A stretch of 31,982 bases of DNA. Origin: a virus. Below the pieces are notes generated by a model. The model ran no database searches. It saw only the letters and a program-made list of their open reading frames with translations, and was not told the origin of the DNA. A program made the position numbers and the translations under genes. The stretch is taken from positions 1 to 31,982 of the IMG/VR virus record IMGVR_UViG_3300034073_002357, one strand, 5' to 3'. The first letter of the stretch is position 1. The number at the start of each line of letters is the position of its first letter. Shown here one piece after another: positions 1 through 31,982 of the stretch.

Positions 1-510
1 TTTTATGATGTGACGCTAAGAGATTGCGAGAATACTTCTAGCTCTGTCAAAATCATCGAAACTACAATCCCAGCTAACACGTGGGAGGACGGGCAAGCCC
101 TAACGCTTGACATTGCGTATGATATATCGAATCAAAGCGGTTCATCTGATATGCCACTATTAGATGTCCGTGTTGATATTTTCGCAGTAATGAGCCTTAT
201 GGGCAGCATACCTAACGGCATCAGCACCCGTCAATGGATTCGGACTACATTCTTCCGAAACGGGAACAATTTATACATCAGCGGAAACACAAGTTTTAAA
301 GATAATGGTTTTGCTTACCCGGTAGACGTTTCAGCATTGACAAACCCACCAACGGTTTTGGGTACTGGCGCAATAGCTCAGACATCTGTCAGCTTTGCAT
401 CTAATCTAACAATAGCTTTGGATTTTCGTTTTATGAATGCTAACCCTTCATTGTACGTTAGACCGTTTTACGGCACAGCATACAAAACAGAAAAAGGATC
501 GGTACTATAA
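1..510 (+). CDS. Tail fibre / receptor-binding protein, 3' part (continues from window end)
   Basis: This is the C-terminal 169 residues of a tail fibre whose start lies at 31091 (or 31103) at the other end of the window. The frame is open from base 1 and matches the frame of the repeat-rich gene at the window end, so the protein on the circular genome is about 424 residues. After a glycine-rich linker this part is rich in Ser, Thr, Asn and aromatic residues, without the tandem repeats of the N-terminal half. That is typical of a beta-structured tip domain. By position (after the capsid genes, before the lysis genes) it probably contacts the host surface. No enzymatic motif is visible. The stop codon overlaps the next start (TAATG). 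Confidence 0.75.
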   Translation, partial: FYDVTLRDCENTSSSVKIIETTIPANTWEDGQALTLDIAYDISNQSGSSDMPLLDVRVDIFAVMSLMGSIPNGISTRQWIRTTFFRNGNNLYISGNTSFKDNGFAYPVDVSALTNPPTVLGTGAIAQTSVSFASNLTIALDFRFMNANPSLYVRPFYGTAYKTEKGSVL

Positions 511-869
511 TGGAACTCTCTACAGTCATCTCGCAAATGGGACTCCGTGGCGCACGCTCGCATCGGACATATGAAATGATGGTGAACACGTGGATCGACC
601 CTAACGAGACTATTCCCACGTTGGAGCAATGCCAAACAAAATGGGACGAATTGCAGGCATCCGGATTCTTTGAACCGCCTTACTATGTAAAGCGTATGGA
701 GGCATACGAAGCAGCCGGACTTTCAATGGCAAAGGTTACCGAGCTAACAAACGAATACACGCAAGCACTGGCAGCAAATGACGTGCAAGCTATTGGCAAA
801 TATCAATCGCAGTTAATTGAGGTATTTGCAAAGCGTCAAGAGATTAAACAACAATATCCGAAGCCATGA
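510..869 (+). CDS. Small protein between tail fibre and lysis genes, possible fibre assembly factor
   Basis: The product is a 119-residue, mostly helical protein with Trp, Gln and Lys-rich segments and no signal peptide or membrane segment. The start ATG overlaps the tail-fibre stop, and AAGGAT lies about nine bases upstream, so translational coupling is likely. Genes directly behind a tail fibre often encode a fibre chaperone or a small fibre-attached protein. This role is inferred from position only; I do not recognise the family. Its stop overlaps the start of the holin-like gene by four bases. Confidence 0.6.
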   Translation: MELSTVISQMGLRGARSHRTYEMMVNTWIDPNETIPTLEQCQTKWDELQASGFFEPPYYVKRMEAYEAAGLSMAKVTELTNEYTQALAANDVQAIGKYQSQLIEVFAKRQEIKQQYPKP

Positions 870-1045
870 CACATTTCGATTCACTACAAGTAGGGAGCGC
901 GGTCACTAGTGCTACGGCTGCTACGGCTGCGACAATGATGCAACCACATCCTTTACAAATACTCGGATGGCTCGTGGCAATCGCTGCTGGCCTATTTAGC
1001 ATTTATCGCGGTTGGGCAGCAGACCGAAAAGAACGAAATGGATGA
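866..1045 (+). CDS. Short single-span membrane protein, holin-like
   Basis: The 59-residue product has an Ala/Thr-rich N-terminus, one hydrophobic helix at about residues 31-47 and a basic C-terminal tail (RGWAADRKERNG), giving a positive-inside orientation. Its start overlaps the previous stop (ATGA) and its stop overlaps the next gene's start at 1038. Small size, one membrane span with a charged tail and position two genes ahead of an endolysin are typical of holins or antiholins. I infer that it forms or regulates the inner-membrane lesion. It could equally be the antiholin partner of the next gene. Confidence 0.6.
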   Translation: MTHFDSLQVGSAVTSATAATAATMMQPHPLQILGWLVAIAAGLFSIYRGWAADRKERNG

Positions 1046-1424
1046 GCAGCAGTCATCGATAGTTCGCATAACTCAAATGCCAGCTTTGCAGATCCCGATC
1101 GAAAGGCCTAAGTTCGAAGTACCGAAAGAGGCCGAATATATCTTCGTGAAGAGCGATACAGAGCAACCTGACAAGCTCGGCTTCGCTAAGACGTTGAAAT
1201 TGTTCTGGGAACTAGTACCTTATACCTATCAACTACTTAAAGGTTTAATTATGAAGAATTGGAAAACCACACTCGGTGCTATTGTCGCTGGCGTAGCCAC
1301 GGCTCTACAAGCATTTGGAATTATCTCGATTCCTGCAGACGTACAGATGTACATTGTTGGAGTTGCTGTGTTCATCATCGGACTCTTTGCGCCTGATGCG
1401 AAGAAGAATGAACCTGTTAACTAA
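1038..1424 (+). CDS. Membrane protein, probable holin with an internal restart
   Basis: The 128-residue protein has a hydrophilic N-terminal half and two hydrophobic segments near residues 78-97 and 103-118, followed by a charged tail. An in-frame ATG at 1251 starts a 57-residue form (MKNWKTTLGAIV...) containing just the two membrane spans, and AAAGG lies about seven bases before it. The long form may therefore be a regulatory partner and the short form the holin, a known dual-start strategy. The gene overlaps the preceding small membrane gene by eight bases and precedes the endolysin. Function is inferred from topology and location; there is no family match I can name. Confidence 0.6.
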   Translation: MDEQQSSIVRITQMPALQIPIERPKFEVPKEAEYIFVKSDTEQPDKLGFAKTLKLFWELVPYTYQLLKGLIMKNWKTTLGAIVAGVATALQAFGIISIPADVQMYIVGVAVFIIGLFAPDAKKNEPVN

Positions 1425-1524
1425 ACTCTGGAAAGTGGTAGCATGGCTTCAAACAAAACTTTGGGCGATAAGGCAAGCAGAGGAGAAGTTGAAAAAGCGA
1501 CGACCTCCACGCCTACCTTTCTGA
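1408..1524 (+). CDS. Nested small basic Trp-rich ORF in the lysis cassette
   Basis: A 38-codon frame starts at ATG 1408 inside the end of the putative holin gene and ends inside the 5' part of the endolysin frame. The product begins MNLLTKLWKVVAWLQTKLW, an amphipathic Trp-rich helix, and ends in a very basic, proline-containing tail (KKRRPPRLPF). This composition looks protein-like, and lysis genes commonly overlap. It may be a small lysis accessory factor, or the true gene in this stretch with the endolysin starting later at 1539. A chance frame cannot be excluded. Confidence 0.4.
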   Translation: MNLLTKLWKVVAWLQTKLWAIRQAEEKLKKRRPPRLPF

Positions 1525-2003
1525 TTGATGTACCTGAAATGAAGTTTAGTTGGCTGAGTATCGCAGAAAGTCAGTTAGGTGTAACTGAGAAGCCGGGATC
1601 AGCGAACAACGAAGCCATAGTAGACTATCACGCAACGACTACGTTGAAAGCTACTGAGGACAGCGTACCATGGTGCAGCTCATTTGTCAATTGGTGTATG
1701 GAGCAAGCCGGGTACAAAGGGACTAAGAGCGCACGAGCTTTGTCGTGGAAGAATTGGGGAGTAGCAGCAGAATCATTTATTCCTAATGGAAGCCTCGTAG
1801 TTATGAAGCGCAAAGGCGGTGGACACGTCGGCTTCAAGGTAGGCGAAGATCAATTCTACGTTTACGTCCTAGGTGGTAATCAATCCGACTCTGTGAACGT
1901 AGCAAAGTTCGCACACAGCCAAGTCTTAGGTTACCGTCTACCAGAATCTTTGAATGACGACGACGATGTGACGTGGGAATATTTGTTTAGTCATGGACAC
2001 TGA
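1443..2003 (+). CDS. Endolysin, NlpC/P60- or CHAP-like cysteine amidase/peptidase
   Basis: The product resembles the TIGR02594-type peptidoglycan hydrolases found in phages. With the start at 1443 (186 residues), the likely catalytic residues are Cys78 in VPWCSSFVNWC, His128 in GGGHVGF and Asn146 in GGNQSDS. The domain begins at about residue 35 (WLSIAESQLGVTEKPG). Residues 1-32 are low complexity and overlap the nested 38-codon frame, so the in-frame ATG at 1539 (MKFSWLSIAE, 154 residues) is a credible alternative start. There is no signal peptide, so export would need the holin genes upstream. It should cleave the peptide part of host peptidoglycan late in infection. Confidence 0.8.
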   Translation: MASNKTLGDKASRGEVEKATTSTPTFLIDVPEMKFSWLSIAESQLGVTEKPGSANNEAIVDYHATTTLKATEDSVPWCSSFVNWCMEQAGYKGTKSARALSWKNWGVAAESFIPNGSLVVMKRKGGGHVGFKVGEDQFYVYVLGGNQSDSVNVAKFAHSQVLGYRLPESLNDDDDVTWEYLFSHGH

Positions 2004-2005
2004 TA

Positions 2006-2584
2006 ATGGCTTTAATCGAAAGAGCGATCGTAAAGTCTGATTGGTTGAACATACCCTCTGCTGACACGACGCATGACGCATTGATCGATCGTATGATTGC
2101 AATGGCCACTTCTGAAATAGAGGGTATCTGTAATCAGCCGATCCTGCAGACAGCCACAACGTTCTATTTCCAAGGTAGTGCGAGAAACATTCAGAGGCTG
2201 CCATATACTACGAACGTAGTATTGACGAGCCTCTCTGCACGTATGCTGCCAAGTGATTCTTGGGCGAATGTGACCGGAGCATCGATCGTACCTGCAGTGG
2301 CCGGTTCGGTGTACTCGATCTACTCAGAGGAAGTTTTGTCGTCAAACTTTTATCGTTTAATCGCCGACGTCGGCTATGCCTCTGCACCAGAGGACATCAA
2401 GCTGTGTGCTTATGAAATGGTGAAAGAGTTGTACTATCGCACACCTTTCGCAGCAGAGGCTGAAAGATTCGGAGTGACGGCTATCAGCGAAACGGATGCA
2501 GGTGTAGCTATCACGAAAGCTATAGTTCAAATACGTCAGCAAGTCAAGCCACGATTAGAACGGTATATCGTGCATGGCATCTAA
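2006..2584 (+). CDS. Head-tail connector (gp6-like adaptor)
   Basis: The 192-residue protein has the pattern of phage gp6-like head-tail adaptors: an N-terminal helix with a (W)L-N-I-P-S-A-D type beginning, a long helix with Met and Ile repeats (residues 25-45), a beta insertion and a C-terminal amphipathic helix with Lys and Arg. It follows the lysis genes directly and overlaps the next neck gene by 11 bases. In siphoviruses such proteins form a ring under the portal and prepare the site for tail joining. The assignment rests on size, composition and gene order (connector, gp10-like, terminator, major tail protein), not on a catalytic motif. Confidence 0.6.
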   Translation: MALIERAIVKSDWLNIPSADTTHDALIDRMIAMATSEIEGICNQPILQTATTFYFQGSARNIQRLPYTTNVVLTSLSARMLPSDSWANVTGASIVPAVAGSVYSIYSEEVLSSNFYRLIADVGYASAPEDIKLCAYEMVKELYYRTPFAAEAERFGVTAISETDAGVAITKAIVQIRQQVKPRLERYIVHGI

Positions 2585-3080
2585 CCGAGTAACGCAAGCA
2601 CTACGGGAGCTTTCAGACGCTGTACTACCTTTGGTCAAAGGGTATATGGCTCAGGAAGCTCCGATACGTTTAGGTCAGTACTACGACAACTACCTAAGAA
2701 CGCAAACCAAGCCAGACCGCAAATCGAAGTCTGGCAATAAGTATTATTCGAAGCCTAACGAGACTAACCAGCTTAGAACACTTTACGGGAATATTCAGAG
2801 AGCTTTGGTACCTGATCCACGATTCGTCGGCAACATTACAGAGGTGACTGTAGCAAATGGAGAAGTCGTGCTTGTCTCTGGAATCGATACTTCCGCGAGG
2901 GTGAAAGCAGGCAAAGAAATGACTACTCTGTTCTATGCTGATCTGCACGAGAAAGGTGAAGGTGGTCAGAAACCACGACCGTTCTTAGAGCCAGGAATTA
3001 GAGATTTCAACAAACAAGAAATGCCAGATATTCTTGATGAAATTGCAACTGAACTAACAAGGTTCTACAATGTACGCTAA
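2574..3080 (+). CDS. HK97 gp10-like neck / head-closure component
   Basis: The 168-residue protein ends with a segment containing KPRPFLEPGIRDF followed by an amphipathic helix. A PFL-P-A/G motif before the last helix is characteristic of HK97 gp10-like minor tail and neck proteins. The N-terminus has a helical region and a basic segment rich in Lys and Asn. It overlaps the gene before (start at 2574) and the gene after (start at 3070), which fits tight co-translation of stoichiometric neck parts. Exact placement (stopper versus tail completion) cannot be settled from sequence. Confidence 0.6.
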   Translation: MASNRVTQALRELSDAVLPLVKGYMAQEAPIRLGQYYDNYLRTQTKPDRKSKSGNKYYSKPNETNQLRTLYGNIQRALVPDPRFVGNITEVTVANGEVVLVSGIDTSARVKAGKEMTTLFYADLHEKGEGGQKPRPFLEPGIRDFNKQEMPDILDEIATELTRFYNVR

Positions 3081-3543
3081 CCGTTCTGTCTTTATCATCG
3101 AGCAAGTCAGGCAAGCACTGGATCAGAATGCGCTATTCAATGTGACTAAAGTGCATCGGCCTAAGTTCGGGACTAACGTAAACTGTTATCCCTACATCGT
3201 GCAGCAGCGAACAAACTATACGCTAGAGGATGGAGCCGGAGACAGTATCGGTACTGTCACTATCGGTATTCTTTTCGACGCGAATGTGAGCAGCGATACG
3301 CAGGGAGCAGGACTCGGAACAGACAAGTATGGAGAGATCGTGCAGGCCTGTGAGGATGCTTTCGCGAATTGGGAAATGGATGTATTATCCGATAAGCCAT
3401 CTGATGAACATACCGGAGCATTATTCAAAACAATCATTACCGGTGTATCATTCATCGGATGGGATGGTCATTGGGACAACGGAGCGAACACTATCGCTAT
3501 AGGTTGCCAGATTGAAGTGAACTATATGCACATATCTCTATGA
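3070..3543 (+). CDS. Probable tail terminator / tail completion protein
   Basis: The 157-residue product fits the usual length and position of tail terminator proteins, which hexamerise at the end of the tail tube and allow joining to the head. It has an N-terminal helix (VFIIEQVRQALDQNALF) followed by alternating beta strands, including TVTIGILFDAN and a C-terminal strand ending IEVNYMHISL. This alpha plus beta pattern is typical of lambda gpU and gp17-like folds. It sits just after the gp10-like gene and, apart from an inserted glycosyltransferase, just before the major tail protein. The call is from context and fold pattern. Confidence 0.55.
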   Translation: MYANRSVFIIEQVRQALDQNALFNVTKVHRPKFGTNVNCYPYIVQQRTNYTLEDGAGDSIGTVTIGILFDANVSSDTQGAGLGTDKYGEIVQACEDAFANWEMDVLSDKPSDEHTGALFKTIITGVSFIGWDGHWDNGANTIAIGCQIEVNYMHISL

Positions 3544-4304
3544 GCGAGCCTGAAGAACCTACCATCGACAAACGCTACCCTGTTTCGTTCGTAGTCATTA
3601 CTTGTAATGAAGACTTGCAACATCTGGCAGCGATGGTCGAAACACTGCCAGAATATTGTGAAGTGTGCATACTTAGCAATATGCAGGGGACAGAAGAGAG
3701 CCTGAGTGAAGTTGAGACCTTACAGCAGGGCACACGAACTATCCATAATCGTAAATGGATTTATACCGGAGTTTTCCACTTCGGTCAGGCAAGAAATTAC
3801 GCTGACGAAATGGCGACCAATGATTGGAGATTCTGGATAGACTCTGACGATCGACTTGCGAGCTGCCATCACAAGACGATACTAAGAGTAGCGAAGCAGG
3901 CTCCACCGGGTATCGGTGGTGCTTTCGCTGGCGTGGCATCTTACGAGCCAGACTATAGCAACAAAACACATTTGGGTTTCGGCATAATCAGTAGCGATTA
4001 TCAGCTAAGGATGTACCGCGGTTCATGTGGTGCCAAGTGGTCTGGCAGGATCCACGAACAAATCTATCCGGATCTGAAGAGACTTGGTTGGGGATCCCTG
4101 CCAACAAACGTCATCGTTATTCATGAGGGTTATAACGCTTCACTTGAAAAGCGATTAGAGAAAATGGAACGCAATGTCGAACTCTTGTTGATCGAGGTTA
4201 ACGAGAATCAGGATGATGGCTTGCGATCTTTTTATGCTAATTCGCTGCGAGACTCGATGAACGCTATGACCGAAATGCAATCACAACTAAAACAAGGATT
4301 ATAA
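3540..4304 (+). CDS. Family 2 (GT-A) glycosyltransferase inserted in the tail operon
   Basis: The 254-residue protein has a GT-A beginning (PVSFVVITCNE, residues 14-24) and a metal-binding DXD-type motif at residues 101-104 within WIDSDDR. A second conserved-looking segment, WSGRIHEQIYP, lies further on and is typical of family 2 transferases of the tetratricopeptide/WaaE type. It should transfer a sugar from a nucleotide sugar. The start overlaps the tail terminator stop (ATGA), and the major tail protein follows after two bases, so it is expressed with structural genes. Acceptors could be a virion protein or a hydroxylated DNA base made by the oxygenase at 23003-23845. No membrane segment is seen, so action on host surface sugars is less likely. 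Confidence 0.8.
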   Translation: MSEPEEPTIDKRYPVSFVVITCNEDLQHLAAMVETLPEYCEVCILSNMQGTEESLSEVETLQQGTRTIHNRKWIYTGVFHFGQARNYADEMATNDWRFWIDSDDRLASCHHKTILRVAKQAPPGIGGAFAGVASYEPDYSNKTHLGFGIISSDYQLRMYRGSCGAKWSGRIHEQIYPDLKRLGWGSLPTNVIVIHEGYNASLEKRLEKMERNVELLLIEVNENQDDGLRSFYANSLRDSMNAMTEMQSQLKQGL

Positions 4305-4306
4305 GA

Positions 4307-4858
4307 ATGGCACGTATCATTCATGGCGGTAGAAGCATCAGCTTCTATACCTTTACTAACGGGACTACACCTACGATCGGAACGACACCGGTATTCACCG
4401 GTACAGATCAGATCAGCACGGACGTAGCCAAGGACGACACTGGCTTGGCTACTGTGACGATCGAGCAGATTCAGGACGATGAGAACTTTGCGACTTTCGT
4501 CCGCACCTATGCACCACAGAATGAGGGTGGAGGTATCGAGGATATTGTTTTCGAGAACGGTACACAACAGCTCGGAGCTGCATCGGGTACGCAGCTATTC
4601 GCTGTAATCAAGGGAGGCAAGCAAGTAGGAACAGATAAGGTCAAAGCGTTCGTATTGGCCGGCTCTCTTTCGAAGCAGTCCGGATCATGGTCGCAGTCTG
4701 GCAATACGTACAATAGGCCGTCGCTGGTATTTACTGCAGTGGCACTTGAAGGTGACCTTACTGTAGGCTCTGCTTATTTCAGTGGAGTCCATACGACCGG
4801 TACAACACAGACGCTTGACTCCGATCTGGACAAGTACGGTGCAGTCTACTACGCTTAA
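4307..4858 (+). CDS. Major tail protein (tail tube)
   Basis: The 183-residue protein is rich in Gly, Thr, Ser and alternating hydrophobic residues, as in beta-barrel tail tube proteins. It is followed by a strong hairpin and then by tail assembly chaperones and the tape measure gene, which is the standard siphovirus order. AAGGAT lies eleven bases upstream of the start, and high expression would be expected. Its N-terminus, MARIIHGGRSISFYTF, and several GT-rich beta segments fit a polymerising tube subunit. No Ig-like C-terminal addition is present. If the adjacent glycosyltransferase acts on virions, this abundant Ser/Thr-rich protein is the obvious acceptor. Confidence 0.7.
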   Translation: MARIIHGGRSISFYTFTNGTTPTIGTTPVFTGTDQISTDVAKDDTGLATVTIEQIQDDENFATFVRTYAPQNEGGGIEDIVFENGTQQLGAASGTQLFAVIKGGKQVGTDKVKAFVLAGSLSKQSGSWSQSGNTYNRPSLVFTAVALEGDLTVGSAYFSGVHTTGTTQTLDSDLDKYGAVYYA

Positions 4859-4865
4859 TATTCAC

Positions 4866-4891
4866 AGGCTCGTGGCTTCGGCTACGAGCCT
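4866..4891 (+). terminator. UUCG-capped hairpin after the major tail gene
   Basis: An 11-bp stem (AGGCTCGTGGC / GCTACGAGCCT, one G-T pair) closes on a TTCG tetraloop, an exceptionally stable RNA hairpin. There is no T tract after it, so it may be a partial terminator or a 3'-end stabiliser that raises the yield of the major tail mRNA over downstream genes. Confidence 0.65.
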
Positions 4892-4917
4892 ATCTATTAC
4901 AAACTTTGGAGCGAATA

Positions 4918-5478
4918 ATGAAAATCACTTTCTCGACAGGCCAGAAGAATATTCGTCATAAGCCGGTGACCTTGCGTAACGCTGCACAGTTGCAAGCGTG
5001 GGCTGACAAGATTAGCAATCACATCAAGCGTCATACTGAACAGGACATGGCTAAGACTTTTGTAGAGCTTACGAAAGAATACCCGGAGCTGTTGAAGCTG
5101 ATCGACGTGACCGGTAGCTGGAATACGAAGTCGATCCAAGGCCGTCTCGATGCGAGACGCAAACAGCACGAAGTAGCTTGTCAAGAGACAGGTGAGCAGG
5201 TACCATTCTCCGAAGAAGAATACCGGAGTCTGATTATCGAAGAAATGCAGAAAGAGCTTCAAGCATTTATTCGAGACACGCCGATGGTCGCTAAGATGCT
5301 ACACTACACTACTGCTGCTTTCCCTTCTGATCTGCAATCCTTACAGCTCGGAATCGATTGTATCAAGAGCGTCGCAGAGGATCAAGACATTTCCAATATC
5401 ACGGAAGAAGATTGGCTCGACGTTCCTGCCGAGGAGGTGGCAGCTTGGGTGACAAACTTTTGCTCAAAACTTTCTTAA
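4918..5478 (+). CDS. Tail assembly chaperone, short (zero-frame) form
   Basis: The 186-residue product starts at ATG 4918, with GGAG about eight bases upstream; the in-frame TTG at 4906 is part of that leader. It is an acidic, helical protein lying between the major tail protein and the tape measure gene, exactly where siphoviruses encode the G component of the G/GT chaperone pair. Its last codons (VTNFCSKLS) overlap an open +1 frame that continues to 5845 without its own good start. I infer that a fraction of ribosomes shifts frame to make a 308-residue fusion. The protein coats the tape measure protein before tube assembly and is absent from virions. Confidence 0.7.
   Translation: MKITFSTGQKNIRHKPVTLRNAAQLQAWADKISNHIKRHTEQDMAKTFVELTKEYPELLKLIDVTGSWNTKSIQGRLDARRKQHEVACQETGEQVPFSEEEYRSLIIEEMQKELQAFIRDTPMVAKMLHYTTAAFPSDLQSLQLGIDCIKSVAEDQDISNITEEDWLDVPAEEVAAWVTNFCSKLS
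5453..5478 (+). other. Candidate +1 ribosomal frameshift window
   Basis: The zero frame and the downstream frame are both open only between a TGA ending at 5452 and the TAA at 5476-5478. Within it, TTT TGC at 5458-5463 lets a tRNA-Phe on TTT slip +1 onto another TTT with full pairing; CTT TCT TAA at 5470-5478 allows a weaker slip just before the stop. The offset is +1 (equivalently -2), not the more common -1. Confidence 0.6.
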
Positions 5479-5845
5479 TGAGCAATTCGAAGTTTGGCTA
5501 ATAAATGGTTGGGAAATAGCTGAGGTAGAACAGCGCGATCAATACGGCATGACACGTGACGATATTGATTGCACACTTGATGACTCTGAGGATTACACCG
5601 ACTATCTGCCAGAGGACGCAAGGATCGAAGCGACTGCTATGAAGTATGCAGCTCAGTGGAACACATCGGTGGACACCGTCCTCGATTTCCCATTGAGCTT
5701 ATTCCATAGAAGATCGATGATCCATAAAGCTATTAGTCTGCGTAAGCCGGAGTACACAAAAGACGATTGGTACATGGAGCGCACATCGAGCAAGTTCAAA
5801 AAGACAAAATTGAAACATAGGAGAGGTCGTGGCAGAACTAACTAA
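5453..5845 (+). CDS. Tail assembly chaperone C-terminal extension (made by frameshift)
   Basis: This frame continues the chaperone at 4918 by a +1 shift. Sequence before its first ATG (5549) reads as ordinary protein (FEVWLINGWEIAEVEQRDQ), which argues that translation enters from the upstream gene and not at the ATG. After the shift about 127 residues are added. They are acidic first and end in a strongly basic tail (KKTKLKHRRGRGRTN), as expected of a T-type domain that meets the tape measure protein or the tube. The end overlaps the tape measure start by 17 bases. An independent 98-residue protein from ATG 5549 is the alternative. Confidence 0.6.
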   Translation, partial: QTFAQNFLNEQFEVWLINGWEIAEVEQRDQYGMTRDDIDCTLDDSEDYTDYLPEDARIEATAMKYAAQWNTSVDTVLDFPLSLFHRRSMIHKAISLRKPEYTKDDWYMERTSSKFKKTKLKHRRGRGRTN

Positions 5846-8800
5846 TAAACTTAGTCTCGATGTCAAAGACTTTCTGAAAGGTGTTAAGCAAGCAGAGCGA
5901 GCGTCCGAGGGATTAGGGCAAGCCGGAGAGGAAGCACTAAAGAGTGTAGCAGAAGCTGCAAAGAATGCAGGCCAAACTATACAGGATTCATTCGTTGAGG
6001 GATTCGCATCACTACCGAGTATCGTTAGTGGTGCTGTGTCGTCTCTTGCAGCAGGCCTGACATTAGAGGGAATTACCAGCACTATTAGTGGTATTGTCGG
6101 TGGCTTTGATAATGTTCTTAACACCGGACGAGACCTGATCACTGCACAAGGTGACCTGCAAGCTAAGACTGGATTAGTCGGAGCAGAGTTTGAGAAGTTG
6201 AAGCAGCAAGCTACCGAGGCCTACAAGTTAGGAGTAGGAGAGAGCGTAGCAGAGGCCAACAAAATTATTGGCCAGACACAGCAGTTGCTCGGTGACGCTC
6301 TTGACCCGGATGAGTTAGGCAAATTCACTGCACGAGCGCAGGCACTCGGCAACCTCTACGACAAGGACGTCAACGAGGTAATCGCCAAAGCTGCACCTTT
6401 CGTCAAGCAGTTTGGCTTAGAGGGTGACAAAGCGTTTGAACTTATTTCTTTGGGTCTGCGTGACGGCGCAACTTCACAGGATGATTTACTTGATACGCTC
6501 GGAGAATATTCTCAATTAGTTTCCAAAGCTGGATTCGATGCAGCAGAGTTTGTTGGGATCATCACAGCAGGTACAGAAGCCGGTATATTCAATACTGACA
6601 AGCTCGGCGATGCGATCAAGGAAGCAGACATCCGGCTGAAAGCTGGCGACGTAAGCAATACCTTGAAAGGTTTGGCCGAAGAACTACCGAGCGTATTGTC
6701 TGGTAGCTTAGGTCAAATTGTAGCTAACGGTGAAGCTGGTATTCTCAGTACTAAAGAGGTAATCCAGCAGTATCAAGCAGAGGTCACCAAGGCCTTTGAA
6801 GCCGGAGATATTACCGAGGCACAGAGAGCGCAATTACAGGTAGGCCTTGCAGGTACACCGGTAGAGGATATTGGTCAAGACAAGTTCGCTGAATTGTGGG
6901 GTACTATCCTCGATCCAGCAGCAGTAGAGGCGCAAGCACAGCAGGCCGGACAATCAGTAGATAACGCTCTCGGACAGTACCTGACATTTGATGCTTTAAC
7001 GAGGCAATTCGAAGTTGTATTTGCTGAGGTATCAGCGACGATCGTTTCTGCTCTCTCAGAAGTATTCGCGATATTCTCGGACACTATCGCTCCGACGCTT
7101 TCGCGAGTCGGCGAAACTTTAGGCAATGTATTCACTAATGCGTACACGGTGCTGCAGCCTATCTTAGCAGCGATAGGTGGTGCAGTGATCGGAACTTTAG
7201 TGACAGCTTTCCAAGCCGTCGGTGAAGTGCTTCGTGTGATTGTTTCTAATATCGAGACTGTACAGGAAGCTGTATTTGAAGCGTTCGCGCCAATCGCCGA
7301 GGCACTAGGATTAGTAGGCGAGTCGGGAGAAGAAGCAGGATCGATCATCGATACTTTCAAAGAAATCCTACTGGTCGTAGGGGAAGTATTGAAGACCGTA
7401 GCAGATATCTTTATCGGTGCTTTCAAGATCGCGATTGAAATTGCGATCGTGCCTCTGACCTTGATCGCTGATGTAGCAGCAGCAGTAATTGATTGGTTTA
7501 AGTCTTTATTCAGCAGCACTGAGGATGTTAGCAAGGCTATGGAACAATCTGTTCCATTCTTGCAGCAGGTTCGCAATGTGCTTGACCTAATTCAGAGAGG
7601 CGCACAAGGAGTCGTCAATATTTTCAAGGTAGTGAAAGACACTATCGTTGACGTCGTAAAGGCTATTGCTAATCTGGATTTCAAAGCAGTGATCGATAGT
7701 CTTACCGGTTTCGGAGAGAAAGCAGGAGCTGCATGGGACGACGCTTTCAAGAAAGAGCCGGTAGCCGAGCAAACAGATGAATTGAAGAAGAACGAAGATC
7801 AAACCAAAAAGAACGAGAAAGCAGCTGACGATCTGAACAAGAAGCTGGACAAAACAAAAGACAAGGGTAAGAAAGCAAAGGATGAAATTGGTAAGCTGAC
7901 AGCAGAGCTAAGAAAGCTGCAACTTGAAGAACAGAAAGCAGCAGAGATCGAGCAGGCGAACACTATCGCCGATGCTACGGAACGTCAATTAGCAATATTG
8001 GTGATCGAAAGAAAGTACGCGCGAATAGGTTTGGAGGAACAGCTTGCAGCTATTAAAGGTAATAACCGTGAAGCTGAATTGCAGCGCGAGATATTAAACG
8101 CTAAACTACTAAGCCTCGACCGTGATTTTGAGAATCGCCGATCGGATGTCATTGCAGCAGCGAACGTAAAGAGGTTCGATCAGCAGATCGCCATTCAGAA
8201 GCGTACTAACGAAGCTAGTAAGAAGCTGAATGAAGAGCTAATCTCGGCATTAGAGAAGCAGGTATCATTAGGGAATGTAGGTGCAGTCGCGAACCTGCTT
8301 AAAGCTAATCGAGTGCAGATCGAGGATGCACTGAGCGACAGCCTAGATGCGATCACTGAATCCACACCGGAATTCAAATCAGGTATTGAAGAAATCCGTA
8401 GGCAGCTTAGTGAAGGACTAATCGATGTAGATCAGGCCAGAGCGAACGCTGACATATTGCGACAAACTATCTTAGAAAGACTACTCGCTATACCCGGCGA
8501 ATCTAATGTATTCGCTAGGCAGGTACAGAAACTTTACAAGGATGCTGCTGACCAGATTCAGGAAACAGAAGCAGCAGTACTCGACTCGGCAGAGGAAAGC
8601 AGGATCAGCCGTATCGGAAGTGACCTGCTGCGTAATATCGAATTGCGTGTCAGGGAACTGCAGAAAGAACGCGACCAGATATTGGAGAACACCGAGCTGA
8701 CAGAGGCTCAGAGGGAAGCGATCGAAGAGGCATTCTCAGAAAAGATCGATGAAGCTCGTAGAGGTTCGCTCCGTGATTTCGGTACAGCAGTAGAGGAGAT

Positions 8801-9803
8801 TATCGCTGCTGCGGAAAGTTTCACTTTCGAGTTTGATACAGAAGCAGCGGTACAAGCTGCTGAGGAATTCAAACAAAAGCAGGAAGAGATTAACGAACAA
8901 CTGCGTAATGGAGAGATCAGCTACCAAGAAGCTATCGATCTATTAAGTCAATTGGAATCGGAAGCATCATCTACAAGCTCGATCCTTGGTGATGTCTTTT
9001 TGCAAGCATTGGAGCAGACTGCAGAGGTAGCAAGGGAACAAGTCAAGCTATCCATCGATGCATTCAACGAGCTGAGAGCCGAGGCTCGGAAAGTTGCTAG
9101 CGACGAAACACTGACAGCAGATCAAAAGCGCGAAGAGCTGCTAAAGATTAACGAGAAATTAGCTGAACAACAAACAGGTATTTACGAGCAGATCGGTATT
9201 CAAGCTGCATCGGCATTCGTTACGGCGATCGCTAGTGGCGAGGATGCTTTCAAGTCTTTGGTAGTCGTAGCTCTGGATGCTTTGCAAGCTCTTATTCCGA
9301 TATTCACTGCACAGATTTTTGGTATCAATGCAGCGTCGCCGAACCCGGCTAACGCTTTCAGCTTCAGCGCTGCTGGTATAGCTGCTGCTGCTGCTACTAC
9401 CGCGATCCTACAAGGTCTCGTATCTGCTGCGAGAGCGTCGGTAGCTGGTTTCAAGGACGGTGGATATACTGGTAACGTAGGGGTAAATCAGGTAGCCGGT
9501 GTAGTACACGGTAGAGAGTTTGTCGTCAACGCTGCTGCGACTGCTAAATACCGGGATGTACTTGAAGCGATGAACAATGGCAAGCCGTTAGACTTGATTG
9601 CCAAGGATGGCAATAGTGGTAGATATTTTGATCTTAATGGTGGAGTGAACAATATGGTCTCGATCATGTCGGATGTTCGTGACCGGCTTGACCGGATACC
9701 AGATCAAGCATTTATGAAGCAGCAGATCGGAGTCGATCTGGCTCTTGATGATAGGCTATACGAGAAACAAAGATTCATCAAACAAGTTAGGAAGCTCAGG
9801 TAA
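5829..9803 (+). CDS. Tape measure protein
   Basis: This is the longest gene (1324 residues). It starts with GTG directly after an AGGAGAGG ribosome binding site. Features in order are an N-terminal helical region with Ala/Gly-rich stretches (residues 1-130), a globular alpha-helical part, long hydrophobic helices at about residues 390-560, a Lys/Glu-rich coiled coil at about 645-720, further long coiled coils to about 1110, then an Ala-rich hydrophobic segment and a C-terminal GGYTG...GVVHGREFVVNAAAT motif typical of tape measure C-termini. It sets tail length and is ejected into the host. At about 1.5 angstrom per residue it predicts a flexible tail near 200 nm, long for a 32-kb genome. Confidence 0.9.
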   Translation: MAELTNKLSLDVKDFLKGVKQAERASEGLGQAGEEALKSVAEAAKNAGQTIQDSFVEGFASLPSIVSGAVSSLAAGLTLEGITSTISGIVGGFDNVLNTGRDLITAQGDLQAKTGLVGAEFEKLKQQATEAYKLGVGESVAEANKIIGQTQQLLGDALDPDELGKFTARAQALGNLYDKDVNEVIAKAAPFVKQFGLEGDKAFELISLGLRDGATSQDDLLDTLGEYSQLVSKAGFDAAEFVGIITAGTEAGIFNTDKLGDAIKEADIRLKAGDVSNTLKGLAEELPSVLSGSLGQIVANGEAGILSTKEVIQQYQAEVTKAFEAGDITEAQRAQLQVGLAGTPVEDIGQDKFAELWGTILDPAAVEAQAQQAGQSVDNALGQYLTFDALTRQFEVVFAEVSATIVSALSEVFAIFSDTIAPTLSRVGETLGNVFTNAYTVLQPILAAIGGAVIGTLVTAFQAVGEVLRVIVSNIETVQEAVFEAFAPIAEALGLVGESGEEAGSIIDTFKEILLVVGEVLKTVADIFIGAFKIAIEIAIVPLTLIADVAAAVIDWFKSLFSSTEDVSKAMEQSVPFLQQVRNVLDLIQRGAQGVVNIFKVVKDTIVDVVKAIANLDFKAVIDSLTGFGEKAGAAWDDAFKKEPVAEQTDELKKNEDQTKKNEKAADDLNKKLDKTKDKGKKAKDEIGKLTAELRKLQLEEQKAAEIEQANTIADATERQLAILVIERKYARIGLEEQLAAIKGNNREAELQREILNAKLLSLDRDFENRRSDVIAAANVKRFDQQIAIQKRTNEASKKLNEELISALEKQVSLGNVGAVANLLKANRVQIEDALSDSLDAITESTPEFKSGIEEIRRQLSEGLIDVDQARANADILRQTILERLLAIPGESNVFARQVQKLYKDAADQIQETEAAVLDSAEESRISRIGSDLLRNIELRVRELQKERDQILENTELTEAQREAIEEAFSEKIDEARRGSLRDFGTAVEEIIAAAESFTFEFDTEAAVQAAEEFKQKQEEINEQLRNGEISYQEAIDLLSQLESEASSTSSILGDVFLQALEQTAEVAREQVKLSIDAFNELRAEARKVASDETLTADQKREELLKINEKLAEQQTGIYEQIGIQAASAFVTAIASGEDAFKSLVVVALDALQALIPIFTAQIFGINAASPNPANAFSFSAAGIAAAAATTAILQGLVSAARASVAGFKDGGYTGNVGVNQVAGVVHGREFVVNAAATAKYRDVLEAMNNGKPLDLIAKDGNSGRYFDLNGGVNNMVSIMSDVRDRLDRIPDQAFMKQQIGVDLALDDRLYEKQRFIKQVRKLR

Positions 9804-10276
9804 TGGCACTATCTGATTGGCAGTTGATCCTCTACGCTGCGAACGCTGACAGCAGTGCGAGTATCGCGTATAATGATCTTAGTCTAACTTCTATTAGTTT
9901 GAATAGCGGTTACACAAGCTCGGCTATCTACATTATCAAACCAGAGGCTCATAACGGATTTGATTTCAATTCGGTGTCTGACATCAATGGTGCGACGTTC
10001 GGCAAAGCCACGAGGCGACTAGCATTCAGCATCGAGTCGTATCCATTCAGATTCGAAGCAGGTGGTCTACAAGACTTGGATGATATCGACGCTCTGGCCT
10101 CTGTTATCGATGGCAAGCCGTACCTTTGGGCAAGGATATTAGCCGGTAGCAGGAAATGGCCGAACACTACAAATACAGCTCATCCAGTGAATATCACTAA
10201 TTGGTCTGAATCAGTGAACAGCAGTGCGGGTACTCGCAGATTGAACCTCACTTTGCAGCATAGGTACAAAATCTAA
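9803..10276 (+). CDS. Distal tail-type minor tail protein
   Basis: The 157-residue protein starts on the tape measure stop codon and ends on the next gene's start codon. It is a beta-rich protein with short hydrophobic strands and a C-terminal strand ending LNLTLQHRYKI. The gene after the tape measure commonly encodes the distal tail protein or a small lambda gpM-like tail-tip protein. I see no motif that separates these possibilities, so the call is by position and predicted fold pattern. Confidence 0.55.
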   Translation: MALSDWQLILYAANADSSASIAYNDLSLTSISLNSGYTSSAIYIIKPEAHNGFDFNSVSDINGATFGKATRRLAFSIESYPFRFEAGGLQDLDDIDALASVIDGKPYLWARILAGSRKWPNTTNTAHPVNITNWSESVNSSAGTRRLNLTLQHRYKI

Positions 10277-12069
10277 TGGCTATCTACCGAGCTGAGAGGG
10301 TAAGCAGTTATACTAACTGGAAATACCGACTCGAAATTATGCCTTATGACGAGACTCTTTCAGGGAGCATCGTCGATCTTCCGGATGGCTCGATCTTAGA
10401 GTTTGGCGATCTGGAATATGGTTTTGATGATATTCTTCCTTACGGTCTTGCGAACGCTGCGACGTGGTCAGTAAGGTTGAATTTTAGCCGTCTGCCTCCT
10501 GATTTGCAAGGTTACCTTAGGAATAAATACGTAAGCGTAACCGATATACTTTTCGGACAGCACGACCGGTACAACACTTTCATGTACTGGACTGATAGCG
10601 GTACGAACGGATCCAATTGGACGCTACTCTTTGTAGGAGTAGTAGAGAATACCGATGGTGCAGACTATGACATTAATCCTCAGCAGGAGTTAGAGGTAGA
10701 ATACAATCTGATCGATGGTGCTTACCACACGATGCTACAGATAACCGGCGACCTCTCTACTATCAGCCGTTCTGCGATCGAGCAGACCGGAGGTCTGATT
10801 TATGATTATTACGCCATTAATGGCAGATCGCAATGGCGAAATGAGTTCGGTGCAGCCGGGAATACAGATATTGCTACAGCTCATTTCAAGACATGGTCTG
10901 GGTTCATGGACGATCTGCGCACGCGGATCAGTGGCCAGACGTATGCACGAGTGGCTAGGAGCGCGAACATACTTACTGCTGCTACCAGCTTCGATTACAA
11001 CAATCGACTATACGATCTGATTGATACCGGTGTCCGGCTACAAGCCTATAACACAGATGGTAGTGGGGATGCTTTCGCGAACTTGGGGGATACGAACGCC
11101 TACATACTGCAGTACATCGTGAGTGGTGGCGAGGTAGTCGGTGGACTTTACTCTGATAAGGACGAGTACTCGGTTAGTCAGGCTCAATGCATGAAAGATA
11201 TTATCAGCGACCTATGCGAGACTTTCTGTGTGAAGATGTATTGGAAGCCGGAGTACGTCGTTGATGCTGGTGGCAATTATATCAAATGGGATTTGGAAGT
11301 ATCTACTTTATTGGGGAACAAGCGAGGCAATACGACTCCGACAGATTATTCTCTCGACAAAGTAGTCTCGATTGATGCATTCAGAGAGGGAGCCGGCATC
11401 ATCGGCAAAGCAGAGACACGAGTAACTTTAGAGGGTGACGATAAGAACGTAACAGAGTTCGTGACATCCAGTGGCCGATCACGCTCGGAGCGTAGCATCA
11501 ATATAGAGCCGATACTAAACAATCTGCCTACGCCTAAGAATTCTCTAACACAGAGGACTTTGGCAGGTATCACATATAAGCAGCGCGAATCGATAGGCGT
11601 CGATCAGACTAATTCTATTTTTAGTAATGACGGCTCGTTCGCTTGGGGAGGATTGAGCTACGGCTACGCCAAAGCACACCATGATACAAAGGTCGTAGTA
11701 CGAGGCAGTGCTAACGGTGGCGCAATAGTGACTTCATACGATGCGACCAGCAGCACGAAACCGACCAGTGCAGAGGAGCCACAGCACATAGCGTGGATGA
11801 ATGAAATACAGACGCAAGCAGGTATCCCCAAAGCACTAAGCAAAGCGTTGTTTAATACGTTTAATGATGAATTTCAATGCGAACTAGTACTGACTTGGCC
11901 GAATGCCTCTAATCTATTGATCGATCAGGTGGGGGCAGTACACGACTTAGAGGATGGACTAGCTGACGTATTGACACAATACAACTGGGACAAAGCGTGT
12001 GTCGTAGCAGTGCGACATAGTTTCTCCGATGGGACGACCGAATTAACGTATTTACTTCCGAGTGTATAA
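10276..12069 (+). CDS. Tail-tip / baseplate hub protein
   Basis: The 597-residue protein lies two genes after the tape measure protein, where siphoviruses encode the tail-associated hub (gp27/Tal-like). It is rich in aromatic residues and beta strands, with Trp-rich segments such as YWTDSGTNGSNWTLLFVG near the first fifth and repeated NG, DG and GG turns. No peptidase or lysozyme signature is visible, so it is probably structural and not a wall-degrading tip. One-base or four-base overlaps with both neighbours indicate one operon. The role is inferred from order and size. Confidence 0.55.
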   Translation: MAIYRAERVSSYTNWKYRLEIMPYDETLSGSIVDLPDGSILEFGDLEYGFDDILPYGLANAATWSVRLNFSRLPPDLQGYLRNKYVSVTDILFGQHDRYNTFMYWTDSGTNGSNWTLLFVGVVENTDGADYDINPQQELEVEYNLIDGAYHTMLQITGDLSTISRSAIEQTGGLIYDYYAINGRSQWRNEFGAAGNTDIATAHFKTWSGFMDDLRTRISGQTYARVARSANILTAATSFDYNNRLYDLIDTGVRLQAYNTDGSGDAFANLGDTNAYILQYIVSGGEVVGGLYSDKDEYSVSQAQCMKDIISDLCETFCVKMYWKPEYVVDAGGNYIKWDLEVSTLLGNKRGNTTPTDYSLDKVVSIDAFREGAGIIGKAETRVTLEGDDKNVTEFVTSSGRSRSERSINIEPILNNLPTPKNSLTQRTLAGITYKQRESIGVDQTNSIFSNDGSFAWGGLSYGYAKAHHDTKVVVRGSANGGAIVTSYDATSSTKPTSAEEPQHIAWMNEIQTQAGIPKALSKALFNTFNDEFQCELVLTWPNASNLLIDQVGAVHDLEDGLADVLTQYNWDKACVVAVRHSFSDGTTELTYLLPSV

Positions 12070-12845
12070 TGCCAATCAACGACCCGATCAGAGGCAAGAA
12101 GATCGCTCCGGCTTCCCTTGCTTTTCAAGCTGGCAGAGAGCGTCGAGGCAGAGGCTCTACGACCTATCAGTCTACGATCAAGCCGGACGCCAATGTAACA
12201 ATCGTGACACAGCCGACTGATTTAGTCGAAACGATCGCGAGGGATCAAGCATTACAAAAAAACGTTTGGGAAGCAGAGCGTAGGAGCAAGTCATATGTAT
12301 CTGACTACCAAGCGACCACACAATGGGACACAAGACTTAATCTGAATATCACGCATAGCCCTATGACCTACGACCCGATTGGGTTTGATAATGAGGTCAT
12401 ACGCTGTGTCGGTTCTCGATTTAGCGGTACTGCTTCTGCTGCGAACGCTCGATGGTACTTCAAGCCGACCAAAGGCAACCACGGTGTGTGGTGGTTTTAT
12501 GCCGGCCTACACTTAGTGATTCCACTAGCAGCACAGGTAGAGAACGCTTTCTTAGCATTCTTTATCAATGGCAGTATTTGGAGGGTTATTGACTATATGT
12601 GTCCGGAACAATCAGGTCATGACAATAATCATATGGCTGATACCAGACTTAGTGGTGGATGTCACGTACCATTAAACGTCGGCGATGAGTTTGATGTAAG
12701 AGTTTTATTGCAGACGTCAGGTGCAGTAGTTGACACTATCTACGGTGTACCTACATCTGCCTACGGATGGGTATCAGGGAACAGGACTGAGTGCGAGTGG
12801 GTACAAGGTAATAACCCAACAGCAGGTACGATCACACCAACCTAA
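12069..12845 (+). CDS. Tail-tip protein with jelly-roll-like C-terminus, receptor-binding candidate
   Basis: The 258-residue protein has a basic, disordered N-terminus (residues 1-45), a short helical connector, then a beta-rich domain from about residue 100. In that domain GVWWFYAGLHLVIPL, AFLAFFINGSIWRVIDY, VPLNVGDEFDVRVLLQ and a final Trp-containing strand follow each other in the manner of C1q/TNF-like jelly rolls (a hydrophobic strand, NG turn, then an L-x-GD strand). Such trimeric domains are common at phage receptor-binding tips. Position behind the hub gene fits an anchored N-terminus and a host-binding C-terminus. The fold call is by eye. Confidence 0.5.
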   Translation: MPINDPIRGKKIAPASLAFQAGRERRGRGSTTYQSTIKPDANVTIVTQPTDLVETIARDQALQKNVWEAERRSKSYVSDYQATTQWDTRLNLNITHSPMTYDPIGFDNEVIRCVGSRFSGTASAANARWYFKPTKGNHGVWWFYAGLHLVIPLAAQVENAFLAFFINGSIWRVIDYMCPEQSGHDNNHMADTRLSGGCHVPLNVGDEFDVRVLLQTSGAVVDTIYGVPTSAYGWVSGNRTECEWVQGNNPTAGTITPT

Positions 12846-12854
12846 TAAGGATAA

Positions 12855-13382
12855 ATGATGAGTTGCATTCCTAATACGCCGATCGCGAAAGACTGGCGAG
12901 ACTCTGGATGGCAAAGCTACGCGAGCGTGTCAACCACTGCACCGGCTACGTGGTACCCGGTCGATATAGATGTACTTGAATTTGAGAATATGGCTGAAAG
13001 TGCGGATCAGTCTGGACTGATCAAGCAACTTGTAGTCAGAGAGACAGCCTCGTCAGCAGCCAATAAAAAACTCAATGATTTGAGTATTTACATCTACAAC
13101 CAAACTGCACCTACTGCACCTACTGTCGGCTCTGTTTACAATCCTAACACATCGAACCTCGTAGGAGTAGTTCAGATCGTAGCAGCAGATTACGAGCGTA
13201 TCAGCGACACTGTTAGTGAAGCACGTGTCAACCCGGAGCTTCACTTTACAACAGGCACTGGCAACACTTCAATAAACTTCTATGGCGTCGCGTTGTTTTC
13301 CAATGCCACTCCGACTGCCTACGCTGCTTCTGCTGGTATCGCCATCAGGATGTTCACAGAGCTTGGTCAAGTCACTACCTAA
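12855..13382 (+). CDS. Accessory tail-tip protein of unknown function
   Basis: The 175-residue protein starts at 12855 or at the adjacent ATG 12858, behind AAGGA. It is rich in Ser, Thr, Ala and Asn, has a probable beta-strand content throughout, and no membrane segment or catalytic motif. The C-terminal part (FYGVALFSNATPTAYAASAGIAIRM) is hydrophobic and Ala-rich. Being the last gene before the metallophosphoesterase in the tail operon, it is probably a minor virion protein of the tail tip. I do not recognise its family. Confidence 0.55.
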   Translation: MMSCIPNTPIAKDWRDSGWQSYASVSTTAPATWYPVDIDVLEFENMAESADQSGLIKQLVVRETASSAANKKLNDLSIYIYNQTAPTAPTVGSVYNPNTSNLVGVVQIVAADYERISDTVSEARVNPELHFTTGTGNTSINFYGVALFSNATPTAYAASAGIAIRMFTELGQVTT

Positions 13383-13391
13383 TAGTAAACC

Positions 13392-14258
13392 ATGCCTACA
13401 TACAAGACAACAGAGATCAAGCGTAATATTCATCACATCGATTTCGACCATGATATTAAGGACGTGCCTTTCCTGCTTATATCAGACGTTCATTTCGATT
13501 CCGTCAAATGTGATCGCGCTCTGCTGACTCAGCACTTCAAAGTAATCAGCGAACAGCAGGGATACGTTATCGTCAATGGGGATTGGTTTGACCTGATGCA
13601 GGGGAAGTACGATCCACGTGGGAGCAAGTATGACATCCGTCCCGAATACAATCGAGGCGATTATATCGATTCAGTTATTCGTGACTCTGCTGAATGGTTA
13701 GCACAATGGAAAGTCCCGGTATTTATTGGTCAGGGCAATCACGAAACCAGTATTCTGCGACGGCTCGAAACGAACCCGACTGAACGATTGGTTACGCATT
13801 TGAAGTACCTAGGAGTAGAGGCAAGCCTCGGAGGGTATAGCGGCTGGATCGTGCTACGAAGCAGACGCAAGAAGAAAGCTGGCGACGCTACTAACAACTA
13901 CGTTGTAAACTATCACCACGGACACGGAGGAAACGCAGCGCGAAGCAAAGGGATATTGAAAGCTGACATAAATCAGATGCAGTATCCAGACGCTGATCTA
14001 ATAATCCGAGGACACGACCACAACAAATGGTTACTGCCACAGACCGTGTACCGTCTGAACGCAAGCAGCACGAAAGAAAGCAAGCGCATTATTCACCACT
14101 TGCAAACCGGTAGCTACAAGGGTCAAGGCGACAGGTACGCAGGATGGGAAACGGAGAAAGGTTTTAGTACTACTACGCTCGGTGGATGGTACTTGTACTT
14201 GAATCACATCAGAGGTGCAGTCGAATACATGAAACCTAAGTTCATCGAAGCAAGCTAA
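13392..14258 (+). CDS. Calcineurin-like metallophosphoesterase
   Basis: All five blocks of the metallophosphoesterase fold are present in the 288-residue protein: D32-x-H34 (ISDVHFD), GD at 63-64 (NGDWFD), GNHE at 115-118, H176-x-H178 (HHGHGG) and GHDH at 207-210. Two metal ions should be bound, and it should hydrolyse phosphomono- or diesters. The gene is the last of the late operon, ten bases after the tail-tip gene, and its end overlaps the tail of the only minus-strand gene by 17 bases. Substrates might be DNA ends, cyclic nucleotides or nucleotides used in counter-defence. Being in the late operon, a virion-associated or end-processing role is possible. The enzyme class is secure; the substrate is not. 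Confidence 0.85.
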   Translation: MPTYKTTEIKRNIHHIDFDHDIKDVPFLLISDVHFDSVKCDRALLTQHFKVISEQQGYVIVNGDWFDLMQGKYDPRGSKYDIRPEYNRGDYIDSVIRDSAEWLAQWKVPVFIGQGNHETSILRRLETNPTERLVTHLKYLGVEASLGGYSGWIVLRSRRKKKAGDATNNYVVNYHHGHGGNAARSKGILKADINQMQYPDADLIIRGHDHNKWLLPQTVYRLNASSTKESKRIIHHLQTGSYKGQGDRYAGWETEKGFSTTTLGGWYLYLNHIRGAVEYMKPKFIEAS

Positions 14259-14472
14259 CTCTACGCTCCGACTCTGCTGCAGTCAGCAGCATACTCACAA
14301 CTTTCAATGTGTCGTCCGTGTAGCTTACCACTTCCGAGTAGGCTACACGTTCTTTGTTATCGTCCAGCAGCTCACAAAAGTAACGAGCCGGACGACTGGT
14401 AGCAGGACTCACACGACCGACACGAGCAGTGTACAACGGCCGGTCATCATCTGTTATCTGTACGGTGATCAT
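14242..14472 (-). CDS. Small acidic protein, only minus-strand gene
   Basis: A 76-residue frame on the minus strand begins MITVQITDDDRPLYTAR and continues with a balanced soluble composition, unlike the shadow frames around it. It ends inside the 3' end of the metallophosphoesterase gene (convergent, 17-base overlap) and starts at the edge of the noncoding RNA region, so it would be divergently expressed from it. No Shine-Dalgarno sequence precedes it. The sequence TATCTTTG (14484-14477) lies four bases before the ATG and matches the Bacteroidota TAnnTTTG -7 element, which would give an almost leaderless mRNA. Its function is unknown; an early regulator or anti-host protein is a guess. Confidence 0.55.
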   Translation of the reverse strand: MITVQITDDDRPLYTARVGRVSPATSRPARYFCELLDDNKERVAYSEVVSYTDDTLKVVSMLLTAAESERRVSLLR

Positions 14473-14476
14473 GCAG

Positions 14477-14484
14477 CAAAGATA
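14477..14484 (-). promoter_or_regulatory. Possible Bacteroidota-type -7 element (TAnnTTTG)
   Basis: Read on the minus strand this is TATCTTTG, an exact match to TAnnTTTG, placed four bases before the start codon of the minus-strand gene. No TTTG -33 element is seen at the usual distance, so the match may be accidental. Confidence 0.3.
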
Positions 14485-14527
14485 ACCACGGATCAGCAGG
14501 GAAGCAGCAGTACGAAAGTACTTTGTA

Positions 14528-14558
14528 GTTACCGGAAAGTTTTAGAACTTTTCGTAAC
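14528..14558 (+). ncRNA. Imperfect hairpin at the front of the noncoding region
   Basis: GTTAC and AAAGTT pair with AACTTT and GTAAC around a TTAG loop, interrupted by a small asymmetric internal loop (CGG against TC). It is followed by a second nested hairpin at 14570-14605, where CTTTCT pairs with AGAAAG and, inside it, GGTACGA pairs with TCGTATC. Both lie before or inside the first tandem RNA unit and support a structured transcript. Confidence 0.45.
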
Positions 14559-14563
14559 AACAA

Positions 14564-14772
14564 GTGAAACTTTCTGGTACGAAGCTCGTATCACCTCTTA
14601 GAAAGCAGAACGGGGAACTCTCCACAGAGGCACAAAGCTGGAATAAGCTGGCAGCCGTGAGTAACCGGTGAAACTTTCTGACAGCAGGAACGTAGGATAC
14701 AGTAGGAAGCACGACGAGAGTCCCTAAACAGAGGCACAAGGATGGAAGAAGCCGGTAGCCGTGGGACTCTCG
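14564..14772 (+). ncRNA. Two tandem 104-base structured RNA units
   Basis: Three blocks recur at exactly 104 bases: GTGAAACTTTCTG (14564 and 14668), CAGAGGCACAA (14625 and 14729) and AGCCGTG (14653 and 14757), with divergent sequence between them. In unit 2 a perfect 10-bp helix (CGAGAGTCCC at 14715 with GGGACTCTCG at 14763) encloses the second and third blocks. The same positions in unit 1 (14611-14620 with 14659-14668) form seven of ten pairs, and at three pairs both bases have changed in a compensating way. An inner GGC/GCC helix is kept in both. The RNA lies between late and early genes, just upstream of an early operon, so it may be a leader element, a decoy or a free ncRNA. I cannot match it to a known class. 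Confidence 0.6.
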
Positions 14773-14829
14773 AGTGTGACCGAAACAGGGAAACGACTTT
14801 CAACCACAACCTTATTCAGGGAGACGGCT

Positions 14830-15078
14830 ATGCAAGAGAAGCAGACTGTATATGCCAGTGAAGCAGCTATTCGCGCTGCAATCACGGTCGGCATCATGGA
14901 AGCCATGACCTATGGTAGTGGCAACTTTAATGCACAGCTGTGCGTATTTGAGGCTCGGAACTGCATCGAGCGTCGTCAATGGGAGGACGCTAAGAGGTGG
15001 GTTATGAAAGCTATCGCTTACAATGATGGCCAGCACTCCGAGCTGTATATCAAGCAGAAAGAATATTTCGGACTGTGA
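14830..15078 (+). CDS. Small early protein, first paralog
   Basis: The start is ATG 14830, preceded by the leader ATTCAGGGAGAC shared with the next three genes. The frame is open further upstream, but that stretch is the structured RNA region. The 82-residue product is helical with a conserved-looking end (QHSELYIKQKEYFG). It resembles the next gene's product in layout: an AI-AA-x(3)-MEAM helix against AIAAVLEQM, a G-N loop, a helix ending in the EA-x(4)-E pattern, a K/T-x(3)-M-K/S-AI helix and a G-x-SELY / GNSKLY ending. Function is unknown; its place at the front of the early operon suggests a host-takeover or regulatory role. Confidence 0.65.
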   Translation: MQEKQTVYASEAAIRAAITVGIMEAMTYGSGNFNAQLCVFEARNCIERRQWEDAKRWVMKAIAYNDGQHSELYIKQKEYFGL

Positions 15079-15134
15079 AACTTACGGTCACAGCGTACGT
15101 ACAACGATAAACCACATTCATTCAGGGGACACAG

Positions 15135-15413
15135 ATGGACAAGAGCATTATCACAGCAGCAGCACAAGAGGACGAGTACTATACCGACTCATTGACCTCA
15201 GCGATTGCAGCAGTATTAGAGCAGATGGTTACCCGGAACTTTGGTAAGGGTAACGATATCGTCGAGGGATTCGTAGACCATGCGGTCGAGGCCTACGAAG
15301 TAGGCAACTACAACCACTGCAGAACACTGATTATGTCGGCTATCACGCTCGTGGCTGGTGGGAACTCTAAGCTGTACCACGGAGTGGCATCGATGATCTA
15401 CCCGGAAATCTAA
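15135..15413 (+). CDS. Small early protein, second paralog
   Basis: The 92-residue product appears to be a diverged tandem duplicate of the preceding gene. Shared features are an SAIAAVLEQM helix, a GKGND loop, a VDHAVEAYEVGNYNHCRTLI helix, and the ending GGNSKLYHG. The leader (ACCACATTCATTCAGGGGACAC) also matches that of the first copy (ACCACAACCTTATTCAGGGAGAC), so the gene and its ribosome binding site were duplicated together. It is soluble, helical, with no catalytic motif. Function is unknown. Confidence 0.65.
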   Translation: MDKSIITAAAQEDEYYTDSLTSAIAAVLEQMVTRNFGKGNDIVEGFVDHAVEAYEVGNYNHCRTLIMSAITLVAGGNSKLYHGVASMIYPEI

Positions 15414-15423
15414 TCTCTAACAT

Positions 15424-15432
15424 TTATTCACA
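15424..15432 (+). promoter_or_regulatory. DnaA box (TTATTCACA)
   Basis: This is an exact match to the TTATNCACA consensus, in an intergenic gap three bases before a strong hairpin. A second exact copy is at 22216-22224. The phage encodes a DnaA domain IV-like protein that might bind it. Confidence 0.4.
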
Positions 15433-15434
15433 CC

Positions 15435-15459
15435 GGAGCCTCTGAATACCAGAGGCTCC
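15435..15459 (+). terminator. Perfect hairpin before the NGWTN gene
   Basis: A 10-bp perfect stem (GGAGCCTCTG / CAGAGGCTCC) has a 5-base loop and ends 17 bases before the next start, just ahead of its CAGGGAGA ribosome binding site. It has no T tract. It may be a processing or partial termination point, and shares the AGAGGCTC core with the hairpin at 15800-15824. Confidence 0.55.
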
Positions 15460-15476
15460 ACACAGGGAGAACGACT

Positions 15477-15791
15477 ATGAGTTACAACGGATGGACAAAC
15501 CACGCTACGTGGTCAGCTAAACTCTGGCTGGATGAAGCAGCAGAGCCTATCATGGAGTTTGTAGAGGATGCAGCAGAACTCTTCGGTCTGGCTATGAAGA
15601 CCGGTAAGGCATACGAAGCAGCAGCAAAGTTGATTGGCGATCAGATACAAGACTATATGTACGAGCTGATCGAGTACGAAACCTTGAGGCCTATACAACG
15701 TCAATTCATGAACATCGATGAGATCGATTGGCGTCAGCTGGCAGAGTCATACATTGAGGACTACTTGGAAGCGCAAGCACACGAAGACTAA
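15477..15791 (+). CDS. Phage NGWTN-TW family protein (DUF7249-like)
   Basis: The 104-residue protein opens MSYNGWTNHATWSAKLWLDE, the signature beginning of a small family spread through many phages and plasmids (NGWTNYETWNVxLW). The rest is acidic and helical (EFVEDAAELFGLAMK, YIEDYLEAQAHED). Its role is unknown in the family; it is usually in early or accessory regions next to replication genes, as here. It is framed by two hairpins and carries the CAGGGAGA leader, so its mRNA segment is probably an independent processing unit. Confidence 0.75.
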   Translation: MSYNGWTNHATWSAKLWLDEAAEPIMEFVEDAAELFGLAMKTGKAYEAAAKLIGDQIQDYMYELIEYETLRPIQRQFMNIDEIDWRQLAESYIEDYLEAQAHED

Positions 15792-15799
15792 TTCACTGC

Positions 15800-15824
15800 A
15801 GAGGCTCGGAAAGTCCGAGCCTCT
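15800..15824 (+). terminator. Perfect hairpin after the NGWTN gene
   Basis: An 11-bp perfect stem (AGAGGCTCGGA / TCCGAGCCTCT) with a 3-base loop (AAG) begins nine bases after the stop codon. A weak AT-rich stretch (ATACACTATAAT) follows, then the next ribosome binding site. It may act as a weak terminator or as an mRNA end stabiliser. Confidence 0.6.
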
Positions 15825-15849
15825 ATACACTATAATCAGGGAGACACCC

Positions 15850-16098
15850 ATGATTGAAATTACTATGGCTCCATTCCGAGAGCCAACCACCGGACGCATC
15901 GAGTTACCTACTCGATACAGCAGAGCCGGGTACAGCGTATGCGATAACCAAATACTATGGCAAGGCCTATACGCAGGTAACTACGTGAGGATCTTCGTAT
16001 TCAACCCGGACTATATGGGTACGCTCCGGCATAGGCTTGCAGAACAATTTATCAACCTCATGTGGGAACAGGATGATGAAAGCACGGTATTGGATTGA
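15850..16098 (+). CDS. Small early protein of unknown function
   Basis: The start is ATG 15850, placed behind CAGGGAGAC like the three genes before it; codons upstream in the same frame belong to the hairpin region. The 82-residue protein is mixed alpha/beta with no membrane span: a beta-rich N-terminal half (YVRIFVFNPDYMGT) and a C-terminal helix (LAEQFINLMWEQDD). It overlaps the start of the following membrane microprotein by 26 bases. I do not recognise the family. Confidence 0.6.
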   Translation: MIEITMAPFREPTTGRIELPTRYSRAGYSVCDNQILWQGLYAGNYVRIFVFNPDYMGTLRHRLAEQFINLMWEQDDESTVLD

Positions 16099-16204
16099 CA
16101 GGCTAGTTTACTACGTGGTAGGAGTGTTAGAGTTAGCCCTATACGCTCTGCTGTGGTTGGGATTCGCTGTACTCGTACTGATTATGCTGGATGACCTAAT
16201 CTAA
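16073..16204 (+). CDS. Single-span membrane microprotein
   Basis: A 43-codon frame begins at ATG 16073 (or the adjacent ATG 16076) inside the end of the previous gene. The product has a short basic N-terminus (MMKARYWIDRL), a hydrophobic stretch spanning most of residues 11-38 (VLELALYALLWLGFAVLVLI) and a tiny acidic tail (MLDDLI). This topology suits an inner-membrane peptide. GGAACAGG precedes the start. It could be a superinfection-exclusion or host-membrane effector; no function can be shown. Confidence 0.5.
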   Translation: MMKARYWIDRLVYYVVGVLELALYALLWLGFAVLVLIMLDDLI

Positions 16205-16219
16205 TCCAAAGGGAAAACA

Positions 16220-16897
16220 ATGGACAACGAAACGACATATCTAGTGATCGCCGTGGCATCTGTAGCCGTGATCGGCGTCGGTATCTCTAAGAGCCTCGAA
16301 AGTCTCTTCACGCTTAATAGACAAGTAAGTTCACTACGTACCAAGCTAAAGGAAGCAGAGGACGCGAAGCAGAGGCTTACAATGGTCAGCGAAATAGCAG
16401 AAGATGAAGTCTTGATCTACCGGGAGAGGAACAAAGCTCTTGAATTTGAGCTGGATCGACTTCGAAGATTATCCGAGGCAGACCGGAGCGACAAACAACA
16501 GGAAGAAGCAGACGACGATGATACCACCACGCTCGATGATCAAGCCGGGGACGAGTGGACTTACACGTATGCCGGTCGTGGGCGTAACCGGTCACAGGCG
16601 TTTATGGCCACTAACGATCAAAGCGACTGGTTAAAGCTATGCCCTGCACCAGCTATATACAAAGCAGCACGATTAGTCGCAGCAGGATTCAAGTATTACG
16701 GGATTCATAGTGTGACTCCTAAGACGTATCGCTTTCGCGTGGAGTACAAGCATAGGGTATATGCGTCGCGTACCTTTAAGGATATCAATCATGCGATAGA
16801 CTTCCGGGACAAGATAGTCTCAGCATTCAAGGAGCGCGATGAACAGCAGAGCCGGTCAACTAAACTAAGTTCGAAAGGAACTGAGACTAATGAATAA
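16220..16897 (+). CDS. Membrane-anchored coiled-coil protein of unknown function
   Basis: The 225-residue product has an N-terminal membrane anchor (YLVIAVASVAVIGVGISKSL, residues 7-26) and a coiled coil at about residues 30-88. An acidic linker (EEADDDDTTTLDDQAGDE) follows, then a basic C-terminal domain with aromatic residues (FKYYGIHSVTPKTYRFRVEYK). The start follows AAAGGGAA. The domain order suggests a scaffold held at the inner membrane, perhaps tethering replication or another phage complex. No enzyme motif is present and I do not recognise it. Confidence 0.6.
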   Translation: MDNETTYLVIAVASVAVIGVGISKSLESLFTLNRQVSSLRTKLKEAEDAKQRLTMVSEIAEDEVLIYRERNKALEFELDRLRRLSEADRSDKQQEEADDDDTTTLDDQAGDEWTYTYAGRGRNRSQAFMATNDQSDWLKLCPAPAIYKAARLVAAGFKYYGIHSVTPKTYRFRVEYKHRVYASRTFKDINHAIDFRDKIVSAFKERDEQQSRSTKLSSKGTETNE

Positions 16898-17156
16898 GCC
16901 AACTCCATCCCCATGGCATTACATTGAAATGCCAGACGGTGGATACCTAGTGGTCGTAACCTACGATCAGCCGATTGCAAAAGTACACGCTAGGGAGCCG
17001 GATGCAGCTCTTATCGCAGCAGCTCCGATGATGCTCGATGCTTTGGAACTAATAGCTACTGCTAAGGATCGAGGCTTCACTCTCAATTACGCTGTGGCTT
17101 GTGCAGAGACTGCGTTAGAACGTGTAAAGAACGGATACTACAAGGAGAATCGATAA
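16890..17156 (+). CDS. Small conserved phage protein with AALIAAAPMML motif
   Basis: The 88-residue product has the pattern seen in a widespread phage family: a short WHYIEM...GGYLVVV beta start, then D-AALIAAAPMMLDALELI. An AAA-P-hydrophobic-hydrophobic-x-AL segment, usually written as N-A-x-LIAAAPELL-x-AL, is its hallmark. No biochemical role is established for it that I know of. It overlaps the gene before by eight bases and its stop shares bases with the Gp157-like start (TAATG), placing it in the replication operon. Confidence 0.65.
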   Translation: MNKPTPSPWHYIEMPDGGYLVVVTYDQPIAKVHAREPDAALIAAAPMMLDALELIATAKDRGFTLNYAVACAETALERVKNGYYKENR

Positions 17157-17680
17157 TGGTTTACGATATACCAGCACGACAGCACGCAAGTGCTAGTGCA
17201 GCACGGCTTGCAGAACTGGTCTCGCAAGTAAGCAGCACCGATGACCCGGAGGTCATAGCAGAATTTGAGATTGCTGTTCAGGAAGCAGGGGAATACTTCG
17301 AATCCACTTTAGAGGATTTGTTGATATACCGGTCGAATCTGCTTACATCCTGCGACACGATTCGTCGAGAGATCGAGCGTCTGAAAGGTTTGGTCGAAAT
17401 GAGAGAGAGCCGAGCAGAAGTATTGAAGGATGCAGTTATTCATTACATGATGGTCGCTGATAAGACTGCAGTAAACACCGATCTGTTCACTATCCGGCTA
17501 AAGAAGAATCCACCTAAAGTCGAAGTCTTGTCCGAGGCCACTATACCTACTGAGTACATGAAAGAAATTACCAAGGTAGAGATCAAGCCGGATAAGAAGT
17601 CGATAGCGGACGCTCTTAAGATGGGTATCGATGTACCCGGTTGTGCATTAATCCAAACAAGTCGTATAGAAATCATTTAG
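17156..17680 (+). CDS. Siphovirus Gp157-like protein
   Basis: The start is ATG 17156, overlapping the previous stop. The 174-residue protein has an N-terminal disordered part, a long helix at about residues 55-110 (LEDLLIYRSNLL...IREIERLKGLVE) and a C-terminal beta part (FTIRLKKNPPKVEVL). It then continues with IPTEYMKEITKVEIKPDKKSIADALKMG and ends GCALIQTSRIEII. The helix followed by an R-L-x-KNPP-K-V strand and a P-x-K-x-x-I-x-x-x-L-K-x-G segment is the signature of the Siphovirus Gp157 family. These genes neighbour annealing proteins, as here, and probably assist recombination or phage DNA protection. Confidence 0.8.
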   Translation: MVYDIPARQHASASAARLAELVSQVSSTDDPEVIAEFEIAVQEAGEYFESTLEDLLIYRSNLLTSCDTIRREIERLKGLVEMRESRAEVLKDAVIHYMMVADKTAVNTDLFTIRLKKNPPKVEVLSEATIPTEYMKEITKVEIKPDKKSIADALKMGIDVPGCALIQTSRIEII

Positions 17681-17689
17681 GAGTAAATC

Positions 17690-18460
17690 ATGAGCAACAT
17701 TATCCCAACCAATAACAGTGACGAAGCAGCAGTGACCACGGAGTTGGCAGGCCTCTTCAACAAACTTGTGCTACAGGCCGATCTCAGCAAGCTCTCTGAA
17801 ACAGAGCTTGTGCAGTACTACCACGCTGTATGTAAACGTGCTGGCCTCGATCCTATGACTAAACCTTTCGAGGTGCTGGTACTCAATGGCAGGAAAACAT
17901 TATACGCTACTAAAACAGCAGCAGCGCAATTGACTGCAATTCATAGCGTATCTGTAACTATTGTTGATAAAGGCCGGCTCGGTGAGGATACCTACTTTGC
18001 CCAAGCACGAGTAACGAAGCGTGACGGTACGACAGTCGAGGATATCGGTGTAGTATCAATCGCCAATGTACGTGGAGAGGGGCTGTCAAATGCGATTATG
18101 AAAGCAGTCACCAAAGCTAAGCGACGTGCTATCCTCTCTGCTTTCGGTATTGGGCTAAATGACGAATCTGAAATGGAGGATGTACCTAACGCGAACCTAC
18201 TCAAGAACTCGATTAACCCGGCGATCGCAGCAGAGCTTACGCAGGAACAAGCAGACGAGGTGGATTCTTTAACCGATATGCTGATACACGCTGAGGACGC
18301 TGCTGACCTGACTGCCTATATCCATCTGATCCGGGATTTGGACGAGGTAGTACGATTGAAGTTGAAACCGGTCGTACTACAGACGCAAGAGCGATTAAAC
18401 GTCGTGTGGCTTAACGGTAAATACACACCAAAGATTATCCCTAATAAGGAGGACGAATGA
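17690..18460 (+). CDS. Putative single-strand DNA annealing protein
   Basis: The start is preceded by AGGAG. The 256-residue protein has YYHAVCKRAGLDPMTKPFEV near residues 44-63, a beta-rich core (VSVTIVDKG...YFAQARVTKRDGT) and MKAVTKAKRRAILSAFGIG around 140-160, then an acidic C-terminal tail. A short C-x-x-x-GLDP-x-T-x-PF motif followed by a KA-x-TKAKRR helix recalls Rad52/RecT-type annealing proteins. Neighbours (Gp157, an SSB-like protein and a nuclease) support this. It would pair complementary strands during replication and repair of phage ends. The superfamily is a best guess, based on motif likeness rather than on a family I can name with certainty. Confidence 0.6.
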   Translation: MSNIIPTNNSDEAAVTTELAGLFNKLVLQADLSKLSETELVQYYHAVCKRAGLDPMTKPFEVLVLNGRKTLYATKTAAAQLTAIHSVSVTIVDKGRLGEDTYFAQARVTKRDGTTVEDIGVVSIANVRGEGLSNAIMKAVTKAKRRAILSAFGIGLNDESEMEDVPNANLLKNSINPAIAAELTQEQADEVDSLTDMLIHAEDAADLTAYIHLIRDLDEVVRLKLKPVVLQTQERLNVVWLNGKYTPKIIPNKEDE

Positions 18461-18708
18461 CAGCCACACGTGAAGAACTGATCATCATCATTGAAGAACT
18501 CCAAGAAGCATTGACGAATTGCCTAAGAGCGATATACGAGGCAGATCGATCTCTGGACGATGGGTACAGCTATTGTCGTTATAACAAAGGTGTCCAATTG
18601 TGTCTAAACACAGCTTACGAGAATGGCCGTCAAGTAGCTAACAAAGTGACATCGATCATGATCGCTGATAGAGCGTCGCAAGAGAAGCAGAAGGGATCAC
18701 CGGTATGA
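18457..18708 (+). CDS. Small helical protein of unknown function
   Basis: An 83-residue product with a coiled N-terminus (TREELIIIIEELQEALTNCL), two Cys residues in the middle, and a basic end. The start overlaps the preceding stop (ATGA) and the stop overlaps the next start (ATGA), so it is tightly coupled to both the annealing candidate and the DnaA-like gene. It may be a partner of one of them. No known motif. Confidence 0.55.
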   Translation: MTATREELIIIIEELQEALTNCLRAIYEADRSLDDGYSYCRYNKGVQLCLNTAYENGRQVANKVTSIMIADRASQEKQKGSPV

Positions 18709-19046
18709 TACCTAACAAGAGCAGAGCAGAGAAGCACGGAGTATTGGAAGCAGTAGCTAGGAAACTTTCAATTGACGTGCAGGATATCACTGATAAGAAC
18801 CGGGAAGCATGGAGGGTGATTATTCGATACGCTATCGCTAGAGCTTTGCGTGAAGACAATCATTGGCCGTGGCCTGAAGTAGGTTCGACTATTGGCAAAG
18901 AGCGTACTACGACGTATTATGCTGTGGATATAGCAGCACGGATGCGACAGTATGGCAGCGTCGAACAGAAAGCCATCATCGAGCGAGTGACCGAAGCAGT
19001 GAACGAATACCTCAACTCTTTATCAACTAACCATAGGAATGGATGA
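18705..19046 (+). CDS. DnaA domain IV-like DNA-binding protein
   Basis: The 113-residue product reads like the C-terminal DNA-binding domain of DnaA without the ATPase part. RVIIRYAIARALREDNHWPW (residues 42-61) matches the helix that begins ARQ-x-AMYL-x-R in DnaA. PEVGSTIGKERTTTYYAVDI (62-81) matches the signature helix-turn-helix (L-x-x-IG-x-x-FG-x-DHTTV-x-x-A). A Lys-rich N-terminus (HGVLEAVARKLSIDVQDIT) also resembles the start of domain IV. It may bind DnaA boxes, two of which lie at 15424 and 22216, and recruit or compete with host DnaA. It is a conserved strategy in some phages but the partner is unknown. Confidence 0.75.
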   Translation: MIPNKSRAEKHGVLEAVARKLSIDVQDITDKNREAWRVIIRYAIARALREDNHWPWPEVGSTIGKERTTTYYAVDIAARMRQYGSVEQKAIIERVTEAVNEYLNSLSTNHRNG

Positions 19047-19081
19047 GCTAACCCCAAATCGTATCAAGGTTGTTGTGTGAG

Positions 19082-19122
19082 GTGTAGGCAGGCATCAGCC
19101 GTAAGTCCTACACTAATTTTTA
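19082..19122 (+). terminator. Intrinsic terminator-like hairpin
   Basis: GTGTAGG (19082-19088) pairs with CCTACAC (19107-19113), with an inner GGC-ATCA-GCC hairpin, and the tract TAATTTTTA follows. This is the only hairpin in the window with a clear T run, so it may end transcription after the DnaA-like gene or set an attenuation point before the SSB gene. Confidence 0.55.
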
Positions 19123-19148
19123 CTTAAGTCAAACAAGGATTGAAGATT

Positions 19149-19505
19149 ATGCCAAGAGTACAAACATTCATCGTCGAGGGTACGCTCATCAAGAAGTTCG
19201 ATGTAGAGCAGATCACCGAGACTTTCAGTAAACGATCAATCGTAGTCCGCATCGAGCATGAAAAGTACCCACAAGAGGTTAAACTCGAATGTGTGGGAGC
19301 GAGTAAAGACTTAATCGAACCTTTGAATATAGGCACGACAGTACGCTGTACTTGTGAACTTACAGGCCGGAGCTATACACGTAAGACTGATGGAAGCACG
19401 GATTGGTTTACTTCCGTTCGCTGCTTCGATCTACAAGGAGTAGGAGCAAACACACTGCCAAGCAATAAGACTAATACCTCAGAGGTGAAGGATGTCCCGT
19501 TCTGA
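19149..19505 (+). CDS. SSB-like OB-fold protein (DUF3127-type)
   Basis: The start is ATG 19149; the in-frame TTG at 19140 lies in the leader. The 118-residue protein follows the DUF3127 pattern: VEGTLIKKFDVEQITETFSK, a S-x-VVRIEH-x-KYPQEVKLE strand pair, a long loop, then GTTVRCTCELTGRSYT and WFTSVRCFDLQ. It ends with an acidic, Phe-terminated tail (SEVKDVPF), typical of SSBs that recruit partners. DUF3127 proteins are largely restricted to Bacteroidota and their phages. It should coat single-stranded DNA during replication and recombination, matching its place next to the annealing candidate and the nuclease. Its gene follows the terminator-like hairpin. Confidence 0.75.
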   Translation: MPRVQTFIVEGTLIKKFDVEQITETFSKRSIVVRIEHEKYPQEVKLECVGASKDLIEPLNIGTTVRCTCELTGRSYTRKTDGSTDWFTSVRCFDLQGVGANTLPSNKTNTSEVKDVPF

Positions 19506-19779
19506 TGATCAGTTGATCGACTGGATTAAATCACTAAATACTGACGATGAGCTTAGGCCACCGGTACGCGATGATCGTCCAAGCAGACGAGCAGCTTCCA
19601 AGGTGATCGAGCTTACACGAGAAGTATCGAAGCAGAAGTACGCTGTAAAGAGGAAACAGATGGAGCGTGCATCGGCAAGTTTGGAAGCAGCTCGTATCGA
19701 CGTGGCCTCTGCAATGGCAAAGTACGGTATTGTCAATAGCATCACCGGGTACTATAACGTATATCAGGAGTTCGTGTAA
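19492..19779 (+). CDS. Small basic helical protein, replication operon
   Basis: A 95-residue product, coded from an ATG inside the last codons of the SSB gene. It has an acidic start, a basic central helix (KVIELTREVSKQKYAVKRKQMERA) and an Ala-rich second helix, with a YYNVYQEF end. The charge pattern suits a nucleic-acid-associated helical hairpin. It ends on the start of the nuclease gene (one-base overlap). Function is unknown. Confidence 0.55.
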   Translation: MSRSDDQLIDWIKSLNTDDELRPPVRDDRPSRRAASKVIELTREVSKQKYAVKRKQMERASASLEAARIDVASAMAKYGIVNSITGYYNVYQEFV

Positions 19780-20090
19780 TGCGTAGAGCTGCTAAGATCG
19801 ATGATAATCAAACTGAGATAGTCAAGAACCTTAGAAAGGCCGGGTACTCTGTTTGCATCCTCTCAGCAGTTGGCAAGGGAGTGCCTGACATACTAGTCGG
19901 TGCGAACGGTGTCAACATACTAATGGAGATCAAGGACGGTAATAAACCTTTATCTGCACGTAAGCTGACACCAGACGAAGCCAAATGGCATCAATCATGG
20001 AAAGGACAAGTCGCAGTCGTAAGCAGCCTCTATGAGGCTCTTACGGCTGTGTTCGTTCATAGCGTGAAGCAGGGGATGATTAATGAATAA
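19779..20090 (+). CDS. VRR-NUC domain nuclease
   Basis: The 103-residue product is a minimal PD-(D/E)xK nuclease: KGVPDILVG with Asp37, MEIKDG with Glu50 and Lys52, and the family-specific LTPDEAKWHQSW (residues 63-74) followed by a VAVVSS strand. Short stand-alone VRR-NUC proteins are common in phage replication modules and cut branched or junction DNA, so a role in resolving recombination intermediates before packaging is likely. It overlaps its neighbours by one and eight bases. Confidence 0.85.
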   Translation: MRRAAKIDDNQTEIVKNLRKAGYSVCILSAVGKGVPDILVGANGVNILMEIKDGNKPLSARKLTPDEAKWHQSWKGQVAVVSSLYEALTAVFVHSVKQGMINE

Positions 20091-20298
20091 TTGGCCAGAG
20101 CTTACTACGAAGCAGAGAGAGCGTCTGATCGAGCTATACGTATCCAGTTGTGGCAGCGAACAAAGGGTAGTTCGCGCAAATCTGGTTACGAAATGCAGAG
20201 AGCTATATGGCTTCTGGATTCGTGAAGAGCAACTTTCAGATATAATGCAGCAGGGAGAACAAAGGACAATGCAGAAAAAGATAGGAGACGGTCTATGA
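20083..20298 (+). CDS. Small protein ahead of the replication initiator
   Basis: A 71-residue product with a helical, charged composition (TTKQRERLIELYVSSCG) and no recognised motif. The second half (LVTKCRELYGFWIREEQLSDI) looks like a short helix-turn-helix, so DNA binding is possible. Its end overlaps the initiator start by four bases. It could modulate the initiator or load a helicase. Unrecognised. Confidence 0.5.
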   Translation: MNNWPELTTKQRERLIELYVSSCGSEQRVVRANLVTKCRELYGFWIREEQLSDIMQQGEQRTMQKKIGDGL

Positions 20299-21176
20299 GG
20301 TTCGCTGATGGATGGATCAAACTGTACAGAGCCGTAGAGGATCACTGGATAACAGATAACCCGGAGTATTTCCGAGCGTGGGTGCTTCTGCTGTTGAAAG
20401 CCAATTTCGGAAAGCGAAGCAGGATGTTCAACGGACGGCTAATCGATGTGAAGCCGGGACAACTGATCGGCTCTGTAGACTACTTTGCAAAGCTGATGAA
20501 GCTCAGTACGAGCAAAGCACGAACGTTATTGACTTTATTGGAAGAAGATCGTATGATCACGGTCGAGGCCACGAAGAGAGGGACAAAGTTAAGTATCAAT
20601 AACTACGAGACTTATCAGGATTCGCAGCAAACAGAACACATACAGATCGCAAACAGATCGCAAACCGGACACAAACCGGTCGCAAACAGATCGCAAACAG
20701 ATCGCAACACAATAAGAAAGGAAAGAAAGGAAGAGAATGTATATCTATTTAATACAGACAACGAGGCAGAAGTAGAGCCGGATGGCAAGCGAAGCAGGAA
20801 AGCAGTATTCGTCAAGCCGGAGCTGACAGAGGTTATGGCTTATGCCGACAGCAGGACGTGGAAAGCAGCAGAAGCACAAGCGTTCTACGACTATCAAGAG
20901 GCATCAGGATGGAAAGTAGGCAATAAGCCGATGAAGAATTGGCAAGCAGCTATGAGGACTTGGGAAAGCAAGCTACCACCGAGGCCGAAAGCAGTATGTG
21001 ATTATTTCTTATCGGTCATGAGTGGCATCGAGGGTGATATAGCTGCTTATGCTGAGTTCGAAAGATTCTTTGGACACTATGAAAAGCAGGGATGGCGAAC
21101 CGGATCAGGCCAGAGGGTGACCAATTTCGAGCCTCTGGTAGATCAGTGGATTGCAAAGAATAGGAGCAAGTCATGA
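20295..21176 (+). CDS. Winged-helix replication initiator containing the origin
   Basis: The N-terminal part of the 293-residue protein (residues 1-105) reads like phage replication initiators with a winged helix (W-I-K-L-YR...FRAWVLLLLKANFG, followed by VKPGQLIGSV and a KLMKLSTSKARTLLTLLEEDRMI recognition unit). A low-complexity linker at residues 113-143 is encoded by six 11-bp iterons. A C-terminal domain (WKVGNKPMKNWQAAMRTWESK) resembles the DnaD-like YvGNKxI-NW motif that binds DNA or helicase. Iterons inside the initiator gene copy the lambda O arrangement. It probably binds them, opens the purine/AT-rich stretch at 20709-20755 and loads the ATPase at 21384-22196. Confidence 0.75.
   Translation: MRFADGWIKLYRAVEDHWITDNPEYFRAWVLLLLKANFGKRSRMFNGRLIDVKPGQLIGSVDYFAKLMKLSTSKARTLLTLLEEDRMITVEATKRGTKLSINNYETYQDSQQTEHIQIANRSQTGHKPVANRSQTDRNTIRKERKEENVYLFNTDNEAEVEPDGKRSRKAVFVKPELTEVMAYADSRTWKAAEAQAFYDYQEASGWKVGNKPMKNWQAAMRTWESKLPPRPKAVCDYFLSVMSGIEGDIAAYAEFERFFGHYEKQGWRTGSGQRVTNFEPLVDQWIAKNRSKS
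20632..20755 (+). other. Putative lambda-like replication origin
   Basis: A block of six adjacent 11-bp iterons (20643-20708) with a degenerate seventh in front (20632-20642) is followed by a nearly pure purine tract (20711-20737) and an AT-rich run (TGTATATCTATTTAAT, 20739-20754). This order, inside the initiator gene, matches the lambda origin: iterons, then an unwinding element. Confidence 0.65.
20643..20708 (+). repeat. Six tandem 11-bp iterons
   Basis: The units are CAGATCGCAAA, CAGATCGCAAA, CCGGACACAAA, CCGGTCGCAAA, CAGATCGCAAA and CAGATCGCAAC, with no spacers. Since 11 is not a multiple of three, the encoded protein repeats with an 11-residue period (ANRSQTGHKPV then ANRSQTDRNTI), so the DNA spacing and not the protein sequence is being conserved. 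Confidence 0.85.
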
Positions 21177-21394
21177 AAATGAAGTTGTCCGACGCTTTCG
21201 ACTATATCGCAGCAGCGATGCAGCAGATGGGACACGATCCGAGTACCGTCAAAGAATTTCTCTGGCAGTTGTACCTACAACCCAAAGGATTCATGAAGCT
21301 AGAATCTTACCTATCTGTCGATCCGCAGCATTTCGAGCAGGCCTATTGTAGCTGGATGCAGGACAACCAAAGGGAGAACAAAAGTGCAAATTGA
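21173..21394 (+). CDS. Small helical protein between initiator and ATPase
   Basis: The 73-residue product has a MKMKLSDAFDYIAAAMQQMG start and an aromatic C-terminal half (FLWQLYLQPKGFMKLESYLSV). Its start overlaps the initiator stop and its end overlaps the ATPase start by eleven bases. Its position between initiator and helicase-like ATPase is where helicase loaders or inhibitors often lie. No motif supports a specific call. Confidence 0.55.
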   Translation: MKMKLSDAFDYIAAAMQQMGHDPSTVKEFLWQLYLQPKGFMKLESYLSVDPQHFEQAYCSWMQDNQRENKSAN

Positions 21395-22196
21395 CTTAGA
21401 CTCAATCAGGACGTGGGCAGAGCTTAAACACTATTACTCCGAAATCGAGTGGATTATACCTGAATGGTTACCAAAGGGATACGTCACGATGTTAGCTGCT
21501 GATCCCGGTGTGGGAAAGTCTCTGCTGGCTCTATCGCTCTGTAAGATAGTGCTTTCAGGTGGCAGGTTCTACAATGGATACTACATCCCTGAGCCGGCTA
21601 AGACTCCTATGAAGCGTATCCTTTGGGTGGAAGCAGAAGCCGGTGAACCTTTCCATATGCAGAGAGCGTCAAAGCTCGGAATAAATCCACTGCAGATTAT
21701 CGAGCCTCGTAGCTCTGCTTTGGAGCCATCGACACCGAGCCTAAACAGCAAAGAGGATCGAGACCTTATCAGCGCGATCCTACGGCATCCAGACGTATCG
21801 ATGGCAGTATTAGACTCTTTGTCTGCTGCAAGCTCCGGTATAGATGAAAATAGCAGCCAATCCGCCATTCATGTGAAATGGTTATCAGAGCTTGCAAGGG
21901 ATTGTAATAAGCCGATCCTAGTCGTTCACCATATGAACAAGAGTACTCTACGCAGCAGGGGATCAGCGATACCCACATTGGCTGATATTCGCGGTTCATC
22001 GGCTCTCTTACAGCACGCGCGTATTATCTGGACTCTAGACAACCCGAAGCCAGATGACCCGAGCATCATACGTCTGGCTTGCGCTAAGTCGAACCTTGGA
22101 AAGAGGCCGGAATCGATCCTACTTGAAAACAGCGACGGACGTATTGACAATTTCACTGCTACACTGCAGAGCGTCGGATCGAAGTATCTGCAATAA
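21384..22196 (+). CDS. RecA-fold ATPase, RepA/helicase-like
   Basis: The start is GTG 21384 with AGGGAGA about seven bases upstream. The 270-residue protein has Walker A ADPGVGKS (residues 39-46), Walker B ending in Asp144 (MAVLDSLS), an ILVVHHMNKS strand (178-187) and DIRGSSALLQHA (201-212). This order (Walker A, Walker B, HH motif and DIRGS) is that of the RepA/AAA_25 family of hexameric ATPases related to DnaB-type helicases. It should unwind or remodel DNA at the nearby origin. There is no DnaB N-terminal domain, so a loader or a short helicase are both possible. It is the last gene before the noncoding segment. Confidence 0.75.
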   Translation: MQIDLDSIRTWAELKHYYSEIEWIIPEWLPKGYVTMLAADPGVGKSLLALSLCKIVLSGGRFYNGYYIPEPAKTPMKRILWVEAEAGEPFHMQRASKLGINPLQIIEPRSSALEPSTPSLNSKEDRDLISAILRHPDVSMAVLDSLSAASSGIDENSSQSAIHVKWLSELARDCNKPILVVHHMNKSTLRSRGSAIPTLADIRGSSALLQHARIIWTLDNPKPDDPSIIRLACAKSNLGKRPESILLENSDGRIDNFTATLQSVGSKYLQ

Positions 22197-22356
22197 TACT
22201 ATTCAAGTCGAAAAGTTATTCACAATCTAGGGTATCACTGCACGTATATTGCGATGCAGTCCGTCTCCCTGCAGGCCGGTGGCTATACTCCTGACACCCA
22301 CACAGAGTTGCTCCGAGTCACCGGCCATTTATTTGTTGAACGACTATTACGACTAA
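22197..22356 (+). promoter_or_regulatory. Noncoding segment with DnaA box and inverted repeats
   Basis: This 160-base gap contains the DnaA box TTATTCACA (22216-22224), a bulged hairpin (ACTGCACG at 22237 with CGATGCAGT at 22252-22260), and an 8-bp perfect inverted repeat (GGCCGGTG at 22274 with CACCGGCC at 22319-22326) around a 37-base loop. AT-rich sequence (ATTTATTTGTTG) follows. It separates the early module from the modification and packaging genes, so a late promoter or a cos/pac site is likely here. No standard promoter is clear. Confidence 0.45.
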
Positions 22357-23037
22357 ATGCGTACCGAAACAGACAAAAGACAAGTTGAATACGTAGCGGT
22401 CTCGGCTCTGACTCCATATGCGCTTAACAGCCGGAAGCATAGCCCCAAGCAGGTGAAGCAGATCGCTGCAAGCATACGCGAGTTCGGATTCACCAACCCG
22501 GTTCTGATTGATGCTAATGACGTTATTATCGCTGGACACGGTCGTGTACTTGCAGCGGAGCATTTGCAGCTCGATCAGGTTCCGTGCATCCGATTGGAGA
22601 ACCTGACTGAAACACAGATCAAGGCCTACGTACTCGCAGATAATAAGCTGGCAGAAAATGCCACATGGGACGAGGAAATGTTACTGCTGGAAATCGAGGC
22701 TCTCAAAGCAGTAGACTTCGATATCGATATTATCGGCTTCGATGTGCCTCAGCTCGATGCAGTCACTAACAGCGATTCCCCACAGCCCTCTGTACTAGAG
22801 GCTCCGGAGCGATTGAAAAATCCTGATGAAGCATTCGACGATTACGAGAACAGCACCATCCGTCAAATCATCCTGATTCTGGACACTGAGGAATACGACT
22901 CCGTGATCCATTCGCTAGACTTGATCAAGGACAAGCACGGCTTCACGAATAACACCGAAGCAGCTCTTTACGCTATAAACGCTTTGATCAATAGTGGTGG
23001 ATATGAGAACAGTATATCTGAAAAAGAAGCCGGTTAA
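22357..23037 (+). CDS. ParB-like nuclease/CTPase-fold protein without methylase domain
   Basis: The N-terminal half (residues 10-105) is a ParB/sulfiredoxin-type domain: LTPYALNSRKHSPKQVKQIA, then GFTNPVLID, the signature AGHGR at residues 59-63, and VLADNKLAENATWDEEML. In many phages this domain is fused to a DNA methylase, but here the frame stops with no MTase domain and continues as a C-terminal extension (STIRQIILILDTEEYDSVIH). It overlaps the oxygenase gene by 35 bases, so the two are made together. It may guide or regulate DNA modification, nick DNA, or act in packaging. Confidence 0.8.
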   Translation: MRTETDKRQVEYVAVSALTPYALNSRKHSPKQVKQIAASIREFGFTNPVLIDANDVIIAGHGRVLAAEHLQLDQVPCIRLENLTETQIKAYVLADNKLAENATWDEEMLLLEIEALKAVDFDIDIIGFDVPQLDAVTNSDSPQPSVLEAPERLKNPDEAFDDYENSTIRQIILILDTEEYDSVIHSLDLIKDKHGFTNNTEAALYAINALINSGGYENSISEKEAG

Positions 23038-23845
23038 CCTGCTAGATTATAAGCAGAGACGAGCCAAGCCGGAGGACTGCAGTATCAGCATCAACGAGGA
23101 ATGCAGGATCATCGATGAGGACAGTGGCAAAGCAATTGCACTTTATTGTAAGCCACAAGGAGAGGACGCGGTATTCGACGATCTGTACGAGGCCTGCAGT
23201 ACTACCAAGTTCACTACGCATCCTCGCACAAATGGGATGGTTAGTACAAGTAAAATCTTTGGCTACAATCCTCGTAACGCTATCCGTAAAGACTTCTGCT
23301 CCGTAGCACATTATGCCAGAGAGCAACCACAGCAGCACAACGCTGTAGTAATGGCCGGAGTCCTAGCAGCCAAGTACTACGCTCTGCATAACCCGGAGCT
23401 GTACGCTTCTCACCTGCAGACCACCACGGAAAAGATCAATGAAGATTATCGACTATTAGACCTACCGTTCACGTCAGGTATCGTGAATGAAAACAATCCT
23501 TTGGCATACCATTTCGATTCTGGCAATTTCAAGAACGTATGGTCTGCCATGATTGTTCTAAAGAGGGATATAGCCGGAGGCTACCTCGCCATGCCCGAGT
23601 ATGACGCTCTCGTCGAGGTAGCAGACAAATCAATATTCTATTTCGATGGTCAGAGCATCCTGCACGGTGTGACGCCTATCTCCAAGCTGAACGAACAAGC
23701 TCGACGATACTCGATTGTTTACTATTCACTGCAGGCTATGTGGAACTGCCAACCTTTACGTGAAGAGATCGCAAGAGCTAGAATGCGTAGGGAGCAAGTC
23801 GAGCATAACCGGCTAACCAAGAAAAGAACAAATGGCAGCCAATAA
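23003..23845 (+). CDS. TET/JBP-type 2-oxoglutarate/Fe(II) DNA dioxygenase
   Basis: The start is ATG 23003; GTG codons at 22994 and 22997 are upstream alternatives. With this start (280 residues) the metal and cosubstrate residues appear as H170-x-D172 (YHFDSGN), H221 (HGVTPI) and R235 (ARRYSIVYYS). Spacings D to H of 49 and H to R of 14 are close to JBP1 (H189, D191, H239, R255), and the GGYLAMPEY strand matches the family. It should hydroxylate thymine or 5-methylcytosine in DNA. No cytosine C5 methylase is present, so thymine or a host-made 5mC is the likely substrate. ParB-like and FkbM-like genes flank it with overlaps. Confidence 0.75.
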   Translation: MRTVYLKKKPVNLLDYKQRRAKPEDCSISINEECRIIDEDSGKAIALYCKPQGEDAVFDDLYEACSTTKFTTHPRTNGMVSTSKIFGYNPRNAIRKDFCSVAHYAREQPQQHNAVVMAGVLAAKYYALHNPELYASHLQTTTEKINEDYRLLDLPFTSGIVNENNPLAYHFDSGNFKNVWSAMIVLKRDIAGGYLAMPEYDALVEVADKSIFYFDGQSILHGVTPISKLNEQARRYSIVYYSLQAMWNCQPLREEIARARMRREQVEHNRLTKKRTNGSQ

Positions 23846-24536
23846 GACGAAAATCATCAAGGCAGGTACCGGATATTTCTCAGTCCGTGAAAACACTTCT
23901 GATCTGAAAGCGATCAAAGAGGTGGTGGTCAACGAGGCCTATAAGCGTCGTGGCTTCGTGCCAGAGCCTGATGAGGTCTGGATCGATATAGGTGCGAACT
24001 GTGGAGCATTCAGCGTATGGGCAGCGAAGAAAGGATGCAGGGTAATCGCATTCGAGCCTGATCCGGAGAACGCTGCAATCGCCCAATCCAATATTGATCT
24101 AAACAATGTTTCAAAGTCAGTCAAGCTGTACACCTTAGGACTGACTGCAGAGGATGAACCGAAACGACTATATTTCTACCGGAACACTGCGAACGGTAAC
24201 GTGTGGCGCAATAGTCTTTACAAAGAGTGGCGTGGAGGGGAAAGAATCGCAGTGGACACCGTACCAGTAGAGGCTTACTGGAATCCCGATTATTGTATTA
24301 AGCTGGATGCAGAGGGAGTCGAAATGCCCATCCTCGAAAAGTACGGACACATCAAGGTAAAAAAACTCGTATTCGAATGGTCGTTTGACATCGATCCATC
24401 GATCAAGCGATTCAACGACGTAATCGATAAACTGAAAAACATTTACGACAATGTGCAGTACGGTGGATTCCAAGCCGGCTACGAAACGTGGCAACCATCG
24501 TGGTTCCCTGCTGCACGTATGGTCTGGTGCTACTAA
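23832..24536 (+). CDS. FkbM-type SAM-dependent methyltransferase
   Basis: The 234-residue protein has the class I methylase signature: DIGANCGAFS at residues 52-61 (SAM binding motif I), E75 in FEPDP (motif II), and the FkbM hallmark KLDAEGVEMPIL at 157-168. FkbM enzymes O-methylate small molecules or sugars. Here the gene starts 14 bases inside the oxygenase gene and precedes the small terminase by one base, which suggests it methylates the product of the oxygenase (for example a hydroxymethyl base or an added sugar) before packaging. That reaction is inferred. It does not carry DNA cytosine or adenine methylase motifs. Confidence 0.8.
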   Translation: MAANKTKIIKAGTGYFSVRENTSDLKAIKEVVVNEAYKRRGFVPEPDEVWIDIGANCGAFSVWAAKKGCRVIAFEPDPENAAIAQSNIDLNNVSKSVKLYTLGLTAEDEPKRLYFYRNTANGNVWRNSLYKEWRGGERIAVDTVPVEAYWNPDYCIKLDAEGVEMPILEKYGHIKVKKLVFEWSFDIDPSIKRFNDVIDKLKNIYDNVQYGGFQAGYETWQPSWFPAARMVWCY

Positions 24537-24865
24537 TGGCAAATAAGAAAGCTGACGTTGATCCGGAGCAAGTCCAGAAGCTGGCAGCGATCGGATGTAC
24601 TCATCAGGAAATATCCGATATAGTCGGATGCTCGCACGATACACTGACTCGGCGATTCAGGAAAGAAATCGAGTTCGGACGAGCGAACGCCAAAGCATCT
24701 CTACGTAGGAAGCAGTGGGAGACAGCATTGTCAGGTAACGTCACAATGCTAATCTGGCTAGGCAAACAAGTCCTAGGTCAAAGCGATAAACAAGAAATCA
24801 CGCAAGGTGGTGAAATCATTATCGACTTTACTTCCAAGCCAGATGAAAACAAAAGCAGTAATTAA
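24536..24865 (+). CDS. terS: Terminase small subunit-like HTH protein
   Basis: The start is ATG 24536, overlapping the preceding stop (TAATG). The 109-residue product has an N-terminal helix-turn-helix (VQKLAAIGCTHQEISDIVGC followed by SHDTLTRRF), then a helical oligomerisation region with LIWLGKQVLGQSDK, typical of small terminases. It recognises the packaging site and regulates the large subunit, whose gene overlaps it by 23 bases. Confidence 0.85.
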   Translation: MANKKADVDPEQVQKLAAIGCTHQEISDIVGCSHDTLTRRFRKEIEFGRANAKASLRRKQWETALSGNVTMLIWLGKQVLGQSDKQEITQGGEIIIDFTSKPDENKSSN

Positions 24866-25997
24866 GATAGATCCGACGGAACCTCAGAGACGCTTTCTCC
24901 AAGACCCTGAGAAAGTAGTCGCGTTCGTTGGTGGTATCGGCTCTGGCAAAACATTTGCAGGTGTGATCAAAATCTTGATGCAGCCACCCAATACAATCGG
25001 AGCTGTGGTCGCTCCTACGTACCCGATGCTCCGTGACGCTACCATTAGGAGCTTTAAGGATATATGCGCACCATTAATCACAAAGTGGCGTGACAGTCCT
25101 AACGTATCAGCAGTACTTCGTGACGGAAAGGAAATACTGTTTCGCTCCGGCGATAATCCTGATTCGCTACGAGGCCCGAACTTGAATTGGTTTTGGATGG
25201 ACGAAGCAGCCTATTGCGAGGAGGCAGTATTCGATGTAATGTTAGGACGTATCCGTAGAGAGCCTACAGCAGCATGGGCGACCACGTCACCTAATGGAAA
25301 GAATTGGGTGTACGATTCTTTCAAGCCGGGTAATCCTTATGGCTATTCGCTGCACACATCCAGCACGAGGGATAACATACACCTAGCCAAAGACTACGTA
25401 CAGACTCTGATCAACAGGTACAGCACTAACCACGCTCTGCAGGAAATCGAGGGACAATTCATCGATTTCGAGGGAGCCAGAGTAAAGCGCGATTGGCTCC
25501 GATGGGTAGACCGTGTACCCTCTGATCTGTATATCACTATGGGAGTCGATCTGGCTATTAGTACTAAAACCTCTGCAGACTACACAGCGTGTGTCGTAAC
25601 CGGTAGGGACGCCAATGGCATGATATATGTCTTAGACGTCCAGAGGATACAGCAGGGATTCCACGGTATCATCAATTTCGTTTCGGCTATGTCGCAGCAG
25701 TGGCAGCCGAGCGTGATCGGAGTCGAGTCAGTGCAGTTTCAACAGGCCGTGGTTGAAGAGCTGTTGATGAGAGGCTTACCGGTGCAAGCGATGAAGCCTA
25801 CCAAAGACAAAGTATCAAGGTTCCTGCCAATAGAGGGTAAGATCGAACACAATCAAATAACCTTAAAGCAAGGTATCAATCCAGACTTCGTAGACGAGCT
25901 ACTGACATTCCCAGAGGGAGCGCACGACGATATGGTGGACGCTCTGGTATTTGCAGTAGATTCGTTCTACAATACTTTCCAAGTGGTGACTATATGA
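24843..25997 (+). CDS. terL: Terminase large subunit
   Basis: The start ATG 24843 (in frame with a longer open stretch) gives 384 residues. ATPase motifs are Walker A GGIGSGKT (30-37), Walker B WFWMDEAA (116-123) and the coupling motif TTSPNGKNW (148-156). The nuclease domain has acidic residues D236 (MGVDLAIS), E295 (GVESVQ) and D362/D363/D366 (GAHDDMVDA). It powers DNA translocation into the prohead and cuts the concatemer. It is short for a TerL but all motifs are present. The end overlaps the portal start by four bases. Confidence 0.95.
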   Translation: MKTKAVIKIDPTEPQRRFLQDPEKVVAFVGGIGSGKTFAGVIKILMQPPNTIGAVVAPTYPMLRDATIRSFKDICAPLITKWRDSPNVSAVLRDGKEILFRSGDNPDSLRGPNLNWFWMDEAAYCEEAVFDVMLGRIRREPTAAWATTSPNGKNWVYDSFKPGNPYGYSLHTSSTRDNIHLAKDYVQTLINRYSTNHALQEIEGQFIDFEGARVKRDWLRWVDRVPSDLYITMGVDLAISTKTSADYTACVVTGRDANGMIYVLDVQRIQQGFHGIINFVSAMSQQWQPSVIGVESVQFQQAVVEELLMRGLPVQAMKPTKDKVSRFLPIEGKIEHNQITLKQGINPDFVDELLTFPEGAHDDMVDALVFAVDSFYNTFQVVTI

Positions 25998-28036
25998 GTT
26001 TTATCGACAGACTTAGCAACTTATTCGGAGGAGTCAAAGCAGCAGCTTTGCCACTCGTAGGCCAGACTATCGCCAATCGTGCAGCAGTCCCGAACCTAGC
26101 AGACTACAAACTGCAGATCACCGAAGGCCTCTACAAGAACTCTGCAGTACAAGGATGTATCACGGCTCTATCCAGCACGTTGAACGAGGCTCCGGTAATC
26201 GTCGTCCGGCCGAACGGTGATTACGTAGAATCGCATTTCCTTGAAAGACTATTCAGCCGGCCGAACCCTCACATGAGCGGATCGACTTTCTGGAAATACA
26301 TTACGATGTATGTTTACACCGGTGGCAATGCTTATATCCATAAAGTACGATCAGAGCTTACCGGTGCGATCGTTGAATTGTATCCATACCATTCAGGACA
26401 GATGGTACCGATACCGTCGCAGTACGGCTGGATCGATGGATACAACTATATGGCAGATGGAGTAACCAAGAGGATACCAGCCTCTGAAATCATCCACATC
26501 AAGTGGACGCCTGATCCGTTGAACCCTACCGTAGGACTATCGCCGATCGAGGTATCCGGAGCTAAGATCCAAGCATTGAACGAAATTGACCAAACCATTT
26601 ATTCCCAAATGAGGAATAATGGTGTACCCGGTCACCTGATGTTCCTGCCACAAGGTGTAATCACACAGCCACAAAGGGAAGCACTACGAGAGATGTGGGA
26701 GCAGAACTTTACCGGTACGAATCGTGGTAAGCTCGGTGTATTGGCAGGTGACGTTAGAGTCGAGCGTATGGCGATGAATATGAGCGAACTGCAGAGCGAG
26801 GGACTATACGGACAATTGGAATCGGCTATCTGTGGTGTATTCCGTGTACATCCAGTAGTGGCTATGGTCTATGCCGGTCTGCTGTCATCGACTTATTCGA
26901 ATATGGAAACTGCTTTCCGCGAATTCACTACACTGACTCGTGTCCCTACGTGGAAAGATTGGGGGGATCAATTGACGCTCGGACTCAGGGAAGAACTCGG
27001 AGGACTGTCAGCAGTCTTTGATACTACTGCAGTAGAGGCACTAAAGAGCGATCCGGATTCTGTGATTTATCCCGTGATCGCTATGTTCAATGCCAACCTG
27101 ATTACGCAGAACGAAGCCAGAGAGCGAACAGGACAGCAGCAGGTGGACGACGGCGACAGGTACGCATATGAACTTAATCAGCAATTAGGTTCTATGTTGT
27201 TGACCGGAGCTGATGGAGCGAACAGTACAATCACATCCGAACCTATGTCCGGGACGTTCGATGAGAAGCAGAAAAAACTATTGATCCCGGAAGAGAAAGC
27301 AGCAGAGGCATGGAAGCAGATTGACAAGGTCAATGCAGAATACACTGACCTGCTGATCCCCTATGTTGAAGAGCTTTACAAGGATGCTGCTAAAATGGCT
27401 ATCAGCTTGAAGGCCAATCCGTCAGCAGACCGCATCGATGTGAAAGTACTTGTGGACAACTTTATGAAGTCGTCCGGAGCTGCACGACGTAAGCTGCTTG
27501 ATACCATTATGGCTATAGCAGTAGCAGACGTCGGAGGCGATTTCAGCGAAGTCGTAAGTTTCGTCGATGAGATCAACAATATAGTCGCTCGGAAGAACAT
27601 TGAGAATATCACTAATACTTCGAATACGATGAAGAAGCAGATAGCGAAGATCATTAGTGACAATGCTGGCAAGTCAGTGCAGGAAATAGCCGAGGCTATC
27701 AACTCAGGAGTGAAGAAGCTATCAGAGGGTAGGTCGAGGACTATAGCCCAAACTGTGGTAGCACAGCAGACAAGCACGACACAGGAAAACACATGGCATA
27801 AGATGAATTCACAGAGACCTCAGGAAAAGCAGATTGTCAAGGTGTGGATCACTCAAAGAGACGATGAAGTACGCGACTCTCACGAGGCTCTGGATGGCAA
27901 GTACGTAGACGTCGGTAGTGAATTCGGAAACAATATCGTGGCTCCGGGTATCGTATCAGGTAGTGACCCTGATCCTGCAGACTTCGTAAACTGTCGCTGT
28001 ATTATCCGAGGAGTCCAAAGGAGCCGAGTACGATGA
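25994..28036 (+). CDS. Portal protein fused to a MuF-like domain
   Basis: The first ~430 residues of the 680-residue protein are an HK97-type portal: PNPHMSGSTFWKYITMYVYT, a DPLNPTVGLSPIEV loop, NNGVPGHLMFL and a long helix with MSELQSEGLYGQ then RVHPVVAM. The rest has a helical linker and a C-terminal MuF-like end, VWITQRDDEVRDSHEALDG... PDPADFVNCRCIIRG, where the NCRC motif is typical. In most phages MuF is a separate gene after the portal; here it is one frame. The portal forms the ring for DNA passage; the MuF part is a head protein that may be ejected. It overlaps both neighbours. Confidence 0.85.
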   Translation: MSFIDRLSNLFGGVKAAALPLVGQTIANRAAVPNLADYKLQITEGLYKNSAVQGCITALSSTLNEAPVIVVRPNGDYVESHFLERLFSRPNPHMSGSTFWKYITMYVYTGGNAYIHKVRSELTGAIVELYPYHSGQMVPIPSQYGWIDGYNYMADGVTKRIPASEIIHIKWTPDPLNPTVGLSPIEVSGAKIQALNEIDQTIYSQMRNNGVPGHLMFLPQGVITQPQREALREMWEQNFTGTNRGKLGVLAGDVRVERMAMNMSELQSEGLYGQLESAICGVFRVHPVVAMVYAGLLSSTYSNMETAFREFTTLTRVPTWKDWGDQLTLGLREELGGLSAVFDTTAVEALKSDPDSVIYPVIAMFNANLITQNEARERTGQQQVDDGDRYAYELNQQLGSMLLTGADGANSTITSEPMSGTFDEKQKKLLIPEEKAAEAWKQIDKVNAEYTDLLIPYVEELYKDAAKMAISLKANPSADRIDVKVLVDNFMKSSGAARRKLLDTIMAIAVADVGGDFSEVVSFVDEINNIVARKNIENITNTSNTMKKQIAKIISDNAGKSVQEIAEAINSGVKKLSEGRSRTIAQTVVAQQTSTTQENTWHKMNSQRPQEKQIVKVWITQRDDEVRDSHEALDGKYVDVGSEFGNNIVAPGIVSGSDPDPADFVNCRCIIRGVQRSRVR

Positions 28037-28239
28037 GTAATAAAGTGTCGAAAAATAGTAAGTATTCGCGCTTGCATCCTGCGATCGAATCAGCTTATAT
28101 TGCGCTCGGTGCGGATCAGCACGGCCTGACGGCCTCTGATTACAAGCTGAGGAACCGCATAAAGAATAGGCTGGCACGGATCCGCGATCGTGCAGTATTA
28201 GAGAAAATAGCGGAAGTGCTGTCCATTAATGTGGATTAG
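28033..28239 (+). CDS. Small basic protein after the portal
   Basis: A 68-residue, strongly basic protein with SKYSRLHPAIESAYIALGAD and a helical, Arg/Lys-rich centre (KLRNRIKNRLARIRDRAVLE). The start overlaps the portal stop. Its charge suits DNA or capsid binding, perhaps a small internal head protein. It is followed by a hairpin before the protease. I do not recognise the family. Confidence 0.5.
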   Translation: MSNKVSKNSKYSRLHPAIESAYIALGADQHGLTASDYKLRNRIKNRLARIRDRAVLEKIAEVLSINVD

Positions 28240-28264
28240 CCAACACAATAAATCGTAAGCCACT

Positions 28265-28299
28265 AGGCACACGTATTGCAGACGTTGCAGCGTGTGCCT
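28265..28299 (+). terminator. Hairpin between portal and protease genes
   Basis: AGGCACACG (28265-28273) pairs perfectly with CGTGTGCCT (28291-28299) around a 17-base loop, and ATTCTTGTT follows. It may act as a weak terminator or an mRNA processing site, separating packaging genes from the highly expressed capsid genes. Confidence 0.5.
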
Positions 28300-28320
28300 A
28301 TTCTTGTTAATGGGGTATCC

Positions 28321-29115
28321 ATGAGAATAGAATACAAAGGCCTGAACTTTCAACGAACGGGATTCAAGCAGGGTAGCTTGGGTGAATTCGAAGCAGTAGT
28401 CTCCACTTTCGGCAATATCGATTCTTACAACGAACGCATCGTACCCGGAGCTTTCACTAAGAGCATCGATCGATACGAAGCAGAGGGTAGGCAGTTCAAA
28501 GTACTTTGGAGCCACAACCCGGAGCGTCCAATTGGAACCGCGAAGCTCGTCCAATTGCAACCCGGCGACAGCTCTTTGCCAGAGGAAATGCGGGCTAATG
28601 GTGGACTAATGGCATACGGTAAACTTGCCATAGATACTTTCGATGGTGAGCAAGCAGCCAAGCATTTGACAGCAGGAACATTCGATGAATTCAGTATCGG
28701 GTTTTTCGTAAAGAATGATAGGATTGCAGATGACGGTGTAAGAGAACTATTGGAGCTAGAGCTGTTCGAAGTCAGTCCGGTCGTAGTCGGAGCTAACCGA
28801 CAAACCGGACTAGTATCGCTTAAAGGTGGATGGGGGTCATTCGATGACCATGCAGAAGATTTGAATCAATTGGTGCAAGATTTCTCTGAAAGAGCATCGA
28901 CGAGATACAGTCTGAGGGAATCAGACAAGAAAGCCGGACGTGTGCTATCCAGCTCGAATGTAGCCAAGTTGGAAGCATTGGCAGGCACGTTAGGAAAAGC
29001 TCGTAAAGAATTGCTACAAATGTTAGAGAATGCTACACCGAAACCAGCAGAGCCTAAGAGCCTGACAGTAGTACAGGCAAAGGCTATTTTACTAAGCAAA
29101 GGAATTAAACTATGA
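28321..29115 (+). CDS. Prohead protease (HK97 gp4-like)
   Basis: The start ATG 28321 gives 264 residues; upstream codons in frame belong to the hairpin region. It has the catalytic His65 in VLWSHNPERP (His65 also in HK97 gp4) and the Ser125 in DEFSIGFFV, both typical of the S78 herpesvirus/HK97 protease fold. The C-terminal part is basic and helical. It cleaves the capsid delta domain during maturation. Its stop overlaps the major capsid start by four bases. Confidence 0.9.
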   Translation: MRIEYKGLNFQRTGFKQGSLGEFEAVVSTFGNIDSYNERIVPGAFTKSIDRYEAEGRQFKVLWSHNPERPIGTAKLVQLQPGDSSLPEEMRANGGLMAYGKLAIDTFDGEQAAKHLTAGTFDEFSIGFFVKNDRIADDGVRELLELELFEVSPVVVGANRQTGLVSLKGGWGSFDDHAEDLNQLVQDFSERASTRYSLRESDKKAGRVLSSSNVAKLEALAGTLGKARKELLQMLENATPKPAEPKSLTVVQAKAILLSKGIKL

Positions 29116-30551
29116 CATTGGAAGAGATGCTCGCATTGATCGACGCTCTCCTGAGCAACCCGGAAGCGACACCGGAAGAAATGGCACAAGTAGTACAGCA
29201 GATCCGTGAAGGCCTCGCAGCTCTAGTAGCAGAGGCCGGTGGCGATCAGACGCTAACGGAAGAAGCACTTTCAGCCGTAGCAGATGGCATTACGGCTATC
29301 GAAGAAAAGATGAATAAAGTCAATAATCAACGAGCCAAGGTTAAGGCATTTCTTGCTGATAACGCTCGTAAGGTTGCAGGCGACGTAAAGGCTAACAACA
29401 TCGGAGGAGCTGCATTGAATCAGCGTCAACAATCAACTGTACCTGCTGCTGCTTCGCGCGTGAAGTCTCGCGTGTACAATAGCAACGAGGACGCCTATAA
29501 AGTAGGTATGTTCTTCAAGGCTATCAGTGGCAAAGGTTCTGCAGAAGCTGAGAGTTGGCTCCGTGATCGGGGATTTGAGTTTAAGACTCTGACGAGCGCA
29601 AACAATTCATCAGCCGGTATTCTTGCTCCGGATGAACTTAACGACGCTATCATCAAGCTCCGAGCGCAATACGGTGTATCGACTCAGCTTGCACAAGTTA
29701 TCCCCACGAACCTTGAAACCTATCGTACCCGGAAGATTGTAAGTGGCAATGCAGCTTACGCAGTCGTAGAGGGTACTGCAGTACCTACGAGCGATCCGGT
29801 GTACAAGCACATCCAGCTTACGCCGAAATTGTGGGGAGCGCGTACACAGTATTATTCTACTTTGGGTGAAGACTCTATCATCAATCTGGTAGACGAGCTG
29901 ACCGAAGAGCATGGACGCGCTCACGCTGTCAAGCAAGACGAGGCTTATTTCAACGGCGACGGTACTTCTGCTTATGCCGGCATCCTAGGAGTAACGCAAG
30001 TATTCAAGAAGCTCGTTGAAGATAATTCCGGTACATGGACTGACGATGCAGATAAAGCGAAACTCGGAGGTGCGGTAGTAGCCTCTGGCACTTCGTGGTC
30101 TACGATTACGGATGACGATATCAGCAAATTGATTGCAGCAGTAGAAAATTATCCAGGTCAAAACTTGGTATTCACTTGCACGAATCAATTTTATTGGGAA
30201 GTGCTGCACACGCTCGCAATCAATGCAGGTGGTACACCGGGATCGGAAGTACTCAATGGTATCCGTACTCCGTTCTTCTATGGCTATCCAGTAGTGATTA
30301 ACAACGCTATGGCTAAAGTCACTGGTACGGATCAAGTGCCTCTGCTGTTCGGAGACTTCACGCAAGGTTCGATTATCGTAGACCGTCGTGGAGCCACGAT
30401 CGAAACAGATAAGAACATTAGTACGCAAGTCGAAGAGGTCGTCTCAACGATGCGCTACGATGTTCTGGTACACGACTTTGGCAACTACAACGCTACTGCT
30501 GCTAATCGCACACGTGGTGCTATCGCAGCTCTTATCACACAAAACAGCTAA
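29112..30551 (+). CDS. Major capsid protein (HK97 fold)
   Basis: The 479-residue protein has an N-terminal coiled, acidic delta domain (residues 1-~125, MTLEEMLALIDALLSNPEAT) that should be removed by the upstream protease, then an HK97-fold shell domain. Hallmarks are SSAGILAPDELNDAIIKLR, a QVIPTNLETY-KI strand, and EEHGRAHAVKQDEAYFNGDG in the spine helix. A C-terminal part with GSIIVDRRGATIETDKN follows. The order protease then capsid, overlapping by four bases, is standard. Confidence 0.95.
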   Translation: MTLEEMLALIDALLSNPEATPEEMAQVVQQIREGLAALVAEAGGDQTLTEEALSAVADGITAIEEKMNKVNNQRAKVKAFLADNARKVAGDVKANNIGGAALNQRQQSTVPAAASRVKSRVYNSNEDAYKVGMFFKAISGKGSAEAESWLRDRGFEFKTLTSANNSSAGILAPDELNDAIIKLRAQYGVSTQLAQVIPTNLETYRTRKIVSGNAAYAVVEGTAVPTSDPVYKHIQLTPKLWGARTQYYSTLGEDSIINLVDELTEEHGRAHAVKQDEAYFNGDGTSAYAGILGVTQVFKKLVEDNSGTWTDDADKAKLGGAVVASGTSWSTITDDDISKLIAAVENYPGQNLVFTCTNQFYWEVLHTLAINAGGTPGSEVLNGIRTPFFYGYPVVINNAMAKVTGTDQVPLLFGDFTQGSIIVDRRGATIETDKNISTQVEEVVSTMRYDVLVHDFGNYNATAANRTRGAIAALITQNS

Positions 30552-30564
30552 TGAAAGGACGATA

Positions 30565-31038
30565 ATGTTTGACCTGCAGAATGATAAAATCGTAAACGTT
30601 ATCCCTCCCGGAGCCGTCGTTGACAATGCTGCTTTCACAAGCACAGTCGTTGACACTGCTGGGTTTGATACGGTAGCGTTTGTCGTAAGCCTCGGAGCTA
30701 CCGACGCTGCACTTGCGACACTAAAGATTCAAGAGTCCGACACTAAAACTGATGCGACCACGCTGTCCTCTGGATCAGACGTAACCGGCCTTGTGTGGGG
30801 TACATCAACTGATCCCGATACCGGGACTACGTCGGCTCTGCCATCAGCCACTGATGACAATAAAGTCTTTGTGGCTTATGTCGATACGAAAGCACGTAAG
30901 CGTTATTTGCAATTGCAAGCCACAGCAGGTAACGGTACCACCGGAACCTACTTGAATGCAGTAGCAGTACTCGGACGTGCTGGACAAGGTGCATACGATG
31001 CAGAGACACGCGGACTCGGCTCCAACCTGATTGCATAA
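30565..31038 (+). CDS. Capsid-associated protein, possible decoration protein
   Basis: The start ATG 30565 lies behind AAAGGA. The 157-residue product is beta-rich, with Val/Thr/Ala-rich strands (VAFVVSLGATDAALATLKIQ), a Ser/Thr/Gly-rich middle and a Arg/Lys-containing strand (KARKRYLQLQ). It sits directly after the major capsid protein, where decoration proteins and head-tail components often lie. A role on the capsid surface is likely but unproven. A hairpin follows it. Confidence 0.5.
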   Translation: MFDLQNDKIVNVIPPGAVVDNAAFTSTVVDTAGFDTVAFVVSLGATDAALATLKIQESDTKTDATTLSSGSDVTGLVWGTSTDPDTGTTSALPSATDDNKVFVAYVDTKARKRYLQLQATAGNGTTGTYLNAVAVLGRAGQGAYDAETRGLGSNLIA

Positions 31039-31052
31039 TATTCGTATTCTGC

Positions 31053-31076
31053 CTACGGCCTCTACGGAGGCCGTGG
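31053..31076 (+). terminator. Hairpin after the capsid gene block
   Basis: CTACGGCCTC (31053-31062) pairs with GAGGCCGTGG (31067-31076), with one G-T pair and a TACG tetraloop. It has no T tract, comes right after the capsid-associated gene and just before the tail-fibre ribosome binding site GGAGAG. Like the hairpin after the major tail gene, it may raise mRNA stability or partly terminate. Confidence 0.6.
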
Positions 31077-31090
31077 AGAGGATACCACTT

Positions 31091-31982
31091 ATGGGGAACA
31101 TAATGAGCGATAAAATCCAAGTCACTGCTGACGGCCTTGCGATAACCAATGATGCAGGCAAGAAAGTAATCATCCGTACAAACCATTCTGCCACTTCAGA
31201 TCAGTACATCGATCTCCCGAGCAGTGGAGGTACGATCAGTACAGCAGAGAGCGCGACGGATACAGACGAGAAAACTAAGATTTCAAGTAACGATACCAGA
31301 GCCGATTATCTTGAAAACAAACTTGTAGCTGGATCGAATATCACCTTGACGACGAACAACGATGGTGGTAATGAAACGATCACGATCGCAAGTGCAGGTG
31401 GTGTCGATACAGATGAGAAAAGCAAAGTGTCTGCTAATGATACCACTGCAGGGTATTTGAACGGAAAGCTCGTAGCCGGCTCTGGCATTAGCTTTACAGA
31501 GAACAACAATGGTAGCGACGAAACACTAACCATCGCCAGCACGGTAACCGATCAACTTGTAAAGGCACGATCGAGCGACACGACAGCAAACTATCTTGCT
31601 TCGAAGTTGGCAGAGGGTACCGGCATTTCGTTTAACATTCTAAACAGTGGCGGTAACGAACTTATCAGCATTGCCAGCACAGTAACGAATACCGATCAAC
31701 TTGCAAAGGTTAGCAGCAACGATACAACAGCCGGGTATTTGAATGGCAAGCTAGTTGCCGGCTCCGGCATTACTCTTACTGAGGGCAGCGACGGCGGAAA
31801 CGAAACGCTAACCATTGCAGCAAGTGGGGGCGGTGGTGGTGCCGGTGGATTTACTTTTTATGATGTGACGCTAAGAGATTGCGAGAATACTTCTAGCTCT
31901 GTCAAAATCATCGAAACTACAATCCCAGCTAACACGTGGGAGGACGGGCAAGCCCTAACGCTTGACATTGCGTATGATATAT
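31091..31982 (+). CDS. Tail fibre, 5' part with tandem repeats (continues at window start)
   Basis: This is the start of the tail-fibre gene (ATG 31091, or 31103 giving MSDKIQVTADGLAI), open to the window end and continuing to 510 on the circle, total about 424 residues. After an N-terminal anchor it has four tandem repeats of about 47 residues (D-x-K-S-N-D-T-x-x-x-YL-x-x-K-LV-AG-x-x-I), then a Gly-rich hinge (SGGGGGAGGF) and the C-terminal tip domain. Such repeats build a trimeric beta-structured shaft in phage fibres. The gene is placed after the capsid genes and is likely to determine host range. Confidence 0.75.
   Translation, partial: MGNIMSDKIQVTADGLAITNDAGKKVIIRTNHSATSDQYIDLPSSGGTISTAESATDTDEKTKISSNDTRADYLENKLVAGSNITLTTNNDGGNETITIASAGGVDTDEKSKVSANDTTAGYLNGKLVAGSGISFTENNNGSDETLTIASTVTDQLVKARSSDTTANYLASKLAEGTGISFNILNSGGNELISIASTVTNTDQLAKVSSNDTTAGYLNGKLVAGSGITLTEGSDGGNETLTIAASGGGGGAGGFTFYDVTLRDCENTSSSVKIIETTIPANTWEDGQALTLDIAYDI
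31256..31825 (+). repeat. Four tandem shaft repeats within the tail-fibre gene
   Basis: About 570 bases encode four units of roughly 46-49 residues, each with NDT/SDT, a YL-x-x-KL segment, a G-x-x-I turn and a G-NE/DE-x-I/L-x-IAS end. Units 2 and 4 are closest (both contain AGYLNGKLVAGSGI). Confidence 0.8.
31856..31982 (+). repeat. 127-base exact repeat of the window start (circular assembly overlap)
   Basis: All 127 bases equal bases 1-127. A tail-fibre frame is open through the join, and 127 is a common assembler k-mer length, so this is most simply an overlap from a circular contig. Unique genome length is then 31855 bases. A real terminal redundancy of this exact length would be a coincidence. 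Confidence 0.85.

Follow-up and report, generated by a model that had tools for sequence, protein, structure and literature searches.

A probable early-operon control region in a tailed-phage genome: tandem units joining a candidate ECF-type promoter to a predicted leader hairpin

Promoters read by ECF sigma factors in general carry AAC at -35 and CGT at -10 (PMC4153023), and the published consensus for SigW of Bacillus subtilis is TGAAAC-N16,17-CGTA (PMC2375139). A two-box arrangement is also found in the late promoters of phage 7-11, which have the form GTAAtg-(16)-aCTA and are read by a phage sigma factor (PMC8948821). On the RNA side, the put RNAs of phage HK022 are about 70 nt long, form two stem-loops and lie downstream of early promoters (PMC9378689). 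The locus described here has features reminiscent of each of these systems. It contains a tandem duplication, a promoter motif enriched far above chance and a consensus fold that is specific to one strand. Taken together, these features are reasonably well explained by an early-operon control region built from a duplicated promoter-leader cassette, in which an ECF-type promoter is followed by a leader hairpin. This reading is favored with somewhat better than even confidence.

The window, meaning the whole stretch of DNA that was analysed, is a single virus record of 31,982 bases (IMGVR_UViG_3300034073_002357). Its first and last 127 bases (1-127 and 31856-31982) are identical, which makes it probable that the record is a complete tailed-phage genome, circularly assembled and about 31.86 kb long. 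Nearly all genes in the ORF map are carried by the plus strand in one array. The features of the junction between late and early genes are as follows.

13392-14258: last late gene, encoding a calcineurin-like phosphoesterase (Pfam PF00149)
14242-14472, minus strand: putative ORF from the ORF map
14473-14829, plus strand: whole leader region, between the putative minus-strand ORF and early gene 1 (ORF map)
14519-14544, minus strand: Pm, a degenerate promoter-like site (TAAAACTTTCCGG..AGTA) from a pattern scan, facing ORF 14242-14472
14564-14667, plus strand: unit 1 (repeat comparison)
14565-14590, plus strand: P1, candidate ECF-sigma-type promoter TGAAAC-N16-CGTA (-35 at 14565-14570, -10 at 14587-14590)
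14611-14668, plus strand: predicted leader hairpin of unit 1, from the consensus fold (outer helix 14611-14620/14659-14668)
14668-14772, plus strand: unit 2 (repeat comparison)
14669-14694, plus strand: P2, candidate ECF-sigma-type promoter TGAAAC-N16-CGTA (-10 at 14691-14694)
14715-14772, plus strand: predicted leader hairpin of unit 2 (outer helix 14715-14724/14763-14772; fold z -4.12 over 14700-14777)
14830-15078, plus strand: early gene 1, 82 aa, function unassigned, with a CAGGGAG ribosome-binding site upstream
15076-15101, plus strand: P3, a further TGAAAC-N16-CGTA (the third), which overlaps the end of gene 1 and lies ahead of early gene 2
15135-15413, plus strand: early gene 2, 92 aa, with weak similarity to gene 1

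A reading made from the sequence alone had placed the repeats in the only long noncoding gap of the genome, between late and early genes. The location at the late/early junction holds, but the gap may be shortened by the small minus-strand ORF at 14242-14472. By eye, this ORF looks like one at the equivalent place in a related genome (L004); since tblastn gave no confirmation of the likeness, it is treated as an unproven gene. A 12-bp hairpin with 92% complementarity lies at 14317-14349, after the last late gene, and is followed by TTCTTTGTT; the two may be a terminator for the late genes that falls within the putative minus-strand ORF. The leader itself has no long plus-strand frame filling the gap, and the 104-base period of the repeat shifts the reading frame. 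A coding explanation for the units was rejected, since 104 is not divisible by three and the frames of the conserved blocks differ.

At an offset of 104 bases, counted from 14556, 71 of 104 bases are identical in register, and the units are contiguous. Among short-range repeats in the window, compared over 104-base windows, this one ranks second, the best being the repeats at 31433 within a large ORF. Identity between the units is uneven, with fully identical blocks (13/13 bases at 14564-14576/14668-14680 and 12/12 at 14624-14635/14728-14739) beside stretches near half identity; a third block spans 14639-14659/14743-14763. The two tandem copies, exact 104-base spacing, three blocks and diverged intervals proposed from the sequence alone are thus all confirmed. 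Beyond the region considered in that proposal, a third copy of the first block and its downstream CGTA is found at 15075-15101, and the GTGAAACTT...CGTA family consequently has three members, starting at 14564, 14668 and 15075.

Every GTGAAACTT of this family starts a TGAAAC-N16-CGTA motif. Three such sites occur in the 32-kb window against 0.03 expected by chance, and all three lie on the plus strand, inside a 540-bp stretch where the early operon begins, upstream of early genes 1 and 2 and in the same orientation as these genes. The AAC-containing -35 box (TGAAAC) and the CGTA -10 box of ECF-type promoters are matched exactly at 3/3 sites. The spacer is 16 bases in each case, within the 16-17 bases expected of such promoters, and when spacings of 8 to 24 were scanned, 16 alone gave more than one site. 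Across the three sites the boxes and their spacing are kept while the spacer sequence has diverged. Among 185 other loci (1.6 Mb), no pair of TGAAAC-N16-CGTA sites was found within 600 bp, and no sigma70-like promoter above chance was found in the leader of the window. Two points bear on the weight of these counts. P1 and P2 belong to the two copies of a single duplicated unit and so are not independent, leaving P3 as the sole independent repeat of the motif; and the motif was recognised only after the repeats had been seen. P3 has no RNA core downstream, as covariance model R1, built from the two units, matches these two units only, and the promoter block and hairpin core are accordingly separable modules. 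Pm and P1 form an inverted repeat (14530-14542/14567-14579), which is explained if they are divergent sites placed back to back. We infer that TGAAAC-N16-CGTA serves as a promoter for an alternative sigma factor of the host; the early proteins scanned included no recognisable sigma factor, which would make a host ECF sigma factor the likeliest reader.

The early genes may themselves share a history with these sites. The protein of early gene 1 gave zero matches in Pfam and PHROG searches, and it is weakly similar to that of early gene 2; 1 of 2000 shuffles gave as high an alignment score. Perhaps the two represent a gene duplicated along with its promoter. Further along, two perfect hairpins of 10-11 bp without U-tracts, GGAGCCUCUG/CAGAGGCUCC at 15435-15459 and AGAGGCUCGGA/UCCGAGCCUCU at 15800-15824, precede the third and fourth early genes, immediately before their ribosome-binding sites, and have the sequence AGAGGCUC in common.

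The nearest relatives of the window genome are IMGVR 3300034072_000396 (L004) and 3300035670_001518 (L005). They have the same gene order as the window, with protein identities of 50-80% for most shared genes. At the same genome position, both have a clear sigma70-like promoter, TTGACA-N17-TATATT. It is present twice, nearly unchanged, and each copy precedes an early gene. Hence duplication of the early promoter occurs elsewhere in the group, while the class of promoter differs in the window genome. The relatives also differ from it in lacking a 104-base unit at that place and in having different first early genes. In L004, the early promoters at 11207 and 11465 share an overlapping TTGTGCAA...TTGCACA that is repressor-site-like in appearance, and in the relatives a small protein that by eye resembles a ribbon-helix-helix regulator is encoded after the second promoter copy.

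The second half of each unit was next considered as RNA. The outer helix has 10/10 pairs in unit 2 and 7/10 in unit 1, where three pairs fail, and the two units differ by three two-sided changes within it, just as the sequence-only reading had described; a short inner stem adds a fourth. Inside the hairpins, a purine-rich internal loop, ACAGAGGCACAA, is invariant between 14624-14635 of unit 1 and 14728-14739 of unit 2, and the unit 1 hairpin includes a conserved AGCCGTG at 14653-14659. Random substitution with the same number of changes kept at least 7 pairs in 6% of trials, and at least 7 pairs plus at least 3 double changes in 4.5%. Shuffling of the 3' arm gave at least 7 pairs in 0.8%, and column shuffling within identity classes produced a helix of at least 8 pairs and three double changes 3 times in 5000. 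The probability of the covariation therefore lies between 0.0006 and 0.06 depending on the null, for two sequences with four two-sided changes and three broken outer pairs. The consensus fold of the units has a z of -2.95 on the plus strand, the transcribed strand of the early genes, where 2 of 500 column shuffles were as good; on the minus strand, z is -0.54 and 148 of 500 were as good. Taken alone, the unit 2 core folds well (z -4.12, as listed above), and unit 1 is no better than shuffles (z -0.33, and z -0.49 for its core). A leader hairpin is plausible since the consensus fold holds on the plus strand and not on the minus strand, and the data are suggestive of a structured plus-strand RNA in the second half of each of these two sequences. 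The RNA signal cannot be decisive, as the covariation rests on two sequences. The original reading is thus supported in part: a structured plus-strand RNA is plausible for the second half of each unit, but the first conserved block is mainly a promoter-type DNA motif.

Homologues of the element were sought widely. Three pattern scans of IMG/VR DNA for the core returned chance matches only, mostly in open reading frames, as did a scan of bacterial genomes with one genome per species. Two pattern matches (L010 and L012) were rejected as homologues for lying within capsid-like coding sequence, and 92 of 109 tandem pattern matches fell in a frame open through the whole stretch. A BLAST search of the leader against phage and plasmid records gave only a 33-base match at E 0.08. 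Model R1 recovered the two units themselves and nothing else from 164 sources (the window with 83 related loci, and 80 pattern loci), and had zero matches on 17 whole records; homologues with compensating changes, which a covariance model of both copies was expected to find in related phages, did not appear. The reach of R1, a model of two sequences, ends at near relatives, and this absence is therefore weak evidence. For now, the element appears to be an orphan.

Other explanations of the locus can be weighed against these results. Aptamers typically show conserved unpaired loops together with variable helices, a type that the units fit. They could on these grounds be tandem riboswitch-like cis aptamers within one long early leader that starts upstream of 14528, with GTGAAACTTTCTG as part of the RNA; CUUUCUG within this sequence pairs with UAGRAAG over 7 pairs in both units, and a strong hairpin (14524-14562, z -3.43) lies upstream. 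Nevertheless, the third copy of the GTGAAACTT..CGTA block without the remainder of the unit suits a promoter and not part of an aptamer, no sigma70 promoter is recognisable further upstream, and the downstream genes include no metabolic gene. Rfam 15 covariance models gave no match in the window at gathering thresholds and, at a permissive E of 10, only two chance microRNA models with E about 9, in agreement with the earlier statement that the RNA belongs to no recognised class. Aptamers are therefore an unlikely explanation. The tandem riboswitch or decoy RNA first suggested is not the best reading, as the strongest block is a promoter-type motif that also precedes the next gene without the RNA core.

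An array of protein-binding DNA sites, either operators or origin iterons, is about equally improbable. Here the conserved boxes would contact a phage regulator, and the period of exactly 104 bp, about ten helical turns, would place them on one face of the DNA. An inverted pair of AACTTTC(C/T)GGTA at 14530/14568 is consistent with such sites, and the protein encoded at 18705-19046 weakly matches domain IV of DnaA, the C-terminal part that binds DNA (PF08299; E 2.6e-6, a match that falls short of the curated cut-off). Against this, palindromy is absent from the long conserved blocks (14624-14659/14728-14763), DNA sites would not be expected to give the strand bias seen in the consensus fold, and two boxes 16 bases apart are more simply taken as a promoter. 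Processive antitermination of the HK022 put kind, in which the stem-loops would bind the transcribing polymerase and cause read-through of the long plus-strand operon, would suit the early-leader position downstream of early promoters, as in HK022 (PMC9378689), and the single array of plus-strand genes, but is very doubtful given that no sequence likeness has been demonstrated, Rfam gave none and no intrinsic terminator is predicted in 14000-15400.

Under the favored cassette reading, a unit probably combines a promoter with the start of its transcript, because the motif recurs without the RNA core and the relatives have duplicated sigma70-like promoters at this place. Each unit would consist of a SigW-like ECF promoter, TGAAAC-N16-CGTA, then a start, then a transcribed stem-loop segment. 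Transcript starts are predicted about 6-9 bases past CGTA, near 14596-14600 for P1 and 14700-14704 for P2. Each transcript would then run for about 10-15 bases before entering its outer helix (14611-14668 or 14715-14772), producing a 5' stem-loop with the ACAGAGGCACAA internal loop. P3, a promoter alone, would serve early gene 2 from a predicted start near 15107-15111, while Pm, inverted and degraded, may drive the ORF on the opposite strand (14242-14472). The hairpin would act in cis on the early mRNA, at its 5' end, instead of as a free RNA. This would be its most economical role, whether by shielding the early mRNA from decay or by aiding elongation by polymerase. A bolder proposal is that the hairpins constitute a new class of phage leader RNA, copied with the promoter and acting on elongating polymerase or the early mRNA, with a host stress-type (ECF) sigma factor driving the early genes in place of the main sigma factor; this is regarded as a long shot. 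If the cassette reading itself is right, an early programme starting from ECF-type promoters would make infection dependent on a host alternative sigma factor, often one of envelope stress. Promoter class would then have been exchanged between members of one phage group, since close relatives have ordinary sigma70-like promoters at the same spot, and the leader hairpin, present in two copies, would represent a small RNA acting in cis and lying outside known families.

Compared with known systems, the window is closest to SigW-type ECF promoters, as both boxes and the 16-base spacer are exact at three sites (PMC2375139, PMC4153023); it differs in that its sites are candidates within a phage early region with no recognised phage sigma factor. 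The late promoters of phage 7-11 likewise have two boxes and a 16-base spacer repeated before several phage genes, but they differ in sequence, precede late genes and depend on a phage-encoded sigma factor. The put RNAs of HK022 resemble the units as structured RNAs in an early phage leader with two related copies per genome (PMC9378689), whereas the put copies follow two different promoters, PL and PR, and share no demonstrated match with the units in sequence or structure.

Follow-up and report, generated by a model that had tools for sequence, protein, structure and literature searches.

A candidate replication origin built on 11-bp iterons inside the G38P-type initiator gene of an uncultured phage

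Origins described within initiator genes

Several phages and plasmids are known to keep origin sequences inside the gene of the initiator. As described in PMC6316719, phage SPP1 gp38 binds the direct repeats of oriL, located within gene 38, with nanomolar affinity in a reconstituted system. According to the same account, oriL includes an AT-rich unwinding element next to the repeats, and gp38 also binds oriR, a proposed fork-stalling site (PMC6316719). Lambda ori is described as having four 19-bp iterons, all of them imperfect inverted repeats, which sit with an AT-rich region halfway along the initiator gene (PMC7466680). In RepA_N plasmid initiators (pSK41, pTZ2162), the winged-helix N-terminal domain binds boxes in its own gene; the ori-encoded central linker of pSK41 Rep can be deleted, leaving a protein still active in trans, and the naturally chimeric pPR9 combines pSK41 Rep with a phage-like PF13730 domain (as presented in PMC5703833). 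The organizers of TP901-1 and Tuc2009 are likewise reported to bind repeats within their own genes (PMC8965321). Deletion of 80alpha ORF20, a G38P homolog, was not complemented in trans, and therefore an origin within the gene has been suggested (PMC5499656).

Here, we analyzed a stretch of 31,982 bases of phage DNA (hereafter the window). Very probably, positions 20627–20756 represent a phage replication origin of the SPP1 oriL kind, where the initiator would bind iterons, an AT-rich stretch would melt and the helicase would be recruited for theta replication. The features of the region are listed in Table 1. The locus is similar to SPP1 in that the initiator has an N-terminal winged helix homologous to that of G38P and its gene includes direct repeats and a likely AT-rich unwinding element. 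Moreover, we found that SPP1 gene 38 likewise displays an 11-bp period. Unlike in SPP1, the unit sequence and the C-terminal part of the protein are different. SPP1 also has a second origin, oriR, whereas the window has no second cluster. Furthermore, SPP1 encodes the loader gp39 and the DnaB-type gp40, whereas the window codes for a 73-residue ORF and a shorter RecA-fold ATPase. The likeness to TP901-1, Tuc2009 and 80alpha, in which the origin is shown or suggested to reside in the organizer gene, is based on published descriptions. Since the arrangement is known from SPP1 and similar phages, the window is a new example of a known layout. Beyond the known type, the analysis contributes an 11-bp pitch that is conserved in a wide family, together with evidence from codon choice for conservation of the DNA.

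The resemblance to lambda ori, where iterons and an AT-rich region likewise lie mid-gene, concerns the layout only, since the window has seven direct repeats without spacers. The lambda O family of Pfam (Phage_rep_O) was not found for the initiator (E ≤ 0.1). Considering also that the lambda iterons, as described, are of another kind (PMC7466680), we rejected membership in the lambda O family. The original prediction of a lambda-like origin is therefore correct for the layout but not for kinship: by sequence, the closest studied protein is SPP1 G38P.

Table 1. Features of the candidate origin and of related loci (window positions unless a locus is named)
Feature	Position	Strand	Basis or remark
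Replication initiator gene, 293 aa, G38P / phage DnaD-like replisome-organizer type	20295..21176	+	PHROG, tblastn
Winged-helix DNA-binding domain, residues 5-110	20307..20624	+	AlphaFold2 model
Putative recognition helix, residues 72-84	about 20508-20546	+	within winged-helix domain
Iteron array, 7 spacer-free 11-bp units, consensus GCAAACAGATC	20627..20703	+	partial eighth to 20708
Linker predicted disordered, codons 120-175	20652..20819	+	pLDDT <50
Purine-only tract, 24 nt	20714..20737	+	longest + strand purine run of window
AT-rich, easily melted stretch, likely DNA unwinding element	20734..20756	.	lowest-stability 20-bp stretch
C-terminal helical part, residues 174-293	20814..21173	+	pLDDT about 44-81 per block, moderately confident
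ORF of 73 aa between initiator and helicase	21173..21394	+	no reliable Pfam or PHROG family
RecA-fold / DnaB-C-like ATPase, 270 aa, likely replicative helicase or loader	21384..22196	+	Pfam
Initiators related in C-terminal part only, with 12- or 23-bp linker repeats	L028 669-1478; L029 2114-2770; L030 1994-2713		

Repeat array and adjoining sequence

The initiator gene had been predicted to contain six adjacent 11-bp units. The spacer-free 11-bp repeats are indeed present, but we counted seven full units instead of six. In order, these are GCAAACAGAAC, ACATACAGATC, GCAAACAGATC, GCAAACCGGAC, ACAAACCGGTC, GCAAACAGATC and GCAAACAGATC, followed by a partial GCAAC. Tandem Repeats Finder reported 20627–20707 as a repeat of period 11 with 7.4 copies. 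When 66-bp stretches of the window were scanned for periods 7–30, periodicity was highest at 20631, with period 11 (55/66 matches). No stretch elsewhere in the window was equally periodic, and the maximum reached in 200 Markov shuffles of the window was 38 matches. Within the array, the fraction of self-matches was 0.72, 0.64 and 0.68 for lags 11, 22 and 33, respectively. Because 11 is not divisible by three, successive units are read in codon phases 2, 1 and 0. Three units make up 33 bp, or 11 codons, and therefore the predicted 11-residue period of the encoded peptide is genuine. As also predicted, it falls into a linker modeled as disordered, which spans most of the iterons plus the AT-rich block.

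We also searched the whole window for unit sequences, allowing up to two mismatches. There were 14 matches (10.75 expected), four of them in the array, and matches outside the array occurred at the chance rate only. A second iteron cluster was not found in the window, and a second origin within it was rejected accordingly.

A purine tract and an AT-rich run had been noticed after the repeats inside the initiator gene, and both were confirmed, at 20714–20737 and 20738–20756. The second-longest purine run on the + strand of the window is 13 nt. The AT-rich run, TGTATATCTATTTAATACA, is 84% A+T. According to nearest-neighbour energies, the least stable 20 bp of all 31982 bases start at 20734; if segments of 30, 50 or 100 bp are considered, other places are slightly or clearly less stable than this stretch. 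Judging by sequence, an AT-rich unwinding element likely adjoins the repeats, as in the SPP1-type origin. GC skew, proposed as a check on the origin, did not single out the array: it has a local maximum of 0.19 at 20001–21000 and no sign change at the array.

Initiator, neighbouring genes and host

The initiator matched PHROG families phrog_2514 (E 5.9e-31) and phrog_186 (E 1.6e-17), annotated as DnaD-like helicase loaders, and more weakly phrog_345 ('O-like', E 1.3e-5). A tblastn search with the initiator returned 155 phage records, including SPP1 gene 38 (X67865; E 6e-9, 33.9% over residues 4–108). The sole Pfam match of the initiator was weak and sub-threshold (HTH_36, PF13730, E 0.044).

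In the AlphaFold2 model, the winged helix has mean pLDDT values of 85–97 per block from residue 11 to 110. A Foldseek search of the PDB with the initiator model returned nothing at E ≤ 0.001. Using VIA-align, we compared model residues 1–121 with the N-terminal domains of RepA_N plasmid initiators (entry titles: 'initiator', 'DNA binding protein', 'Rep-DNA complex'). The Z scores were 7.3–8.4 (4pql, 8.4 with 97 aligned residues and rmsd 3.8; 4pt7, 8.3; 5kbj, 7.7; 4pta, 7.3), amid many other winged helices. Because other winged helices score equally over shorter stretches, we consider this likeness in fold a resemblance only. RepA_N (PF06970) was not matched by the initiator in Pfam (E ≤ 0.1), and RepA_N initiators, unlike the one studied here, are plasmid-borne. 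With the initiator sequence alone as query, the solved structures matched were botulinum neurotoxin chains (E 0.71–0.77), weak matches taken as chance.

The C-terminal part resembles the initiators of Porphyromonas and Psychrobacter phages, and phrog_28809 matches residues 175–224. This part might be the contact to the helicase machinery, which is a guess, since Pfam gives no match to the DnaD C-domain: DnaB_2 (DnaD C-terminal) was not found in the window protein. Matches to solved DnaD structures arose from a profile (A1) that mixes in Firmicutes members.

As in SPP1-type loci, a gene for a likely helicase or loader is located beside the initiator. Its product, the ATPase of 21384–22196, matched PF13481 (E 2.3e-24), PF03796 (DnaB_C, E 7e-9) and a DnaB chain (E 1.7e-5). 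Further downstream (22357–23037) is the gene for a ParB-N-like protein (phrog_620, 'ParB-like', E 5.3e-56). The best distant DNA match of 17000–24900, Verrucomicrobia phage P8625, is at this gene. A few genes upstream of the initiator, 18705–19046 codes for a 113-residue protein that is similar to the C-terminal helix-turn-helix of DnaA only (PF08299, E 2.6e-6, under the Pfam cut-off). The product of 17690–18460 is Rad52/22-like (PF04098, E 1.2e-5; no PHROG match) and likely a single-strand annealing protein. Amid the structural genes, 3540–4304 encodes a glycosyltransferase-like protein (SunS family, E 1.2e-7, under the cut-off).

The assignment to a Bacteroidota-type phage is unsupported. 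The best named relatives of the initiator come mainly from Vibrio, Shewanella, Staphylococcus and other Firmicutes phages, and only the C-terminal part is reminiscent of a Porphyromonas phage initiator. Among named phages, capsid and terminase gave distant matches, spread over different hosts. Scans of genome contigs with the initiator and the terminase revealed no relative and no prophage relative. Shine-Dalgarno-like words are enriched, preceding 16 of the 38 chosen starts (chance level 17%), and the promoter pattern of Bacteroidota was nowhere matched in full. Promoter and ribosome-site words do not decide on a host.

Conservation of the 11-bp pitch and alternative readings

For a comparison with related genes, 156 loci were fetched, of which three were the window itself and were excluded. 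Altogether, 145 ORFs (including the gene of the window) matched the winged-helix profile. Reducing redundancy left 45 of them, and one with a truncated start (L132) was dropped, resulting in a set of 44. For each linker, periodicity was evaluated by shuffling the codons of that linker. Lag 11 was significant (p ≤ 0.01) in 36 of the 44 homologs, lag 22 in 31, lag 9 in 22 and lag 10 in none. The arrays are located at the same place as in the window, directly 3' of the winged helix. The idea of a fixed pitch came from the first set (the window and L004–L030), in which 14 of 19 were significant. Among the homologs fetched afterwards, 21 of 24 were significant at lag 11 (L082, a near copy of L014, was excluded); some of the later searches were queried with Asn-rich linker peptides, which may bias this sample toward the AT-rich block, and one query peptide lay within the repeat itself. 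The eight homologs without a significant 11-bp array at p ≤ 0.01 include some that carry 12- or 23-bp repeats, such as L011 (12 bp) and L008 (23 bp).

Unit sequences vary between phages while the pitch stays. What the units weakly have in common is a C with A-rich positions after it (score 5.27; null maximum 5.09 in 40 permutations). The order of array and AT-rich block recurs as well: A+T content just after the array is 0.76–0.78, compared with a gene mean of 0.63 (30-bp segments; the 34 of 44 arrays passing the extension threshold). In many homologs (e.g. L145, L146 and L147) the AT-rich block displays trinucleotide or 9-bp repetition such as AATAATGAT. We also examined nine loci fetched because they have the C-terminal part in common with the initiator of the window. 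Their N-termini are different, with L030 giving a weak profile match, and their repeats are 12 bp (L028, L029 and L044), 23 bp (L030), 21 bp (L041) or 11 bp (L062) long; no clear repeat was found in L027, L035 and L045.

The initiator might instead bind the iterons as a control site (for autoregulation, copy control or as a fork barrier resembling SPP1 oriR), with replication starting elsewhere. We regard this as unlikely. There is a precedent in the binding of SPP1 gp38 to oriR, where it is proposed to stall forks (PMC6316719). However, the window lacks a second iteron cluster, its least stable 20-bp stretch directly adjoins the array, and the same order of array and AT-rich block is repeated among the homologs.

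Even less probable is that the repeat serves the protein as a repetitive disordered linker, or is the result of drift by replication slippage, the DNA itself having no role. The array does encode an 11-residue repeat in a linker predicted to be disordered. Also, one of 70 SA7-type staphylococcal alleles (L128, gene 1495–2361) has lost exactly 33 bp of the array, or three units. However, a protein repeat needs lag 33 only, whereas lag 11 equals it in strength when the 120-bp segments 3' of the winged helix are pooled (0.472, 0.446 and 0.451 for lags 11, 22 and 33; 0.31–0.40 at other lags from 5 to 35; a flat 0.26–0.30 in the remaining gene sequence). Furthermore, the pitch is constant even though the units differ in sequence, and a significant lag-11 signal was present in only one of 65 control ORF segments of the homolog loci.

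Codon choice also argues against a repeat kept for the protein. In 34 genes, Asn is encoded by AAC in 47 of 65 array codons, whereas AAT accounts for 165 of 209 Asn codons in the AT-rich block (the next 51 bp) and for 288 of 492 elsewhere. Asp codon choice likewise reverses between the array and the AT-rich block. P-values for these pooled codon counts are optimistic, because codons inside one array are not independent. Gene by gene, 25 of 29 comparable genes have a lower share of AAT in the array than in the remaining sequence, and 25 of 30 have a higher share in the AT-rich block. A uniform push to A+T does not account for this, since Lys and Glu codons in the AT-rich block are not shifted to A-ending ones. 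Therefore, the DNA rather than the disordered protein linker seems to be the target of selection. Stop-codon constraint was rejected as the cause of iteron composition, as approximately 56–65% of random 11-mers have no stop codon in any frame.

That the array is a centromere-like site for the ParB-like protein is highly improbable despite the phrog_620 match, since the gene is about 1.6 kb away, several PHROG matches of its product are named nuclease or methyltransferase, and arrays accompany the initiator gene in most homologs (36/44, scored for the initiator alone).

Staphylococcus phages SAP33 and SA7 have 98–100% identical flanks and differ at about 2001–2500 of L013 (compared with L014), a segment that comprises the winged helix plus the array and AT-rich block. 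This looks like the exchange of one cassette, by analogy with plasmid pPR9 (PMC5703833). The two winged helices are 41% identical, yet their iterons are fairly alike (0.76; background 0.51), and given this likeness, the pair does not demonstrate that each domain goes strictly with its own iteron. Two initiators whose winged helices are 92% identical but whose C-termini are unrelated have the iteron in common (0.81), and several pairs with 60–72% identical winged helices have iteron scores near background. Across the pairs compared, the outcome for iteron–winged helix pairing is mixed.

Overall, the core of the original prediction, an origin inside the initiator gene, is very likely correct. 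From the sequence and from the described phages, we infer initiator binding, melting, helicase loading and firing at 20627–20756. In the proposed mechanism, the winged helix would bind the seven iterons inside its own gene, one subunit per helical turn and all on one DNA face. The row of bound subunits would strain the adjoining AT-rich stretch until it melts. The C-terminal part may then recruit the phage RecA-fold ATPase, and theta replication would begin. The 11-bp pitch would put iterons into all three codon phases, which the polar disordered linker could tolerate.

A broader proposition is that the spacer-free 11-bp pitch is a family-wide law: the sequence drifts while the spacing remains fixed at one helical turn. 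A filament would then form along a single face, with a winged helix on each turn, and would run up to a repetitive AT-rich block. We consider the chances for and against this proposition to be even. A single 11-bp unit gained or lost would shift the reading frame, so copy number in the coding frame would change only by threes (33 bp). We found no published 11-bp family rule in the literature that we covered, and we do not claim the rule as unpublished.

For this uncultured phage, the analysis provides a precise, testable candidate origin. The initiator gene is also an example in which selection appears to act on the central part as DNA, and the peptide sequence goes along with it. The succession of winged helix, 11-bp array and AT-rich block within one gene suggests a rule for locating origins in many phage genomes. 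If the pitch law is true, the origins of very many uncultured phages would be readable from sequence alone.

Follow-up and report, generated by a model that had tools for sequence, protein, structure and literature searches.

A short run of genes directly upstream of the terminase genes in the IMG/VR record IMGVR_UViG_3300034073_002357 raises the question of whether this phage modifies its own DNA and, if so, which base is altered and what is added to it. The stretch analysed (the window) covers positions 1 to 31,982 of that record, and all features described below lie on its + strand. The run consists of genes for a ParB-like protein (22357–23037, 226 aa), a TET/JBP-family 2-oxoglutarate/Fe(II) dioxygenase (23003–23845, 280 aa; hereafter TET), an FkbM-family SAM-dependent methyltransferase (23832–24536, 234 aa), a probable small terminase subunit (24536–24865; phrog_309 terminase small subunit, E 1e-6) and the large terminase subunit (24807–25997; PF03237 at 54 bits and PF17289 at 41.5 bits), the last being the usual right-hand neighbour of such cassettes. 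The ParB-like and TET genes overlap by 35 nt and the TET and FkbM genes by 14 nt; the small terminase frame opens at a GTG at 24488, and its likely start, an ATG at 24536, overlaps the stop codon of the FkbM gene. An earlier note, prepared by reading the sequence, had described three overlapping genes upstream of terminase, and this description holds, as the open reading frames lie at these positions and their families are matched by profiles. The reading that the ParB-like protein, the TET/JBP-family DNA pyrimidine hydroxylase and the FkbM enzyme form one conserved cassette is supported.

An end-to-end comparison of the record detected an exact overlap of 127 bases (positions 1–127 are identical to 31856–31982). 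Because its ends have these 127 bases in common, the genome is probably complete at 31,855 bp and either circular or circularly permuted, in which case the absence of genes for a C5-cytosine methylase, the TET-associated glycosyltransferase TAGT and the amino-acid:DNA transferase ADDT would be meaningful. Specifically, PF00145 found no match across the whole record, in agreement with the previous statement that no C5 cytosine methylase is encoded.

The product of 23003–23845 is a genuine TET/JBP-family protein. A profile search against TET/JBP families matched PF12851 (Tet_JBP) at 54.8 bits, above the cut-off of 34.9. Translation may start at the ATG at 23003 or at a GTG at 22994, and residue numbers are counted from 23003. 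The JBP/TET-like spacing given in the earlier note is correct: the Fe(II)-binding H170-x-D172 (23510–23518) and H221 (23663–23665) and the 2-oxoglutarate-binding R235 (23705–23707) are placed as claimed, and all four residues are invariant in an alignment of 48 sequences. A PDB search with the single sequence gave no meaningful match, and a profile search of the PDB matched CMD1, NgTet1 and TET2 weakly. With the AlphaFold2 model (pLDDT 94), the first 26 PDB matches of the fold search were all CcTet, CMD1, TET2 or NgTet1, and a structural aligner superposed 255 residues on TET2 (Z 20.6, rmsd 3.6 Å). The mycobacteriophage TET genes (e.g. L010:813-1691) are labelled ‘queuine tRNA-ribosyltransferase’ in many records, a label that, for homologues of Tet_JBP, is likely a misannotation.

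The methyltransferase gene is matched by TIGR01444 (70 bits, cut-off 37.7) and PF05050 (41.2 bits, cut-off 22.7), and phrog_28597 covers residues 8–234 of the protein. In an alignment of 10 cassette FkbM proteins, the SAM-binding motif DIGANCGAF (residues 52–60, 23985–24011) and the FkbM motif KLDAEGVE (D-x-E-G-x-E; residues 157–164, 24300–24323) can be followed throughout, with W50, D52, G54, N56, G58 and F60 invariant around the former and K157, D159, E161, G162 and E164 in the latter. Fold matches to the AlphaFold2 model (pLDDT 89) are led by viral FkbM proteins; the PDB yields only general class I methyltransferases, and the substrate therefore cannot be read from the fold. FkbM enzymes elsewhere act on sugars and other molecules too. 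The best near-full-length matches in sequenced phages are those of MED4-117, MED4-184/P-HS2 and HTVC112P, and in all of them TET adjoins FkbM, even though only 102 of 50,697 phage records have a TET match at all; the order is ParB-FkbM-TET-terminase in the isolated Prochlorococcus phage MED4-184 (38-kb record) and ParB-TET-FkbM in Pelagibacter phage HTVC112P. The L030 record has another FkbM gene at a distance of about 14 kb from TET, which belongs to a different subfamily within a tail/glycan cluster and was set aside.

The ParB-like protein is assigned by PHROG 620 (E 5e-56), with the ParB N-terminal domain PF02195 scoring 25.3 bits and so narrowly missing its cut-off of 26.3. Of the 95 TET loci examined (some of them near-duplicates), 89 encode a ParB homologue, so the ParB-TET arrangement is not a matter of chance, and the protein may serve as a DNA-binding or targeting factor. 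In MED4-184 (L091), the gene at 8351-8992 is called ‘DNA methylase’ in the record, and its sole Pfam match is a ParB-like domain.

TET loci for comparison were drawn from viral contigs, two bacterial assemblies and several sequenced phages; a scan of bacterial genomes returned only two distant relatives. In the loci examined, TET mostly lies close to terminase, with a single variable gene beside it. ParB-TET-terminase recurs in phages as a module in which only the slot next to TET varies. Across 95 loci, a count that includes some near-duplicates, the slot enzymes are TAGT (50 loci), FkbM (15), an unclassified glycosyltransferase-like protein (15) and the amino-acid:DNA transferase ADDT, and none of the 95 combines two kinds of slot enzyme. 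The identity of TAGT is backed by a Pfam match in 9 of 10 aligned slot members. The TAGT profile finds nothing in any of 13 FkbM-slot records, and TAGT PF20691 has no match in the window, where the slot is occupied by FkbM. In some loci the slot glycosyltransferase is followed by PIG-L deacetylases or sugar epimerases, neighbours to be expected where a sugar is the decoration.

Two further kinds of cassette were seen during this survey. The second slot family (15 loci; L007:9528-10496, L006:1535-2503 and relatives) resembles GT-B glycosyltransferases by eye only, and searches with members such as L007:9528-10496 matched no Pfam family and no PDB sequence. Other TET cassettes (L076:8782-10639, L089 and L097:1658-3057) carry ADDT accompanied by either a PLP-type enzyme or a P-loop kinase, which suggests an amine-decorated thymine begun by TET hydroxylation in DNA and not by a modified nucleotide pool.

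The contents of the slot have changed repeatedly. When FkbM is mapped as a label onto the TET tree, nine changes are required, at least seven of which are forced by strong branches. The clearest single case is the pair L014 (FkbM) and L020 (TAGT, 35.4 bits), which share 89.5% DNA identity across ParB-TET and, beyond the slot, 83% in the first part of the following gene, the slot gene alone having been swapped. An exchange between FkbM and TAGT makes sense if both enzymes use the same TET product, and so clean an exchange suggests that FkbM is an alternative to glycosylation and not a later step. Since FkbM takes the spot of the TET-associated glycosyltransferase, its place in the pathway is well supported.

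Which base TET acts upon is a separate question. The earlier note had named thymine or host 5-methylcytosine as the likely substrate; neighbouring genes and pocket residues now favour the former, and the latter is kept as the less likely rival. Three lines of evidence, none of them proof, make thymine the more likely substrate through genomic context and the residues of the pocket. According to the rival explanation, which we consider unlikely, TET would oxidise host-made 5-methylcytosine to 5-hydroxymethylcytosine, from which FkbM would make 5-methoxymethylcytosine. TET homologues of solved structure do use 5-methylcytosine, and a C5 methylase adjoins the phage TETs of the Melnitz type (64 of 71 loci in that group). 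However, no such methylase is present in the probably complete genome of the window, and a C5-methylase match was obtained in only 5 of the 50 records searched, one of these being the Melnitz control; C5 methylases are nearly absent from the present TET group.

The same TET group repeatedly contains ADDT, which argues against the cytosine reading: six of the 44 records have it, the four Melnitz-type ones all lacking a match, and in MossRose it occurs together with a P-loop nucleotide kinase; the ADDT search gave no match in the window record. In phages M6, ViI and phi W-14, thymidine is hypermodified by way of 5hmdU, on which a dedicated kinase and then additional transferases act (PMC6449724). 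As ADDT is an enzyme of thymidine-type hypermodification that recurs in the ParB-TET group, thymine is favoured.

Pocket residues separate the two groups as well. N175 (23525–23527) stands three positions beyond the Fe-binding Asp. All 88 relatives compared (ParB-type TETs) have Asn there, and all 58 of the C5-methylase-linked Melnitz-type enzymes have Asp, a difference that speaks against host 5-methylcytosine. L243 (23729–23731), aligned with the His of ‘VYFAHKG’ in NgTet1, is Leu in 84 of 88 ParB-type proteins versus Asp in 54 of 58 Melnitz-type ones. The NgTet1 residues matching both positions contact 5-methylcytosine. Human TET2 has Asn at the first of these positions and yet acts on 5-methylcytosine, and for this reason the pocket residues are suggestive only. 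The TET of HTVC112P has Asp/Arg instead of Asn/Leu and, as it differs at both positions, the pairing with FkbM may span more than one base.

If thymine is hydroxylated, it has to be asked what FkbM then methylates. Either the hydroxymethyl base or an attached sugar had been proposed, and the two parts of this proposal fare differently: membership of the pathway stands, given that FkbM replaces the TET-associated glycosyltransferase, and a methylated sugar is the less likely product, FkbM never being in the same locus as a cassette glycosyltransferase. In the sugar-based explanation, which we regard as distinctly unlikely, the product of 3540–4304 or a host enzyme would first attach a sugar to the hydroxymethyl base, and this sugar would be the substrate of FkbM. 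Indeed, the genome has a GT2-type glycosyltransferase gene at 3540–4304 (PF00535 at 27.3 bits, cut-off 23.3), and sugars are among the substrates that FkbM enzymes can use. However, this gene is flanked by a head-tail adaptor gene and a tape-measure gene, thus standing among tail genes, and no homologue of it was found in any other TET locus compared. On these grounds it was rejected as a member of the pathway, together with the idea from the earlier note that it could join the cassette in making a glycosylated, methylated base; it is probably an accessory for virion or host/surface glycosylation. HTVC112P has a GT9 gene beside its tail fibre gene, unrelated to the GT2 of the window, and a sugar on the base is conceivable in both phages insofar as each has an unrelated tail-region glycosyltransferase. 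In MED4-184, however, FkbM pairs with TET and no glycosyltransferase was found in the 38-kb record. Together with the mutual exclusion of FkbM and the cassette glycosyltransferases (no shared locus), which makes a methylated sugar less likely, this argues against a glycosylated, methylated base.

Another explanation, which strikes us as improbable, is that TET oxidises its substrate to the carboxyl level and that FkbM makes a methyl ester or methylates another atom of the oxidised base. Stepwise oxidation is possible for TET enzymes, and FkbM would still suit the slot beside TET; however, the other occupants of the slot are glycosyltransferases, whose reaction requires a hydroxyl group, and TETs that are nearly identical pair with either kind of enzyme. 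That FkbM is an unrelated accessory, such as a tail or glycan methyltransferase that entered the slot by chance, is very improbable, for although FkbM genes occur in other phage contexts and the slot is a hotspot of exchange, the FkbM proteins found with TET, on either side of it and across different terminase families, make up a subfamily of their own that is linked to it, and the best full-length matches in sequenced phages all adjoin TET.

To post-replicative hypermodification of thymine we assign a slightly better than even chance: TET would convert thymine to 5-hydroxymethyluracil, and FkbM would then convert this to 5-methoxymethyluracil. The ParB-like protein would bind or target the phage DNA, the TET/JBP dioxygenase would hydroxylate the 5-methyl group of thymine within that DNA, the presumed substrate, and FkbM, if the predicted chemistry is right, would use SAM to methylate the hydroxyl so formed; the modified base may then shield the phage DNA against host nucleases before packaging. 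The further claim that TET and FkbM place 5-methoxymethyl-2′-deoxyuridine in phage DNA as a modification exchangeable with glycosylation is advanced tentatively, its chances lying somewhat below even.

ParB-TET arrangements and TAGT are already known, and FkbM as an exchangeable decorator was not found in the literature searched. The same literature search found no report of methoxymethyluracil in phage DNA and none linking FkbM with phage hydroxymethyl DNA, although priority is not established by this in either case. Biochemical work on members of the cassette was likewise not found. If the proposal is true, hydroxymethylated bases in phages can be capped by a methyl ether besides sugars or amines, which would mean a new DNA base and a new role for FkbM enzymes. 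Such a cap would be a small and chemically quiet counter-defence, and the methyl ether might go unnoticed by enzymes that read bases with a hydroxymethyl or glucosyl group. The clean exchange of genes between near-identical phages presents the cassette as a kit of modular DNA decorations and, even if the chemistry is another, the swap tells which step of the pathway is performed by the slot enzyme. As the cultured phages MED4-184 and HTVC112P have the FkbM-TET pairing, the base is directly testable.

Among known systems, the ParB-TET-TAGT cassettes of Mycobacterium phage Acadian and Arthrobacter phage Prairie are similar in that a ParB-like protein, a TET/JBP enzyme and a decorating enzyme are encoded in one run, which in Acadian adjoins terminase, as does the cassette of the window. 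The difference lies in the decorating enzymes, theirs being a glycosyltransferase with a PIG-L-type deacetylase and that of the window an FkbM methyltransferase. The Melnitz-type systems of TET plus C5-cytosine methylase likewise have a phage-encoded TET-family enzyme expected to use DNA, but their adjacent methylase supplies 5-methylcytosine, whereas the window lacks this gene and has different pocket residues. Trypanosomatids make base J by hydroxylating DNA thymine with JBP, after which a decoration is added to the hydroxyl (PMC6449724). Hydroxylation in DNA followed by decoration would be common to that pathway (JBP1/2 plus a glucosyltransferase) and to the window, if its substrate is indeed thymine; unlike base J, the system of the window is phage-borne, has a ParB-like partner and is predicted to decorate by O-methylation instead of glucosylation. 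Finally, ViI, M6 and phi W-14 would share with the window the 5-hydroxymethyluracil intermediate, and ADDT and kinase genes are present in the ParB-TET group. Those phages synthesise 5hmdU at the nucleotide level, ahead of replication (PMC6449724), whereas the 5-hydroxymethyluracil of the window would arise within the DNA itself through TET.
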